Part shown: positions 1-63,270 of the stretch, in pieces
Position numbering within the stretch: position 1 is the first letter of the stretch
Layout: every line of letters begins with the position of its first letter
Source: Massilia polaris
GTDB lineage: Bacteria; Pseudomonadota; Gammaproteobacteria; Burkholderiales; Burkholderiaceae_D
Assembly: GCF_012927275.1 (NCBI RefSeq)
Contig: NZ_JABBGG010000016.1
Location: 1 to 63,270 of the forward strand
Reading direction: 5' to 3'
Length of the DNA: 63,270 nt
Translations under genes and position numbers: made by a program
The notes under the pieces: generated by a model
Told to the model about the DNA's origin: nothing
What the model saw: the letters and a program-made list of their open reading frames with translations, nothing else
Database searches by the model: none

Positions 1-111
1 GAAAGGCTGGTTAGCCTCCTGAATGACGAACGGCCCGATCGCAAATACGACCGGGCCGTCAAAGCGACACCGAAGCGCTACGCCGTTCGCGTCATTAAGA
101 AATCACCTTAA
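1..111 (+). CDS. C-terminal end of an unidentified protein (5' partial)
   Basis: Frame 1 is open from the first base to a TAA at 109-111 and encodes the last 36 residues of a protein that begins outside the window. The tail is strongly basic and ends in RVIKKSP. A rho-independent terminator follows 13 bases later, which supports this being a real gene end. I do not recognise a family from so short a tail. It converges on gap. Confidence 0.5.
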   Translation, partial: ERLVSLLNDERPDRKYDRAVKATPKRYAVRVIKKSP

Positions 112-124
112 CTGAACGGCATTA

Positions 125-144
125 GGCGCAAGCGCCGGTTTTTT
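125..144 (+). terminator. Rho-independent terminator after the partial gene
   Basis: A GGCGC stem at 125-129 pairs with GCGCC at 132-136 across a two-base loop. It is followed by GG and six T. The T run is on the plus strand only, so it serves the upstream partial gene rather than gap. Confidence 0.6.
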
Positions 145-161
145 CTGTTGGATGACAGCGA

Positions 162-1175
162 TTACTTCGCGTTCATCAGCGCCACGGTGGTGTCCAGCAT
201 GCGGTTCGAGAAACCCCACTCGTTGTCGTACCACGACGATACCTTGACCAGGCGGCCCGAGACCTTGGTCAGCGTCGAATCGAAGTTCGACGATGCCGGG
301 TTGTGGTTGAAGTCGATCGATACCAGCGGCTCGGTCTGGTAAGTCAGGATGCCTTCCAGCGGACCTGCGGCAGCAGCGGCCTTCATCAGCTCGTTGACTT
401 CTTCCACCGTCGTATCGCGTTTGGCGATGAAGGTCAGGTCGACCAGCGAGACGTTGATGGTGGGTACGCGGATCGCGAAACCGTCCAGCTTGCCGTTCAG
501 CTCAGGCAGCACCAGGCCAACCGCGGCGGCAGCGCCGGTCTTGGTCGGGATCATGCTCATGGTGGCGGAACGCGCGCGGCGCAGGTCTTCGTGCATCACG
601 TCCGACAGTACCTGGTCGTTGGTGTAGGCGTGGACGGTGGTCATCAGGCCGGTTTCGATGCCGATCGCGTCGTTCAGCGGCTTGACCAGCGGGGCCAGGC
701 AGTTGGTGGTGCACGATGCGTTCGAGATCACGGTGTCGGTCGACTTCAGCACGTCCTGGTTGACGCCGAACACGATGGTCGCGTCGACGTCCTTGCCGCC
801 CGGCGCCGAGATGATGACTTTCTTGGCGCCGCCTTTCAGGTGGGCCGCCGCCTTTTCCTTGGTGGTGAAGAAGCCGGTGCACTCGAGCACGACGTCCACA
901 CCCAGCTCGCCCCATGGGATCTCAGCCGGGTTGCGCTGTGCGAATACGCGGATCGGGTCGCCGTTGACGATCATGTTGTCGCCTTCGACCGTCACGGTGC
1001 CCGGGAACTTGCCGTGCGCGGTGTCGTAGCGGGTCAGGTGGGCGTTCGACTTGGCGTCGCCGAGGTCGTTGATCGCAACGATCTGGATGTCCTGCTTTTT
1101 GCCGCCTTCATAGAAGGCGCGCAGCACATTGCGGCCAATGCGGCCATAACCGTTGATTGCTACTTTGATCGTCAT
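162..1175 (-). CDS. gap: Glyceraldehyde-3-phosphate dehydrogenase, type I
   Basis: This 337-residue cytoplasmic enzyme oxidises glyceraldehyde 3-phosphate with NAD+ and phosphate to 1,3-bisphosphoglycerate in glycolysis. The N-terminal Rossmann motif GYGRIGR is at residues 9-15. The catalytic ASCTTNC segment puts the nucleophilic cysteine at residue 155. The C-terminal part contains the expected SWYDNEWG motif, and the length is normal for the family. The start is supported by AGGAG six bases upstream of ATG. It lies 73 bases downstream of tkt on the same strand, so the two are probably cotranscribed as a central carbon pair, an arrangement usual in this group. Confidence 0.97.
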
Positions 1176-1248
1176 ACTCTACTCCTGATTAAAAGAAAAG
1201 AAGGGCGAGGCGCAGGCGCCAGCCGGCGCCCGCGCACTACAGGCAGAC

Positions 1249-3246
1249 TTAAGCGGCCAGGACGAGCTTGGCCTTGGCGACCACGTTGTCGACGGTGAAG
1301 CCGAAGTGCTTGAACAGCACCGGCGCCGGCGCCGATTCGCCGAAGGTGTCGATACCCACCACAGCGCCTTCGAGGCCGACGTATTTATACCAAAAATCGG
1401 TGACGCCGGCTTCGATAGCAACACGCGGGATGCCGCGCGTCAAAACGCTGGCCTTGTAAGCGGCGTCCTGGCGATCGAACACGTCGGTCGACGGCATCGA
1501 TACCACGCGCACCGGCGTGCCTTCAGCTTCCAGCACGGCAGCGGCTTTGAGCGCCAGTTCGATTTCCGAACCGGTGGCGATCAAAATGACCTTTGCGTTG
1601 GCGGCGTCGCGCAGCACGTAGCCGCCGCGCGCGATGTTGGCGACCTGCTCGGCGCTGCGTTCGACGAACGGCAGGTTCTGGCGCGAGAAGATCAGGGTTG
1701 CCGGGCCGTCCTTGCGCTGCACTGCCGCGCCCCATGCGACCATCGATTCGGTGGTGTCGCATGGACGCCAGTTGTCCAGGTTAGGGATCAGGCGCAGCGA
1801 CGATACGTGCTCGACCGACTGGTGGGTCGGGCCGTCTTCGCCCAGGCCGATCGAGTCGTGGGTGAACACGAACACCGAGCGCAGCTTCATCAGCGCAGCC
1901 ATGCGCAGCGCGTTGCGGCTGTAGTCCGAGAAGGTCAGGAAGGTCGCGCCGAACGGGATGTAGCCGCCATGCAGGGCGACGCCGTTCATGATCGCGCTCA
2001 TGCCGAACTCGCGCACGCCATAGTTGATGTGGTTGCCCGGCTGGCCGGAACGGACCGCGACGATCTCTTTCCAGTTGGTCAGGTTCGAACCGGTCAGGTC
2101 GGCCGAGCCGCCCAGGAATTCAGGCAGCACAGGGGCCAGCGCCTGGATGGCGTTCTGGCTTGCCTTGCGGGTTGCGATGGTTTCTTTCTTGTCGACGGTC
2201 GCGGCGATAGCCTGGTCCAGCACTTGCTGGAAGTTGGCCGGCAGGTCGCCCTTCATGCGGCGCTCGAGTTCAGCTGCCAGCTCAGGGAATTGCGCGCGGT
2301 AGCCTTCGAACTTCGCATTCCAGTCGCCTTCGACCGCGGCGCCCTGCTGCTTGGCGTCCCATGCTTCGTAGATCGGCGCAGGGATGTCGAACGGGACCGC
2401 ATCCCAAACCAGGTGTTCGCGCACTGCCGCGCATTCTGCGTCGCCGAGCGCCGCGCCGTGGACCTTGTCGCCGCCCTGCAGGTTTGGCGAGCCCTTGCCG
2501 ATGATGGTCTTGCAGCAGATCAGGGTCGGCTTGTCCGACTTCTTCGCTTGTGCGATGGCCGCATCGACTGCCGCCACGTCGTGGCCGTCGACGTCCGGGA
2601 TCACGTTCCAGCCGTAGGCTTCGAAACGCTTCGGGGTGTCGTCGGTGAACCAGCCTTCCACCTTGCCGTCGATCGAGATGCCGTTGTCGTCGTACAGGGC
2701 GATCAGCTTGTTCAGGCCGAGGGTGCCCGCCAGCGAGCACACTTCGTGCGAGATGCCTTCCATCAGGCAGCCGTCGCCGAGGAATGCGTAGGTGTAGTGG
2801 TCGACCACGTCGTAGCCAGGCTTGTTGAATTCAGCCGCCAGCAGCCACTCCGACAGCGCCATGCCGACCGCGTTGGCGATACCCTGGCCGAGCGGGCCGG
2901 TGGTGGTCTCGATGCCTGGCGTGATGTCGACTTCCGGGTGGCCCGGGGTCTTCGAATGCAGCTGGCGGAAGTTGCGGATGTCGTCCATCGACAGGTCGTA
3001 GCCGGCCAGGTGCAACAGCGCGTAGTGCAGCATCGAGCCGTGCCCGTTGGACAGCAGGAAACGGTCGCGGTTGACCCACTTCGGATTCGCCGGGTTGTGC
3101 TTGTAGTGCCCTGCCCACAGCGCAACGGCGATTTCAGCCATGCCCATTGGCATGCCAGGGTGGCCGGAATTGGCTTTTTGAACAGCGTCCATTGCCAGTG
3201 CGCGGATCGCGTTGGCCATCAGGGTGGTAGGGAGCGTAGGTTTCAT
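1249..3246 (-). CDS. tkt: Transketolase
   Basis: This 665-residue thiamine-diphosphate enzyme moves two-carbon units between sugar phosphates in the pentose phosphate pathway. The N terminus reads [21 protein letters not shown], the typical substrate-binding start. GDGCLMEG followed by a conserved Asn-containing segment is the ThDP/Mg motif. The pyrimidine domain carries EDGPTHQ, and the C-terminal domain is full length. No strong Shine-Dalgarno sequence precedes the chosen ATG; an internal ATG at 3219 (MANAI) is the alternative start. It is the first gene of a tkt-gap unit and diverges from rsmE. Confidence 0.96.
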
Positions 3247-3376
3247 GGATTGAATCAGTGAGGTCTAGGATTGGGAATGCGGTGCAGGCCGTGCTTGCTT
3301 AACCAAGTATTTTACCAGAGCGGGGTGGCGCCGAATTAAAATGCCTTCATTTCCACCAATAAGTTGCAGGATTTTC

Positions 3377-4102
3377 ATGCCGCGTTTCTATTGCCCCGAG
3401 CCACTTGGCGTCGGCGCCACCATCGCCCTGCCCGAGGCAGTCGCCCACCACGTGCACGTCGTGCGCCTGCAGCCAGGTGACGAACTGTGCCTGTTCGATG
3501 GGGCCGGCGGCGAGTACCGGGCGACCCTGTCCAGCGTCGAGAAACGCCGGGCGACGGCCACGATCGTCACCCACGACCCGCGTGAGGCGGAGCTGCCTTA
3601 CCAGGTGACCCTGGCGCAGGCCCTGCCCGAAGGCACGAAAATGGACTGGATTATTGAAAAGGCGGTGGAACTGGGCGTGAGCGCCATCCAGCCGCTGGCT
3701 GCCAGGCGCTGCGTGGTCAAGCTGTCGGGCGAACGCGCGGGCAAGAAGCAGGATCACTGGCAGGCGGTGATCGTGGCGGCGTCCGAGCAAAGCGGACGCA
3801 ACCGGCTGGCCAGGCTTGGTGAACTGACCGACTTCGAGCGCTGGATCGGCAGCGGGGAAATGTCGAACTGTATCTTGCTGACGCCGCGCGCCACCCAGTC
3901 GCTGGCCGACTGGACCCGCGCTGTGCCGCCGCAGGCGGTCAGCCTGATGATCGGGCCGGAAGGGGGTTATACGCAGCAGGAAGAAGATGCGGCGATCCAG
4001 CGCGGGGCGATTGCGCTGTCGATGGGGCCGCGCATTCTGCGTACCGAGACAGCGGGACTCGCGGCCCTGGCCGCAATCAACGCCGCCTGGGGCGGCATGT
4101 AA
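3377..4102 (+). CDS. rsmE: 16S rRNA (uracil1498-N3)-methyltransferase
   Basis: This 241-residue SPOUT-fold enzyme methylates U1498 of 16S rRNA from S-adenosylmethionine. The N-terminal PUA-like part starts MPRFYCPEPL. The C-terminal knot has the diagnostic MIGPEGGYTQQEE segment followed by SMGPRILRTETA. An upstream in-frame ATG at 3341 would add 12 unrelated residues, so I chose the ATG giving the conserved MPRFYC start. It diverges from tkt across about 130 bases that must hold both promoters. Confidence 0.94.
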   Translation: MPRFYCPEPLGVGATIALPEAVAHHVHVVRLQPGDELCLFDGAGGEYRATLSSVEKRRATATIVTHDPREAELPYQVTLAQALPEGTKMDWIIEKAVELGVSAIQPLAARRCVVKLSGERAGKKQDHWQAVIVAASEQSGRNRLARLGELTDFERWIGSGEMSNCILLTPRATQSLADWTRAVPPQAVSLMIGPEGGYTQQEEDAAIQRGAIALSMGPRILRTETAGLAALAAINAAWGGM

Positions 4103-4117
4103 GTTGGGGAAGCGGCC

Positions 4118-4204
4118 ATGCCGGATCTGGAAACGGGTGGACAATTGCTGATCTACTGGTCCGGGAAGGGCTACCGGACGAAAACGGTCAAGATCGGCGA
4201 TTAA
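4118..4204 (+). CDS. Possible 28-residue protein downstream of rsmE
   Basis: An ATG at 4118 opens a 28-codon frame ending KTVKIGD, 16 bases after rsmE. GGGGAAG lies seven bases upstream as a possible ribosome-binding site. The peptide has no membrane segment and I recognise no family. It could be a real small gene, the tail of a decayed gene, or chance. Confidence 0.25.
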   Translation: MPDLETGGQLLIYWSGKGYRTKTVKIGD

Positions 4205-4320
4205 GGCCGCGTGACCCGGCAAGCAAATTGGCCGCAGTGGCAGTTCGCGCGGAGGCGGCCTACGGCCTTGTCCGCCCTACCGAACCGGGTCCGCATAGAT
4301 CAAACCCACCGTCTGTAAAA

Positions 4321-4355
4321 AAAACGCCCCGCAAGTTTCCTTGCGGGGCGTTTTT
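4321..4355. terminator. Bidirectional terminator between rsmE side and TonB receptor
   Basis: An 11-bp GC-rich stem (4325-4335 with 4340-4350) has a TTTC loop, with an A run before and a T run after it. It can therefore terminate both converging transcripts. The receptor gene ends at 4371, 16 bases away. Confidence 0.85.
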
Positions 4356-4370
4356 GCTAAGCGTTAAAGC

Positions 4371-7136
4371 TTAGAAGGTGTAGCTGGTGTTGAGGTACAG
4401 GGTGCGGCCCATCGTGTCTGCGTAACGTGGGTCGTAGCCAACCTGGTGGCCCGACGAAGTACGCAGCGACAGCGGTGGCTCCTTGTCCGTCAGGTTCTTC
4501 ACGCCAACGCGCACATCCCACTGCTTGCTGATGTTGTACTTGCCCTGGTAGTCGATGGTCGAGTACGAAGGAACCTGCAGGCGGATCGCTTGCGTGATGT
4601 TCGCCTTGGTTGCGATGTTGTACGGGTTGGCCGCAGCATCGGTGTAACCATTGCGGTAGTTCAGCGTGAACGAGTTCACCATCTTGCCCGTTTCCAGCGC
4701 TGCGGTGATGCGAGCGACGTTGCGGAAAGTGACTTGGTTGTCGATGCCGTAACGGTCCATGCTGTCGGTCCAGACATTGTCCGTACCTGGCGTGGTGTAG
4801 TCCGCCTTCAGCATGTGGGTGCCGTTCACGTTGACCGACAGCTTGCCGAACGAGTACTTTTCACCCACGGTGAAGTCCCAGTCGATACCGCGGTAGTGCG
4901 AGCGGCCGATGTTGATTGGCGCCTGCAGGAACGACCACTTCTGTTCACCGGTTGCCGGGTTGGTGAACGGCGAGAACAGTTCGCGGAACTTGGCTGGATC
5001 GGCAAAGGCCTGGATTTCGCTGACCGACGATACCTGGTTGGTCATGCGGACATCCCACAGGTCGGCGCCGAAGGTAACGGTGTTCGACGGCTCGATGCGG
5101 AAGCCCAGGGTGTACTGCTTCGATTCCTCAGGGCTCAGCTCCGCATTACCGCCGCGCTTGACGTCGTACTGCTGGCGGCCCGGACGGCAGAAGCCTGCGT
5201 TTTCGGTCTCGAGCGACGGCGGGCAAACGTACGAACCGGAGGTGAAGCCTGCCGATACGACCGGGCTGGCGATCTGGTCCTGGTCGGCAACGCGGAAGCC
5301 GGTGCCGTAGGAAGCGCGCAGCAGGACCTGCTGTACCGGCGACCAGCGTGCGGTGACCTTGTAGGTGCTGGCGTCCTGCGAATCGCCGACGTCCTTGCCG
5401 GCCAGCGCATCCTTGACTGCCGAGTACTTGTCCCAACGGACAGCCGCGGTCATTTCCAGGTTCTTCAGGACCGGCAGTGCCAGTTCGGCGAACGCGCCGG
5501 TCGAGTCACGGGTGTAGTCGTTCTCGGCTGGCGCGTTGAACGCGTAGATGGTGCCGTTCTTGGCAGCCTGCGATGCGGTCTGCACTTGCTGCAGTTCGCG
5601 GTAGTCGGCGCCCACTGCAACGCTGGCCGCACCGCCTGGGAGTTCGAATACTTCGCGCGAGCCGCGTACATCGAAGCCCTTCAGGTCCGAATACGCTTCG
5701 CGGATCGAACCCTTGAACAGCGAGTTCTGGATCAGCGACTTGGTGGCCTCGCTCTGCGAACCCGATGGTGCGAACGGGTCGAAGCTACGGTTGCTCAGCA
5801 TCGAGCGGAACTCGGAGTTGAGCATGTAACCGCCGGTGTACTTCTCGTCGATCTTGTACTTCGAGAGGGTCACGGCGCTGTTCAGGTCCCAGCCGAATGC
5901 AACGGCTTCAACGCCGGCGACCAGGTGGCGCACGTCGGTGATGGTCTGGCTGTCGCGGGTACCCCAGTCAACTGCGCGGAACTGCGCAACTGCGCCGGTC
6001 GCCAGTTCTTGCTGGGCCGGGGTCAGGTTCGGCTGGATGTACTGGTTGTACAGCGGCGTGCCTTTAGGGATGCTGACGTTGACCGGGTTGGCCGCGATAC
6101 GCGCGGTCAGGTCGAAACGGGCCAGCGACAAGTCGGCGAATGCGATTGCGTTCTCGCCCAGCTTGATGCGGCCGCTGGAGAAGAAGGTGTCGCGCTTCGA
6201 TTCAGGAATGATCTCGACGGTCGCGGCGAAGTCGAAGGAGCAGAAGTTGGTCTGCGCATCGTTCGACAGGTAAGGCACGTTCAGGTCGGCGCAGGCGCCG
6301 GTTGCCTTCTGGAACGGGTTGAAGCCGATCGCCTTGTTGACAGCCGGGTTGGTGAACGACACGGTGGCGTTGGCCGGGACGGTCGAGGTCGAGGTACGGT
6401 CGTAGATGTAGTTGACGCCTTCGTGCGAGAACGGAATGTAACCGGTTGCCGCGAAGCGGCGCTGTGGCGCCTTCAGCTGGCGCTGCTCGTCGTGGCGATA
6501 GGTCATCAGGACGTTGTAGCCATCTTCGTCGAGGTCGCCGAAGCCGCCGGTGATGCTGGCGTTGGCGCTCTTGCCGCCCGCGTGTTCCGGGTGCACATAG
6601 CCTGCCTCGACCGCCACGCCCTGGTAGTTTTTCTTCAGGATGAAGTTGATGACGCCGGCGATCGCGTCGGCGCCGTACAGTGCCGAGGCGCCGTCGCTCA
6701 GCACTTCAACGCGTTCAACCGCCGACAGCGGGATCGAGTTCAGGTTGACGGAGCTGCCGCTGTCCTGCAGTGGCGCCAGGCGGCGGCCGTTCAGCAGAAC
6801 CAGGGTATAGGCAGTGCCCAAGCCGTGAATCGATGCACTTGTGCGGCCACCTGAGTTGGAACCGGCTGCGGTGGCTTCGATGGTGAAACCTTGCATCGCT
6901 GGCACTTTTTGAAGCAGGTCGGAGACCGTGGTCGCGCCAGTGCGCGCAATGGTTTCTTTCGAAATGACTTGCACCGGCAGAGCGCCTTCGCGCTGGATGC
7001 GCTTGATTGCCGAGCCGGTGATCTCCACTCGCTGGATGACTTGCTCTTGCGCCAGCGCGTTCGCGCCAACCAAGCCTGCCAGCAGGCCAATGGCCATGCG
7101 TACCGAACGCACGCCAGATTTCTCTTTAAACAACAT
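4371..7136 (-). CDS. TonB-dependent outer-membrane receptor (first of four)
   Basis: This 921-residue protein is an outer-membrane transporter energised by TonB/ExbBD; the ligand is not predictable. A signal peptide of about 29 residues (GLLAGLVGANALAQ) is followed by a TonB-box-like region and QRVEITGSAIKRI. The plug domain contains LLNGRR and DGASALYGADAIAGVINFI (about residues 45-200), then comes a long beta-barrel ending in an aromatic residue (NTSYTF), as outer-membrane insertion requires. The start is the ATG at 7136, preceded by AGGAT; the frame runs 26 codons further upstream but without a signal-like sequence. It is closely similar in plan to the receptor at 12303-15200. A terminator follows the gene. 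Confidence 0.92.
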   Translation of the reverse strand: MLFKEKSGVRSVRMAIGLLAGLVGANALAQEQVIQRVEITGSAIKRIQREGALPVQVISKETIARTGATTVSDLLQKVPAMQGFTIEATAAGSNSGGRTSASIHGLGTAYTLVLLNGRRLAPLQDSGSSVNLNSIPLSAVERVEVLSDGASALYGADAIAGVINFILKKNYQGVAVEAGYVHPEHAGGKSANASITGGFGDLDEDGYNVLMTYRHDEQRQLKAPQRRFAATGYIPFSHEGVNYIYDRTSTSTVPANATVSFTNPAVNKAIGFNPFQKATGACADLNVPYLSNDAQTNFCSFDFAATVEIIPESKRDTFFSSGRIKLGENAIAFADLSLARFDLTARIAANPVNVSIPKGTPLYNQYIQPNLTPAQQELATGAVAQFRAVDWGTRDSQTITDVRHLVAGVEAVAFGWDLNSAVTLSKYKIDEKYTGGYMLNSEFRSMLSNRSFDPFAPSGSQSEATKSLIQNSLFKGSIREAYSDLKGFDVRGSREVFELPGGAASVAVGADYRELQQVQTASQAAKNGTIYAFNAPAENDYTRDSTGAFAELALPVLKNLEMTAAVRWDKYSAVKDALAGKDVGDSQDASTYKVTARWSPVQQVLLRASYGTGFRVADQDQIASPVVSAGFTSGSYVCPPSLETENAGFCRPGRQQYDVKRGGNAELSPEESKQYTLGFRIEPSNTVTFGADLWDVRMTNQVSSVSEIQAFADPAKFRELFSPFTNPATGEQKWSFLQAPINIGRSHYRGIDWDFTVGEKYSFGKLSVNVNGTHMLKADYTTPGTDNVWTDSMDRYGIDNQVTFRNVARITAALETGKMVNSFTLNYRNGYTDAAANPYNIATKANITQAIRLQVPSYSTIDYQGKYNISKQWDVRVGVKNLTDKEPPLSLRTSSGHQVGYDPRYADTMGRTLYLNTSYTF

Positions 7137-7357
7137 ATTGATCCTAGTGTTAGTTGCGATGAAAACGCGGGGCCCGGGCCGGGCGGTCTCGCTGCCGCCT
7201 TCTCGGCTTTCCAAAACACAATAAAGCCCACGCGCGCAACATTATGTCGTTTCGGCGGCGATTTAGGAAATATGCGGAATAAACTATGGGGAATTTACAA
7301 CAGATGCATACATTCGACGGCTTGCCGAAGACGGGGCCAAACAAGCTTGGCACAACT

Positions 7358-7393
7358 AAAAAAGCCGTTCAGCTTTTAACTGAACGGCTTTTT
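7358..7393 (-). terminator. Terminator downstream of the broken Oar-like receptor
   Basis: AAAAGCCGTTCAG at 7360-7372 pairs with CTGAACGGCTTTT at 7380-7392 across a seven-base loop. A/T runs flank both sides. It lies 70 bases beyond the stop of the minus-strand receptor gene. Confidence 0.8.
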
Positions 7394-7462
7394 ACTGCAT
7401 CTGCAGATATCTATCCAATTCTCACACCGGCGTGACCGGCCTTAGAGTTGGGTGACGACGAA

Positions 7463-10405
7463 TTAAAACTTGTGGTCGTAGGATACCGAGAAGCGGCCCG
7501 AACGTGGTGCGGTCAGCGACAACGGGGTCTGGTACAGCGAGCTGATACGGGTACCGGTGTTGTACGCTTCGGTCACGTTCTGAACGACCTGGCGGTTGGT
7601 GACGTTGAACACGTCGAGACGCAGCTGCAGGCCAGGAAGCATTACTGGCTTGTAGGCAACGTTCAGGTCCAGGCGGTTATCCCATGGCAGACGGCCCAGG
7701 GTACCACGTGGGGTGATGACGTTTTCTGCACGGGTTGCACCAAGGCAGTAGAAGGTCGCGTTGGGGTAGTTCGGCGAATCGCCAGGCGCAGCGGCGGAGC
7801 CGATGCAGCTGCGTGGACGGCCCGATGCCAGCAGCACGTTACCACCGACGGTCACTTCAGGCAGAACCTGGTAGAAACCGTAGGCCTTGACCTGGTGTTC
7901 GCGGTCGTTTGGCAGCAAGCCATCGGCGCCGATCATCAGCTCTGGGTAATCCCAGGTCGAGGTCACAGCAACGTCAGCCTGGCCGTTGTCCGACTTGACC
8001 TGGCCTTCGGTGTTGCCTTTGTTCTTCGACCAGGTGTACATCAGCTTACCGTACCAGCCGTTGCGCAGTGGGTGCTCAGCGAAGATGTCAACCGCAGCGT
8101 AGGTACGCTTTGGCTTGTCGAAGCCTTGGTCTTCCGCAGTCAGGAACACCTTGGTCAGCTGCGAAGCATCGCCGGTGTAGTCAACCATGAAGGTGTTGTC
8201 CTGACCTGGGTTGAAGGTCTGGCAGGTGTTGCCCCACAGCGGGTTGGTGATGGCGATCTTGTTCGCTGCTGCATAGCGCTCGAACGGACGCACGTCGCAG
8301 AAGTCATCGATGGTCGACTGCAGCTTACGGTAGGTTGCCTTACCGCCGAAGTTCAGGCTAGGCGAGAACGCCTTTTCGAAACCGATCGTCAGTTCGTCCT
8401 GGAAGGCTGGCTTCATGTCGAGGGCAGCGAGGGTTGCCACGACTTTGTCCTGGCCATACTCGTTGTTGTTCGACAGTGGCTGGCTCAGCTGGGTCAGGCC
8501 GGTTGGCGCGCCGTTCGCGTCAACACCGCTGTACGTGAAGTACTGGGCGGTGAAGGTCGAGCGGCCAGCGCCACGTACCGAGATGTGGGTTGGAATAGGC
8601 ACCGAGTAACGGCCTGCGGTACCGAATACCTTCAGGCTGGAATCGCCGTTGACGTCCCATGCTGCTGCGAAACGCGGCATGATCTGGTTCTTCATTTCCA
8701 GGAAGGTGGTCTTGCTGTCGTTCTGGTTCTTGAACGACTCGCTACGCACGCCCAGGGTCAGCATCACGTCCTTGGTGACCTGGTACTTGTCTTCCAGGTA
8801 CAGTGCGCTCTGTTCGCCGAACGAATCGGTGACGGTCGAGAACAGGTCCTTGGTCACGTAGTAACCCTGGGTGCCGTAGCCGCCGCCGGTTGCTGGCGCA
8901 GGAATGGTCACGCCTGCAGGGCCGTCGAGCGGCGTGTTCGGGGTGTCGGTACGGAAGTAGGTCCAGACGCCGCCACCGGCGCGGATGTCACCGGCTTTCA
9001 GCGATTCGATCTTGGTCTGGTCGATACCACCACGGATGGTGTGCTGGCCGAGACGGTATTCCAGGTCGATACGGCCGGCTTTCACAATGTCCTTCGAGCC
9101 TGGCGCCAGGTGGGTGCCGGTAATGCCCTGCGGGTTGTTGTAGGTCAGGCCAGGAACGCGGTCGGCAGGCGCCGACGACACCTGGAACAGGGTCGGGTTG
9201 TAGCCTGGGAAGTCGTTGGTATGCACCGAATCCGTCTGGCCGTACAGTGCGGTCAGGGTCAGGTCCTGGGTGAAGTTACCGGTGTACTTCGCCATCTTGG
9301 TCTTGCCGCCGTTATCATTAACGTTGACGAGGGTCTGGGACGAGGTGACGGTGCCGGTACGGGTACGGGTAGCGTAGTCGAAACCGCTGTCCTCGATGTT
9401 CACGGTCGGGGTGTCGCCGATCGCGGTGAACTCGAGGCGGTGGTCGTCGGTGATGTTCCAGTCGACCTTGTCCATGTAGCGCTCGATCTCGGTGTTGCGA
9501 TCGCGCCAGCCGTTTGCTGCGTTCGAGGTGCCGACGCGGAAGCCGTTGACCAGGCCCTGGTCGGTGTCGCTCTTTTCAGCAGCAGCGAAGAAGAACAGCT
9601 TGTCTTCGATGATCGGGCCGCCGACATAGGCGCCGTAGACCTTGCGTTCCTGGGTGTTCTGCTCACGGGCCAGGCGCAGGGTGCCGTCGGTCGCCGCGTG
9701 GTACGACGCGCCAGTGCGGGCGTAGTAGATGTCTTTCGACTTCGCGCGCCACGAATCCGGCTCGATCGTCATGATCGCGCCAGCTTCTCAGTTATTGGTA
9801 CCGCTCTTGGTGATGATGTTGACCACGCCGCCGATCGAACGGCCGAACTCGGCGCCGAAGCCGCCGGTCAGGACCTGTGCTTCAGCAATCGCGCCGAACG
9901 GCAGCTGGGATGCGCCCTGGCCGGTCCGTGGGTTGACGACAGGGAAACCGTTGATGTAGTACGAGTTTCCCGAAGCAGCGCCGCCGCCGAAGGAAGCACC
10001 GCCGGCGAAACGCGAGTCGGCGCGGGTGGTGTTCGGAGCCAGCTGAATGATTGCTTCAACGTTGCGCGCGATTGGCAGTGCTGCCAGCTGGCGCGCGTTG
10101 AAGGTTGCACCGTTGTTGGTGCGGGTGACGTCGATGGTACGACGCTGACCGGTAATCTGAACCGTTTGGACACCGGTTGCAACCGGGGTGAACACAGCTT
10201 CAGCGCCCTGGCCGATGCTTGCGTCAACTTCGGTGGTGCCAACGACGGTGTCGCCCTTCATCTGCGTGACGCGGTAGGTACCGGTCGGCAGCGAAGTTGC
10301 CTGGAAGCGACCCTGTGCATCCGGGGTCAGCGTGCGGCGCAGGCCGGATGCCGGGTTCTCGATCGTCACTTTGACGTCTGCGCCTGGCGTCACGGTACAG
10401 AACAA
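7463..10405 (-). pseudogene. Oar-like TonB-dependent receptor, interrupted and 5'-truncated
   Basis: The reading frame encodes a carboxypeptidase-regulatory-like N-terminal domain (PGADVKVTIENPASG, then PTGTYRVT). A plug domain (FGAEFGRSIGGVVNIITKSGTNN) and a barrel ending SVSYDHKF follow, the plan of Oar-like receptors. Two lesions are visible. First, a TGA at 9788-9790 interrupts the frame directly after KSGTNN; translation continues in the same frame as EAGAIMTIEP, and from memory of the family a Trp is expected there, so TGG to TGA is the simplest explanation. Second, the frame opens at a TTG at 10405 directly after an in-frame stop, and no signal peptide precedes the regulatory domain. 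About 45 N-terminal residues seem to be missing. The rest is in good condition, so decay is recent or one lesion is a sequencing error. Confidence 0.85.
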
Positions 10406-10584
10406 TCACGCACATTGCATGAAGTTGGTTCGAAGGCGATTAAAAGCAGTGCAAAAGGGCAATTTGCCGCAACGCATCAAAAGCCACGCTCGTCATATGC
10501 ATATGCCGGGTCGTATCTAACGCAGGTAAAATAGCGGGTTGCAATTTAAAAACCCTATTTTTAAGCCTTGACGGAATACGTAAT

Positions 10585-12210
10585 ATGCTGCGAATTAATG
10601 AACTGAAACTGCCGCTGGACCATACCGAGGACGCGCTCACCGCTGCGATCCTCGGGCGCCTGGGAATCGGCAAAGATTCGCTGCGCGCTTATTCCGTATT
10701 CAAACGCAGCTATGACGCGCGCAAGCGCAGCGCCATCCTGCTGATCTATTCGCTGGACGTCGATACGGCCGAGGAGGCAGCCATCCTGGCGCGGCTGAAG
10801 CACGACATGCACGTGCTGCCCGCCCCCGACACCAGCTACAAGTACGTCGCCGGCGGCGAGCAGCTGCAGGGGCACGACAGCAACAAGCGCCCGGTCGTGG
10901 TGGGCACCGGCCCGTGCGGCCTGTTCGTGGCGCTGGTGCTGGCCCAGATGGGCCTGCGCCCGCTGATCCTCGAGCGCGGCAAGGAAGTGCGCGAGCGCAC
11001 CGTCGACACCTTCGGCTTCTGGCGCAAGCGCAAGCTGAACACCGAATCGAACGTGCAGTTCGGCGAGGGCGGCGCCGGCACCTTCTCGGACGGCAAGCTG
11101 TACAGCCAGATCAAGGATCCCAGGCATTACGGCCGCAAGGTGCTGACCGAATTCGTCAAGGCGGGCGCGCCGGAAGAAATCATGTATGTGAGCAAGCCGC
11201 ACATCGGCACCTTCCGCCTGGTCAAGATGGTCGAACAGATGCGCGAGAACATCATCGCGCTGGGCGGCGAATACCGCTTCAGCAGCAAGGTCACCGACAT
11301 CGAAGTCGAGGAAAAAGACGGCGTGCGCCAGGTGCGCGGCGTGGTGCTGGCCAGCGGCGAACACATCGCCACCGACCACGTCGTGATGGCGATCGGCCAC
11401 AGCGCGCGCGACACCTTCGAGATGCTGTACGAGCGCGGCGTCTACATCGAGGCCAAGCCGTTCTCGATCGGCTTCCGGGTCGAGCACCCGCAGTCGCTGA
11501 TCGACGTGTGCCGCTTCGGCCCCAATGCCGGCAACAAGATCCTCGGCGCGGCCGACTACAAGCTGGTGCACCACGCCACGAACGGGCGTTCGGTGTACAG
11601 TTTCTGCATGTGCCCGGGCGGCACCGTGGTCGCGGCCTCGTCGGAAGAAGGCCGGGTCGTCACCAACGGCATGAGCCAGTATTCGCGCAATGAACGCAAC
11701 GCCAACAGCGCGATCGTGGTCGGCATCACGCCGGACGATTATCCCGGCCACCCGCTGGCCGGCATCGCCTTCCAGCGCAAGCTGGAGGAAGGCGCGTTCG
11801 CGCTCGGCGGCGGCACCTACGATGCGCCCGGCCAGCTGATGGGCGACTTCGTGCGCGGCGTCGCCTCGACCGAATTCGGTTCGGTGGCGCCGTCGTTCAA
11901 ACCCGCGGTGCACCTGACCGACCTGGCCACCGCCCTGCCCGAGTATGCGATCAGCGCGATGCGCGAAGCCTTCCCCGCCTTCGACAAGCAGATCAAGGGC
12001 TATTACAAGGAAGACGCGGTGCTGACCGGCGTCGAAACCCGCACCTCGTCGCCGATCCGCATCAAGCGCAACGACGGCGACCTGCAGAGCCTGAACACGC
12101 GCGGTCTGTTCCCGGCCGGCGAAGGGGCCGGCTACGCGGGCGGCATCCTGTCGGCCGCGGTCGATGGCATCCGGGTGGCGGAAGCGGTGGCGCTGTCGAT
12201 GGCGGACTGA
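10585..12210 (+). CDS. NAD(P)/FAD-dependent oxidoreductase (COG2509-like)
   Basis: This 541-residue cytoplasmic flavoprotein has an N-terminal domain of about 90 residues, then a Rossmann FAD-binding motif VVGTGPCGLFVAL. RKLNTESNVQFGEGGAGTFSDGKL is typical of the uncharacterised dehydrogenase family COG2509. The C terminus GLFPAGEGAGYAGGILSAAVDGI is the second FAD contact. The substrate is unknown. It diverges from the broken receptor and converges on the next receptor, with which it shares a terminator. A fragment homologous to its last 20 residues lies at 15391-15456, beyond that receptor. Confidence 0.88.
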   Translation: MLRINELKLPLDHTEDALTAAILGRLGIGKDSLRAYSVFKRSYDARKRSAILLIYSLDVDTAEEAAILARLKHDMHVLPAPDTSYKYVAGGEQLQGHDSNKRPVVVGTGPCGLFVALVLAQMGLRPLILERGKEVRERTVDTFGFWRKRKLNTESNVQFGEGGAGTFSDGKLYSQIKDPRHYGRKVLTEFVKAGAPEEIMYVSKPHIGTFRLVKMVEQMRENIIALGGEYRFSSKVTDIEVEEKDGVRQVRGVVLASGEHIATDHVVMAIGHSARDTFEMLYERGVYIEAKPFSIGFRVEHPQSLIDVCRFGPNAGNKILGAADYKLVHHATNGRSVYSFCMCPGGTVVAASSEEGRVVTNGMSQYSRNERNANSAIVVGITPDDYPGHPLAGIAFQRKLEEGAFALGGGTYDAPGQLMGDFVRGVASTEFGSVAPSFKPAVHLTDLATALPEYAISAMREAFPAFDKQIKGYYKEDAVLTGVETRTSSPIRIKRNDGDLQSLNTRGLFPAGEGAGYAGGILSAAVDGIRVAEAVALSMAD

Positions 12211-12237
12211 CGCCCTCCCCGGCACGATTCGCGGCAG

Positions 12238-12275
12238 AAAAAAGGCCCGGTTACTGATCAGTAACCGGGCCTTTT
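12238..12275. terminator. Bidirectional terminator
   Basis: A perfect palindrome, GGCCCGGTTACTGA with its complement (12244-12271), is flanked by an A run on the left and TTTT on the right. It lies between the converging oxidoreductase and receptor genes and can serve both. Confidence 0.9.
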
Positions 12276-12302
12276 GCCTTATTGCTTCCTGCTACAGCCA
12301 GC

Positions 12303-15200
12303 TTAGAACTTGTAGTTGGCGGTCACGTAGAAGGTACGGCCGAGCGGGTCGGTGTAGCGGCCGTCGTAGCCCACCTGGTTGCCGCCGCCGGCGTTGCGGA
12401 TCGACAGCGGCGGATCTTCATCGAGCAGGTTCTTGATACCGGCCGTCAGGGTCAGGCTCTTGTACACCTTGGCCTTGAGCTGGTAGTCGAGCGTCATGTA
12501 GTCCTTGACGTCGCGCGCCATGCCGACCACGCCGCCGATCGCGCCGTTCGCATCGACGGTACGCACTGCCGCGTCGTCTTCGGTCAGCACCTGGTCATGG
12601 TAGCCCGAGCGGTAGTTCAGGGTCAGCGAGTTGCTCAGCTTTTCCGAGCTGCGCAGCGACAGCACCAGGCGCGAGATCACGCGGAAGGTGACGTTGCTGT
12701 ACGAATCGAAACGGCCGATGCTGTACTCGATGCCGCTCGCGCTGCCCGGCACGTCCTGCTCGGCCTTGAGCATGTAGGTGCCGGTCCAGTTGGCCGAGAA
12801 GCTGCCCAGCCCGGTCTTGCCGAGGCGGTAGCTGGTATCCCAGTCGACACCGCGGTAGTGCGAGCTGGACAGGTTGACCGGGCTCAGGGTGGCCACCAGC
12901 ACATTGCTCTTCTGGATAGGATCGAAGTAGATCGAGATCCATTTGTCGGCCAATGCAGGATCGCTGAAGATCTGCTGTTGCGACAGCGCCTGGATCTGGT
13001 TCTTCAGCTTGACGTCCCACAGGTCGAGGCCGAACGACAGGCTAGGAATCGGCTCGACGCGGAAGCCGAGCGTGGCCTGTTTCGAGGTTTCCGCCTTCAG
13101 GCCGGTGTCGCCGGACAGCGAATTGCCGCTGGTGAGCAGGCCGTATTCCGACGAACCCGGCTTGCAGTAAGGCAGGCGCGGATCGCCGGCCTTGAACGCA
13201 GGGCAAGGGAAGAAGTTGGACGAACCGAAGTTTTTGACCGGGTCGGCGATGTCGTTCATGGTCGGCGCCTTGAAACCGGTGCCGTAGGAACCGCGCACCA
13301 GCACGTTGCTGACCGGGGTCCAGCGCGCCGCCAGCTTGTAGGTCGCCTTGGCCACGTCGTTGCCGACGTCGCCAGGGTTGCTCGGCTTGCCGGCCACGTC
13401 GAAGCTGGTGTTACGGCGTTCGACGGCATCGTAGCTGTCGTAACGCACGGCAGCGGTCGCCTCGATCGTCTTGGTCACCGGCATCAGCAACTCGGCAAAC
13501 GCGCCCCAGTTCTGGCGCACCGCGTCGAGCGGCAAGGCGCCGGTGCCGCCGCCGATGATCACGTCGGTCCAGTTCGGCTGGGTAGGATTCGGTCCCTGCA
13601 GGATCGCCGACGGCATGTCGTTGAAGCGCTGCTTGGTGAAGTCGGCGCCGGCGCCGAGCGCCGCGCGCCCGCCCGCCATGTCGAACAGTTCGCGCGAGGC
13701 GCGCGCGTTGAGCACGTCGATCTTCGACTCGGTTTCGTTCAGGGTCTGGCGCAGCACGGCCGGGGCCAGCGTGGCCTTGTCGTTGGGCGACAGTTCATAC
13801 GGATTGAAGGCGCCCGAACGGATCAGCGCTTCGAATGCATTGCCGCTCAGGTAGCCAGCCACCGCATCGTCCTTCTGGGTGTTCTCGGAGTGGGTGTAGG
13901 AGGCGCTGGCATCCCAGCCGGCCACGCGGCCTTCGATGCCGATCACGGCGTGGGCCGCATCGGTGCTGTACTTGTCGGTGCGCCCGCCGGCGTCGTGGCC
14001 GCGGTAGTACAGGGTCGAGTTGAGGACGTCGGCCGGGTTAATGCCGAGGGCGGCCAGTTGCGGCACCACCGACTTGTTGTAGGCGCCGATGTAGTTCTGG
14101 TTGACGCGGGTGACACCGGTGACCGGATCGGTGGTGATCGGCGACAGCGGCTGTGCGGCAGGCGCATAGCGCGCGGTGTTGCTGAAGCGGGTCAGGACCA
14201 GCTCGCCGAACACGGTGGCGGCGTCCGATACCTTGACGTTGGCCGAAGCGAACACGCTGTCGCGCTTGAGTTCGGGCAGCAGCTGGACGGTCGACGCGTA
14301 ATCGTAGCGGCAGACGCCGCCGCGCTCGAAGGTGTTGGCGCCGGTGCACTTCTTGTTCTTGAGCAGGTCGACCGAGAATATCTGGTAGTCGTCGGCGGTT
14401 TCGACGTCGACGTTGGCCGGGGTCGAGTTGACCGAGGTTTGCCAGGTCGCGAATTGCTTGCCGCCTTCGCTGAACTTGCGCACGCCGGAGCGGGCGAAAT
14501 CGCGGTCCTTGGCGTTCAGCTCTTTCTGCTCGTCGTGGCTGTAGGCCAGCAGCACGTTGAAGCCGTCGGTGTCGAGGTTGCCGAAACCCTTGGACAGCGA
14601 GAAATTGGTGCTCTTGCCGCCCTTTTCCTGCGGCGAATTGTAGGTCGCTTCGATGTCGAAGTCCTGCTGGTTCTTCTTCAGGATGAAGTTGACCACGCCG
14701 GCGATCGCGTCGGAGCCGTACAGGGTCGAGGCGCCGTCGGTCAGGATCTCGACGCGTTCGACGGCCGACAGCGGGATCGAGGCCAGGTTGACGGCGCTGC
14801 CGGTGCCGTAAGGCGCCATGCGGCGGCCGTTCAGCAGCACCAGCGTGTAGTCGGTGCCGATCGCGTGCACCGAGGCGGTCTGGACGCCGCCGCCGCCGCC
14901 GTTGACCGAGGTCGACGAGGTGATGAAGCCCTGCATCGCCGGCAGCGCGGCGACCAGGTCGGCGACGTTGGACGCGCCGCTCTGCTCGATCTGGGCGCGG
15001 GTCAGGGTCTGGACCGGCAGCGAGCCTTCGGCGGCAATCCGCTTGATCGAGGAACCGGTAATTTCGACTCGCTGGATGACGGAACCGTCCTGCGCCACTT
15101 GCTGGGCGCCCACGGGGATGGCCATCAGGCCGAGGCTGGCGGCGGCGCCGGTCGCGAACAGCTGGCGCAGCGAACGGGATATGACTGTTTCTTTGATCAT
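12303..15200 (-). CDS. TonB-dependent outer-membrane receptor (third of four)
   Basis: This 965-residue outer-membrane receptor starts MIKETVISRSLRQLF with a signal peptide ending near PVGAQQ. It then reads QRVEITGSSIKRI, and the plug holds LLNGRRMAP and DGASTLYGSDAIAGVVNFI. The barrel ends in VTANYKF. The ATG at 15200 has AGGGA nine bases upstream; the open frame runs 29 codons further but those residues are not signal-like. It is a paralogue of the receptor at 4371-7136 (same plug wording, GG(K)S spacer, barrel repeats). The upstream region carries a 17-bp inverted repeat that could be an operator. The ligand is unknown. Confidence 0.92.
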   Translation of the reverse strand: MIKETVISRSLRQLFATGAAASLGLMAIPVGAQQVAQDGSVIQRVEITGSSIKRIAAEGSLPVQTLTRAQIEQSGASNVADLVAALPAMQGFITSSTSVNGGGGGVQTASVHAIGTDYTLVLLNGRRMAPYGTGSAVNLASIPLSAVERVEILTDGASTLYGSDAIAGVVNFILKKNQQDFDIEATYNSPQEKGGKSTNFSLSKGFGNLDTDGFNVLLAYSHDEQKELNAKDRDFARSGVRKFSEGGKQFATWQTSVNSTPANVDVETADDYQIFSVDLLKNKKCTGANTFERGGVCRYDYASTVQLLPELKRDSVFASANVKVSDAATVFGELVLTRFSNTARYAPAAQPLSPITTDPVTGVTRVNQNYIGAYNKSVVPQLAALGINPADVLNSTLYYRGHDAGGRTDKYSTDAAHAVIGIEGRVAGWDASASYTHSENTQKDDAVAGYLSGNAFEALIRSGAFNPYELSPNDKATLAPAVLRQTLNETESKIDVLNARASRELFDMAGGRAALGAGADFTKQRFNDMPSAILQGPNPTQPNWTDVIIGGGTGALPLDAVRQNWGAFAELLMPVTKTIEATAAVRYDSYDAVERRNTSFDVAGKPSNPGDVGNDVAKATYKLAARWTPVSNVLVRGSYGTGFKAPTMNDIADPVKNFGSSNFFPCPAFKAGDPRLPYCKPGSSEYGLLTSGNSLSGDTGLKAETSKQATLGFRVEPIPSLSFGLDLWDVKLKNQIQALSQQQIFSDPALADKWISIYFDPIQKSNVLVATLSPVNLSSSHYRGVDWDTSYRLGKTGLGSFSANWTGTYMLKAEQDVPGSASGIEYSIGRFDSYSNVTFRVISRLVLSLRSSEKLSNSLTLNYRSGYHDQVLTEDDAAVRTVDANGAIGGVVGMARDVKDYMTLDYQLKAKVYKSLTLTAGIKNLLDEDPPLSIRNAGGGNQVGYDGRYTDPLGRTFYVTANYKF

Positions 15201-15302
15201 TATTATTAGTCCCTTGAAAATTTTAAAGTGATTGCACTTCGACTTCATTTCCGGTTGTAAAGACAACCTCAGGAGGCATGGAATCATAGCAAGACGATAT
15301 CA

Positions 15303-15319
15303 GTCAATTATGTATTGAC
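15303..15319. promoter_or_regulatory. Inverted repeat upstream of the receptor gene
   Basis: GTCAAT, five bases, ATTGAC form a perfect 6-bp-arm inverted repeat about 105 bases upstream of the receptor start at 15200. It overlaps a TTGACT that could be a -35 element on the minus strand. A regulator-binding role is inference. Confidence 0.35.
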
Positions 15320-15390
15320 GATCTTTCAAATAAACAACAGTTTTAACTGAATGAATCACCTTGCATATGGCGGATGATCGCCATAGGGGG

Positions 15391-15456
15391 GCGGCCGCGA
15401 TGGACGGCATCAAGGTGGCCGAAGCGGTGGCGCTGTCGATGGCGGCCAAGGTGTAA
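15391..15456 (+). pseudogene. Displaced 3' end of the FAD oxidoreductase gene
   Basis: The 22 codons read AAAMDGIKVAEAVALSMAAKV and stop at TAA 15454-15456. The intact oxidoreductase ends AAVDGIRVAEAVALSMAD at 12210. The DNA shares a stretch of identity around gaagcggtggcgctgtcgat. No other part of that gene is seen here, and there is no start site. It is a relic of a second copy, or of the original 3' end before the receptor gene came to lie between. Confidence 0.75.
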
Positions 15457-15553
15457 ATATATTTGCAAATAGCATCATCTCTTACCCGAAGAGCATGCGA
15501 GAATTACGTAAATACACATACGCTTCTAAGCGTGGTTTTTGGGGAGTGGAGAC

Positions 15554-16849
15554 ATGCAGGACGCACAGGCGATGCGCGCGGAAGTCGCGCAACTGCAAGC
15601 GGCAGCCATTCATGCGCTGCAGGCAGGCAAGGAAGATGAAGCCGGACAATTATGGGCGCGCGTGCTCGAACGCGACGCCAGCCATGGCCTGGCGCTGATT
15701 TCGCTGGGCAAGCGGGCGTTTCGCCACGGCGACCTGGGCAGGGCGCAACTGGCCTTCGAACGGCTCGTCGCGGCCGACCCCGGACATACGCAGGGCTGGA
15801 TCAACCTGGCGCTCACCCACCAGGGCCGCAAGGATGAAGCGGCCGAGCAGTCCGCCATCGACAGCGCGCTGCGCACCGACCCTTACGACCTGGTGGCGCT
15901 GATCCTGCGCGCCAACCTGCTGGAACGCCAGGGCCAGCGCCACAAGGCCGCGTCAGTCTATGGCGCGGTGGCCAGCGTGGCGCCGCCGCTTGCCGCGCTG
16001 GAGCCGGGCATGCAAGGCGCCGTCACCCATGCGCTGCAGTTCCGCGACCGCTACGATGCCGATTTCGGCAGCTTCCTGGACGGCTTCCTCGACAACCACT
16101 ACCAGGCGATGGCGGGCGAAAACCTGCAGCGCTTTCGCGAGTCGGTCGACATCATGGTGGCGCGCAAGCGGCGCTACGAATCGCAGTCGATGGTGTTCCA
16201 CTATCCCGGCCTGGTACCGTTGCCAATCCTGCCGCGCGCGCGCTTTCCGTGGCTGGATGCGATCGAGGCCGGCACCGACGCCATCCGCGCCGAATTCCTG
16301 CAGGTTCACGCGGCCGATCGCGGCTTCACGCCTTACCTTTCCTACCCGCCCGACATTCCGCACAACCAGTTCGCGGAATTGAATAATTCGGAGCGCTGGA
16401 GTGCCTTCCACCTGATCGCCGACGGCAAGCCGGTGCCCGAACATGCCGCACGCTGTCCGGAGACCATGCGCCTGCTGGCCGGCGCTCCGCAGCCGGACCA
16501 GCCGGGCCGCACGCCGACCGCCATGTTCTCGCTGCTCGCGCCGCGCACCCGAATTCCGCCGCATGTCGGCGTCAGCAACGTGCGCCTGGTCACGCACCTG
16601 CCGCTGATCATCCCGGAGCGCTGCGGCTTCAGGGTCGGCAACGAGACGCGCGACTGGAACCTGGGCGAGGGTTTCGTGTTCGACGACACCATCGAGCACG
16701 AGGCATGGAACGACAGCGACAAGTTGCGCGTGGTGCTGATCTTCGACATCTGGCACCCTGACCTGACGCCGCCCGAGCGCGCCATGATCACCGCACTGAC
16801 CGAAGGGATCCAGCAGTTTCGCGATACGGCCGGCGAGTTTGCGCTATAA
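15554..16849 (+). CDS. TPR-containing aspartyl/asparaginyl beta-hydroxylase family protein
   Basis: This 431-residue cytoplasmic protein has roughly 130 N-terminal residues of TPR-like helices (ALISLGKRAFRHGDLGRAQLAFERL and following). A C-terminal 2-oxoglutarate/Fe(II) dioxygenase domain of the Asp_Arg_Hydrox family comes next. The metal and cosubstrate region reads RIPPHVGVSNVRLVTHLPL, then FVFDDTIEHEAWN, then RVVLIFDIWHP, matching the expected His ... His ... Arg order. Its substrate is probably a protein or peptide side chain but cannot be named. I chose ATG 15554 with GGAG upstream; a TTG at 15539 is possible. In related genomes such genes often lie near TonB receptors, as here. Confidence 0.88.
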   Translation: MQDAQAMRAEVAQLQAAAIHALQAGKEDEAGQLWARVLERDASHGLALISLGKRAFRHGDLGRAQLAFERLVAADPGHTQGWINLALTHQGRKDEAAEQSAIDSALRTDPYDLVALILRANLLERQGQRHKAASVYGAVASVAPPLAALEPGMQGAVTHALQFRDRYDADFGSFLDGFLDNHYQAMAGENLQRFRESVDIMVARKRRYESQSMVFHYPGLVPLPILPRARFPWLDAIEAGTDAIRAEFLQVHAADRGFTPYLSYPPDIPHNQFAELNNSERWSAFHLIADGKPVPEHAARCPETMRLLAGAPQPDQPGRTPTAMFSLLAPRTRIPPHVGVSNVRLVTHLPLIIPERCGFRVGNETRDWNLGEGFVFDDTIEHEAWNDSDKLRVVLIFDIWHPDLTPPERAMITALTEGIQQFRDTAGEFAL

Positions 16850-16867
16850 GCCGCGCCCCCTCCCTTC

Positions 16868-16900
16868 ATGCCGCCCGGTCACTCCGCGCGGCATTTTTTT
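16868..16900 (+). terminator. Terminator after the hydroxylase gene
   Basis: ATGCCGC at 16868-16874 pairs with GCGGCAT at 16888-16894, followed by a run of seven T. It starts 18 bases after the hydroxylase stop codon. Confidence 0.75.
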
Positions 16901-17088
16901 GTCCGCACTTCTGCATTTCTCCAGGCGTCCCTATTGTCGGGAACCGCCACCTGCTTCCATCCGAATGAGGCACGGGCTGCGATTGACAAAGTGTTCGAGA
17001 AATTCCGCCCGCTTAATCGCCTTGTTGCATACCTCGCCCGCCTCTGCATCTACCCAGTGGAGCTGAAATACATCCTTTGCCGTATCGC

Positions 17089-17312
17089 GACAGGATCGCC
17101 CGGGCTATTTGGCTGGCGACGCAGCAGCCGAGCGTTCGCGCGGTGGCGATCAAGACCGAAGAGCAGTCAATCCTCGCGATGCACCGCAGCCGCTAGCAGC
17201 TATCCACGGTGCCCGCGCAGCGCTACTCGCGACGAAGGAGCCGAGCATGTGGCTGCAGGAGCTGAAGAAACGGCGTCCGCAAAACGTGGTGATCGTCGCG
17301 CAGGCGAACTAG
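17089..17312 (+). pseudogene. IS110-family transposase remnant
   Basis: One frame from about 17098 reads ARAIWLATQQPSVRAVAIK, then TEEQSILAMHRSR and a TAG at 17194-17196. This matches the start of the central region of IS110-type transposases. A second frame then reads IHGARAALLATKEPSM, then WLQELKKRRPQNVVIVAQAN before a stop at 17310-17312, which matches their C-terminal region. The pieces between and around them are gone, so an internal deletion and a frame change have occurred. No DEDD catalytic part or intact element ends can be seen. The flanking 16901-17088 and 17313-17369 hold no recognisable gene. Confidence 0.65.
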
Positions 17313-17369
17313 ATGGGGTGAGTAGAGGACTTTCACCTGCAGGTAAGTGCGCCCTGCCGGGCGCACCAA

Positions 17370-17403
17370 AAAAAAACGGCGAGCCTGAGGCTCGCCGTTT
17401 TTG
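17370..17403 (-). terminator. Terminator downstream of the fourth TonB receptor
   Basis: ACGGCGAGCC at 17376-17385 pairs with GGCTCGCCGT at 17389-17398 across a TGA loop. The flanking A run is the U tract on the minus strand, and T on the other side makes it potentially bidirectional. Confidence 0.85.
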
Positions 17404-17421
17404 TCGTGCTATCTAATTAGA

Positions 17422-20346
17422 TTAGAAGCGCGCGGTCAGGTTCATGTAGACGAAGCGACCCATCGAATCGTACACCTGTGGGAAGGTGTTCGCGTTGGCG
17501 CTGCCTGCGGCAGGAATTGCATTGCCGGAAGCCAGTGGTGGATCACGATCCGTCACGTTGTTGACGCCGAACGACAAGGTCATCTTCTTGGTCAGGTTGT
17601 ACGCTGCGTTCAGGTCCAGGTAGTCACGTGCACCCAGTTGCTGCTCAACTGCAGCAACTGGAGCCGAGCCCAGCAGTTCCTGGCCACTCAGGCGCTCCTG
17701 CTTGACGGCGTCAAAGTGACGCCACGTTGCCGACAGGCTCAGGTCCCAAGGCGTGGTCCAGGTGCCGCGCAGCTTGTGACGCCATTCTGGAGTCGAGGTA
17801 CCGCAAGTCTGGCCGAACAGGCCCTTGCAGTCGTACTCGCCCAAGCCAGGAACGTTCTCAACCGTGTACTTGTCAACCCAGGTGCCGTTCAACGTCAGGT
17901 CCAGGCTGCCCATTGCGCCGAGGCGCTGGCGATAGTTTGCACCGAGGTCCAGGCCGGAGGTGCCGATCGAACCGATGTTGGTCGTGGTGTTGGTCACGAA
18001 GCCAGCAGGGCCGTTAGGCGACAGCCACAGCGAACCCAGCGCATCACGCTTGATCAGGTTGCAGAATACCGGAGCGCCGGTGTTCAGGCACTGGTCCAGT
18101 GCGACGGATGGATCGACGCTGCTGATGGTGTCTTCGATCGCGATGTCGAAGTAGTCCAGCGTGATGGTCAGGTTCTTGGTCGGGGTGAAGACCAGGCCCA
18201 GGGTCTTGGTGGTGCCTTCTTCCGGCAGAACGTTCGGGTTACCGCCGTTCAGGTCCGAGTGCTGGTTCGCCGAGTTGTAAGGCACGTTGCCGTACAGGTT
18301 AGCTGGCAGGCCGGTGCGTGCGCACTGTGCCGCGGTCGCGGTCAGGGTCTCGCTGCCGATCGCGCCTTCGCACGGATCGTTAGCTGGACCGTTGTTGCCG
18401 ATCGACTGAGGGTTGAACAGGTCGCGGATGGTTGGTGCGCGAACTGCCTTCTGGTACGAACCACGAACGCGAACCATGTCGACTGGCGCCCAGTCAATAC
18501 CTACGCCCCAGGTGTCAGCATCGTAGCCGGCGCTGTATTCCGAGCGGCGGAACGAACCCGACAGGTCCAGGTTCTTGGCGAACATCTTGTCTTCCAGCAG
18601 CGGCAGGCGGAATTCGCCGAACGCTTCCTTGACCGAGAAACCGTCGACCAGCGCAGGCGCTGCGCCGCCGGAACCTGCCAGGTCACCGCTCAGCGATGCC
18701 TCATCAGGTTCGAACTTCAGCTTTTCCGAACGACGCTCGAAACCGAACGACACGCCGACGCCGCTGGTTGCCCATGGCGACTTGATACCGTAGGCGCCGA
18801 GATCGGAACCGATGTTGAAGCCAGCGATGATCTGCTGGGTGTAGCCCATCGAGTGGCCGGACGCGTTCAGATAGTCGAGTTGCGCCTGGGTGATGCCGCC
18901 CAGCGTGAACATGTTGTAAGGAACGCAATTTGGATCGCTGCCATCTACTTTCGAACGGCAAGCTGCTGCGCCGGTCACCGGATCGCGCACGACGTCGGTT
19001 GCCAGCGCGATGCGCTTGCTCGAGAAGTAGCCGGAGTTGGTTTCCGCGTGGTTCACGCGGGCGAACTGGCCGAATGCATCGTAGGTCCAGTTACCGACTT
19101 CGCCCTTGAGGCCAACCAGTTGACGGTACGACGTATCCTGGATGTCAGCAACGCGTGCGCCGCCTTCAACGTTACGCTTGCCCAGGGTGACGGCAACCGA
19201 GCTGCCTGGTGCGGTGATGCCCAGTGCGGTTTTCCATGCTGGCGACAGCAGTGGGTTGTCGTTGCGCAGGGTTGCCTGTGCACCGAAGAACACACCGCCC
19301 GGCGCCACTTGTGCGTCGGTCGTGTAGTTGTGGAAGTTGAACTCCTGGTACAGGCGAACTTGTTCGTTGATGTCGAAGTGAGCGCGTGCGTTAACGCCGG
19401 CGACTTTCGATGGACGCTGCAGGAAGTTCACAGGACCGTAGTTGTACGAATCGGTTGCCGCAACGTAAGGACGCACGGTGCCATTGGCGCCGTTGGTGAA
19501 GCTGCCGGCGCGGCCGTTGATGGCGACGCGGCCCGATGGGTTGGTGCCCGAACCGACGCAGCTGAAGCCGGTCGACAGGGACGAACCCAGTGCGCATGCG
19601 GAGAAATCACGCTCACTCTGCAGCAGGGCGTCGGTTTCCTTGTAGGACACGAACAGGGTAGCGTTACCACGGTTGTCGGCGAAATTGCCGCCGACCAGCA
19701 GGCTGGCGTCTTTCGACTTGCCGTCGAAGTTCTTGTCGTCAGGGACTGGGAAGCCCGCTTTCGAAACCAGCGACGAGACGCCGTTGCCCTGGCTGTGGTT
19801 GTAACCGCTGCCGTTCAACTGAAGCTCAACGCCTTCGAAGTTGTCGCGCAGGATGAAGTTGACCACGCCTGCGACCGCGCCTGCGCCGTAGACTGCGCCG
19901 GCGCCGCCGGTCAGTACTTCAACGCGCTTGATCAGTGCCGCTGGAACCTGGTTCACGTCGGCTGCAGTGCTATTGACGCTACCCGATGGCAGGCGCTTGC
20001 CGTTGACCAGAATCAGGGTGCGGTCCGAACCCAGGCCGCGCAGGCTGATCGTTGCGGTACCGGTTGCGCCGTTCGAGATGGAGGAACCTTGAGATGCGAA
20101 CACCTGGGGCAGGTTGTTCAGCATGTCTTCAACGTTACGGACGCCATCAATCTTGATGTCCTTGGCGCTCAAGGTGGTGACTGGGCTTGCGCCTTCCGTG
20201 TTCAGCGTAGGAATACGCGAACCGGTAACTTCGACCCGTTGCATGGCTGCTGCTTCCTGGGCCGACGCAACCTGCATGCTGCCGAGCACCAGTCCACTAG
20301 CGAACATCAGGCGGATGGAGCGGGATAACACTGTTTCCGTGATCAT
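17422..20346 (-). CDS. TonB-dependent outer-membrane receptor (fourth of four)
   Basis: This 974-residue protein has a signal peptide (MITETVLSRSIRLMFASG to VASAQ), then MQRVEVTGSRI. The plug domain carries LVNGKRLPSGS and GGAGAVYGAGAVAGVVNFIL, and the long barrel ends MNLTARF. The TGSRI wording and the inserted cysteine pairs place it in a different subgroup from the two KRI-type receptors in this window. The start is the ATG at 20346 with GAGGGA upstream; the frame is open further 5' but lacks signal features. Ligand unknown; plant polysaccharide fragments or siderophores are both possible. Upstream (about 20500-20525) a minus-strand TTGACA followed by AT-rich sequence could be the promoter. 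Confidence 0.92.
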   Translation of the reverse strand: MITETVLSRSIRLMFASGLVLGSMQVASAQEAAAMQRVEVTGSRIPTLNTEGASPVTTLSAKDIKIDGVRNVEDMLNNLPQVFASQGSSISNGATGTATISLRGLGSDRTLILVNGKRLPSGSVNSTAADVNQVPAALIKRVEVLTGGAGAVYGAGAVAGVVNFILRDNFEGVELQLNGSGYNHSQGNGVSSLVSKAGFPVPDDKNFDGKSKDASLLVGGNFADNRGNATLFVSYKETDALLQSERDFSACALGSSLSTGFSCVGSGTNPSGRVAINGRAGSFTNGANGTVRPYVAATDSYNYGPVNFLQRPSKVAGVNARAHFDINEQVRLYQEFNFHNYTTDAQVAPGGVFFGAQATLRNDNPLLSPAWKTALGITAPGSSVAVTLGKRNVEGGARVADIQDTSYRQLVGLKGEVGNWTYDAFGQFARVNHAETNSGYFSSKRIALATDVVRDPVTGAAACRSKVDGSDPNCVPYNMFTLGGITQAQLDYLNASGHSMGYTQQIIAGFNIGSDLGAYGIKSPWATSGVGVSFGFERRSEKLKFEPDEASLSGDLAGSGGAAPALVDGFSVKEAFGEFRLPLLEDKMFAKNLDLSGSFRRSEYSAGYDADTWGVGIDWAPVDMVRVRGSYQKAVRAPTIRDLFNPQSIGNNGPANDPCEGAIGSETLTATAAQCARTGLPANLYGNVPYNSANQHSDLNGGNPNVLPEEGTTKTLGLVFTPTKNLTITLDYFDIAIEDTISSVDPSVALDQCLNTGAPVFCNLIKRDALGSLWLSPNGPAGFVTNTTTNIGSIGTSGLDLGANYRQRLGAMGSLDLTLNGTWVDKYTVENVPGLGEYDCKGLFGQTCGTSTPEWRHKLRGTWTTPWDLSLSATWRHFDAVKQERLSGQELLGSAPVAAVEQQLGARDYLDLNAAYNLTKKMTLSFGVNNVTDRDPPLASGNAIPAAGSANANTFPQVYDSMGRFVYMNLTARF

Positions 20347-20601
20347 TAAAAGTCCCTCGAATGTAATTATTAATACCCCGCCTTGTGGACGGAGCGTAGT
20401 CTTCATGGCTTGCGTTAAATTCCCTACGGAAATTACCCGTTCACCACGGCGAAAAACGCCGCACCTTCGTCTTCGACGATGAAGAAGGTTGTGCAGCATG
20501 GAACCATAATTAATTGTTTTTTGTCAAATAAGTAAAGATGCGTATGTGTCCAGAAACAACACATGCGGGGGAAATTTGTGCGCGTAAAACGCGGCAACAG
20601 C

Positions 20602-21570
20602 TTACAACCAGCCGGATTTCTTGAATCGGTAGTAGAGATAGCCGCACACTGAGGCCATCGCGATGATTGCCACAGGGTAACCGAAGCGCCATTTGAGTTC
20701 AGGCATAAATTCGAAGTTCATGCCATAGATGCCCGCAAATGCCGTCAATACGGCGAAGATAGCAGCCCAGGCGGCGAGCCGCTTGTTGACTTCGCCTGCC
20801 TCGATCGCGACCATGGATAGGTGTACCTGGATGGCGGTGGCGATGGTGTCGCGCATCGTGTCGAGGGTGGACTGGATGCGGTACAGGTGGTCGTGGATAT
20901 CGCGGAAATATTCCTGTGTGTGTTCGAAGCCCGGCGGCACCCGGCCGCCGTACAGCTTGCCGACCTGGTCGATCAACGGTACGACCGCATGGCGTAGCTG
21001 CATGACCTTGCGTTTCAGTTCGTAAAGCCGCTCGATGTTGTCGCGCGACTGGGAACCTTCGGTAAAGATGCGGTCCTCGATTTTTTCCAGCTCGGATTCG
21101 AGCATGTCGACCACCGGGAAGTAGCGGTCGACCACGGCATCCATCACCGCGTACAGCACGAAGGCCGAGCCCATGGTCAGGAGGTGGGGTTCGCGCTCGG
21201 CGCGTGCGCGCACCCCGAGGAAACCCTTGGTGGCGTTGTTGCGCGCCGACAGCACGTAGTTGGGGCCGACAAAGACGTCGAGCTCGCCCAGCACCAGCTC
21301 GTCGCCGTTCAGTTCGACCATGCGGACGACGGCAAACAGCGAATCGCCGTATTCCTCTATCTTGGGACGCTGGTTGCCGCGCAGTGCGTCCTCGACAGCC
21401 AGTTCGTGCAGCCCGAACTCTTCCTTCATGGTCGCCAGTTCCCCAGGCTGGGGATCGGCCAGCGCCACCCAGACGAAGCAATTCGGCAGCGCAAGGTAGT
21501 CGCTGATCGCCTCGACCGAGATATCGCAGAGTTTCTTGCCTTCCTGGTAGGCGACGCAGTTGATCAGCAT
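20602..21570 (-). CDS. corA: CorA-type magnesium/cobalt transporter
   Basis: This 322-residue inner-membrane channel imports Mg2+ (and Co2+/Ni2+). The large cytoplasmic N-terminal domain is followed by two C-terminal transmembrane helices. The signature YGMNFEFMPE (GMN motif) ends the first helix, and a short basic tail KKSGWL closes the protein. AGGACGGTC directly upstream of ATG supports the start. It is a separate unit on the minus strand, with ntrC ending 54 bases upstream of its promoter side. Confidence 0.95.
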   Translation of the reverse strand: MLINCVAYQEGKKLCDISVEAISDYLALPNCFVWVALADPQPGELATMKEEFGLHELAVEDALRGNQRPKIEEYGDSLFAVVRMVELNGDELVLGELDVFVGPNYVLSARNNATKGFLGVRARAEREPHLLTMGSAFVLYAVMDAVVDRYFPVVDMLESELEKIEDRIFTEGSQSRDNIERLYELKRKVMQLRHAVVPLIDQVGKLYGGRVPPGFEHTQEYFRDIHDHLYRIQSTLDTMRDTIATAIQVHLSMVAIEAGEVNKRLAAWAAIFAVLTAFAGIYGMNFEFMPELKWRFGYPVAIIAMASVCGYLYYRFKKSGWL

Positions 21571-21623
21571 GACCGTCCTGTAAGCTGTGCAAAAGGCAAC
21601 AGCTTACTATAACAAGCCCCTGC

Positions 21624-23093
<1,470 letters not shown>

Positions 23094-23158
23094 GTATTCG
23101 CGCTTTCCCGCTAAATCGATCTGCAATGGGACCGCTTGCACACCCTCGCCGGGCCGTC

Positions 23159-24220
23159 TCAGGGGAGCGGCAGCAGGATGCGGAAGTCGGTCAGGCCGGG
23201 ACGGCTCTCGCACTCGATCACACCCATGTGCTGCTGCACGAAGGTCTGAGCGAGCGTCAGTCCCAGGCCGCTGCCGCCATCCCTGCCCGACACCAGCGGG
23301 TAGAAGATGCGGTCGCGGATCTGGGGTGGGATGCCCGGTCCATTGTCGATGATATGCAAGTCTAATGCCAGCGCGTAGCGGACCTTCGCCAACGTCACCT
23401 GGCGCGCCACCCGCGTCTTGAAAACGATCTCGGCGTCGCCGGCCGCGATCCTCCCCGAAAGCGCCAGCGCGGCGTTGTGGGCGATGTTGAGCACGGTCTG
23501 GATCAACTGCTCCTTGTCGCCGCGGAATTCGGGAATCGAGGCGTCGTAGTCGCGCCGGATCGCCAGGCCGGTGGGAAACTCGGCCAGGATCAGGCTGCGC
23601 ACCCGTTCGCATACTTCGTGGATATTGACGTCGCCCACGATGTGCGGGCGCCGGTGCGGGGCCAGCAGGCGGTCGACCAAAGTCTGCAGGCGGTCGGCTT
23701 CCTTGATGATCACCTGGGTATATTCGCGCAGCTCGGCCAAGTGGAGCGGCGGCAGCTCCAGCTCGAGCAGCTGGGCCGCGCCGCGGATGCCGCCCAGCGG
23801 GTTCTTGATCTCGTGCGCCAGGTTGCGGATCAGTTCCTTGTTGGCCTGGCTCTGGTCGAGGATGCGTTCCTCGCGGTCGAGCTTGAGCTGCTGGACGTTC
23901 GCGCGCAGCTCGATCAAGGTCGCGCCATTGTCGAGCGTGCTGACGATGCTGTGCACGTGCAGCGCTTCGCGCCCGCTCCGCTCCAGCGTCAGGTCCTGGC
24001 GGATGTCGGCGTACTTGTGGGCCTTGGCCTGCTCGCACAGCGCGACCAGCTCGTCGCCATTGGCGAACAGGGTGGAAATGGTCTTGTGCGACAGCGCCTT
24101 CAGCGAGCTGTCGAGCAGGCTCTCGGCGGCCGCGTTGGCGTACTCGATGCGCCCGGCCGCGTCGGCAATCAGCACCGCCGATGCCAGCAGGTCGAGGCCG
24201 GCGAGCGCTTCGGGTTTCAT
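23159..24220 (-). CDS. glnL: Nitrogen regulation sensor histidine kinase NtrB
   Basis: This 353-residue soluble kinase phosphorylates NtrC under nitrogen limitation and is normally controlled by PII. The N-terminal PAS domain (residues 1-115) lacks membrane segments. The HisKA motif NLAHEIKNPLGGIRGAAQLLE places the phosphorylated His at 136. The ATPase part has DNGPGIPPQIRDRIFYPLVS and GSGLGLTLAQ. The start overlaps the preceding gene's stop by ATGA, with GGAAACATCC as the ribosome-binding site, which indicates translational coupling. Confidence 0.95.
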   Translation of the reverse strand: MKPEALAGLDLLASAVLIADAAGRIEYANAAAESLLDSSLKALSHKTISTLFANGDELVALCEQAKAHKYADIRQDLTLERSGREALHVHSIVSTLDNGATLIELRANVQQLKLDREERILDQSQANKELIRNLAHEIKNPLGGIRGAAQLLELELPPLHLAELREYTQVIIKEADRLQTLVDRLLAPHRRPHIVGDVNIHEVCERVRSLILAEFPTGLAIRRDYDASIPEFRGDKEQLIQTVLNIAHNAALALSGRIAAGDAEIVFKTRVARQVTLAKVRYALALDLHIIDNGPGIPPQIRDRIFYPLVSGRDGGSGLGLTLAQTFVQQHMGVIECESRPGLTDFRILLPLP

Positions 24221-24699
24221 CGGATGTTTCCGATTTCGCGTTTCAGGGCTTCGACATTCTTTTCGCCGCGGAAGATGTTGTCGCGCATCTCGGCGACCCG
24301 GGCCTGATACTTGGCGTAGTTCTTTTCGTTGCCCTGGCGTTCAGGCTCGCCGCCGTTGAACTCGCGGCGCAGGTCGGCCAGGCGGCGCTCCTCGCTGCGC
24401 AGTTCGTCGGTCAGGATGGCGCGGCGGTCGTCGTCGCGCGCCTTCTGCTGGGCGTTGTCGACGCGCGGGAAGTCGGTCGGCGTTGCCGCCGTCGCGGCAC
24501 GGGCCGGGGACGCCCCCTTGCGCGCGGGCGGAGCCGCGATCGAACCGGGCACCTCGAGCATCCTGCAGCCCGGACGATTGTTGTCGGTCAGCTCGCGCCG
24601 GCCCTGGCTGTCCGTGCACAGGTAAATGCCGGCCGCCGCCATCGGCGCGGCGCCCATCAGCGCGAAGCCGAGAACGGCAGGGAAAAACCTCGTTGTCAT
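24217..24699 (-). CDS. DUF4124 domain-containing secreted protein
   Basis: This 160-residue protein has an N-terminal signal peptide (TTRFFPAVLGFALMGAAPMAAAG). A short DUF4124 unit follows (IYLCTDSQGRRELTDNNRPGC), then a charged coiled-coil-like tail rich in Arg and Glu. It is probably periplasmic; the function is unknown. It lies between the glnA terminator and glnL and overlaps glnL by four bases, a placement seen repeatedly in Burkholderiales nitrogen loci. ATG 24699 or 24705 are equally possible starts; neither has a clear Shine-Dalgarno sequence. Confidence 0.8.
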   Translation of the reverse strand: MTTRFFPAVLGFALMGAAPMAAAGIYLCTDSQGRRELTDNNRPGCRMLEVPGSIAAPPARKGASPARAATAATPTDFPRVDNAQQKARDDDRRAILTDELRSEERRLADLRREFNGGEPERQGNEKNYAKYQARVAEMRDNIFRGEKNVEALKREIGNIR

Positions 24700-24770
24700 T
24701 AGCATCAGCTTAGCGAGCACATGAATCCATGCGGAAATTAAAGTCACCCCGAATATACAACATTCGAAAA

Positions 24771-24806
24771 AAAACGCGGGGAAAGCCGTGGCTTTCCCCG
24801 CGTTTT
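24771..24806 (-). terminator. Terminator after glnA
   Basis: A 16-bp stem (AAAACGCGGGGAAAGC with its complement at 24791-24806) has a four-base CGTG loop, with A/T runs on both sides. It separates glnA from the DUF4124-glnL-glnG unit and probably lowers, rather than stops, read-through. Confidence 0.88.
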
Positions 24807-24873
24807 TTACAGCCAATTGCCACATTCGATGCCAGCCTGTTCACACAAGCTGAAAGACCGGCAACGAAAGCTG

Positions 24874-26289
24874 TTAGCAGGAATAGTACATGTCGAATTC
24901 GACCGGGTGGGTGGTCATGCGCATGCGTTGCACTTCGGTCATTTTCAGTTCGATGTACGCGTCGATCATGCTGTCGCTGAAGACGCCGCCGCGGGTCAGG
25001 AACTCGCGGTCCTTATTCAGCGCGTCGAGAGCTTCTTCCAGCGATGCGCAGACGGTCGGGATCAGCGCGTCTTCTTCCGGCGGCAGGTGGTACAGGTCTT
25101 TCGACGCCGCTTCGCCCGGGTGGATCTTGTTCTGGATGCCGTCCAGGCCAGCCATCAGCAGGGCTGCGAAGCACAGGTAGACGTTTGCCAGCGGGTCAGG
25201 GAAACGCGTCTCGATGCGGCGGCCTTTCGGGTTTGCCACGTGCGGGATGCGGATCGATGCCGAACGGTTGCGTGCCGAGTACGCCAGCTTGACCGGTGCT
25301 TCGTAGCCAGGCACCAGGCGCTTGTACGAGTTGGTGCCCGGGTTGGTGATCGCGTTCAGCGCCTTGGCGTGCTTGATGATGCCGCCGATGTAGAACAGCG
25401 CGTCATCCGACAGGCCTGCATAGCCGTCGCCTGCGAACAGGTTCTTGCCTTCTTTCCAGATCGACTGGTGCACGTGCATGCCCGAACCGTTGTCGCCGAC
25501 GATAGGCTTCGGCATGAAGGTCGCGGTCTTGCCGTAGCTATGGGCGACGTTCCAGATCACGTACTTCATGTTCTGGGTCCAGTCGGCGCGCTCGACCAGG
25601 GTCGAGAACCTGGTGCCGATTTCGTTCTGGCCGGCGCCGGCCACTTCGTGGTGGTGCACTTCGACCGGGATGCCCAGCGCTTCGAGGATCAGGCACATTT
25701 CCGAACGCATGTCCTGGAAGCTGTCGACCGGAGGAACCGGGAAGTAGCCGCCCTTGACGGTCGGACGGTGGCCGCTGTTGCCGCCTTCGATTTCCTTGCC
25801 GGTCGCCCACGACGATTCGTCCGAATCGATCTTGACGAAGCAGCCCGACATGTCGATCTTCCAGCGCACGCTGTCGAAGATGAAGAATTCCGGCTCAGGA
25901 CCGAAGAAGGCGGTGTCGCCGATGCCGGTCGACTTCAGGTAGGCTTCAGCGCGTTTGGCGATCGAGCGCGGGTCGCGGTCGTAGCCCTTGCCGTCGGATG
26001 GCTCGATGACGTCGCACTGCATGAACAGCGTGGTCTCTTCCATGAACGGGTCGATGTTCGCGGTATTCGGGTCCGGCAGCAGGATCATGTCCGATGCTTC
26101 GATACCCTTCCAGCCGGCGATCGACGAGCCGTCGAAGGCGTGACCCGACTCAAACTTGTCGAGGTCGAAGTGGGAAACAGGAACCGTAACGTGCTGTTCC
26201 TTGCCGCGGGTGTCGGCAAAACGAAAATCAACGAACTTGACTTCGTTGTCCTTGACCATCTTCAAGACTTCTGCGGCTGTTCTTGCCAT
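24874..26289 (-). CDS. glnA: Glutamine synthetase, type I
   Basis: This 471-residue dodecameric enzyme makes glutamine from glutamate, ammonia and ATP. It has the beta-grasp N-terminal domain, GSSIAGWK, and the ATP-binding [10 protein letters not shown]. The C-terminal [10 protein letters not shown] segment carries the Tyr that GlnE adenylylates in GSI-beta enzymes. The chosen ATG gives the conserved [10 protein letters not shown] start with AGGAGA upstream. A longer frame to 26340 is open but lacks conservation. Upstream are a sigma-54 promoter and NtrC-type boxes, so its expression should follow nitrogen status through the ntrBC genes next door. Confidence 0.97.
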
Positions 26290-26362
26290 TCTGACTCTCC
26301 TAAATGAAATGGGTGGTTGCCGGGCGCGACGGCGCGACACGGCAAATCTTAACCGGGATATT

Positions 26363-26378
26363 AGCAGGAAGCATGCCA
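26363..26378 (-). promoter_or_regulatory. Sigma-54 promoter of glnA
   Basis: The minus strand reads TGGCATGCTTCCTGCT against the consensus TGGCACG-N4-TTGCW, with the required GG-N10-GC spacing. Transcription would start about 12 bases further on, near 26350, leaving a leader of about 60 bases before the glnA start at 26289. Confidence 0.8.
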
Positions 26379-26464
26379 GCCGAAAAAACCTGTCTGCCTC
26401 GTTTGGAAACTTTGAATGCAGTATGAAAAGCTTCTATAGTGAGTCTGGCGCACGCCTCGCTAGA

Positions 26465-26530
26465 AGCACCATCTTAGTGCATCTGGCGTTTTTTGCACCA
26501 CCATGCAGCGCGATGCACCCAAATGGCGAG
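26465..26530. promoter_or_regulatory. Cluster of NtrC-binding-like sites upstream of glnA
   Basis: The best site is AGCACCATCTTAGTGCA at 26465-26481, close to the enterobacterial consensus TGCACC-N5-GGTGCA. Weaker half-sites starting TGCACCA at 26494 and TGCACCC at 26514 follow. They lie about 120-170 bases upstream of the predicted start, a normal distance for an enhancer. Confidence 0.7.
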
Positions 26531-26590
26531 CCGCCCCGGGCTGGTGCGCCAGCTTCTATAATAGTCCCAAATATCCCATCTGGAACAACC

Positions 26591-27049
26591 ATGACGACCA
26601 TCGACGAGATCCTTGAGCACGCCCGCAGCGCCGCTCCCGGCCAGCCCTATGCTGGCGCAGTCACGCCGCAGCTGGCTTACCAGCTGCTGCAACTCGACCC
26701 GCGGGTCAAGCTGGTCGACGTGCGCACCAACGCCGAGCGCGCATGGGTCGGCAAACCCGCGATTCCCGAGGGGCAGCACCTGGCGATCGAATGGAACACC
26801 TGGCCGGCCGCCACCCAGAACCCCGATTTCGTTCCGCAGCTGGAGCAGGCCGCCGGCAAGGAAGATGTGCTGTTGTTCCTGTGCCGCTCGGGCGTGCGTT
26901 CGCGCCACAGCGCGAAAGCCGCCACCGAGCGCGGCTACACGCAGGCGTTCGACATCCTCGAAGGTTTCGAAGGCGACAAGGACAGCGAAGGCCACCGCAA
27001 GACCGTCAGCGGCTGGTGCAATGCCGGCCTGCCGTGGATTGGCGCGTAA
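26591..27049 (+). CDS. Rhodanese-like domain protein
   Basis: This 152-residue single-domain protein has LVDVRTNAERAWVG near residue 40 and the active-site loop LFLCRSGVRSRHSA, whose Cys would carry the persulfide. It has no signal peptide, so it is cytoplasmic. It probably handles sulfane sulfur, but the acceptor is not evident. It is transcribed divergently from glnA; a TATAAT at 26557-26562 may be its -10 element. The open frame extends upstream into the glnA control region and those residues are not credible. Confidence 0.88.
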   Translation: MTTIDEILEHARSAAPGQPYAGAVTPQLAYQLLQLDPRVKLVDVRTNAERAWVGKPAIPEGQHLAIEWNTWPAATQNPDFVPQLEQAAGKEDVLLFLCRSGVRSRHSAKAATERGYTQAFDILEGFEGDKDSEGHRKTVSGWCNAGLPWIGA

Positions 27050-27057
27050 GCGCGCAC

Positions 27058-28437
27058 TTACACCACCGCCGCCGGCGCTGGCGCTGCGGCGGTTTCGTCG
27101 CGCGCTGCGGCGCGCACACGCTGGCGCACGAAGTTGATGTGGCTGCGCAGGCCGTACAGGGCATCGGCGAACGCCAGCGGAATTGAAATCCGGTTCACCA
27201 TCGCCTCGATCTCGTCGAGGCGCTTGAGCATGGCGGCGCACACCTGCGCCCGGTCTTTACCGGTTGCAGCGTCGAGCTCCTGCTCCACGGTGCGCAGCTG
27301 GCCGTACCAGCGGTACACGCGCGACTTGATGCGCCACACGTACAGCGGCGGCACCACCTTCGACAGCGGAATCCACAGCGCCGCCAGCGCCACCACCACC
27401 ACCCACATCCGGTCCAGCAAGTTCGCCATCCAGAAGCTCATGTAGCGCTGCAGCAGAGGCGCGCCGTCCTTGTAGAACTTCTGCGCCTCGCGCGCCACCG
27501 GGATTTCGGTAAAGCGCGCGGACGGGAACTGGCCCTGGGTCTGGAACCAGCCGGTGCCGCCGTGGATCTGGCTGGCCGACTGCACGAACAGGTCCACCAG
27601 CGCCGGATGCAGGTCGTCGCGCGCCACCAGCGTGGCGGTCGGCGCGATCAGGTGATAGTCCTGCGACGGGATGTCGCGCCCGACGTCGACGATCCCGCGC
27701 GGCAGCACCACATGCGAAACGAACGGCAGGCGGCGCGCGTAGGCTTCGGCCTGGCTGAAGTCGAACAGCTTGATGCCGGGGGTTTGCAGCAGCATCTGCA
27801 CCAGCGGCGCTTCCGGGCCGGAGCTGAACACCAGCGCGTCGATGCGGCCTTCCAGCAGTTCGACGGTGGCGGGCGTGTTCTCCAGCGCGCCGATGGTCAG
27901 GTCGGACGGCTCGACGCCGTTCAGCTCCAGCACCTTGCGCAGCAGCTTGGGCACGCCGGTGCCTTCCGGGCCGAGGTTGATCTTCTTGCCCTTCAGGTCG
28001 GACAGCTGGGTGACGGCGACCGGCTCGCGCATGAACAGCCACACCGGTTCGGTGAACAGGCTGCCCAGCGAGACCAGGCCCGCGCGGCGCGCCTCGGCTT
28101 CTTCGGTGGAGCCGCTTTGCACGAAGGCGATGTCGACTTTGCCTTCGTTGAGGAGCTGGAGGTTTTCCTGCGACCCGAGCGAGCTTTGGCGTGTGACCTT
28201 GATGTCGTGTTTGGCGAGGGCGGCGGCGTACTGCTTGCCGAATTCCTCGTAGGCGCTGTTTTCCTGGCCGGTGGCAAGCAGGACCTGGCGCGGCGGGGCC
28301 GGATCGACCGCCAGGTAGGCGGCCGCGCACAGCACGGCGATGATGATGACTGTGGGACCGGCGGTGGCGACCAGGTCGCCGAACGAGAACCGGGTGAATT
28401 TACGGATGTTGGACATTACTCTGCGCATGGGTTTCAT
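27058..28437 (-). CDS. TAXI-family TRAP transporter substrate-binding protein, membrane-anchored
   Basis: This 459-residue protein has an N-terminal membrane segment (VIIIAVLCAAAYLAV). The periplasmic binding domain of the TAXI family follows, starting LLATGQENSAYEEFGKQYA and including DIAFVQSG and LGPEGTG. A second membrane segment (MWVVVVALAALWIPL) near residue 345 precedes a cytoplasmic tail with a coiled-coil-like region. Two membrane spans make it more like a sensor or anchor than a free binding protein. No TRAP permease is adjacent. Ligand unknown. Confidence 0.85.
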   Translation of the reverse strand: MKPMRRVMSNIRKFTRFSFGDLVATAGPTVIIIAVLCAAAYLAVDPAPPRQVLLATGQENSAYEEFGKQYAAALAKHDIKVTRQSSLGSQENLQLLNEGKVDIAFVQSGSTEEAEARRAGLVSLGSLFTEPVWLFMREPVAVTQLSDLKGKKINLGPEGTGVPKLLRKVLELNGVEPSDLTIGALENTPATVELLEGRIDALVFSSGPEAPLVQMLLQTPGIKLFDFSQAEAYARRLPFVSHVVLPRGIVDVGRDIPSQDYHLIAPTATLVARDDLHPALVDLFVQSASQIHGGTGWFQTQGQFPSARFTEIPVAREAQKFYKDGAPLLQRYMSFWMANLLDRMWVVVVALAALWIPLSKVVPPLYVWRIKSRVYRWYGQLRTVEQELDAATGKDRAQVCAAMLKRLDEIEAMVNRISIPLAFADALYGLRSHINFVRQRVRAAARDETAAAPAPAAVV

Positions 28438-28483
28438 GCCCGGTACGATGCCAACAATTCAACAACAATGCAAGCCACGCTTT

Positions 28484-28519
28484 GTCGTTCCCGGGCTCGG
28501 CGCCCCCCTTGGCGGGAAC
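28484..28519 (+). repeat. REP-like inverted repeat, copy 1
   Basis: GTCGTTCCCGGG through GGCGGGAAC is an imperfect palindrome of the same family as the copies at 28553 and 33806. It lies in the gap between the converging ends of neighbouring genes. Confidence 0.5.
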
Positions 28520-28552
28520 CCAATAGCGCCGACGTTTCGATCAGCATGGGTT

Positions 28553-28588
28553 ACCGCGGGGCCGCCGAGGCGTTGGCGGGAACGACAT
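28553..28588 (-). repeat. REP-like inverted repeat, copy 2
   Basis: On the minus strand this reads GTCGTTCCCGCCAACGCC, then TCGGCGGCCCCGCGG. It is nearly identical to the copy at 33806-33846. It is inverted relative to copy 1 and ends just before the PBP stop codon, so copies 1 and 2 form a REP-type pair. Confidence 0.6.
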
Positions 28589-28590
28589 CC

Positions 28591-31500
28591 TTATCCGCCG
28601 CAGACCTTCAATGGCGCCGCACCCGCAACCGCCGTCTTCGGCGGCTCGATCATCGGCATCAGGCTTGGCGCCAGCGTCGCCAGCAACTGCACTGGCAACG
28701 CGCTGGTGAAGTCGTAATCGGCCGCACTCGGTCCTGCGACATACGCCGTCATGCTGCCGAAGAAGCGCTCACCGATGTTGAACACGAAGGTCGCCGAACG
28801 GTTCACATAACGCGACTCGATCAGCCGGCCGCCGGCGCCATACACTTCGAAGCGCTGGTCGCCGGTACCGGTCTTGCCGCCGACGGCGATGACCTGCCCG
28901 TCCGACATCATGAATGCCGTCTTGACGCGCTTGGCGGTACCGTCCGATACCACGCCGCGAATCGCCTCGGACACCGCCGCCGCGACTTCCGGCGCCAGCA
29001 CCTGCTCGCCCTGCGCTTCCTTCGCAGGCTTGACCAGCGTCTCATACGGCGTGCCCTGGGCGAAGTGCATCGAGTCGATGCGCTGCGTCGGCTTGCGCAC
29101 GCCGCCGTTGACAATGATGCCCATCATTTCCGCCAGCGACGCAGGACGGTCGGCCGACGCGCCCAGCGTGGTCGCATACGACGGCGTCAGCGAGTCGAAC
29201 GGATAGCCCATCTTTTTCCACTGCGCGTGGATCTTGAGGAAGGCCTCGACTTCGAGCAGGCCGGCGATACGGCGGTCCTGCGCGTGCTTGCGGTGCGTAT
29301 TGAACAGCCACGCGTACACCAGCTGGCGTTCGCGCACGCTGGCGTCGGCGATCTCGGCGAACTTGGCGCCCGGGTGCGTACGCATGTACCCGACCAGCCA
29401 CAGTTCGAGCGGATGGATGGTGGCGAGGTAGCCGCGGTCGGCCAGCGACATGTTGGCCGGCGAGTACTGCACGTACATGCGTTCGATGCGTTCCTGGTCG
29501 ACTTCATTGGCCGAGACCAGGTTATCGTTCAGGAATTTGCCGAACTGCGCGACGCTGGCTTCCGGCGCGATCGTGCGGTGCACGTTGGCCAGGCGGGTCG
29601 GCGTCGGACGCAGGCTGGCCAGCAGCACCTTCTCGGCTTCGGCCAGGTTCTTGCCGCGGTATTTGTTATAGAAGCGCGTCAGGAACTCGCGGCCTTCGCG
29701 GTCGGCGAAGCGGGCCAGGTATTCGGCGCGGCGCGGGTCGGTCGAATCGGCCAGCAGCGCCGCCGACGATCCAGGCAGCTGGAACATGTAGTAGCGGACC
29801 ACGTCGCGCATCATGCGCACGAACACCAGGTTGGTCGAGCTGCGCAGCGCCGCGCGCACCGTCATGATCTTGCGGTCGTCAAGCTTGCTGAAGTTGCCGA
29901 AGGTGTGCAGGCCGCCACCGGTGAAGAAGCCTTCGTACGGGCTGGCCGAGTATTTGCGCTCGAGCGCCGCTTCAAGTATCGCGGGCAAGGTGCGCGCTTC
30001 CGCCTTCTGGTTGAGCGTGAAGTATTCGACCGCCCACTGCGACATGCGGTCCTTCGGATCGATGACCGTCGAACGCAGCATCTTCGCGTCCATGCCGGCG
30101 AAGCGCTTGTGCAACTGGTCGACGATGTCCATGTAGGTGACCAGCGTGCGCAGCTTGGCGGTCGAGCCCAGGTCGAGCTTGGCGCCTTCGTTGATGTCGA
30201 GCGGCTGGTCGTAGTTATCGGTCTGTACGCGCAGGTAGTTGGCCTTCTCGCCGCGTTCGAGCAGCGTGAAGCTGTAGACCACCTTGGACGGGTCGCCGTT
30301 GCCGAGCATGCCCTTGCCGGTCAGGCCGGCGGCGCCGGCCTTCTCGGCGTCGCGCAGTTCGCGCAGCACCGCGGTGACGGCATTCTGCGCGTTCGAATCG
30401 AGCGTGGCGACCACCGCCAGGTCGAGGCGGTCGAGATTGTACAGGCGCGATTCGCCGAGCAGGCCGCCGAGGTGCGTGCGCACCGCGTTGGAGGCCTTGC
30501 GCGTGACGAAGGTATTGGCGGCAGGCTGCGCCACGCCGGACGATGCCGACGGCTTGAGCGGCATCCGCATGGCAGCGTCGCGCAGCGCCGGTGAAATCAC
30601 GCCGGCCTGGGCCAGCACGCGCAGGTGGGTATTGGTCAGCTGCTCGAGGTCGTCGCCGCCGGCGCCCAGGTAGTGGGCAGGACGGCGCTGGGCGATCATC
30701 AGGCTCAGGGCTTCCTTGTACATCTGGGCCGCCTGCGGCGTGTCGATGCGGCCGTTCAGCACGCGGTTGACGTCCTCGAACTTGCGGCCATACCAGACCC
30801 ACATGCCGTCGCCGATGCCGTTCACTTCGCCGTAGCCAGGCTTGGCCGACAGCGGCACGGTGTTGAGGTAGTCGACCACGACCTGGCGGCGCGCCCTGGT
30901 GGTGTCTTCGCCGTACTGGTAGGCGCGCAAGGTGGCCGAGGCCATCTGGACCAGCTTCTCGCTCAGCGAGCTGGTACGTCCGTCCGGCGAGTGACGGTAC
31001 TTTTCGATCTGGGTCGCCAGCGTGCTGCCGCCGGCCGAGCGCTTGTCGCCGCCGGTGAACACGCTCAGCGATTTGTCGAGCACGGCCTTGCTGAAGCGGT
31101 CCCACTCCACGGCGGGATTGCGTTTCGGGTTTTTGGTGTCGAGCAGTTCGCGGTTCTCGATGAACAGCAGGCTCTTGACCAGCAGCGCCGGCGCCTTGTC
31201 GAAGCCGTCGTAATAACGTTCCGGGAACTGCGACGAGAACAGCGGCGCGCCGCGGCAGTCGAGGATCGTCAGCCCGACCTTGGTCTTTTCGCGGAAGGTG
31301 GCGAACAGGCCCATGTCGGCCATTTCCACCATCTTCGGCGACTGCCGCGCCTGCGATTCGATCGCGTAGTGACGGGTCTGCAGCTTGCCCAGGTAATCGG
31401 GCAGGTTGGCGTAGCCGAGGCGTTCGTCGTACGGGCTGTCGTGCGGGAAGCGGATCGTGCTGCTCGGGCCGGGGCCGACTTTATAGTCGAGCCTGGATGC

Positions 31501-31839
31501 CAGGCGCGCGAAAAACTCGGCCTGCATCGTCGAAGTGCGCATCTCATATGCGGCGAGCGCGGCGATAACCGCCAGCACCAGCAACAGGATGAGGATCAGG
31601 ACGGGCTTGAATCGGCGTGGCGGTTTTTTTTCTGTTTGCAGCTCGGGCATGTCGCCTTCCCCCTCCGGCACTGGCGCAGGATCGGGAACGAGCGACAAAT
31701 GCGGATGCGGGTAGTTCAGGTGCGGCGCCCTGTCGGCGCCGCCATTAGTCAATGCGATCGACGCTGCACGCGCACGCATTTTGCGGACTGCGCGGTCAAC
31801 GATGATGCGGGGCCGTCGAAAACGACGATTACTTTCCAT
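28591..31839 (-). CDS. Class A penicillin-binding-protein-like transglycosylase/transpeptidase
   Basis: This protein of up to 1082 residues has one membrane anchor (VLILILLLVLAVIAALAAY, about residues 79-97). A GT51 transglycosylase domain follows with IENREL and GGSTLATQIEKYRHSPDG. The transpeptidase domain has GSTAKLRT (SxxK), SSTNLVF and KTGTGDQ. All catalytic motifs of both domains are visible, so it should build and cross-link peptidoglycan in the periplasm. It is longer than common class A PBPs and has extra sequence between the motifs. An internal ATG at 31650, preceded by GGAGGGGGAAGG, would remove the first 63 residues and may be the true start. Confidence 0.85.
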   Translation of the reverse strand: MESNRRFRRPRIIVDRAVRKMRARAASIALTNGGADRAPHLNYPHPHLSLVPDPAPVPEGEGDMPELQTEKKPPRRFKPVLILILLLVLAVIAALAAYEMRTSTMQAEFFARLASRLDYKVGPGPSSTIRFPHDSPYDERLGYANLPDYLGKLQTRHYAIESQARQSPKMVEMADMGLFATFREKTKVGLTILDCRGAPLFSSQFPERYYDGFDKAPALLVKSLLFIENRELLDTKNPKRNPAVEWDRFSKAVLDKSLSVFTGGDKRSAGGSTLATQIEKYRHSPDGRTSSLSEKLVQMASATLRAYQYGEDTTRARRQVVVDYLNTVPLSAKPGYGEVNGIGDGMWVWYGRKFEDVNRVLNGRIDTPQAAQMYKEALSLMIAQRRPAHYLGAGGDDLEQLTNTHLRVLAQAGVISPALRDAAMRMPLKPSASSGVAQPAANTFVTRKASNAVRTHLGGLLGESRLYNLDRLDLAVVATLDSNAQNAVTAVLRELRDAEKAGAAGLTGKGMLGNGDPSKVVYSFTLLERGEKANYLRVQTDNYDQPLDINEGAKLDLGSTAKLRTLVTYMDIVDQLHKRFAGMDAKMLRSTVIDPKDRMSQWAVEYFTLNQKAEARTLPAILEAALERKYSASPYEGFFTGGGLHTFGNFSKLDDRKIMTVRAALRSSTNLVFVRMMRDVVRYYMFQLPGSSAALLADSTDPRRAEYLARFADREGREFLTRFYNKYRGKNLAEAEKVLLASLRPTPTRLANVHRTIAPEASVAQFGKFLNDNLVSANEVDQERIERMYVQYSPANMSLADRGYLATIHPLELWLVGYMRTHPGAKFAEIADASVRERQLVYAWLFNTHRKHAQDRRIAGLLEVEAFLKIHAQWKKMGYPFDSLTPSYATTLGASADRPASLAEMMGIIVNGGVRKPTQRIDSMHFAQGTPYETLVKPAKEAQGEQVLAPEVAAAVSEAIRGVVSDGTAKRVKTAFMMSDGQVIAVGGKTGTGDQRFEVYGAGGRLIESRYVNRSATFVFNIGERFFGSMTAYVAGPSAADYDFTSALPVQLLATLAPSLMPMIEPPKTAVAGAAPLKVCGG

Positions 31840-32192
31840 GATGGCTCAACCGGTTTGAATCAATTTTACTTGGAATACACCCGTTCAACCTTCGCCATCT
31901 TGCATCTGGTCTGTACGAGTGTTTGAAGTGCACTGTGGTTAGCGAATTAACACCCGAAATCCCACTCTAGATTTCGTCTCGCGATGTATGTCATTCCACC
32001 ACATCAACCCCTGTGTACGAAGGCGTGTTCAAGAAAAGTTTGATTTCGGCGTTTGATTTTCGCAAAAAAACAACGGCTGAGTTACGTGGCAAAAAATGCC
32101 GCGACCAAAGCCGCGCTTTGGCTTGCCGAAGCGCTAACGCGCGTCGGTGCGGCAACGTACACAGCACGTATTAAATTCGCAATGCACGATCG
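31840..32192. other. 353-bp stretch without a recognised gene
   Basis: This stretch lies between the start of the PBP gene and the end of the EI24 gene and is less GC-rich than its surroundings. It should hold the PBP promoter. A short plus-strand frame (32053-32265) has no family resemblance and no good ribosome-binding site. No repeat or RNA structure stands out. Confidence 0.4.
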
Positions 32193-33038
32193 TCAAGAAA
32201 CGGTTTGCACGACTTCGCTGCGCGCGCGTGCGCCGCGCAGGTCCGCCAGCGCCTGCATGCAGTAATACTGGAACCACAGGCCGGTGAAAATGAAGATCAC
32301 CACATACAACCAGATCGACAGCGCGGCCAGGAACGGGAACAGGAACACCGCCACAATCGTCCCGCCGATCCACACGATGCCTGGCAGGGCGCCGGCCGCG
32401 CCGGAGAATATCCCGATCAGCATCAACTGGCGCTTGTGCGCCTTGATGATGGTGGTGCGCTCTTCTTCGCTGGCGTGTTCGGACAGCGCGTCGTAGCTCA
32501 TCACGCGCTGGGTAAGCCATCCCCACAAGGCGGCCTGCGCGATGATGGCGATGGGCGCGATCGCATACAGCGGCAGCGAGAACAGCCACAACGGCACGAA
32601 GACCAGGAAGCCGGAAAGGTTTACCATCAGGCTGCCGATGAAGCTGCCGCCCTGCTTCTTTTCAAGCTGCGCGAACTGGCGCTGGCTGACGTGGCGCACG
32701 ATCGCCGGCATCGCCACCACGCCCATGAACAGCAGCGAGCTCACCACCATCAGCGGCAGCAGCGTCAAGAGCGCGACCAGCGGGACGATGACGGTCTTCA
32801 GGAAGCCGAGGCCGAAGGTGGAGAGGACGCTGCCACTGGTGCTGAACAAGCCGTAGTCGGCGAACAGCGCGTGCATGGTGTCGAGCATCGGCTGCAAGCC
32901 GGTCCACAGCAGCGCGCCCCACAGCAGCAGCGACAGCAGGAACGGAATCACCGACAGCAGCAGCATTTTTCCGGTCAGCTGCGACATCAGCGCGCGGCCA
33001 TAGGCGGTAAGTACGGGGCGCAGCAGGTTCTGGTTCAT
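32193..33038 (-). CDS. EI24 / CysZ-like integral membrane protein
   Basis: This 281-residue protein has four or more hydrophobic spans (MLLLSVIPFLLSLLLWGALL; FLKTVIVPLVALLTLLPLMV; LVFVPLWLFSLPLYAIAPI; GIVWIGGTIVAVFLFPFLAAL). The cytoplasmic HASEEERTTIIKAHK segment is typical of the EI24 domain family. CysZ members of this fold carry sulfate, but no cys genes lie nearby, so the substrate is open. AGGC upstream of ATG is a weak ribosome-binding site. Confidence 0.82.
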   Translation of the reverse strand: MNQNLLRPVLTAYGRALMSQLTGKMLLLSVIPFLLSLLLWGALLWTGLQPMLDTMHALFADYGLFSTSGSVLSTFGLGFLKTVIVPLVALLTLLPLMVVSSLLFMGVVAMPAIVRHVSQRQFAQLEKKQGGSFIGSLMVNLSGFLVFVPLWLFSLPLYAIAPIAIIAQAALWGWLTQRVMSYDALSEHASEEERTTIIKAHKRQLMLIGIFSGAAGALPGIVWIGGTIVAVFLFPFLAALSIWLYVVIFIFTGLWFQYYCMQALADLRGARARSEVVQTVS

Positions 33039-33178
33039 GGATGGCGTTGCCTGGTGGTCGTGGAAACAGGCAAAGGATAATCGAAACGCCGCGTTAGCGT
33101 TGCAAGGTGCTCAATTGGCGGATTGCTACGCCATGGACTACAATTCCCGATCACCCCGTACTAATTAAGGAAAACACC

Positions 33179-33535
33179 ATGTCCACTACCACTACTGAAT
33201 CCGGCCTGCAGTACGAAGACAGCACCGTTGGCGACGGCGCCGAAGCGAAAGCCGGCCAGCACGTCACCGTGCACTACACCGGCTGGCTGCGCAACGACGA
33301 CGGCACCCAGGGCGCGAAATTCGATTCGAGCAAGGACCGCAACGATCCATTCCAGTTCAATCTCGGCGCCGGCCAGGTCATCCGCGGCTGGGACGAAGGC
33401 GTGCAGGGCATGAAGGTCGGCGGCAAGCGCCGCCTGACGATTCCGGCGGCGCTGGGTTATGGCGCACGCGGCGCGGGCGGCGCGATTCCGCCGAACGCCA
33501 CGCTGATCTTCGATGTCGAACTGCTGGGCGTTTAA
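33179..33535 (+). CDS. FKBP-type peptidyl-prolyl cis-trans isomerase
   Basis: This 118-residue protein is a single FKBP domain without signal peptide, so it is a cytoplasmic proline isomerase. It shows VTVHYTGWL, FDSSKDRNDPFQFNLGAGQVI, GWDEGVQGM and IPPNATLIFDVELL, all standard family motifs. The ATG at 33179 is preceded by AAGGAA; the frame upstream of it is not conserved. It is followed nine bases later by the acyl-CoA-binding protein gene, so the two are probably one unit. Confidence 0.94.
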   Translation: MSTTTTESGLQYEDSTVGDGAEAKAGQHVTVHYTGWLRNDDGTQGAKFDSSKDRNDPFQFNLGAGQVIRGWDEGVQGMKVGGKRRLTIPAALGYGARGAGGAIPPNATLIFDVELLGV

Positions 33536-33544
33536 GGAGCTTCC

Positions 33545-33799
33545 ATGAGCTTGCAGGAACAATTCACCCAGGCCCAGGCCGATTCGAAGAACTTGCCCGA
33601 GCGGCCGGACAACATGACGCTGCTGAAGATCTACGCGCTGTACAAGCAGGGATCGAGCGGCGACGCGCAGGGCGAACGCCCTGGCATGACCGACTTCGTC
33701 AACCGCGCCAAGTTCGACGCGTGGGACGCGCTCAAGGGCACGTCGCAGGATGAGGCGATGCAGCAGTACATCGACCTGGTTGAAGAACTGAAGGGCTGA
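33545..33799 (+). CDS. Acyl-CoA-binding protein
   Basis: This 84-residue four-helix protein binds long-chain acyl-CoA in the cytoplasm. LLKIYALYKQGSSGD, then GERPGM, then KFDAWDALKGTSQDEAMQQYI is the full ACBP signature, including the Tyr and Lys residues that contact CoA. AAGGAG lies a few bases before the start. Its placement near PHA genes suits a role in acyl-CoA pools, but that link is inference. Confidence 0.93.
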   Translation: MSLQEQFTQAQADSKNLPERPDNMTLLKIYALYKQGSSGDAQGERPGMTDFVNRAKFDAWDALKGTSQDEAMQQYIDLVEELKG

Positions 33800-33805
33800 T
33801 GAGCT

Positions 33806-33846
33806 GTCGTTCCCGCGAAAGCCTCGGCGGCCCCGCGGGAATGACG
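33806..33846 (+). repeat. REP-like inverted repeat, copy 3
   Basis: GTCGTTCCCGCGAAAGCC through GCGGGAATGAC forms an imperfect palindrome between converging genes. It matches the copy at 28553-28588 at most positions, with the shared core TCGGCGGCCCCGCGG. Confidence 0.6.
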
Positions 33847-34128
33847 CTATGCTGAACCGAACACCTTCTGCATTTTCTCCATCACTTTCGCGCGGATCGA
33901 GGGCGCGAATGCGCCCATCAAAAATCCCAGCTTGATTTCCATCGCCGCTTGCTGCGCGCCCAGCGTCAGTGCGCCCGTCACACCGCTGCGTTCGAAACGC
34001 AGCACGTCGCCATCCCAATTGCAGGCCAGGCCATATTCGCGGGCGATCTTTTCCGCCACTTGTTGCGCCGCCTCGCGCGCTCGTTCCGGCGTCAGGCTGT
34101 GCGCCTGGACGATGTTGATGTCTGCCAT
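33847..34128 (-). CDS. Polyhydroxyalkanoic acid system family protein
   Basis: This 93-residue protein starts MADINIVQAHSLTPERAREAAQQVAEKIA and contains CNWDGDVLRFERSGVTGALTLGAQQAAMEIKLGFLM, the pattern of the PHA_gran_rgn family. These small proteins occur with PHA granule genes and may help granule formation. The ATG chosen gives the conserved MADI start; the open frame upstream is unrelated. It diverges from the antiporter gene. Confidence 0.85.
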   Translation of the reverse strand: MADINIVQAHSLTPERAREAAQQVAEKIAREYGLACNWDGDVLRFERSGVTGALTLGAQQAAMEIKLGFLMGAFAPSIRAKVMEKMQKVFGSA

Positions 34129-34250
34129 GTGGCAATTCCCAAATCTAAACAAAAGCGGGCATGATACCGTGTCGTCCCCGCTCCCGCAAAGTTGCCAGCC
34201 GGATGGTGAAATCGGCAATAATAGGGCTTGCACCTACATCCCGGAAGACC

Positions 34251-35492
34251 ATGACCGACATCCAGCTGATCGCCGCCATCATCTTCGGCCTCGCCCTCGT
34301 GCACACCTTCGCCGCCTCGTCATTCTCCCGGCTGGCCCATCGCTTCCCGCGCCATGCCGGGCTGCTGCACTTCTTTGGCGAAGTCGAGGTGGTGTTCGGC
34401 CTGTGGGCGATCGTGCTGGTGCTGGCCATCGCGCTGGTGTCGGGCGGCGCCGCGGCAATGGACTACGCCGAATCGCGCACCTTCACCGAACCGCTGTTTG
34501 TGTTCGTGATCATGATCGTGGCCGCCTCGCGCCCGGTGCTTGAAACCGTGCGCGCGCTGGTGTCCGCGATGGCCAGGATCACGCCGGTGCGCACCGCCGT
34601 CGCGCACGTGTGGCTGTGCCTCGGCGTGGTGCCGCTGATCGGCTCGTTCATCACCGAGCCCGCCGCCATGACGCTGGCTGCGCTGATGCTGGCGCCGACC
34701 GTGTTCACCAAAGATAAACCAGAGTGGCTCAAGTACGCCGCGCTTGGCGTGCTGTTCGTGAACATTTCGATCGGCGGCACCCTGACCTCGTTCGCGGCCC
34801 CGCCGGTACTGATGGTCGCGCACACCTGGGGCTGGGATTCGGCCTTCATGGCGTCGACCTTCGGCTGGCGCGCCGCCATCGCGGTGATGGTGAATGCGAC
34901 GGTGGTCACCTTCCTGCTGCGCTCCCACCTCGGCAACGAGGTGGCGCAGCCCGCCGCCACGCCCGCGCCAGTCGTGGTGCGCGCGATCCACCTCGCCTTC
35001 CTGGCCGGCGTGGTCGCGTTTGCACACCATCCGGTGATCTTCCTCGGCCTGTTCCTGCTGTTTGTCGGCTTCACCCAGGCCTACGAGCAGTACCAGTCGC
35101 CGCTGCTGGTACGCGAGGGCCTGATGGTGGGCTTCTTCCTCGCCGGCCTGGTGGTCCTCGGCGGCATGCAGCAATGGTGGCTGCAGCCGATCGTCTCCAG
35201 CCTCGAGCCGACCGCGCTGTTCTTCAGCGCCACCGCGCTGACGGCGATCACCGACAACGCCGCCCTGACCTACCTCGGCTCGCTGATCACCGGCCTGTCC
35301 GACCATGCGAAGTACATGCTGATGGCGGGCGCCGTCGCCGGCGGCGGCCTGACCGTGATTGCCAATGCGCCCAATCCGGCCGGCGCGGCGCTGCTGCGCA
35401 GAGGCTTCAACGGCGAAGCGATCGGCGCCGGCGGCCTGCTGCTCGGCGCCCTGCTGCCGACCGCGATGGCGGTCGTGATGTTCCTGGTTTAA
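34251..35492 (+). CDS. Putative Na+/H+ antiporter (PF07399-like)
   Basis: This 413-residue polytopic inner-membrane protein has about 11-12 hydrophobic segments. ALTAITDNAALTYLGSLITGLSD and ANAPNPAGAALL near the C terminus are characteristic of the putative Na+/H+ antiporter family. SFITEPAAMTLAALMLAPTVF lies in the middle. Ion specificity is predicted from family only. The start at 34251 (MTDIQLIAAI) begins the first membrane helix; the 30 upstream codons are polar and unlikely. Confidence 0.82.
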   Translation: MTDIQLIAAIIFGLALVHTFAASSFSRLAHRFPRHAGLLHFFGEVEVVFGLWAIVLVLAIALVSGGAAAMDYAESRTFTEPLFVFVIMIVAASRPVLETVRALVSAMARITPVRTAVAHVWLCLGVVPLIGSFITEPAAMTLAALMLAPTVFTKDKPEWLKYAALGVLFVNISIGGTLTSFAAPPVLMVAHTWGWDSAFMASTFGWRAAIAVMVNATVVTFLLRSHLGNEVAQPAATPAPVVVRAIHLAFLAGVVAFAHHPVIFLGLFLLFVGFTQAYEQYQSPLLVREGLMVGFFLAGLVVLGGMQQWWLQPIVSSLEPTALFFSATALTAITDNAALTYLGSLITGLSDHAKYMLMAGAVAGGGLTVIANAPNPAGAALLRRGFNGEAIGAGGLLLGALLPTAMAVVMFLV

Positions 35493-35630
35493 CACGCCCC
35501 CACGTTTTAGCAGCGCTTTCGTCCGGCGCTTGCGCGGAATCAAACGAAGTTTGACCGCCAAGCGCCAGTATTTCCCTGTGAACGTTGCCGCCAGCCATAA
35601 TCGGCGCGCGCTACCTTGCGGAGAAACGAA

Positions 35631-37112
35631 ATGGATGATCGCGTCAGCCTGCCCATTGAAGTCCTGCCCGACCGCGAACAAGCGCCCGTCAGTTTTATCC
35701 CCACCCCGACCGCGTCCTACCGCCGGCACCGCAAGGCCGCCGCGCTGGTGTACGAACCCGGCAAGCCGCGCATCGGCCTGGCCGACCAGCCGGCGCCGGC
35801 GCCGGCGCCGCTGCCATATGCGTTCGGCGCGCGGGTGCTGATGTGGAAGCAGGACCCGTCGGTCAGCGAGATCGGCACGCGCAAGGTGTTCCTGCCGGGG
35901 ATCGTGCTGGCCGGGCCGCGCGACGCCCGCATCATGTACGGCGAACCGGGCATCGCGCCGGTCAGCCCGAATGCGTTCGGCGATTTCGTCGCGGCGCCCG
36001 ACACGCCGCAGTTCGACGCCGTCCATACCTTCGCGGTGGTGCGCCAGACCCTGACGATGTACCAGCGCGCGCTGGCGGGCGGCGATGGCGGGACGCCGCT
36101 GCCGTGGCAGTGGAACAGCAGCATCGACACGGCGCCGCTGCAGCTCTACCCGCACGGCCTGCCCAACACGATGAACGCCTTCTACAGCCGCTCGCAATGC
36201 TGCCTGAGGTTCGGCGACTTCATTCCCAGCGGCGCGGTGGAGCGCGTTTACACCTGCCGTTCGTTCGACATCGTGTCGCACGAAACCGGCCACGCCGTAC
36301 TTGACGGCCTCAAGCCCGACTGGCTGCTGGCCGACAATCCGCCCCAGACCGGCGGACTGCACGAAGCGTTCGGCGACCTCACCGCGATCTTCCTCGCGCT
36401 GTCGCAGCTGGACCAGTGCGAAGCCATCATCGCCCAGACCAAGGCGCGCCTGCACGACAAGACGTTTTTGGCCGACATCGCCGAGCAATTCGGCCTCGCG
36501 CTGGGCCGCTCGAACGGCCTGCGCAACGCCGACAACGACATCACGCTGTCGGAAGCGGGCAGCGAGGTGCATGCGATCTCGCAGGTGTTCACCGGCGCCG
36601 TATACGACATCCTGGCCGACATGTTCAACCACGAGCGCGACCCCGGCATGCTGGACGACGCCGCGGTGCTGCACCGGGTCGGCGACTACCTGCGCGGCCT
36701 GCTGCTGCGCGCAATGATCGCCGCGCCCGACCGCGGCGCGACCTATGCCGACGTGGTCAACGAGATGATCCGCATCGCCACCGCGGATGGCGGTCCGGTC
36801 GAATACCGCAACTTCATCCGCAACCGCTTTGTCGTGCGCGAGGTGGTCGACTCGCCGATGGCGCTGACCGAAGACCTGCCGTCCGGGATGCTGCTGGCGC
36901 CCGGCGTGCAGGACCCGCCCGGCGCGGTGCAGGACAGGCGCGCCTGCTGCGGCACGATGAACCTGGCCGAGTACTACGGCATCGACCATGTCTTCGACGC
37001 CGAAGTGCAGGCGCTGGCGCAGTGGTGCGCCGACCATGGCCGGACCGGCGCGGCGCCAGTGCGCGACGACACCGCCGCGGACGGCAACCGCAGCGCCCTG
37101 CCCGCGCCATGA
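35631..37112 (+). CDS. M4-like (protealysin-related) zinc metallopeptidase, cytoplasmic
   Basis: This 493-residue protein has the zinc motif HETGH at 217-221 and the third ligand Glu245 in GGLHEAFGDLTA. That spacing is typical of gluzincins such as thermolysin and protealysin. There is no signal peptide and no FTP/PepSY propeptide, so it is probably intracellular or released by another route. GGAGAAACGAA precedes the ATG. Its stop overlaps the start of the next gene, which encodes an emfourin-like inhibitor. This is the bicistronic plan described for protealysin and emfourin. Substrate unknown. Confidence 0.82.
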   Translation: MDDRVSLPIEVLPDREQAPVSFIPTPTASYRRHRKAAALVYEPGKPRIGLADQPAPAPAPLPYAFGARVLMWKQDPSVSEIGTRKVFLPGIVLAGPRDARIMYGEPGIAPVSPNAFGDFVAAPDTPQFDAVHTFAVVRQTLTMYQRALAGGDGGTPLPWQWNSSIDTAPLQLYPHGLPNTMNAFYSRSQCCLRFGDFIPSGAVERVYTCRSFDIVSHETGHAVLDGLKPDWLLADNPPQTGGLHEAFGDLTAIFLALSQLDQCEAIIAQTKARLHDKTFLADIAEQFGLALGRSNGLRNADNDITLSEAGSEVHAISQVFTGAVYDILADMFNHERDPGMLDDAAVLHRVGDYLRGLLLRAMIAAPDRGATYADVVNEMIRIATADGGPVEYRNFIRNRFVVREVVDSPMALTEDLPSGMLLAPGVQDPPGAVQDRRACCGTMNLAEYYGIDHVFDAEVQALAQWCADHGRTGAAPVRDDTAADGNRSALPAP

Positions 37113-37393
37113 AGATCTCGGTCACGGGCGGCGGCGGCTTCGCCGGCACGCTGGAGCACTACGAAGTCGAGACAAAGCACCTGCCGCAGGGCGATGCGCT
37201 GGAAGCGCTGCTGCAGAACCTCGATTTCTTCCACGCTCACGAAGCGCCGCCTGCAGTCGGCGCCGACATCGCGCGCTGGGAAATCACGGTCGATGATGGA
37301 CAGCAATGCCGAACCGTCGCATTCGCGGAAGACGGCGGCCCGGCCTGCGCCCGCTGGAAACCGCTCCTCGACCGCCTGCGCGGGGCCGGATAA
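37109..37393 (+). CDS. Emfourin-like inhibitor of M4 peptidase
   Basis: This 94-residue protein starts MKISVTGGGGFAGTLEHYEVET and has an ALEALLQNLDFF helix followed by ITVDDGQQCRTVAF. That order (N-terminal strand with GGFAG, helix ending in FF, then beta hairpin) fits the emfourin family, small intracellular inhibitors of protealysin-like enzymes. It overlaps the peptidase gene by four bases (ATGA), so the two are translationally coupled. I assign the family from memory of the motif order; a profile search would settle it. Confidence 0.75.
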   Translation: MKISVTGGGGFAGTLEHYEVETKHLPQGDALEALLQNLDFFHAHEAPPAVGADIARWEITVDDGQQCRTVAFAEDGGPACARWKPLLDRLRGAG

Positions 37394-37493
37394 GGCGCAG
37401 GCGGGCGCGTTTCGGCACCCCGGTTTGTTAAATTAATGGCAAATCCGCGGCCTGAGGCGGCATTTGCTTATTTGTATAGTGTCTAAGCCTGAA

Positions 37494-37522
37494 TTGTGGG
37501 AAAAACCGAATTGCCTTAAAAT
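37494..37522 (+). promoter_or_regulatory. Possible sigma-70 promoter of fdxA
   Basis: TTGTGG at 37494-37499 and TAAAAT at 37517-37522 are separated by 17 bases. They lie about 70 bases before the ferredoxin start. Confidence 0.4.
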
Positions 37523-37594
37523 ACAGTGCTTTGCTATGGTTGGCGGGCACTCCCAGCGCCTCCCCGCACTACCCATTTAATTCATAGGACTGTT

Positions 37595-37918
37595 ATGACC
37601 CACGTTGTCACCGAATCGTGCATCGCATGTCGCTACACTGATTGCGTCGATGTATGCCCGGTCGATTGTTTCCGGGAAGGCCCGAATTTTCTGACGATCG
37701 ATCCGGACGAGTGCATCGACTGCGCAGTCTGCGTGGCTGAATGTCCCGTCAACGCGATCTACGCGGAAGAAGACGTGCCGTCCGACCAGCAGCAGTTCAT
37801 CAAGATCAACGTTGAACTGGCGCGCGCGTGGCCATCGATCACCAAGACCAAACCGCCTCTCCCGGACGCCGAGGAGTGGAAGGACGTCAAGGATAAGCTG
37901 GGCAAGCTGGTCCGCTAA
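37595..37918 (+). CDS. fdxA: 7Fe ferredoxin FdxA
   Basis: This 107-residue electron carrier has [17 protein letters not shown], then [13 protein letters not shown], giving one 3Fe-4S and one 4Fe-4S cluster. The C-terminal extension ([20 protein letters not shown]) is typical of the FdxA type. The ATG at 37595 fits the family start MTHVVTE. The ferredoxin-NADP reductase gene follows 100 bases later, so the two probably form an electron-transfer pair. Confidence 0.95.
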
Positions 37919-38018
37919 GCGGAGCTGGCGCTTTACCAGGCCCGGCTTTCCGCGAGCCGGCGCAAGCGCCTGTGCAGCGCCCCGCATCACCAAATCAAAA
38001 TCAACAGGAAGTAATCGT

Positions 38019-39116
38019 ATGACAATCTCCGCCACCCACGAAGCAGGCAGCGTCGCTGCCAACAGTACCTTTTCCGGCGCAATCGAAACCGATGCGGTCA
38101 TTATCGGCGCCGGCCCGGTCGGTCTGTTCCAGGTGTTCGAACTCGGCCTGCTTGAAATCAAGGCCCACGTGATCGACTCCCTGCCGGCAGTGGGCGGACA
38201 GTGCGTTGAACTGTATCCGGACAAGCCGATCTACGACATCCCTGCCGTGCCAGTGTGCACCGGCCAGGAACTGACCGACAACCTGCTCAAGCAGATCGCG
38301 CCGTTCGAGCCGACCTTCCACCTGAGCCAGGAAGTCACCGGGGTCCAGCGCCGTGAAGACAACCGCTTCAACGTCGAAACCTCGACCGGCACCCGGTTCA
38401 TCACCAAGACCATCTTCATCGCGGCCGGCGTCGGTTCGTTCCAGGCGCGCACCCTGAAGGTGGACGGCATCGAGGCGTTCGAAAACAGCCAGCTGCACTA
38501 CCGCGTCAAGGACCCTTCGATTTTCGAAGGCAAGAACCTGGTGGTGTGCGGCGGCGGCGACTCGGCGCTCGACTGGGCCCTGAACTTCGTCGGCAAGGCC
38601 GAGTCGGTGGTGCTGGTGCACCGCCGCGACGACTTCCGCGCCGCGCCTGCCTCGGTCGCCAAGATGAAGGCCCTGTGCGACGAATACGAAATGCAGCTGA
38701 TCACCGGCCAGGTCACCGGCTTTGACGCCAAGGACGGCACGCTGTCCGAAGTCAAGGTTACCGGCGCCGACGGCGTGACCCGCCGCGTGCCGCTCGACAT
38801 GCTGCTGGTGTTCTTCGGCCTGTCGCCGAAGCTGGGCCCGATCGCTGAATGGGGCCTCGACATCGAGCGCCGCCAGCTGAAGGTCGTGGACACCGAAAAG
38901 TTCGAGACCAACGTGCCGGGCATCTTCGCCGTGGGCGACATCAACACCTATCCGGGCAAGAAGAAGCTGATCCTGTCGGGCTTCCACGAGGCGGCCCTGG
39001 CCGCCTTCGGCGCCGCGCCATATATCTTCCCGGACAAGAAGATCCACATGCAGTACACGACGACCTCGCCGAAACTGCACAAGATCCTCGGCGTCGAATC
39101 GCCGACTTTCGACTAA
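38019..39116 (+). CDS. Ferredoxin-NADP+ reductase, thioredoxin-reductase-like type
   Basis: This 365-residue flavoprotein has an FAD site [15 protein letters not shown], then [15 protein letters not shown]. The NADP-binding motif [14 protein letters not shown] comes next, and the FAD tail [29 protein letters not shown] closes it. It lacks the redox-active CxxC of thioredoxin reductase, as expected for this ferredoxin reductase type. CAGGAAG precedes the ATG. It probably passes electrons between NADPH and the FdxA encoded just upstream. Confidence 0.92.
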
Positions 39117-39146
39117 ACAGCGTTCAGTACCATTGACGCAACCGAG

Positions 39147-39168
39147 AAATGCCCCGCCGGGGCATTTT
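39147..39168 (+). terminator. Terminator after the ferredoxin reductase gene
   Basis: ATGCCCC pairs with GGGGCAT around a GCC loop, followed by TTTTCTGTTTT. It lies about 30 bases after the stop codon. Confidence 0.8.
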
Positions 39169-39287
39169 CTGTTTTGTGTTAAGTGGCTCATAAACGAACC
39201 CCGCATTCCCGTGTTAAAACAGATCGTGAACGGAAGTAAGCTTACTCCCGACTAGTTAGTTGGTAGATTGCCAATGGGCATAACTAA

Positions 39288-39318
39288 TTGCATTCCCGTC
39301 TCGCGAATGGCCTATAAT
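39288..39318 (+). promoter_or_regulatory. Possible promoter of the PHB depolymerase gene
   Basis: A perfect TATAAT at 39313-39318 has TTGCAT at 39288-39293, but the spacer is 19 bases, longer than ideal. The gene starts 54 bases downstream. Confidence 0.4.
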
Positions 39319-39371
39319 TGACCGCGCAAGGCAGGAACGTACGCCCGTGCACTTTTATTCAAGGAATCTGT

Positions 39372-40607
39372 ATGCTTTATCATTTACACGAGATGCAACG
39401 CTCATTCCTGACGCCGCTGATACAGTGGGCTGAAGCGTCATCCAAACTCTTCTCGAACCCGGTCTCGCCGCTTGCGCACACCCCGTTCGCGCAACGCATC
39501 GCCGCCGGCTACGAACTGATGTACCGGCTCGGCAAAGATTACGAAAAGCCGGCCTTCGGCATCGACACTGTCACGATCGGCGCCGACACCGTGCGCATCG
39601 TCGAACGCATCGAAGTCGACAAGCCGTTCTGCCGCCTGCTGCACTTCCGCAAGGACCTCGACGCCGCCGCTTTCGCCGCGCTTGACCAGCCGAAGGTGCT
39701 GCTGGTCGCGCCGCTGTCGGGCCACCACGCGACGCTGCTGCGCGACACCGTACGGGCGCTGCTGCCGAACCACGACGTCTACATCACCGACTGGACCGAC
39801 GCGCGCATGGTGCCGCTGTCGGTCGGCCCCTTCCATCTCGACGACTACATCTTCTACGTCCAGGACTTCATCCGCCACCTGGCGCCCGAGCTGCACGTGA
39901 TCTCGGTATGCCAGCCGACGGTGCCGGTGCTGGCCGCGATCGCGCTGATGGCGACCGCCAAGGACCCGAAACTGCCGAAGACGATGACGATGATGGGCGG
40001 CCCGATCGACCCGCGCCGTTCGCCGACCGCGGTCAACGACCTGGCGACCGAGAAGCCGTTCTCGTGGTTCGAGAACACGGTGATCTACTCGGTGCCGGGC
40101 AACTACCCAGGCGCGGGCCGCCGCGTGTATCCGGGCTTCCTGCAGCATGCCGGCTTCATCGCGATGAACCCTGGCCGCCACGCGGAGAGCCACCGCGAGT
40201 TCTACAACCACCTGGTTGCGGGCGACGACGAGCCGGCCGAAAGCCACCGCCAGTTCTACAACGAGTACAACGCCGTGCTCGACATGCCGGCCGAGTACTA
40301 CCTCGACACGATCAAGACCGTGTTCCAGGAATTCGCGCTGCCGATGGGCACGTGGAAAGTTGGCGGCCAGCTGGTGCGTCCGCAGGACATCAAGACGGTC
40401 GCGCTGCTGACGGTGGAAGGCGAGCTGGATGACATCTCCGGCACCGGCCAGACCCAGGCTGCGCACGACCTGTGCAGCGGCATTCCCGCCAAGATGAAGC
40501 AGGATTACGTCGCCGCGAAGGCAGGCCACTACGGCATCTTCTCCGGCCGCCGCTGGCGCGAGACGATCTGCCCGAAGATCGGCGAGTTCATCCGCCAACA
40601 CGGCTAA
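39372..40607 (+). CDS. phaZ: Intracellular polyhydroxybutyrate depolymerase
   Basis: This 411-residue alpha/beta hydrolase without signal peptide should mobilise stored PHB granules. The nucleophile region reads VISVCQPTVPVLA, with Cys180 in place of the usual Ser, as in the PhaZa1 type of Cupriavidus. TDWTDARMVPLS and the C-terminal AKAGHYGIFSGRRWRE, carrying the catalytic His, are also family features. The start MLYHLHEMQR is conserved; upstream codons are not. Its last codons and terminator region are duplicated about 230 bases downstream. Confidence 0.93.
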   Translation: MLYHLHEMQRSFLTPLIQWAEASSKLFSNPVSPLAHTPFAQRIAAGYELMYRLGKDYEKPAFGIDTVTIGADTVRIVERIEVDKPFCRLLHFRKDLDAAAFAALDQPKVLLVAPLSGHHATLLRDTVRALLPNHDVYITDWTDARMVPLSVGPFHLDDYIFYVQDFIRHLAPELHVISVCQPTVPVLAAIALMATAKDPKLPKTMTMMGGPIDPRRSPTAVNDLATEKPFSWFENTVIYSVPGNYPGAGRRVYPGFLQHAGFIAMNPGRHAESHREFYNHLVAGDDEPAESHRQFYNEYNAVLDMPAEYYLDTIKTVFQEFALPMGTWKVGGQLVRPQDIKTVALLTVEGELDDISGTGQTQAAHDLCSGIPAKMKQDYVAAKAGHYGIFSGRRWRETICPKIGEFIRQHG

Positions 40608-40639
40608 GCTTCCCCGTTCCCCGTTCCCCGCTCCACAAG

Positions 40640-40668
40640 ATGCCGCTGATTCAGCGGCATTTTTTTTT
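40640..40668 (+). terminator. Terminator after phaZ
   Basis: ATGCCGCTGA and its complement form a perfect 10-bp stem with a single-base spacer (40640-40660), followed by a run of nine T. Confidence 0.85.
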
Positions 40669-40753
40669 GGGGTCAGGTCTGTCATTCGGACACGGGCCCA
40701 GCCTTAAGGGTGCCTTACGGCTGGGCCCGTGTCCGAATGACAGACCTGACCCC
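40669..40753. repeat. 85-bp near-perfect palindrome
   Basis: Arms of 35 bases, 40669-40703 and 40719-40753, are perfect complements (starting GGGGTCAGGTCTGTCATT). The 15-base centre has further TAAGG/CCTTA pairing around GTG. The structure directly follows the phaZ terminator and encodes nothing. Confidence 0.9.
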
Positions 40754-40816
40754 ACTTATTGGGCCCGTGTCCGAATGACAGACCTGACCCCACTTATTGA
40801 CCTGACCCCACTTATT
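40723..40816 (+). repeat. Tandem 38-bp repeats, two full and one partial
   Basis: The unit GGGCCCGTGTCCGAATGACA and its remainder (ending CCCCACTTATT) occurs at 40723-40760 and 40761-40798. An 18-base 3' partial follows at 40799-40816. The first unit is the right arm of the palindrome plus ACTTATT. Confidence 0.9.
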
Positions 40817-40902
40817 AGTTCATCCGCCAACACGGCTAAGCTTCCCCTCCTCGCTTCACGAAATGCCGCCTAACCAGCGGCATTTCTTCTTTCGGGGTCA
40901 GG
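40817..40902 (+). repeat. Duplicated phaZ 3' end and terminator
   Basis: AGTTCATCCGCCAACACGGC and the following TAAGCTTCCCC repeat the phaZ end at about 40586-40616. A diverged copy of the ATGCCGC hairpin and another GGGGTCAGGT come after. The two copies thus bracket the palindrome and tandem repeats. Confidence 0.8.
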
Positions 40903-40911
40903 TGGTGGATA

Positions 40912-41619
40912 ATGTCGTTTTCCCCACGCTCCCCATCCGTGACCAAGTCCCTCGCCGACCAGCTTGAAGACCTGCTACCCCAAACCCAATGCACCAAGTG
41001 CGGGTATGCCGGCTGCCGCCCGTACGCCGAGGCGATCGCCGCGGGCGAGGCGGACATCAACCAGTGCCCGCCCGGCGGCATCGAAGGCGCGGCGCGGCTC
41101 GCGGGCTTCCTGAACCGCCCGATCATCCCGATCAACCCCGCCAACGGCATCGAACGCCCGCGCCCGGTCGCCTTCATCGACGAAGCCCTGTGTATCGGCT
41201 GCACGCTGTGCATCCAGGCCTGCCCGGTCGATGCGATCCTCGGCGCCACCAAGCAGATGCACACGATCCTCCCGAGCCTGTGCACCGGCTGCGACCTGTG
41301 TGTCGCGCCCTGCCCGGTCGACTGCATCACGATGATGCCGGTGACGGGCGAACGCACCGGCTGGTCGGCCTGGTCGCAGCAGGACGCAAACGCCGCGCGC
41401 TCGCGCCACGATTTGCGCGCCATGCGCCTGCAGCGCGAACGCGCGGAGAACGACGCGCGGCTGGCCGCAAAGGCAGCCGAAAAGCTGAAAGCAGTGACCC
41501 TCGAGGCGGCCAATACGCCCGAGGAACTGGCCGAGAAAGAACGCAAGCGCGCGATCATCGCGGCGGCCTTGGAGCGTGCGCGCATCAAGGCCGAAGAACA
41601 GAAGAGCACCGGCCAATGA
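40912..41619 (+). CDS. rsxB: RnfB/RsxB-like iron-sulfur protein
   Basis: This 235-residue protein has an N-terminal cluster motif [30 protein letters not shown]. Two ferredoxin-type motifs follow, [16 protein letters not shown] and [16 protein letters not shown], then a charged coiled-coil tail ([24 protein letters not shown]). It lacks the N-terminal membrane helix of enterobacterial RsxB, and no other rnf/rsx gene is in the window. It is therefore a stand-alone form common in beta-proteobacteria. Its stop overlaps the nth start, which ties it to DNA repair gene expression, although a functional link is only suggested. Confidence 0.88.
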
Positions 41620-42281
41620 ACGCTGCAAAACGACACGAAATCTTCTCGCGCCTGCGCGCCGCCAATCCGAATCCGGTCACCGAACTGGAATACACGACCC
41701 CGTTCGAACTGCTGATCGCGGTGCTGCTGTCGGCGCAGTCGACCGACGTCGGCGTCAACAAGGCCACGCGCAGGCTGTACCCGGTGGCCAATACGCCGCA
41801 GGCGATCCTCGACATGGGCGAGGACGAGCTGAAGACCTACATCGCCACCATCGGCCTGTATCACACCAAGGCGAAGAACGTGATCGCGACCTGCCGCATG
41901 CTGGTGGAGAAGCACGGCGGCGAGGTGCCGCGCACGCGCGAGGAGCTGGTGGAGCTGCCGGGTGTCGGCCGCAAGACCGCCAACGTGGTGCTGAACACGG
42001 CGTTCGGCGAAGTCGCGATGGCCGTGGATACCCACATCTTCCGGGTATCGAACCGGACCAATATCGCACCGGGCAAGAACGTCGACGAGGTAGAGCACAA
42101 GCTGCTCAAATTCGTGCCGAAGGAGTTCCTGCTCGACGCCCATCACTGGCTGATCCTGCATGGCCGCTACACCTGCATCGCGAGGAAGCCGCTGTGCTGG
42201 AACTGCGTCATTGCCGACCTGTGCGAATATAAGGCGAAGACGCCGGCGCCGGCCAACCTGCTCCCGAAGGAACCACGATGA
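41616..42281 (+). CDS. nth: Endonuclease III
   Basis: This 221-residue base-excision-repair glycosylase/AP lyase removes oxidised pyrimidines. [15 protein letters not shown] contains the conserved helix. [20 protein letters not shown] is the helix-hairpin-helix with the catalytic Lys, and [12 protein letters not shown] holds the catalytic Asp. The 4Fe-4S ligands [17 protein letters not shown] lie at the C terminus. It overlaps rsxB and the next gene by four bases each. Confidence 0.96.
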
Positions 42282-43291
42282 TTATTGCTACTCACAGCGG
42301 CAAGTTCCACGCGGACGACGCCTGGGCCGTCGCGGTACTGAATATCCTTTTCCCCGACAGCGAAATCATCCGGACCCGCGACACGGCCCTGATCGACGCC
42401 GCCGACTTTGCCATCGATGTCGGCGGCGTCTGGGACCCGGCCACCGGCCGCTTCGACCATCACCAGAAGGGATTCGACGCCGCCAGGCAGACCGGCGTTC
42501 CCTATGCGAGCGCGGGACTGGTGTGGAAGGAGTATGGGGCGCGCTGCGTCGCCGCCCTCGCCGATGTGCACACCGGCCAGCAGCTGACCGAAGATGCAGC
42601 ACGCCAGCTGGCGTACGCGATCGATGCCGACATCGTGCAGTACCTCGACTTGTCCGATGTGGGCGCGGCAAAAAATGCGCCCGGCGGCTATGGACTCTCG
42701 GCAGTCATCTCGGGCTTCAATCCCAACTGGCTGGACGAACAAAGGATGGGATATGGGGACGCGGCGGATGCCTACCGGCTCAGCCAGTTCCGGCGCGCGA
42801 TGGCGGTCCTTGCCGACATCATGGTCAATGCCGTCAAATACCGCGTCGGCGTGCTGCTCGCGCTCGAACAAGTGCGGCAAGCGGAGCCGCTGGAAGATGG
42901 CAGGGTGCTGTTCCTGAAGAACGCCGCGCTGCCGTGGACGGCCGTGGTGCGCAAGGAGATGCCGAAAGTCCTGTTCGTCATCAGCCACAGCATTTCTGAA
43001 CAGCGTTACATGCTGCACACCGTGTCCGTCAGTCCGGAGAGTTTCACGGCACGGGCCGACCTGCCTGCCGCATGGGCTGGACTGCGCGACGCAGACCTTG
43101 CGGCTGTCACCGGGATTCCCGATGCGACCTTCTGCCATAACGGCAGGTTTATCGCGGCGGCAAAGTCATTCGAGGGCATCCAGGCGATGGCGAGACAGGC
43201 CGTGCAATCTGTTGATGATGCCGGCCCGCCTGAGAGCGCGAGCGTCCCGCAGACCGCTGCGGACGATGCCATCGGACAGCCGAAGCTGTAG
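42278..43291 (+). CDS. MYG1-family (DHH-like) protein
   Basis: This 337-residue protein starts [21 protein letters not shown] and has AIDVGGVWDPATGRFDHHQKGF, the Asp/His-rich metal site of the MYG1/DHH phosphoesterase group. Eukaryotic MYG1 is reported as a 3'-5' RNA exonuclease; a nuclease role here is inference from family. It is translationally coupled (ATGA) to nth, making an rsxB-nth-MYG1 operon. The last 30 residues are low in conservation and polar. Confidence 0.86.
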   Translation: MIIATHSGKFHADDAWAVAVLNILFPDSEIIRTRDTALIDAADFAIDVGGVWDPATGRFDHHQKGFDAARQTGVPYASAGLVWKEYGARCVAALADVHTGQQLTEDAARQLAYAIDADIVQYLDLSDVGAAKNAPGGYGLSAVISGFNPNWLDEQRMGYGDAADAYRLSQFRRAMAVLADIMVNAVKYRVGVLLALEQVRQAEPLEDGRVLFLKNAALPWTAVVRKEMPKVLFVISHSISEQRYMLHTVSVSPESFTARADLPAAWAGLRDADLAAVTGIPDATFCHNGRFIAAAKSFEGIQAMARQAVQSVDDAGPPESASVPQTAADDAIGQPKL

Positions 43292-43304
43292 CGCGTCGGC
43301 GGAC

Positions 43305-44381
43305 TTACGTCGGCGTGTCGACCATGTCCCAGCCGGCATGCTGGAAGCGCACCAGCCAGTTCAGCGCGTGATGGCGCTCCATGACGACGTCGGCATCCAC
43401 TCCCGCCGCTTCGCCACGCTTCTTGAGGCGCTGCTGGCGAATGTGCCAGTGCAGGCGGTAGGTCAGGTCGAGGGCGTCGAGGATCCCGGCGTCCGGGCGC
43501 ACGGAAGGACCGCGCATCTCGATCAGCTTCGCAACGGTGCTGGCGGTATCGCAGGGCTCCGAAGGGAACCGCAGCTCGTCCACCATGCCAAGCGCCCATT
43601 CCAGCAGGTACAGGCTTTCGTAGCGCCACATGAACTGCGCGCATTCCTGCTGCGACGGCGCTTCCTTCTCCAGGAACGCGCGCTCTTCGGGCGACAGGTG
43701 ATCGTCCGCGAGCGGCATCTTCGACAGCAGGGTGTCGGCGCTCATCGGCTCGCCCGAGGCGACCGATTCGGCGCGCAGGGAGATCAGCAGCAGCGCGCGG
43801 GCGCGTCCCACGATGTCGTCCCTGTCCCGCAGCACCAGTTCGTCTTCGCACACCAGCGGCGGCAAAGTGTCCGGGACGTCGATCCCGCGCGCCGCCAGTG
43901 CAGCCTCGCTGGCCGCCTTGCGCGTCCACGCGCGCGCCGGATACGGCACGCGCGCCTGCGGATCGGTGCTGCCGTCGCCGGCATCGACCAGCACATGCCC
44001 GTCCGGGTCGATGACCTGGCCGTCTTTGGTGAACAGCACCGCGTTGACCTCTTTCGCCCACGCGTACAGCGCTGCGGTATCGTCGGCGCCGATACTGATG
44101 GCGAGGTGATGCTGCACGCGCTGCAAATGCAGGATCACATGGTATTTGTCGCGCGACATCTGGCCGTCGCCGCGGTCCAGCACATAGCCGCAGAAGTCAT
44201 TCAGGTGGGCCAGCAGCTCGGGGTCGGACAGGTCGCGGCGCAGGTGCAGGACATGCGCGAACGGCGGCTTCGGGATCTGCACCAGGGTGCAGTAGGCATT
44301 GAACAGCAGCGTCGCGCCGACGGGGGCGGCCGGGGCGGCTGCTTGCCGGGACGGGAGGAGGCTGCGAAATTTTTCAAGCAT
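43305..44381 (-). CDS. DUF4272 domain-containing protein
   Basis: This 358-residue cytoplasmic protein has no signal or membrane segment. The C-terminal half (RARALLLISLRAESVASGE, QFMWRYESLYLLEWALGMVDEL, LDLTYRLHWHIRQ) fits DUF4272. The function is unknown. The start MLEKFRSLLPSRQ at 44381 lies two bases from the proB stop, so it is probably the last gene of the obgE-proB direction unit. A longer frame runs into proB but is antisense-like. Confidence 0.78.
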   Translation of the reverse strand: MLEKFRSLLPSRQAAAPAAPVGATLLFNAYCTLVQIPKPPFAHVLHLRRDLSDPELLAHLNDFCGYVLDRGDGQMSRDKYHVILHLQRVQHHLAISIGADDTAALYAWAKEVNAVLFTKDGQVIDPDGHVLVDAGDGSTDPQARVPYPARAWTRKAASEAALAARGIDVPDTLPPLVCEDELVLRDRDDIVGRARALLLISLRAESVASGEPMSADTLLSKMPLADDHLSPEERAFLEKEAPSQQECAQFMWRYESLYLLEWALGMVDELRFPSEPCDTASTVAKLIEMRGPSVRPDAGILDALDLTYRLHWHIRQQRLKKRGEAAGVDADVVMERHHALNWLVRFQHAGWDMVDTPT

Positions 44382-44383
44382 CG

Positions 44384-45502
44384 TCAGATCAATACCATAT
44401 TGTCGCGGTGGATAAGCTCGGGTCCTTCGAGGAAGCCGAGGATTGTTTCGATGTCGGCGGACGGTTTGCGCATGATACGACGCGCCTCTGAACTGGTGTA
44501 GTTCGTGATGCCGCGCGCGACCGGCGCGCCGTCTAGCGACAGGCAGGTGATGACCGCGCCGCGGCCGAACTCCCCCCTGACCTCGACCACGCCGATCGGC
44601 AGCAGCGACTTGCCTTCCTTCGTCAGCTTGGCGACTGCGCCGGCATCCAGCACCACCTGCCCCGCCGTGTGCAGGTGGTCGGACATCCACTGCTTGCGCG
44701 CCGTGGTGCGGCCGGTCTGCGCCAGCAGCTGGGTGCCGATCGCTTCGCCGTTCGCGAGGCGCGTCAGGACGTCGTCCTCGCGCCCCCAGGCGATCACGGT
44801 ATCGGCGCCCGAACGCGCAGCGCGCCTGGCGGCGAGGATCTTGGTGAGCATGCCGCCGCGTCCCAGGGCGCTGCCGGCGCCGCCGGCCATCGCTTCGAGC
44901 GACGGGTCGCCGGCCTTGCCTTCGGCGATCAGGTAGGCGGCAGGGTCCTTGCGCGGGTCGGCGTTGAACAGGCCCTTCTGGTCGGTCAGGATGATCAGGG
45001 CGTCGGCTTCGATCAGGTTGGCCACCAGTGCGCCGAGCGTGTCGTTGTCGCCGAACTTGATCTCGTCGGTGACGACGGTGTCGTTTTCATTGATGATCGG
45101 GACCACGCCGAAACGCAGCAAGGTGGTCAGCGTCGAACGCGCGTTGAGGTAGCGTTCGCGGTCGGCCAGGTCGGCGTGCGTGAGCAGCACCTGGGCGGTG
45201 CCGAGGCCGTGCGCGCGGAAGCTGGTTTCGTAGATCTGCGCGAGGCCCATCTGGCCGACGGCGGCGCAGGCCTGCAGTTCGTGGATATCGGTGGGGCGCT
45301 TGTCGAAGCGCAGGCGCAGCATGCCTTCGGCGATCGCGCCGGAGCTGACCAGCACGACTTCCTTGCCGAGGTTGCGGAGTGCGGAGATTTGCGCGGCCCA
45401 GCGCGCGATGGCGGCGTGATCGAGTCCGCGGCCGTCGTTGGTGACCAGCGAGGAGCCGACCTTGATGATGATGCGGTTAGCTTTTTGTATGACTGAGTTC
45501 AT
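44384..45502 (-). CDS. proB: Glutamate 5-kinase
   Basis: This 372-residue enzyme catalyses the first step of proline synthesis, phosphorylating glutamate. The N terminus is [43 protein letters not shown] is the substrate loop, and [23 protein letters not shown] follows. The C-terminal PUA domain starts near residue 280 ([15 protein letters not shown]). The chosen ATG gives the conserved MNSVIQKAN start and lies inside the end of the upstream membrane-protein gene, so translation is probably coupled. Confidence 0.95.
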
Positions 45503-45896
45503 CGGCGCGCGTTCCAACAGGTCGCGGGCGCAGCGCCAGCAGCCCGAGGCCGCCCACCAGCTCCAACCCGCATACGACTAACAAAAATCCCTGGGGCAGG
45601 CCGATGGCGAAAGCCGCGATGAGGCGGCCGGCCGGCTGCGCCAGGAGGAATAATGCTGTGATATCGCCGAGGAGTGGCTGGTCGCCGTGCCTTGCCGCCA
45701 GCAGCGCCAGTCCCGCGGTAGCGAGCCTGACGCCGACATAGATGGCGAAAAACTGGCTGTAGCCGTTTACGCCAACGAGTAACATCCCCATGCTGGTCGC
45801 CACGCGGTCAGGATCGAGCAGGGCCGCGAGCGCGGCCAGCGAGCTGGCGATGGCGATGAGCTTGAGCAGCGAATACCGCAGCCGCGCCCGTTGCAT
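45477..45896 (-). CDS. Small integral membrane protein of unknown function
   Basis: This 139-residue protein has four hydrophobic stretches ([75 protein letters not shown]). The layout resembles DUF4345-type proteins, but I cannot be sure. A TTG at 45914 overlapping the obgE stop is an alternative, coupled start. Its 3' end overlaps proB by 26 bases. The position between obgE and proB implies shared transcription. Confidence 0.65.
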
Positions 45897-45910
45897 GGGT
45901 ACTGCCAATT

Positions 45911-47020
45911 TCAATCCAGGATCTTGAAACGTGGATCGTCCGGGTCGATCGATGCGATGCCGCGCGCTTCCTCGGTCATCTGCGTTTCTTCCGCACGGTG
46001 CTCGCTGTTGCGCTTTACTTCGAGGTGCATGTAGATGGCGTTGACCAGCTCCTGGCAGCCGTCGCGGTTCAGCGCCGATATCTCGAACACAGGGCCCTTC
46101 CAGGCCATGCGCTTGACGAAGTCCTTGACGACCTTCTTGCGGTCCGTTTCCGGCACGACATCCAGCTTGTTGAGCACCAGCCAGCGCGGCTTGGCGACCA
46201 GCGATTCGTCGTACTTCTCGAGTTCCTTGACCAGCGCCTTGGCTTCCTTGACCGGATCGACGTTGGTTTCGAACGGCGCCATGTCGACGATGTGCAGCAG
46301 CAGGCCGGTACGCTGCAGGTGGCGCAGGAACTGGTGGCCGAGGCCGGCGCCTTCGGAGGCGCCTTCGATCAGGCCCGGGATGTCGGCGATGACGAAGCTC
46401 TTCTCGTGCGACACGCGCACCACGCCCAGGTTCGGGTGCAGTGTGGTGAACGGGTAGTCGGCGATCTTCGGCTTGGCGTTCGAGACGGCCGTGATGAAGG
46501 TCGACTTGCCGGCGTTCGGCATGCCGAGCAGGCCGACGTCCGCCAGCACCTTCAGTTCCAGGCGCAGTTCGCGGCGCTCGCCCTCCTTGCCCTCGGTCTT
46601 CTGGCGCGGTGCGCGGTTGGTCGAGGACTTGAAGTGGATGTTGCCCCAGCCGCCCTCGCCGCCCTTGGCCAGCAGTTCGGTCTGGCCGTGTTCGGTCAGG
46701 TCGGCGATGATTTCGCCGTTGTTGTTATCGACGATCAGCGTACCAACCGGCATGCGCATGAAGATGTCGTCCGCGCCCTTGCCGTAGCAATCGGAGCCGC
46801 GCCCGGCTTCACCGTCGCGCGCCTTGTGCATCTTGGAGTAACGGAAGTCCACCAAGGTGTTGATGTTGCGATCCGCAACCGCCCAGATGGAGCCGCCTTT
46901 GCCGCCGTCGCCGCCGTCCGGACCGCCGAACGGGCGGAACTTCTCGCGGCAGAACGAGGCGCAGCCATTGCCGCCGTCGCCACCGATGACTTCGATTTTT
47001 GCTTCGTCGATAAACTTCAT
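45911..47020 (-). CDS. obgE: GTPase ObgE/CgtA
   Basis: This 369-residue ribosome-assembly GTPase has the glycine-rich Obg domain at 1-158 ([27 protein letters not shown]). The G domain has GMPNAGKST (P-loop), DIPGLIEGA (G3) and NKLD (G4), followed by a short acidic tail. It sits in the classic rplU-rpmA-obgE order. A hairpin with a T-rich tail lies between rpmA and obgE, which suggests attenuation rather than a full stop. Confidence 0.97.
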
Positions 47021-47040
47021 ATTTGTACCGCCATAAAACT

Positions 47041-47071
47041 AAAAAGGCTCTACCTTGGGCAGAGCCTTTCG
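47041..47071 (-). terminator. Hairpin between rpmA and obgE
   Basis: AAAGGCTCT at 47043-47051 pairs with AGAGCCTTT at 47061-47069. On the minus strand the stem is followed by TTTTTAGTTTT, a terminator-like tail. Confidence 0.7.
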
Positions 47072-47122
47072 ATGGAAGGCTTGCGCCTTACAGATTTGCG
47101 CCGCGAACGGCGCGAGCGCGTA

Positions 47123-47395
47123 TTACGCTGCTACCGCTTGAGCGGCAACGACGGTGACGAACTGCTTCGAGCCGAGGCCCTTTTTGACGAACTTGACGGT
47201 ACCGTCGACCAGCGCGAACAGGGTGTGATCCTTGCCCGTACCGACGTTGGTGCCTGCGCGCACTGGGGTACCGCGCTGGCGAATGATGATGCCGCCTGCG
47301 TTGATAGCCTGGCCGCCGTAGACCTTAACGCCAAGGCGTTTTGATTCTGAGTCACGGCCGTTGCGCGTTGTGCCGCCGCCTTTTTTGTGTGCCAT
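47123..47395 (-). CDS. rpmA: 50S ribosomal protein L27
   Basis: This 90-residue ribosomal protein starts [24 protein letters not shown] and contains [21 protein letters not shown], the full L27 pattern. AAGGAG precedes the ATG. It is 43 bases downstream of rplU, in the same transcription unit. Confidence 0.98.
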
Positions 47396-47438
47396 TTAGA
47401 TGCTCCTTGATAGCTGGATTAAATCGGGCAAACAGCAA

Positions 47439-47750
47439 TTAGCCGTTGATCGATACGATTTGGATTTCGGTGTAGTTCTGACGATGGCCTTGGTGCTTCT
47501 GGTAGTGCTTACGACGACGCATCTTGAAAATCTTCACCTTATCGTGACGACCGTGTGCCACAACAGTAACCAGAACCGTTGCACCTTCGACCAATGGCGC
47601 ACCAAACTTGATGGTGTCGCCCGCGCCTACTGCGAGTACTTGATCGATGGTGAGTTCGGAACCAATGTCTGCCGGTATCTGTTCTACTTTAAGTTTTTCG
47701 CCAGCGACAACTTTGTATTGTTTGCCACCGGTTTTTATGACCGCGTACAT
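47439..47750 (-). CDS. rplU: 50S ribosomal protein L21
   Basis: This 103-residue ribosomal protein starts [25 protein letters not shown] and ends in the RNA-binding [23 protein letters not shown] segment. GAGG lies upstream of the ATG at 47750, and codons before it are not conserved. A strong promoter sits 60-90 bases upstream. Confidence 0.98.
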
Positions 47751-47809
47751 GATTTGAAACCTCATCAAATGTTAGAAAGTTTCCCTGGCCGGAAGCCGGG
47801 GAACCGCGA

Positions 47810-47838
47810 ATTATACACGGGATGGGTTTTCGCGTCAA
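47810..47838 (-). promoter_or_regulatory. Sigma-70 promoter of rplU-rpmA
   Basis: On the minus strand TTGACG (47833-47838) and a perfect TATAAT (47810-47815) are separated by exactly 17 bases. The start would be near 47803, giving a leader of about 53 bases before rplU. Confidence 0.8.
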
Positions 47839-47979
47839 AAGGCGTGCACAAGCGGCGTAGTTCGTGGTATGTCAGCAACTTTCGATCCCTGCCCTTGCGC
47901 GGGCGCCAATGTGGCCATCGGGACGACATCGCGTGCTTGTCGTATAATCCCCACACCTAACGTCCAATGCAGGTCCGCC

Positions 47980-48969
47980 TTGTCCGCCGCTACCCCAAAC
48001 GCACAACAGAACAACATCGCCCACTCGATCGCTCCAGACATGGAGGCGGTTAACAAGGTGATCCGTGAACGCCTGCATTCCGAGGTCACCCTGGTGAACC
48101 AGATTGCAGAATACATCATCAGCGCCGGCGGCAAGCGCATCCGGCCGGTGCTGGTCCTGCTGGTTGCCAATGCTTATGGCTACCGCGGCACCGCCCACCA
48201 CGAACTGGCGGCGGTGGTCGAGTTCATCCACACCGCTACCTTGCTGCATGACGACGTGGTCGACGAATCGTCGATGCGGCGCGGGCGCCAGACCGCCAAT
48301 GCGCTGTTCGGCAATGCGGCATCGGTGCTGGTGGGCGACTTCCTGTACTCGCGTTCGTTCCAGATGATGGTTGGCCTGAACAATATGCGGGTCATGCAGA
48401 TCCTGTCGGACGCGACGAATGTGATCGCCGAAGGCGAAGTGCTGCAGCTGCTGAACATGCACGACCCGGACGTCACCCAGGAAAGCTACCTCAAAGTCAT
48501 CCGCTCGAAAACGGCCAAGCTGTTCGAAGCGGCGGCCCAGCTGGGCGCGCTGCTTTCGGGCGCGACCGATGCCGAGATCGATGCGGCCGGCGAATACGGG
48601 CGCTCGCTCGGCACGGCGTTCCAGCTGATCGACGACGTACTCGACTATGCGGGCGACGCTGCCGAAATCGGCAAGAACGTCGGCGACGACCTGCGCGAGG
48701 GCAAGCCTACCCTGCCGCTGATCTACCTGATGGAAACCGGCACGCCGGAACAGCGCGAACTGGTGCGCAACTGTATCGAGCAAGGCGACGAGCAGCATTT
48801 CGACGCGATCCTGGCGGCCATCACCACCAGCGGCGCCCTCGATTACACCCGGCGCGAAGCGGAGATTGCCGCCAGGCGCGCGGCGGACGCGGTATCTGGC
48901 CTGCCGGAAAGCCCATACAAACAAAGCTTGCTCCAGCTCTGTACCTTCGCAGTTGACAGGAACCACTAG
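47980..48969 (+). CDS. ispB: Octaprenyl diphosphate synthase
   Basis: This 329-residue prenyltransferase makes the ubiquinone side-chain precursor. The first Asp-rich motif is LLHDDVVDESSMRRG and the second is QLIDDVLDYAGD. GGKRIRPVLVLL is the substrate-contact region. The start is uncertain: TTG at 47980 follows GCAGG and gives MSAATPNAQQ, and an ATG at 48040 is the alternative. A TATAAT at 47944-47949 could be its -10 element. It diverges from rplU, the usual arrangement. Confidence 0.93.
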   Translation: MSAATPNAQQNNIAHSIAPDMEAVNKVIRERLHSEVTLVNQIAEYIISAGGKRIRPVLVLLVANAYGYRGTAHHELAAVVEFIHTATLLHDDVVDESSMRRGRQTANALFGNAASVLVGDFLYSRSFQMMVGLNNMRVMQILSDATNVIAEGEVLQLLNMHDPDVTQESYLKVIRSKTAKLFEAAAQLGALLSGATDAEIDAAGEYGRSLGTAFQLIDDVLDYAGDAAEIGKNVGDDLREGKPTLPLIYLMETGTPEQRELVRNCIEQGDEQHFDAILAAITTSGALDYTRREAEIAARRAADAVSGLPESPYKQSLLQLCTFAVDRNH

Positions 48970-49097
48970 CGTTTTTAGAATTTAAGCGTTGCCTACCAGT
49001 ACATCTAAATCAACGCGCACTGTGCCGATCCCTGACACCCTTACGTCGGTGGGCGGGTATCGTCTTCCAGATTCTGAAAGTCGGCGCGACACTCAAA

Positions 49098-49142
49098 TTG
49101 AAAATCCTTGTGTAGGTGATTCGATTCCGCCCCGGGCCACCA
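49098..49142 (+). repeat. 3' half of tRNA-Phe, attachment-site-like copy 1
   Basis: TTGAAAATCCTTGTGT begins at the anticodon loop (GAA anticodon). A T-arm ATTCGATTCC and acceptor CCCCGGGCCACCA follow. No 5' half pairing with the acceptor is found upstream, so this is not a functional tRNA. A terminator-like CAACGCCCACT hairpin follows, as after the second copy at 52099. The two copies differ at several positions. Confidence 0.75.
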
Positions 49143-49599
49143 AGAACATGTCTCGCGCAACGCCCACTCATGCAGTGGGCGTTGTTGTTTCTGGGAGTCG
49201 CAGTCCTCGGCTCGGGCCGATTTCCGGTCCAGATTCATACCGCAGCACTTCGTCGCGGCCTGTACCCTCCCGCGTGTGCCGCTTCGCCGTTGCTCGGTTG
49301 GTATCAGGGCCAACATTGGGGATTACACGTAGGCAAGAAGTGATATCCGGTTATTCCTCACGGGCATTGGGTCGAAGAGGCATGCCGGCAAACTCGGCAA
49401 CGCAGCATGCACAGCCTATTTCAACACAGCAGAACAAATTACGCATGAACGCAATTTATACCCTTTCAATCGCGTGCGTCTCTGGCAGATACCTTTCGGA
49501 AGAGTATCGCTTCATACTTGATGCGCCTGCGGATTCCACACCCGTCCAGCCTGGGGCCGATCAACGGCAAGCGGGCATAACGGCAAGCGGGCATTCAAG
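49143..49599. other. Stretch without a recognised gene
   Basis: Apart from the hairpin at about 49160-49190 (CGCCCACT with AGTGGGCG) I see nothing definite. Small frames here have no family resemblance; the minus-strand one containing a CSWWPGAESNH-type peptide is a tRNA antisense artefact. The 127 bases between ispB and the tRNA fragment are likewise empty. Confidence 0.4.
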
Positions 49600-49620
49600 A
49601 ACCTTGACATCCTCCCCGTC

Positions 49621-50862
49621 CTAAAGGACGGGGATTCCTACGGCGCCGCGCGATGATCTGCGGGTCGCTTCGGCGGGTTCCTGCTTCACCGAGCGGCCTA
49701 ACTGCACCGACTCTCCACAGGCTAAAACGCGATGTCCTCGCGCTAAAACATTGATCGCACCGACCACGTCGGCGTGATTTTCATAGCCACAATCGACGCA
49801 CAGAAATGTCGCCTGAGTTTGCCGATTGTCTTTCGATACGTGGCCGCAGCGCGGGCACGCCTGGCTTGTGTGGTGCGGCGGCACGGCCAGTAGAATACCG
49901 CCGTTCCACGCCACCTTGTAGCCAAGCTGCCGCCTGAATTCGCCCCAGCCCTGATCGAGGATGGCGCGGTTCAGGCCGCTTTTCTGGCTCACCTTCTTGC
50001 CCGGTTGTTCGACCGTGCCTTTGGAAGACCTGGACATGTTCCGTACCTGCAAATCCTCAATGCATACGAGCGCGTGGGTTTGGCTGATCGTCGTTGTGGC
50101 CTTGTGCAGGAAGTCTTTGCGGGCGTTGGCGATGCTGGTGTGAATCTTCTGGACGCGGGCCTTTGCCTTCGTCCAGTTGTTGCTGAACTTGACCTTGCGG
50201 CTCATGCGCCGCTGGTAGCGGGCCAAGCGCTGCTGGTGTTTCCTGAAGCTGTTGACCGGCGCAATGAAGCTCGCATCGCTCATGGTTGCGAACCGGGCAA
50301 TGCCAACATCGATACCGATGGCCGTCGTCGCCGTGGGCAAGGGCTGTTCGACCTCTCGTTGCGTCTGGATCGACGCGAACCACTTGCCGCCGCACTGGCT
50401 GACGGTGACGTTGCGGACTTCGCCCAGCACGTCGCGGCTGTGACGGTAGCGCAGCCAGCCGAGTTTGGGCAGGAAGATGCGGGCGTTGAACCGGTCGAGC
50501 TTGATCTGTTTCGGGTCCGGGTAGCGGAACCTGTCGCCGCCGCCTTTGCGCTTGAAGTTGGGAAAGTCGGCGCGTTTCTCGAAGAAATTCTTGTATGCCC
50601 TCTCCAAGTCTTTTAGCGCTTGTTGCAGCGGATGACACGGCGCATCTTTGAGCCACGGTGTGTCGATGCCATTGCGCCAGCCGGTGAGCGCTTTGCATAG
50701 GCCAGCGAACCCGATGAACTTGTTGCCCGCCGCGTGATTCTCCTTTTGCATCGCCAGCGCCTTGTTGTAGACGAAACGGCACGACCCGGCGAATCGACGC
50801 ATATCGCGCGCCTGCTCGCCATCTGGCATCAGTTCGTATTTGAAGGCTTGTAGACGTTGCAT
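49621..50862 (-). CDS. tnpB: TnpB RNA-guided endonuclease of an IS605-type element
   Basis: This 413-residue protein has an N-terminal helix-turn-helix-like part. Its RuvC domain has all three acidic residues: Asp185 in GIDVG, Glu269 in VCIEDLQV and Asp365 in [13 protein letters not shown] zinc finger is formed by Cys336, 339, 355 and 358. All catalytic features are intact, so it could be active. The family cuts DNA guided by an omega RNA read from the element's right end, which here overlaps the end of this gene. Transcription is divergent from tnpA. Confidence 0.93.
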
Positions 50863-50882
50863 GCTTCGATTATAGTTGGTCT

Positions 50883-51299
50883 ATGAGCAATGATAACGAC
50901 ATTAGACAAGGAAGGCACTGCGTTTTTTTGATGCATGTGCATTTGGTCTTCGTGACAAAATACCGCCGGGAAGTCTTCACGAAAGCGATTCTTGACGACC
51001 TGCGCCCGATGTTTGCCAGCGTCTGCGTGGACTTTGAAGCGGAACTAGTGGAGTTCGACGGCGAGGACGACCACGTTCACCTGTTGGTGAACTACCCACC
51101 GAAGGTTGCCGTCTCCAATCTGGTGAATAGCCTGAAGGGCGTGTCCAGTCGGATGATTCGGAAGAAGAATTATCCGAGCATCGGAAAGAAACTCTGGGGC
51201 GGGGCGCTGTGGTCGCCGTCCTACTTCGCCGGTAGCTGCGGCGGCGCACCCATCGCCGTTATCCGGCAGTACATCGAGCAGCAGCAGACCCCGCACTAA
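50883..51299 (+). CDS. tnpA: TnpA Y1 (HUH) single-strand transposase
   Basis: This 138-residue transposase has the HUH motif at residues 64-66 (HVHLLV) and the nucleophilic Tyr at 130 (VIRQYIEQQ). It has the standard length and the RREVFTKAILDDLR start region of the family. It excises and inserts single-stranded DNA next to short target motifs. No frameshift is seen. The neighbouring tnpB starts 20 bases away on the other strand. Confidence 0.93.
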   Translation: MSNDNDIRQGRHCVFLMHVHLVFVTKYRREVFTKAILDDLRPMFASVCVDFEAELVEFDGEDDHVHLLVNYPPKVAVSNLVNSLKGVSSRMIRKKNYPSIGKKLWGGALWSPSYFAGSCGGAPIAVIRQYIEQQQTPH

Positions 51300-51374
51300 A
51301 AGCAACGGCAAGGACGGCTGCGCCGTCCGCGCTCTTGACCCCGCCCTGAAGCACGTGGCTTGCCGCGCACCTGG

Positions 51375-51683
51375 TCAATAACCGCGCAGCATGAATTCAA
51401 TGCACGACTCTGCGATCAACTGGTCACTCGACGACAGCCGACCAGCCTGCCGACGCAACAGACTCGCAGGCACCGCCAGAAGGTTGGGAGTGTCCATGAC
51501 ATATTGTTGCTGATCGACCTCAATCAGGGCCTGCACGCCTTGCACGATTGCTCTGGGCGGCACATGGCGGGAAAGTGGGATACACCACCTGGTGCTGAGG
51601 CGAACGAAATCACTCTGCACATCGACATACAGGAGATGCCGAGCGGCCTGGTTCGGATTGACGAATATATCAAATCTCGCCAT
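51375..51683 (-). CDS. ccdB: CcdB-like toxin
   Basis: This 102-residue protein starts MARFDIFVNPNQAARHLLYVDVQSD and contains RWCIPLSRHVPPRAI. It ends in LIAESCIEFMLRGY; these are features of CcdB, which poisons DNA gyrase. The last residues differ from the Trp-Gly-Ile end of F-plasmid CcdB, so the target needs testing. The start overlaps the antitoxin gene by 14 bases, a usual TA layout. A longer frame upstream is antisense-like. Confidence 0.78.
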   Translation of the reverse strand: MARFDIFVNPNQAARHLLYVDVQSDFVRLSTRWCIPLSRHVPPRAIVQGVQALIEVDQQQYVMDTPNLLAVPASLLRRQAGRLSSSDQLIAESCIEFMLRGY

Positions 51684-52008
51684 GGTCACCAGCCAACATT
51701 TCCGGATGCTCCGCCAGAAAACGTTGCAGTTGCTCCGCAGCAGTTCCCTCTTCCTCGATCTGGCGCGCATACTGCTCCAGCGCGACACGATTGTCCAGCG
51801 CCCACTGCGTGCAACCATCGTAACCGCCGGGCGGTACCCATCCATCCGGCACTTGAAGGATCTGCGGCGTCTGAGGCGGCGCGGTCGCCACGATACGGAC
51901 CGGTATCAGTTCGAATCTGTCGCCTGGATGAAGAATGACGTCAAACAACTTGCCAGCATATTTCTTTCCCAGCGATATTTGGCCGCTGGCGCCAACTTCC
52001 TTCAGCAT
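51670..52008 (-). CDS. ccdA: Antitoxin with AbrB-like N terminus and CcdA-like C terminus
   Basis: This 112-residue protein has an N terminus MLKEVGASGQISLGKKYAGKL resembling AbrB/SpoVT-type DNA-binding antitoxins. A proline-rich linker follows. The C terminus ALDNRVALEQYARQIEEEGTAAEQL resembles the toxin-binding arm of CcdA. GGGGGCG precedes the ATG at 52008; an ATG four codons earlier is possible. It should repress its own operon and neutralise the overlapping CcdB-like toxin. The two-part assignment is from motif memory. Confidence 0.6.
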   Translation of the reverse strand: MLKEVGASGQISLGKKYAGKLFDVILHPGDRFELIPVRIVATAPPQTPQILQVPDGWVPPGGYDGCTQWALDNRVALEQYARQIEEEGTAAEQLQRFLAEHPEMLAGDHGEI

Positions 52009-52098
52009 ATTCGCCCCCATATTTTCATGCAATCATGCGGCACGATCAAAAATATGTCAACAAATCGCCCGGCGCACCGAAGAGCATCGACGCGCTGC

Positions 52099-52143
52099 TT
52101 GAAAATCCTTGTGTCGGTGGTTCGATTCCGCCCCGGGCCACCA
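52099..52143 (+). repeat. 3' half of tRNA-Phe, attachment-site-like copy 2
   Basis: TTGAAAATCCTTGTGT, GGTTCGATTCC and CCCCGGGCCACCA again run from anticodon loop to CCA end without a 5' half. This copy keeps the standard T-arm sequence. The following hairpin CGCCCACT...AGTGGGCG and about 60 further bases resemble the sequence after copy 1. Confidence 0.78.
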
Positions 52144-52545
52144 AGAACATCGTTCACGCAACGCCCACTCATGCAAGTGGGCGTTGTCGTTTCTGGGATT
52201 CGTAGTCCTTGGCTCCGGTCCATCTCCGGTAGGCAAGGCGACGATGGTTCTGGCCGGAAGTCCCGTCCGAATCGTCCAAACGTCTGCAAAGCGAGAAATC
52301 ACAAATGCGGCGAGGACGATGAATATTAAAAACTTGGACGCCCATGATCTGTGGTGTAATGAACCCTTGCACCTTGTTAGCTGCAAAGTTAGTGCACGAC
52401 TGTAAGCGTTAGAACTCCGGCAAACAAAACCGAGGCTTTGCCCTCCCCTTCCAAGCCCTTGCTTGAAATCCGCTAATCGTTTGGTCTTCCCCAATGCGAC
52501 TTGGTTAGCGACGGCTCTTCACTGTTGCAAAACGGAAAGACCACA
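52144..52545. other. 402-bp stretch without a recognised gene
   Basis: The first 110 bases resemble the tail after tRNA copy 1, including the terminator hairpin at about 52160-52190. The rest should contain the bphO promoter. Small frames here overlap the tRNA-derived sequence and show no family match. Confidence 0.4.
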
Positions 52546-53199
52546 ATGCAATCACCACTCTCGCTTCAAGTCCGCGCTCCAGATGCGACAGCCACCAGGA
52601 CGCATGCGCGGCTATCAGTGCGTTTGCGTGAAGAAACTCGGCTTGAACACAAATCCGTGGAGGCGGCGTGCGGCCTTCCTGGCGCTGTTCGGCACCTCTC
52701 AGACTACAGCAGTTGCCTCCTCGACTTTTATGGCATCTTCAGTCCAATTGAGCGGCACATCGCCACGTTCACGGAATGCTCATATCTGGGCCTGTCGATG
52801 CAAAAGCGTGCCCGGGTGCCGTACCTGCAACAGGATCTTCGGCTATTGAATGTGGATCCTGATTCGTGGCGGGAAGCGCCAGCCCAAGCCTTACCCGCTC
52901 TGCCTCAGTTCGCTTTTGCTCTCGGCGCACTGTATGTCCTGGAAGGATCGACCTTGGGGGGGCAAATCATCATGTCAGCGCTACAGGCACAACTGCGTAT
53001 CCCGGTCGACATACCGGGCGGTTTTTTTGCGGGCAGGGGCGAGCAAACCGGACCGCTCTGGAATGAATTTCGAGACGCTCTGGACGTCTACGGGCAACAG
53101 TATCCCGAGGCGTCCGCAGACGTGATTGTCGGAGCAAAACGCACATTCGACGCGATTGGAAATTGGTTTAATGAAAACAACAACCGATTCAGCTCATGA
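52546..53199 (+). CDS. bphO: Heme oxygenase supplying biliverdin to the bacteriophytochrome
   Basis: This 217-residue enzyme opens heme to biliverdin. The N-terminal helix reads LREETRLEHKSVEAA, with His35 as the proximal heme ligand. FALGALYVLEGSTLGGQII is the distal-helix glycine region. GGAAAGACCACA precedes the ATG. Its stop overlaps the start of the bacteriophytochrome gene (ATGA), so enzyme and apoprotein are made together. Confidence 0.9.
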   Translation: MQSPLSLQVRAPDATATRTHARLSVRLREETRLEHKSVEAACGLPGAVRHLSDYSSCLLDFYGIFSPIERHIATFTECSYLGLSMQKRARVPYLQQDLRLLNVDPDSWREAPAQALPALPQFAFALGALYVLEGSTLGGQIIMSALQAQLRIPVDIPGGFFAGRGEQTGPLWNEFRDALDVYGQQYPEASADVIVGAKRTFDAIGNWFNENNNRFSS

Positions 53200-56033
53200 A
53201 CGCCGTTGATCAGCCAACGTTGGCAGTGGCCGGCCAAGACGCTTTTGCATCCTGCGAGCGCGAGCCGATTCACACACCAGGTTCAATCCAGCCACATGGC
53301 ATTTTGCTCGCAGCATGCATGCAGGACCTGTGCATCACGCATCTCAGCGGAAACTTTGAAGAGTCCACGGGGCTGTCTGCCCGTGGAATTTTGGGCACAT
53401 CGCTCTCCAGCGTTCTTGGACAAGATGCATGCACGGCTATACTTGCGGCCCTCGACAGCGAGAGCTACGCACCTGCCAACGCGCTGGTTGTCAACATACC
53501 GTTTCCCAAGCAGCCAAGGCGCAATGTACTGGCACATCGCATAGACGATGTACTGGTCGTGGAAATTGAAGATGCCTCGCTCGCGCCTGAGCAGGAGACT
53601 TCACTATATCGCGCGCATGTCATCATTCAAGGCTTGCGGCGTGCTTCCTCGCTCGAACAACTTTGTAACGGCGCGGTCAACGAAATCCGCTCGCTCACCG
53701 GGTACGACCGGGTCATGATCTACCGTTTCACCGAAGCTGGCCACGGTCAAGTCATCGCGGAGGATATGCGCGCCGACCAGCCCTCGTATTTTAATCTTTA
53801 TTATCCCGCTTCCGACATCCCGCCGCAGGCAAGACGCCTTTACCTTCTCCAGCGCGTACGCACGATCGTCGATATGAGCTATCGGCCAGTTCCAATCCTG
53901 GTCGCTCCAGATTTCAAAGGGGAGTCAACGCTCGATATGACCTTATGCGGCTTACGCAGCGTTTCGCCGGCCCATATTGAATACATGCACAATATGGGAG
54001 TCGGCGCGACCTTGGGCATTTCGCTCATTCGTGACGGCCAGCTTTGGGGAATGGTGGTATGCCACCATCTGGAGCCACGCAAACCGTCGACCGCTGTCCG
54101 CAGCCTGTGCGATGTGATCGGGCAGCTGCTCTCTTTGTTGATCGTGCAGGTTGCCGAAGGCGAGAAGCTCAAGAAGAACATCGAGCAACAAAAACTGCTC
54201 CAACGCATCGGGAATTCCCTCGATAGCGCCCCCACCGTTATGCAAGCTCTGCGCGACAGTGCCGATGATCTGATGCAGCTTGTACATGCCGATGGTGCAT
54301 TGATTCGGCTTGGTGGGCAACAACATATGCTGGGCCGCGTTCCCGAGGATGCCGCAAAAGTGGCTTGCCTAATAAAAAAACTGCACTCGGAATTTAGCGA
54401 TGAGCCCATAACGATCGAAGCACTCGGAGAGCTTCATCCCGAATTCCGCGAATTGAGTGACGTGGCCAGTGGATTGCTGTTTCTCCCTCTTGCCAACAAT
54501 CCGGGGGACGCCATCATCTGGTTTCGCGGTGAGCTTGCCCGCACAGTCGAATGGGCCGGCGACCCCAACAAAAGCATCGATATCAGCCTTGATACGGGCC
54601 GGGTCTCCCCCCGCAAATCGTTTCGCGCCTGGCGGGAAGTTGTGAGGGGACACTCGCTGCCATGGGCCGTTACCGACCAGGGCGCCGCGCTTGACCTGCG
54701 GCGCTTGATTTCCTCGGGGCTTTTGCATAATGCCGAAGCCCATCTGGCCAGGCTCAGCATTGTCGATCCGCTCACTGGATTGGCCAACCGACGCGCACTG
54801 GATGGCCGGATCGCCCTATGGCAAGCCGGCAAGGCCAATACTGCAGCGATGTTGATCCTGTTCGATCTGAACCGATTTAAGAACGTCAATGATTCGCTCG
54901 GACACGCTGCGGGCGACGAACTGCTGATGCAAGTGGCTCAACGCATTGGCCAATCAATTCCTCCGCAGTACATTTATGCACGATTGGGAGGCGATGAATT
55001 CGTCGTCTTTGGCGATAGCGACGCGGTCGCCAATGCCGAAGACATTGCAAAAAATATCCTGGCAATGTTTGATGAGGCCTTCGTGCTCAATGGCGAACCT
55101 TATCGTGCCAGCACCAGCATCGGGATTGCGGTGACAAGCAACGGCAGCGGTAAGGACATTCTAAGGGAAGCCGATGCGGCCATGTATGCGTCGAAGCGAC
55201 AAGGTGGCAGCACCGCCGTGTTCTTTGACGAAACGCATCACAAAATTGCGCTCGACAAGCTCGAAGTCGAACAGGATCTTTTTCTCGCATTGACAAAGAA
55301 AGAATTTCGTCTCGTGTATCAAGCCCTGGTCGAGGTTTCGACCAAAAAAATCTATGGGTTTGAAGCGCTGATCCGGTGGGAGCATTCCAGACGAGGCTGG
55401 ATTTCCCCGGTCGAGTTCATTCCACGAGCGGAGCAAACAGGTCTCATCATCCAAATCGGTGACTGGGTTCTGGGCGAGGCAGTGCGACAAGCTGCTTGCT
55501 GGCGACGCATGGGCCACCAGATCGTAGTTTCCATTAACGTTGCCGCCCTCCAACTTTCGCTCGGTGACTTTGCTTCGCGCGTGAGCAAGGTTCTTCAAAG
55601 TGAAGACCTGCCACCAGAAGCGATTTGCATCGAGATCACGGAAGGGACATTGATGGATACAGTCGCAATCCAGGAGCTTGAGCGGGTGCGGGATCTGGGC
55701 ATTGCGATATCGTTGGACGATTTCGGCACCGGTTATTCGTCGCTGTCTTATTTGCGCGCACTGCCGGTCGACATCATTAAAATTGATCGCAGCTTCGTCA
55801 CCCCCTTGGGCAATGACAAAAAAGCCTCGCAATTTTTTCGGGCCATTGTCGGCCTGATTCAAACGATTGAATTGAAGGTGTTGGCAGAAGGCGTGGAGAC
55901 GGAATTGCAGTGGCAGGAATTGAAGGATGCGGGTTGCAATGCAGCGCAGGGGTATCTGTTTTCCAAACCGGTCAGTGCTGCCAATGCCACACTGCTTTTG
56001 GATGGCCCCGCACCGCATAGCAGCCTGGTTTGA
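53196..56033 (+). CDS. bphP: Bacteriophytochrome with GGDEF and EAL domains
   Basis: This 945-residue red/far-red photoreceptor should control c-di-GMP. In the PAS region Cys20 (ASCEREPIHTPGSIQPHG) is the biliverdin attachment site. The GAF domain has YPASDIPPQARRLY at 204-216 and the conserved His260. The PHY domain has the tongue motif SPRKSF near 481-486. The diguanylate cyclase domain keeps GGDEF at 598-602 but lacks an RxxD inhibitory site. The phosphodiesterase domain keeps EAL at 723-725, DDFGTG at 841-846 and AEGVE near 897. Both catalytic domains look intact, so either activity is possible, switched by light. No membrane segment is seen. Confidence 0.94.
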   Translation: MNAVDQPTLAVAGQDAFASCEREPIHTPGSIQPHGILLAACMQDLCITHLSGNFEESTGLSARGILGTSLSSVLGQDACTAILAALDSESYAPANALVVNIPFPKQPRRNVLAHRIDDVLVVEIEDASLAPEQETSLYRAHVIIQGLRRASSLEQLCNGAVNEIRSLTGYDRVMIYRFTEAGHGQVIAEDMRADQPSYFNLYYPASDIPPQARRLYLLQRVRTIVDMSYRPVPILVAPDFKGESTLDMTLCGLRSVSPAHIEYMHNMGVGATLGISLIRDGQLWGMVVCHHLEPRKPSTAVRSLCDVIGQLLSLLIVQVAEGEKLKKNIEQQKLLQRIGNSLDSAPTVMQALRDSADDLMQLVHADGALIRLGGQQHMLGRVPEDAAKVACLIKKLHSEFSDEPITIEALGELHPEFRELSDVASGLLFLPLANNPGDAIIWFRGELARTVEWAGDPNKSIDISLDTGRVSPRKSFRAWREVVRGHSLPWAVTDQGAALDLRRLISSGLLHNAEAHLARLSIVDPLTGLANRRALDGRIALWQAGKANTAAMLILFDLNRFKNVNDSLGHAAGDELLMQVAQRIGQSIPPQYIYARLGGDEFVVFGDSDAVANAEDIAKNILAMFDEAFVLNGEPYRASTSIGIAVTSNGSGKDILREADAAMYASKRQGGSTAVFFDETHHKIALDKLEVEQDLFLALTKKEFRLVYQALVEVSTKKIYGFEALIRWEHSRRGWISPVEFIPRAEQTGLIIQIGDWVLGEAVRQAACWRRMGHQIVVSINVAALQLSLGDFASRVSKVLQSEDLPPEAICIEITEGTLMDTVAIQELERVRDLGIAISLDDFGTGYSSLSYLRALPVDIIKIDRSFVTPLGNDKKASQFFRAIVGLIQTIELKVLAEGVETELQWQELKDAGCNAAQGYLFSKPVSAANATLLLDGPAPHSSLV

Positions 56034-56099
56034 CAAAGAATGACGTGCCCGACAGTGAGACGTAACCGCACGGCGAGCTGAAACAAAGTTGGCGCGCGC

Positions 56100-56352
56100 C
56101 GACGCCACGTTGGCTCGCATTGAACAGCACATCGGCACAGTCGCTGGGCGCAGTCCGCATGGTGTTTGCACCCATAGTACTGGCATACCTGAACCGCTAC
56201 CCCGATTTGAAGGTGGAGATCGTGACCGAGGGGCGCATGGTCGACATCGTGGCCGAGGGCTTCGATGCCGGGATTCGCCTGAGCGAGATGGTGCCGCAAG
56301 ACATGGTTCGCATACCGATCGACGGTAATCTCCGGATGGCGGTGTTGAGCAA
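56100..56352 (+). pseudogene. LysR-type regulator fragment
   Basis: The frame reads VRMVFAPIVLAYLNRYPDL, then KVEIVTEGRMVDIVAEGFDAGI and RLSEMVPQDMVRIPI. This is the first part of a LysR effector-binding domain. The DNA-binding part is absent, and a preceding piece (ADATLARIEQHIG) is in another frame. The match stops near 56346, where sequence of a different gene begins. Confidence 0.75.
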
Positions 56353-56463
56353 TAATCCGAGGTCGATCGATTGCACGCAGGCTGCAACCATCGGCTGGTG
56401 GTCGATGAGAACCACCGCACAGTTCTCAATCGTCAATTCGTTCGTGTTGGCCTGCACCGTCAT
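56346..56463 (-). pseudogene. 5' fragment of an isochorismatase-family hydrolase gene
   Basis: From ATG 56463 the minus strand reads MTVQANTNELTIENCAVVLI, then DHQPMVAACVQSIDLGLLLN, the start of YcaC-like isochorismatase-family hydrolases with the catalytic Asp. The frame then runs into antisense LysR sequence. The gene head is intact, but roughly 80% of the protein is missing. It faces away from the broken LysR gene at 56673, a common regulator-target layout. Confidence 0.7.
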
Positions 56464-56672
56464 AATATGCTCCAATAAGTAGTGACTGGGGTGAGGGGGA
56501 GCGCGCAGTTTGCCGCCTCCCACCGCCCAGCTGTTGTTGTCGAGGTTGGCATCCTTCTGACAGCAGCCGGTGGCGCTTTCTCATGAGGATGACGAACACA
56601 GTCTAGGTAAGTCCCAATTGGGCCACTGGTTACTAGATCCGCATTACTCCGATCCAAAAATGGACGAATAAG

Positions 56673-57577
56673 ATGATGGATTTAAATGACGTGGCACTGT
56701 TTGTTCAGGTAATTCGCGCCGGCAGCTTCGCCGAAGCCGCTCGGCGATTGGGCATCCCCTCCAATAGCGTGAGTCGGCGCATACAAGAATTGGAACGCCG
56801 AATGGGCGTCGCCGTGATACTGCGCTCGACGCGCAAGCTGGTGCCTACGGATGCGGGCCGAACCCTGTATGAGCGATGCGCGGAGCCAATCGGATCGTTA
56901 ATCGAGGCATCGCAGGAACTCGCCAATGGTAGCGAATTGACGACGGGAACGCTGCGCGTTGCCGCGCCCGCCGATTTTTTTCAGTTGGTTTCTCATGGAC
57001 TGGATCGCTGAGTTTTCTCGCGGCCCATCCACAAATTCGCATCGAATTCGTCCTAAGCGACGCCCGTGCAGACCTGTTGGGCGACGGCATTGACCTCGCA
57101 CTTCGCGGCGGCAAGATCCTTGAGCCGGACTTGGTCGCACGAAAAATCGGGACCAGCCGCTTCGTACTGGTGGCAAGCCCAGCGTATCTCGCTGCGCGCG
57201 GCTTGCCGACCACACTTGAGGATCTGGAGAGTCACGATTGCATCACGGCCCCGAGCCAGGCAGGGCGCTCGTCGTGGTCACTGGACAGCCCGACCGGGCC
57301 AGTGGTAGTCAATGTCGAGGGGCGATTTAGCGCCAACATTGCGCAAGTCATGCTCAATGCCTCGCTCGCGAACTTGGGAGTCGCGCTGGTGCCGACGATG
57401 ATGTCGGCGCCTCACCTGCACACGGGACGGTTGCAAGAAGTTCTGCCAGCGTATGGGCGGGATGGCCTTTGCATTCACCTTGTCCTTGTGTATGTGAGAC
57501 GCATATACCTGCCGCGTGCTATCAGCGCCTTCATCGATTTCATGATTGTAAAAGTGCAAGCGCATGGACTGGGCTAG
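56673..57577 (+). pseudogene. LysR-type regulator with two single-base frameshifts
   Basis: The first frame gives a normal winged HTH (MDLNDVALFVQVIRAGSFAEAARRLGIPSNSVSRRIQELE) and stops at 57009-57011. The next frame gives MDWIAEF, and the third gives FLAAHPQIRIEFVLSDARADLLGDGIDLALRGG and the rest of the effector domain to 57577. One extra C near 56994 and one extra T in the TTTT at 57013-57016 explain both shifts. Without them the protein would be about 300 residues, normal for the family. It would have controlled the divergent isochorismatase gene, now also broken. Confidence 0.82.
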
Positions 57578-57867
57578 TGCGAAATCCGCCGCCAGCGCAG
57601 GCCGGATCCCCCTTTCCGATCCACCGCCCGGTCGGCGTGATGTCGGGCGCGGTCGCGCCCGATCCGTACTGAGGGCAAGTGGCGCGGCATGGCGCACACT
57701 TTCCATGCGGCAATCAAATACCGCTCATCACCATTACTGATGACGTCGATGCTTGTACGCGGATGATATTCACCAGCCATATAGCCAATATAAGAAATCG
57801 AAATTTTCCTTATAGCTACAACTCTTTTATACTGCACTGCAACAACCCATGCAAATCGGACTTCCAG
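57578..57867. other. 290-bp stretch without a recognised gene
   Basis: The first half is GC-rich with no convincing frame. The second half is more AT-rich and should contain the promoter for the two small genes that follow. I see no repeat or RNA motif. Confidence 0.35.
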
Positions 57868-58125
57868 ATGACTACAGCAACTTTCCAGGCCAGCGACAGC
57901 CTGCGCGACTATTTCGCTGACGTATCCCGCGCCGCGCGCGCCTTCGCCGCAGCCCTGTTCGCGGCACAAGAACGCCAGTATGTGGCGCAAGAAGTCCAGC
58001 CAGACACCACGACCCCGCGCGCCCTGCAGAAGAGCCGCAACCATTTGTTCGCCATGGCGCGCGAGTGGGAAAATACCTCCCCTTCGCTGGCAGCCGAGCT
58101 GCGCAGCATTGCGGCACGGGGCTGA
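57868..58125 (+). CDS. Hypothetical 85-residue protein
   Basis: The protein starts MTTATFQASDSLRDYFADVSRAARAF and is helical, rich in Ala and Arg, with no signal peptide or membrane span. I do not recognise a named family. The codon usage is like that of neighbouring core genes. A 36-residue membrane peptide gene follows two bases after its stop, so they form a pair. Confidence 0.6.
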   Translation: MTTATFQASDSLRDYFADVSRAARAFAAALFAAQERQYVAQEVQPDTTTPRALQKSRNHLFAMAREWENTSPSLAAELRSIAARG

Positions 58126-58127
58126 GC

Positions 58128-58238
58128 ATGGAAATGCTCGGATTCCTGCCAGGCGCCATCGCCGCCGTCGCGATGATCGTACGCATCGTCATGTTCTTCC
58201 GTTTTGAGTACAAGTCCGGCGCGAAGTCGGCAGCGTAA
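58128..58238 (+). CDS. Predicted 36-residue membrane peptide
   Basis: The ATG at 58128 opens MEMLGFLPGAIAAVAMIVRIVMFFRFEYKSG, one hydrophobic helix of about 22 residues followed by a basic tail ending KSAA. The gene begins two bases after the previous stop and is followed by a strong terminator, both of which support it. The function is unknown. Confidence 0.5.
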   Translation: MEMLGFLPGAIAAVAMIVRIVMFFRFEYKSGAKSAA

Positions 58239-58331
58239 GTCACAGCCACCCGCAACGGCTGGCTGACCGCAGCGTCCGCGCTGCCGGTGCAATCAACTGC
58301 TGGCGCGTTCGCTGCCAATACAGTCGAGAAA

Positions 58332-58368
58332 AAAACCCGGGACCGGTCCATGACCTGGCCCGGGTTTT
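58332..58368 (+). terminator. Terminator after the small gene pair
   Basis: AAAACCCGGG at 58332-58341 pairs with CCCGGGTTTT at 58359-58368, with more pairing inside (ACCGGTC / GACCTGG). Confidence 0.75.
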
Positions 58369-58395
58369 GTCGTTTAGAGTCCCGTGCGACAGACG

Positions 58396-58428
58396 AAAAA
58401 ACGGGCAGGAAGCTTGCGCCCCTGCCCG
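58396..58428 (-). terminator. Terminator after the minus-strand S8 peptidase
   Basis: CGGGCAGG at 58402-58409 pairs with CCTGCCCG at 58421-58428; on the minus strand the stem is followed by a T run. It lies 34 bases beyond the stop codon. Confidence 0.8.
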
Positions 58429-58461
58429 CACGCCGTCAATGCGGCGATATTGCTATACGGC

Positions 58462-60300
58462 TTACTTAACCACGTTGACGATGACGGTGGTTTCCGACAG
58501 GTTACCGGCCTTGTCCATGGCGGTCGCCTTGATCGTGTGCGGCCCAGCGGTGAACAGCGACGCCTGCCAGTTGTAGGCCAGCGTACCGCCCTTGCCGTAA
58601 GCGCGCAGGACGCCGTTGATCCGGATCTGCTGGCGAATGCTGGCGACGGCGAAGTTGTCGGTCGCAGTGACGCTGATCGCGACGGTGCCGGAAACGTTGC
58701 CGGCGACCGGATTGATGATCTTGACCGTTGGCTTGACCGTGTCGACCGTCGAGTCGACAGGCCCCGGAGCCGGCGCGACGGCCGCGTTGGCAACGTTCAC
58801 CGCGACCGTGGACGACGAGCCCGAGCTGCCCGCAGCATCGTATGCAACGGCGACCAGGTTGGCCATGCCGTTCGCGACCCCGGTCGAATCCCAGCTGAAG
58901 CTGTACGGTGCGGCGGTGTCGACCGCGACGACGGTGCCATTGACCGTCAGCTCGACACGCGCGACGCCAACGTTGTCCGCAGCGCTGGCGTTCACGGCTA
59001 CCGCGCCCGAGACCGACGTGCTGCCCAGCGGCGCCGAGATCGATGCCGTTGGCTTGGTAATATCGACCGATGCCCCGTAGGTTTTCGCGGCGGCAACAGC
59101 TGCCGCTGCATTGACGCGGCCATGTCCGAAGTAGACGTCGCGTCCGGCGGTGCCGAGGTCGACTGCGGTCGAATATAGCAGCGACTGGATCGTGTCAGGG
59201 GCCAGGTCAGGCCGCGCCGACATCATCATTGCCGCCACACCAGCGGCGATCGGGCTGGAGAACGAGGTGCCGTTGGTGCTCTTGTAGCTACCGTTGAGGC
59301 CGGTAGTCCAGATGCCGCTGCCGGGCGCGGCGAGCGACACTACCGCGCCGTAGCTCGAGAAGCTCGAACGCGCATCCGAGCTGGTCGTTGCCGATACCAC
59401 GATCAGCGCCGGATCCGCCGCGATCTTCTCGTCGACGTTTGCGTTACCAGCGGAAACAAATACCAGGCCACCCTTGCTCTTCATATAACGGGCGGCGCTC
59501 AAAATTGCCGAGCTTGCAGCCAGGCGGGCATAGCTGACGTTGGCGACGCGTGCGCCGTTGTCGGCAGCGTACGTGATACCGGCGGCGATCGTGCTGTACG
59601 ACGCGTAGCAGGAATTTTCGGCGGCGTTCCAGTATGCGATGCGCAGAGGCATGATCTTGGCAGCCCCAGCGACGCCTGCGACACCAATCCCGTTGTTCGA
59701 CGCACCGGCGGCGGCGCCTGCCACGGCAGTGCCATGGCCGCAGATGTCGGACATGTCGGTATTGTTGCCATAGATGTTGCGGCCCGCGACCAGGTTCGGC
59801 TTCAGGTCGGGGTGGCTCGACTCGATTCCCGAATCGAGGATGGCGATGGTCACGCCGGCGCCGCGCGACGAATCCCAGGCGGTGGCAGCGCCGATCTTGT
59901 TGACGTGCCATTGGCTGCCGATGTACGGATCATTCACCGCCATCGTGCTCTTGACGTGGCGGTCGAGTTCCGCATATTTGAATTCAGGACGGCGTTCGAG
60001 TTGCTTCAGGACTGATGCCTCCGACGCGTTGCTTGGCAGTTCGATGACATGCAGGTTGCTCTGGCCAACTTTCCTGGCCCTGCCGCCATGCGGCTTGAGC
60101 AGTTTGTCGAACGCTGCGGCCGACAAACCCGGCTTCACCTCGATCAGCACGCGGCCGCGCACAATCTGGTCGCCGATGCCGGCTTCGTACGGCGACGCCG
60201 CCATGGCAGTGTTTGCTGAGAATGCACTGGCGCAAGCGACCGCGAGAACAGTCGCACGCAGGGGCAGCGAGGAGAAGCTAAAGGAGGAGGTAAAGACCAT
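58462..60300 (-). CDS. Secreted S8 (subtilisin-like) serine peptidase with Ig-like repeats
   Basis: This 612-residue exported protease has a signal peptide (LRATVLAVACASAFSANTAMAA). A prodomain of about 80 residues (VLIEVKPGLSAAAFDKLLKPHG) follows. The catalytic domain has Asp156 (AILDSGIESSHPD), His189 (CGHGTAVAG) and Ser346 (NGTSFSSPIAAG). Two C-terminal Ig-like domains (KPTASISAPL and KPTVKIINPV) would bind surfaces or substrates. It is a paralogue of the divergent gene at 61339. The leader carries a cyclic-di-GMP-I riboswitch and a hairpin over the Shine-Dalgarno sequence, so both its mRNA and translation may respond to c-di-GMP. Confidence 0.94.
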   Translation of the reverse strand: MVFTSSFSFSSLPLRATVLAVACASAFSANTAMAASPYEAGIGDQIVRGRVLIEVKPGLSAAAFDKLLKPHGGRARKVGQSNLHVIELPSNASEASVLKQLERRPEFKYAELDRHVKSTMAVNDPYIGSQWHVNKIGAATAWDSSRGAGVTIAILDSGIESSHPDLKPNLVAGRNIYGNNTDMSDICGHGTAVAGAAAGASNNGIGVAGVAGAAKIMPLRIAYWNAAENSCYASYSTIAAGITYAADNGARVANVSYARLAASSAILSAARYMKSKGGLVFVSAGNANVDEKIAADPALIVVSATTSSDARSSFSSYGAVVSLAAPGSGIWTTGLNGSYKSTNGTSFSSPIAAGVAAMMMSARPDLAPDTIQSLLYSTAVDLGTAGRDVYFGHGRVNAAAAVAAAKTYGASVDITKPTASISAPLGSTSVSGAVAVNASAADNVGVARVELTVNGTVVAVDTAAPYSFSWDSTGVANGMANLVAVAYDAAGSSGSSSTVAVNVANAAVAPAPGPVDSTVDTVKPTVKIINPVAGNVSGTVAISVTATDNFAVASIRQQIRINGVLRAYGKGGTLAYNWQASLFTAGPHTIKATAMDKAGNLSETTVIVNVVK

Positions 60301-60305
60301 GATAA

Positions 60306-60336
60306 CAATCCTGTCTAAAAAAAATGAACAGGATTG
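60306..60336 (-). promoter_or_regulatory. Hairpin sequestering the Shine-Dalgarno site of the minus-strand S8 gene
   Basis: CAATCCTGT at 60306-60314 pairs with ACAGGATTG at 60328-60336. On the minus strand the AGGA that serves the ATG at 60300 lies inside the stem, eight bases from the start. The pairing would block ribosome entry. Confidence 0.7.
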
Positions 60337-60402
60337 CTAAACAACCCAGTGCGTGCCGCGTCCGAATGCGGTCCCGCCCGCGCAATGATTGCGCCTGGTA
60401 AT

Positions 60403-60489
60403 GCCTGGCAGTCCTGCCGTCATAGGGGAAAGGACCCGTTAGACCGTTGACTTTGCGTCCTCCTCTTTCGAGGAGTTTGCCTTTTGCAG
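60403..60489 (-). promoter_or_regulatory. Cyclic-di-GMP-I (GEMM) riboswitch aptamer
   Basis: On the minus strand AAAGGCAAACTCCTCGAAAG is followed by AGGAGGACGCAAAGTC, CGGTCTAA and GACGGCAGGACTGCCAGG. These are the GAAA-capped P2 hairpin, the ACGCAAAG junction and the second hairpin of the class. The aptamer ends about 100 bases before the start codon of the S8 peptidase. Expected length and order of conserved blocks are all present. Confidence 0.85.
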
Positions 60490-61113
60490 AGAGCTGTTAC
60501 TTTACCCCAGCTAAATACCTGCGGCAATAACCTTAAAAATAAAATCGTGTAACCACACAACATATTGACCGCGCTGTTCAACTTACTCATAGCAACCTTT
60601 ACTTCAATTATTATCAAATCCAAATAATTATAATAATTTTGATAGCGATTCTGTAGTTTCCAATACGAAACAGAGAAGCGCAGTCTATTCACGCGTCGTT
60701 TGAAACAACCCTATAGGACGTGCCATAGCGGCAATTGAATTTCAACCAGAATAACGAAAAGTGTTATCCATCAGGTAATGCATTGAGATGTGTGGATTGC
60801 ATCGAAAGCCTTCGCACGCCCAGTGGCAAGTTCGGACCGGGCGTCATTCTGCATCGCCACCCACTCTTGCGGTGATATATCGCGCTCGCTCATCAAATAG
60901 TTTGAAGCTATAAATAATAATTTAGCCAACATAGTCAAATACAAAATTCCGTTTTCAATTAGGAAATGATCGTAAACGTTTAATCAAATTTTTCCTCTAG
61001 ATAACTTATTGTCAGGGGTCAATTTGTTACAATTTAATTGGGGAAATTTGAACAGAGTTTACGTAATTCAATTGTTTCTGGGAATATTTCACGGTAGCAT
61101 TCAATCCGCAATC
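60490..61113. other. AT-rich region between the two divergent riboswitch leaders
   Basis: About 620 bases have much lower GC than the neighbouring genes and no convincing coding frame; it must contain the promoters of both S8 transcripts. A/T runs are frequent (for example around 60580-60640 and 60900-61040). I see no clear inverted repeat that would name a regulator. Confidence 0.55.
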
Positions 61114-61200
61114 TGTTAAAGGTAAACCCCGCGAAAGCGTGGGGACGCAAAGTCATCGGTCTAACGAGCCCAAGGCTCCAAGACGGCAGGACTGCCAGAC
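61114..61200 (+). promoter_or_regulatory. Cyclic-di-GMP-I (GEMM) riboswitch aptamer
   Basis: The sequence reads TTAAAGGTAAACCCCGCGAA, then AGCGTGGGGACGCAAAGTC, CGGTCTAACG and AAGACGGCAGGACTGCCAG. It has the same block order as the copy on the other strand, including the GCGAAAGC-capped hairpin and ACGCAAAG. It ends about 140 bases before the S8 start at 61339. Confidence 0.85.
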
Positions 61201-61298
61201 CACGCAAGCCAGACCCGGCAAGGCCGCGTCAGCCATGGATGAGACGCACGCGGCGATTAAGCGCCCTCGAGTGTGCAGCACCCACAGCGTTATCCAGC

Positions 61299-61334
61299 AG
61301 TCCTGTTGGAGCATTTATTTTCGAAAACAGGACT
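61299..61334 (+). promoter_or_regulatory. Hairpin sequestering the Shine-Dalgarno site of the plus-strand S8 gene
   Basis: AGTCCTGTT at 61299-61307 pairs with AACAGGACT at 61326-61334. The AGGA at 61329-61332, six bases before ATG 61339, is inside the stem. The arms match the equivalent hairpin of the divergent gene in sequence as well as in position. Confidence 0.72.
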
Positions 61335-61338
61335 ACAC

Positions 61339-63105
61339 ATGCAAAACCATCTGAACACCTCGTCGCCGCGCACGTCGGCACCTGCCCGCCTGGCGTTTGC
61401 TGCATCGATCGCAATCGCCAGCGCTGCCATGATCCCGGCCGGCGCACATGCTGAACAGCCTGAAAAATTTGCCGCTGGGCGCATCCTGGTCTCGCCGCGC
61501 GCCGGATTGCCTGCCGCTGAATTCAACAAGATCATCAAGACCCACGGCGCCCACGCCGCGCGCAAGCTCGGCGGCATCAATGTGTATGTCGTCGACATGC
61601 CGCCTGGGCGCGAAAAGGCCCTGCTGCAGGCGCTTGAACGCAACCCGCACGTCAAGTTCGTCGAACTCGACGGCGAAGTGACGATGCAAATGACCCCCTC
61701 GGATACCTACTACAGCACCGCCTGGCACCTGCCGAAGATCGGCGCCCCGGCGGCCTGGGATGTTGCCACCGGCAGCGGTGTCACCATCGCCATCCTGGAC
61801 GGCGGCGTCGAGGCGTCGCACCCGGACTTGGCCGGCCACATGGTTCCGGGATGGAATTTCTTCGACAACAACAGCAACACCGCCGACGTCAACGGCCACG
61901 GTACCAAGGTCGCCGGTGTGGCCGCTGCAATTGGTAACAACGCTGTCGGCGCAACCGGCGCTGCGTGGAACGCCAAAATCATGCCAATGCGTATTAGCGA
62001 TGGCGCTGGCAACATCACTTACTACAGCACTGTGGCAAATGCACTGACTTGGGCGGCCGATCACGGTGCCCGCGTGGCAAACATCAGCTACATCGTGTCG
62101 CACGTCGCAGCGGTGCAAACCGCGGCGCAATATATGCGAAGCAAAGGCGGCGTGGTTGTGGCTTCTGCCGGCAACACAGGAGCCTACACTGCCAACGCAA
62201 ACACATCGGCAATAATTACTGTTGCCGGCACCGACTCGTCCGATGTGCGTGCCAGCTGGTCGGCCTATGGCCCTATCGTCGATGTCGCCGCGCCTGGCGT
62301 TAGCATCCGCACCACCGCCGTCGGCGGCGCCTATGGCTCGTACAGCGGCACGTCGTTCTCCAGTCCGCTAACTGCAGGCGTGGTCGCACTAATGTTGTCC
62401 GCCAATCCCGCATTGCAGCCTTCCCAGGTCGACAGCATCCTGGCCTCGACCGCGGACGACAAAGGCACCGCCGGCCGCGACGACTACTACGGCTACGGCC
62501 GCATCAATGCCACCCGCGCTATCGCTGCCGCCAAGGCAGCGGTAACCAGCGACACCAGCGTACCGGTCGTCTCGGCCACGGTGCCGTCGGCTACCGTCAA
62601 GGGCATCACGACCGTCAGCGCGACGGCGACCGACAATGTCGGCGTAACCCGTGTCGAACTGTATGCCGGCAGCACGTTGGTCGCCAGCGATACGGCATCC
62701 CCGTACAGCTTCAGCTGGGACTCAACCACGCGTGCCGACGGCGCCACCTCGCTTGTCGTCAAGGCCTATGATGCAGCCGGCAACGTTGGCTCGAAGACCC
62801 TGAGCGTTACAGTCGCCAACAACACGATTGCCGATACCACTGCTCCGGTGGTCACCATCGGTAATCCGAAAGCCGGCACCACGGTCGCCGGAAATGTCGG
62901 CGTGACGGTCTCGGCCAGCGACAACGTCGCAGTCACCAGCACCAGCCTGTACATCGACGGTTCGCTCAAGGCAACCGGCAACAGCTCACTGTCCTACACC
63001 TGGAATAGCCGCAAGGGACCGAAAGGGCTGCACACGATCTCGGCCGTGGCGCGCGATGGGGCCGGCAACACCAAAACCCAGGCGGTGCAGGTCACCGTGA
63101 ACTAA
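61339..63105 (+). CDS. Secreted S8 (subtilisin-like) serine peptidase with Ig-like repeats
   Basis: This 588-residue exported protease has a signal peptide (LAFAASIAIASAAMIPAGAHAE). A prodomain (ILVSPRAGLPAAEFNKIIKTHG) follows. The catalytic Asp154 (AILDGGVEASHPD), His187 (NGHGTKVAG) and Ser339 (SGTSFSSPLTAG) are all present. Two Ig-like domains (VSATATDNVGVTRVELYAG; KAGTTVAGNVGVTVSASDN) follow. The ATG at 61339 is set by the signal peptide and AGGA; the upstream 22 codons of the open frame overlap the leader hairpin. It has the same plan as the divergent paralogue and the same riboswitch-type leader. An IS3-type element end lies 40 bases after its stop. Confidence 0.94.
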   Translation: MQNHLNTSSPRTSAPARLAFAASIAIASAAMIPAGAHAEQPEKFAAGRILVSPRAGLPAAEFNKIIKTHGAHAARKLGGINVYVVDMPPGREKALLQALERNPHVKFVELDGEVTMQMTPSDTYYSTAWHLPKIGAPAAWDVATGSGVTIAILDGGVEASHPDLAGHMVPGWNFFDNNSNTADVNGHGTKVAGVAAAIGNNAVGATGAAWNAKIMPMRISDGAGNITYYSTVANALTWAADHGARVANISYIVSHVAAVQTAAQYMRSKGGVVVASAGNTGAYTANANTSAIITVAGTDSSDVRASWSAYGPIVDVAAPGVSIRTTAVGGAYGSYSGTSFSSPLTAGVVALMLSANPALQPSQVDSILASTADDKGTAGRDDYYGYGRINATRAIAAAKAAVTSDTSVPVVSATVPSATVKGITTVSATATDNVGVTRVELYAGSTLVASDTASPYSFSWDSTTRADGATSLVVKAYDAAGNVGSKTLSVTVANNTIADTTAPVVTIGNPKAGTTVAGNVGVTVSASDNVAVTSTSLYIDGSLKATGNSSLSYTWNSRKGPKGLHTISAVARDGAGNTKTQAVQVTVN

Positions 63106-63144
63106 GAGCTAGAGCTGCTCTCCGTGTAAAAACGCCGATCGTTC

Positions 63145-63270
63145 TGAACTGACCCCGTAAAGTTGGACGGTTAGTTTAATGAGCGGCCAAGGGCTGGGTT
63201 CTGTATTGCACAGGACTCAGCCCTTTTAGTTTCATCTTGATGCGGTCGTAATTGTAATAGCGAATGTACT
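63145..63270 (-). mobile_element. End of an IS3-family insertion sequence (partial)
   Basis: TGAACTGACCCCGTAAAGTT at 63145-63164 looks like the terminal inverted repeat of an IS3-family element. It is followed by the 3' end of its transposase gene. The rest lies beyond the window. Confidence 0.75.
63176..63270 (-). CDS. IS3-family transposase OrfB, C-terminal part
   Basis: The minus strand reads YIRYYNYDRIKMKLKGLSPV, then QYRTQPLAAH before a stop at 63176-63178. This is the typical end of the rve-type integrase (OrfB) of IS3-family elements. The gene continues past the window edge, so its integrity cannot be judged. Confidence 0.8.
   Translation of the reverse strand, partial: YIRYYNYDRIKMKLKGLSPVQYRTQPLAAH

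Follow-up and report, generated by a model that had tools for sequence, protein, structure and literature searches.

Two divergently oriented genes for probably secreted S8 subtilases, each preceded by its own c-di-GMP-I (GEMM-I) riboswitch aptamer, are present in a stretch of 63,270 nucleotides from Massilia polaris (contig NZ_JABBGG010000016.1, positions 1 to 63,270; hereafter the window), and in both leaders a conserved strand is complementary to the Shine-Dalgarno (SD) region as well as to the 3′ strand of the aptamer. On account of this leader anatomy we favour a switch that is OFF at high c-di-GMP, so that the proteases would most likely be made when the level of the second messenger is low.

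The protease genes

The first gene, S8a (60300 to 58462, minus strand), encodes a protein of 612 residues and the second, S8b (61339..63105, plus strand), one of 588 residues. Pfam models reveal the same composition in both: a Fervidolysin-type prodomain (PF22148), a Peptidase_S8 domain (PF00082; E-values 6.4e-44 for S8a and 1.7e-48 for S8b) and two stretches of the Ig-like Big_7 domain (PF17957), whilst no NCBIfam model reached its cut-off. With PF00082 in both proteins, 48% identity over 569 columns and opposite strands, the locus is indeed the divergent pair of paralogous S8 peptidase genes that a preliminary description, made from the sequence alone, had taken it to be. The mechanically called open reading frame of S8b begins at a GTG at 61273; the probable start is the ATG at 61339-61341, chosen by reading, which is accompanied by an SD and a signal-peptide-like N-terminus. 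Secretion of both proteins is likewise probable from their signal-peptide-like starts, again by reading. The translations contain the motifs ILDSG/ILDGG, GHGT and GTSFSSP, which we take to be the catalytic Asp, His and Ser motifs of the S8 family. The solved structure nearest to S8b by sequence is thermitase (1thm; E 2.6e-56, residues 119-395); the window proteases share the S8 domain and catalytic motifs with thermitase and other S8 subtilases, but differ from them in their Ig-like C-terminal domains.

In a quick protease tree (SH-aLRT support only, with some long branches) S8a and S8b fall into separate clades, S8b with G100, G203 and G269 and S8a with G003 and G005 of the same genus. Since the two proteins belong to different clades, and are 48% identical, a recent local duplication was rejected as the origin of the pair. 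A bacteriophytochrome with GGDEF and EAL domains neighbours the protease genes; a search for it as a conserved partner in 7 related genomes gave no match at E <= 1e-150.

Two c-di-GMP-I aptamers in the window

When the complete window was searched with cmscan for 4227 Rfam families, two matches reached gathering level, both to c-di-GMP-I (RF01051, gathering cut-off 35 bits): the aptamer of S8a at 60404..60491 on the minus strand (71.2 bits, E 5.7e-12) and that of S8b at 61111..61199 on the plus strand (62.9 bits, E 6e-10). Both are full-length matches (model positions 1-87) with both hairpins and the junction core, and contain 3 (S8a) and 1 (S8b) non-standard pairs. The GEMM-I block order had been read from both leaders beforehand, and the motifs quoted for it are present in the sequence; the covariance-model search, on which the preliminary description had made its claim depend, thus places an aptamer in each leader within the expected interval (60298-61341). 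The ligand-reading position (G20) is a G in both window aptamers, and this computational evidence points to c-di-GMP as the ligand of both leaders. Compared with the c-di-GMP-I class in general (RF01051), the S8 leaders agree in the full-length match and the ligand-reading G, but differ in that one arm of theirs can pair with the SD as well as with the 3′ strand of the aptamer.

Recurrence of the riboswitch-protease pairing

The window genome has three RF01051 matches, and all three lie upstream of members of the S8a/S8b protease family. Across 392 genomes of the same bacterial family, an aptamer was found within 600 nt upstream in 48 of the 63 assessable homologues among the matches listed, with at most 3 candidates scored per genome and matches listed down to E 6.8e-13, partly supplemented from further listings; one of the 176 listed matches had no locus, and 14 of 79 loci were scanned for RNA families. 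The 15 homologues of these 63 in which an aptamer is absent, again among the matches listed, count against the OFF reading; a search in E-value mode revealed no sub-cut-off aptamer before 10 of them, the other 5 being scanned at gathering level. A universal linkage between riboswitch and protease family was rejected, as, among 369 genomes sampled across the class, an aptamer was found at 1 of 15 loci outside the window genome; the variant RF03167 lies upstream of a Deltaproteobacterial homologue.

Given both window aptamers and a pairing that recurs across many related bacteria, c-di-GMP probably switches the two proteases directly, and the direct control of S8 proteases put forward at the outset thereby gains sequence-level support. 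The mirrored arrangement, which had been presented as the point of the locus, fared differently: among the 6 close pairs tabulated (RF01051 matches less than 4 kb apart), 5 are tandem and the window pair is the one divergent case, and it was therefore dropped as a key feature.

A shared expression platform

Both leaders exhibit the same expression platform, built around an anti-SD arm of the GCAGUCCUG type with two alternative partners, the SD arm and the aptamer 3′ strand; the latter (CAGGACUGC) closely resembles the SD arm in sequence. In S8b (plus strand), the pairing scan and ViennaRNA give 12 possible pairs, G-U included, between the aptamer 3′ strand CGGCAGGACUGC (61184..61195) and the anti-SD arm GCAGUCCUGUU (61297..61307), and 9 pairs between this arm and the SD arm AACAGGACU (61326..61334). 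In S8a (minus strand), the aptamer 3′ strand GGCAGGACUGCC (60407..60418) and the anti-SD arm GCAAUCCUGUU (60327..60337, located from the sequence and the aligned block) form 7 pairs in the scan, and on reading the helix continues beyond a C.A mismatch with 3 further pairs, whilst the SD arm GACAGGAUUG (60306..60315) lies in an SD hairpin predicted by ViennaRNA at -13.1 kcal/mol and backed by covariation across leaders.

The hairpin was analysed over 43 S8 leaders whose start codons had been chosen by reading (SD and signal-peptide likeness); three distant ones (G407, G086 and G074) are outside the 40-row alignment, the accessibility modelling and part of the letter counts. The best helix between SD and upstream sequence has a mean score of 17.1 in the 43 leaders versus 12.8 +/- 0.37 in 50 mononucleotide shuffles. 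In the 40 aligned leaders, 28 cells of the SD hairpin are changed on both sides versus 12.3 +/- 3.9 in shuffles (reached in 0 of 500), counts that are inflated by sequence kinship, and the covariation score is 0.183 versus 0.126 (reached in 1 of 500), whereas a shift by one column lowers these values to 0.125 and 0.096; of the five covariation measures, two (pairs changed on both sides and further pair types) are not above shuffles. When modelled without the aptamer, SD accessibility is 0.088 compared to 0.336 with shuffled upstream sequence, and is lower in 35 of the 40 leaders. Taken as models, these results indicate that the SD is held in a predicted hairpin kept by evolution.

The anti-SD arm also retains letters that point towards the aptamer. 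An A (31/40) is conserved in this arm, as are the C directly in front of it (36/40) and the G one place further upstream (33/40). Neither this G nor this C meets a regular partner on the SD side; the three letters together match UGC in the aptamer. All 8 alternative pairs can form in 22 of the 40 leaders and at least 7 in 32. The alternative pairing scores 20.1 in the S8 leaders versus 14.2 in shuffles (n=43), but hardly exceeds shuffles in other c-di-GMP-I leaders (16.5 versus 16.25; n=131, among them 2 in which the S8 match is weaker and some clipped by contig ends, with 98 of 129 usable downstream proteins in the Pfam scan).

A proposed translational OFF switch

We propose, with moderate confidence, that these elements form a translational OFF switch, thereby giving the control a sign on which the preliminary description was silent. 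Each protease mRNA would begin with the c-di-GMP-I aptamer, followed by the translational expression platform. With c-di-GMP bound, the aptamer 3′ strand would be kept within its own helix, leaving the anti-SD arm (GCAGUCCUGUU in S8b, GCAAUCCUGUU in S8a) free to fold onto the SD arm and block translation. At low c-di-GMP, the anti-SD arm, which is transcribed ahead of the SD, would instead pair with the aptamer 3′ strand, so that the SD would stay outside the hairpin and protease could be made. A fall in c-di-GMP, as when cells leave a surface or biofilm, would then raise extracellular proteolysis.

For S8b, ViennaRNA places the alternative helix in the unconstrained minimum-energy fold and the SD hairpin in the fold with a forced aptamer. 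The ON step is nevertheless the weakest link of this reading as far as modelling goes, and a clean ON state is missing from the energy models: a gain in SD opening of more than 0.2 relative to the closed state is predicted for the full leader in only 7 of 40 cases, and mean SD accessibility with the full leader is 0.176, below the shuffled control. The minimum-energy fold of S8a contains the SD hairpin (-80.4 versus -76.2 kcal/mol for the alternative state), two SD-core bases are paired elsewhere in the alternative state of S8b, and the SD of the longest S8b transcript modelled, of 279 nt, has an accessibility of 0-0.22 in the free ensemble. A promoter scan of the region gave 1 match versus 2.0 expected, no better than chance.

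Alternative explanations

The U-rich runs that follow the anti-SD arm allow a terminator reading of opposite sign, in which aptamer 3′ strand and anti-SD arm form a terminator stem, transcription stops at low c-di-GMP and the bound aptamer permits read-through. Such terminator-type ON logic is reported for the pilM cGAMP riboswitch (PMC9262584). In S8a, CAUUUUUUUU directly follows the anti-SD arm; runs with 6 or more U within 8 nt occur near this arm in 14 of 40 leaders, including both window leaders, and a consensus scan of the region found 5 terminator-like sites (1.0 +/- 1.0 in shuffles), among them one next to each anti-SD arm. Of these five, however, two correspond to the aptamer hairpin as read from the opposite strand, the U-run is absent in 26 of 40 leaders, the stem would have to span some 70-100 nt before closing and the covariation lies in the SD hairpin; the two signs would moreover oppose each other if both mechanisms operated. 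We regard transcriptional ON control as unlikely.

It is also rather improbable that the SD hairpin is a fixed translation brake, or one answering to, for example, temperature, on which the aptamer has a weak effect or none. This would fit the formation of the hairpin in most models irrespective of the aptamer (mean accessibility 0.088 when it is left out, 0.176 when it is included), and a similar CAGGGACU leader end is retained by two homologues in which no aptamer was detected (G269 at 102972 and G322 at 2635); against a fixed brake stand the aptamer kept in 48 of the 63 assessable homologues among the matches listed and the conserved anti-SD letters that match the aptamer and lack a regular SD partner. 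As to the ligand, GEMM-I variants that carry A instead of G20 are known to prefer cGAMP, and among the related leaders G001 has A and G100 has C at this position; together with the RF03167 variant upstream of the Deltaproteobacterial homologue, this could suggest another cyclic dinucleotide such as 3′,3′-cGAMP. With G found at this position in 41 of the 43 S8 leaders, including the two of the window, we consider this very improbable.

Relation to known systems and implications

A precedent for a secreted protease behind a class-I OFF riboswitch comes from Clostridium difficile, where zmpI (PPEP-1, CD2830) carries the riboswitch Cdi-1-12 and is reported to be lowered by high c-di-GMP (PMC6200980, PMC6447587). 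In both cases a class-I c-di-GMP riboswitch precedes a protease that is secreted, or here probably secreted; ZmpI/PPEP-1 is, however, a zinc metalloprotease of a clostridium, in contrast to the S8 subtilases of Proteobacteria, often with several units per genome, found here. The preliminary description had called a divergent protease pair no standard example of a GEMM-I target; with ZmpI/PPEP-1, a secreted protease in this position is not entirely new, whilst among the papers listed none was recognised by title or start of abstract as dealing with S8 proteases under the control of such riboswitches. The GEMM-I switches Cd1 (OFF) and pilM (ON), both transcriptional in PMC9262584, share the logic of competing strands, and our reading is similar to the Cd1 type (PA with TH against AT); the competing element there is a terminator, whereas here it is read as the SD.

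Taken together, we tentatively suggest, at close to even likelihood, that in this group of Betaproteobacteria one family of secreted subtilases, often multiplied, has each gene wired to its own c-di-GMP-I riboswitch, with an aptamer 3′ strand that mimics the SD arm, the two competing for a single anti-SD strand; a fall in c-di-GMP would directly release extracellular proteolysis in the absence of a protein regulator, and these units would constitute the whole detected c-di-GMP-I regulon of the window genome. A platform based on a single strand that pairs either with the aptamer or with the SD would be a simple design for c-di-GMP reporters, and riboswitch-protease units are frequent enough (48 of 63 listed assessable homologues in the sample of one bacterial family) for comparison across species. 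If the proposal is true, it would provide a direct and testable route from a fall in c-di-GMP to the enzymes for remodelling or leaving a biofilm, with no intermediate protein regulator.

The S8 proteases of the window and their riboswitches

The two divergent S8 subtilase genes, S8a (60300–58462, minus strand) and S8b (61339–63105, plus strand), encode proteins with 48% identity, in each of which the S8 domain is accompanied by a prodomain of the Fervidolysin type and by two Ig-like stretches (Big_7). Both N-termini are signal-peptide-like as judged by eye, subtilase-type Asp, His and Ser motifs can be read in both translations, and thermitase is the nearest solved structure by sequence. In a quick tree of 73 proteins, S8a clusters with homologues from the same-genus genomes G003 and G005 and S8b with those from G100, G203 and G269; a fresh duplication as origin of the pair was ruled out by these separate groups. 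S8a and S8b are old paralogues.

Analysis of the entire window with cmscan returned two gathering-level matches in total, both to the Rfam c-di-GMP-I (GEMM-I) riboswitch family RF01051 and both aligned across all 87 model positions: the S8a aptamer at 60404–60491 (minus strand, 71.2 bits), 103 nt from its gene, and the S8b aptamer at 61111–61199 (plus strand, 62.9 bits), 139 nt from its gene. The aptamers point away from each other with a spacing of 619 nt. The preliminary description had proposed one such riboswitch per protease gene, and these gathering-level, full-length matches confirm that each leader holds one. As riboswitches the two are unremarkable, belonging to a known class; their target is unusual. 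At the aptamer position that tells c-di-GMP binders from cGAMP binders, both window aptamers have G, as do 41 of the 43 S8 leaders overall; the exceptions are A in genome G001 (leader L165, contig G001:C41) and C in G100 (leader L144, G100:C7), where the replacement at this ligand-reading position may alter ligand preference.

Two neighbouring features were also recorded. At 53196–56033 (plus strand), 2.4 kb away from the S8a end, lies a bacteriophytochrome gene encoding PAS, GAF, PHY, GGDEF and EAL domains, possibly a light-sensing c-di-GMP enzyme, with no match at E ≤ 1e-150 in seven related genomes. A LysR-type-like regulator at 56673–57577 (plus strand) was seen by eye to be split into two ORFs in different frames (56673–57011 and 57077–57577), so that this gene may be frameshifted.

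Recurrence of the pairing within and beyond the family

The genome of the window (4.52 Mb, 30 contigs) contains three RF01051 matches; the third (contig C30, 209278–209364) fronts a third S8 homologue (C30, 207325–209094), and hence all three precede this protease family. Amongst 392 same-family genomes, RF01051 is present in 153 and an S8b homologue (E ≤ 1e-60) in 42, giving 65 matches with at most three candidates scored per genome. Two of these are truncated by contig ends; for 41 of the 63 assessable homologues the match list places an aptamer no more than 600 nt upstream in the same orientation, and scanning of loci added seven more (48/63). The 15 homologues without an aptamer include tandem-array copies, and in the related trio G353, G363 and G415 the aptamer is kept in one copy and absent from two, which looks like loss. 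Surveyed from the RNA side, the 160 RF01051 matches examined out of a larger total in the family (135 genomes) include 41, from 34 genomes, with a strong S8a/S8b-profile ORF downstream (E < 1e-100) and two further with a weaker one. Pfam Peptidase_S8 was found in 2 of 98 scanned proteins downstream of other RF01051 matches.

Other same-family c-di-GMP-I riboswitches (loci L115–L142 and L193–L272) often front large proteins that belong to a single family and have lipoprotein-like N-termini: among 98 aligned proteins, 35 share at least 48% identity with the first member (itself counted), for which there was no Pfam match. Further downstream genes encode SLT transglycosylases (12/98) and M12-type metallopeptidases (3/98, weak matches).

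Outside the family the aptamer-protease pairing is patchy. Fourteen of 79 homologue contigs were scanned, ten of them with upstream sequence present and from outside Massilia, Duganella and Pseudoduganella; RF01051 precedes the protease gene in five of these ten (Propionivibrio limicola, two Burkholderiales MAGs, Candidatus Colwellia aromaticivorans and another gammaproteobacterial MAG) and no aptamer was found ahead of the S8 homologue in four. The Propionivibrio aptamer lies ~420 nt ahead of the start codon, and the leaders of the distant aptamer-bearing cases look different by eye. The tenth homologue, from a deltaproteobacterial MAG, has the variant c-di-GMP-I-GGC (RF03167) upstream (L044, 3803–3882; 59.9 bits, cut-off 59). 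When sampling was widened to 369 genomes of the class, RF01051 was present at one of the 15 loci scanned outside the window's own genome. On the 73-protein tree the riboswitch label requires 11 changes vs 18.3 in shuffles, and thus the riboswitch partly follows the genes, with several gains or losses.

A predicted hairpin across the Shine-Dalgarno sequence

Alignment of the last 61 nt of 40 leaders (three distant ones of the 43 omitted) reveals two prominent blocks, an upstream GCAGUCCUGUU-type arm and a AACAGGACU-type Shine-Dalgarno (SD) arm, which make a predicted hairpin across the SD. The arms co-vary as AGUCCUG/CAGGACU, AAUCCUG/CAGGAUU (including S8a) and GUUCUG/CAGAAC; both-sided changes occur in 28 cells vs 12.3 ± 3.9 in shuffles (0/500), and the covariation score is 0.183 vs 0.126 (1/500), falling once the partner is slid by one column. 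Two further measures across the 40 leaders, pairs with both sides changed and additional types of pair, were not above shuffles. Folded without the aptamer, the leaders have a mean SD accessibility of 0.088 vs 0.336 with a shuffled upstream leader, and the value is lower in 35/40. Two leaders with no detectable aptamer (L174, G269:C15 near 104711; L180, G322:C1 near 4092) end in CAGGGACUCGCACC before ATG, resembling their riboswitch-bearing neighbours; these ends are possible relics after aptamer loss.

A second complement of the upstream arm is the 3' strand of the aptamer itself, CAGGACUGCC: the full eight counted pairs are possible in 22/40 leaders and at least seven in 32/40. Directly ahead of the arm core, the letters G, C and A are conserved in 33, 36 and 31 of the 40 leaders; the SD side offers no regular partner to G and C and a partial one to A, whilst UGC of the aptamer fits all three. 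When the aptamer 3' strand was scored for its best pairing with the 140 nt beginning 10 nt downstream, S8 leaders (n=43) reached 20.1 vs 14.2 shuffled and other c-di-GMP-I leaders (n=131) 16.5 vs 16.25. This pairing excludes the bound aptamer, since it occupies the GACU by which the second aptamer helix is closed.

Mechanism and sign of control

One strand with two partners makes a simple switch. With c-di-GMP bound, the arm would be free to hide the SD, lowering protease synthesis (OFF); in the unbound state the arm, transcribed before the SD, would pair with the aptamer strand and leave the SD outside its hairpin (ON). We somewhat favour such a c-di-GMP OFF switch acting on translation. In case of S8b, the alternative helix is part of the minimum-energy fold when no constraint is set (-91.8 kcal/mol), and the SD hairpin results when the aptamer is forced (-79.6 kcal/mol); the modelled open state is imperfect, with two SD-core bases paired elsewhere, and in the free ensemble several SD bases are 0.5–0.9 accessible at 244–272 nt and only 0–0.22 at 279 nt, the longest transcript modelled. 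For S8a, the SD hairpin is favoured at full length (-80.4 vs -76.2 kcal/mol for the alternative state), and the alternative state lies 10–11 kcal/mol below the aptamer state before the SD is transcribed and 3–5 below it afterwards, in energies that carry no ligand term; on these modelled values S8a would be a kinetic switch.

Within this translational reading the least certain element is the ON step, as the SD is opened by more than 0.2 at equilibrium in just 7/40 leaders (mean accessibility with aptamer 0.176). That the SD hairpin is instead a fixed brake appears improbable to us, the arm having its second partner in the aptamer. An ON switch by transcription termination is unlikely; a U-rich run follows the arm in 14/40 leaders, both window leaders included, and there the opposite sign is possible. 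Near-identical aptamers can serve either sign of control, as Cd1 and pilM show (PMC9262584). The closest analogue of the translational OFF reading is the secreted metalloprotease ZmpI/PPEP-1 of C. difficile, which lies behind the class-I riboswitch Cdi-1-12, is lowered by c-di-GMP and cleaves adhesins that c-di-GMP raises (PMC6200980, PMC6447587). A 2025 survey (PMC12452182) describes, for Bacillota, contiguous c-di-GMP-I elements ahead of yebA genes, which encode putative cysteine proteases of transglutaminase-like type. No publication on S8 proteases under c-di-GMP-I riboswitches was found among the matches listed in literature searches. It is the repeated arrangement of one riboswitch per protease, with a common platform competing for the SD, that is the part worth following.
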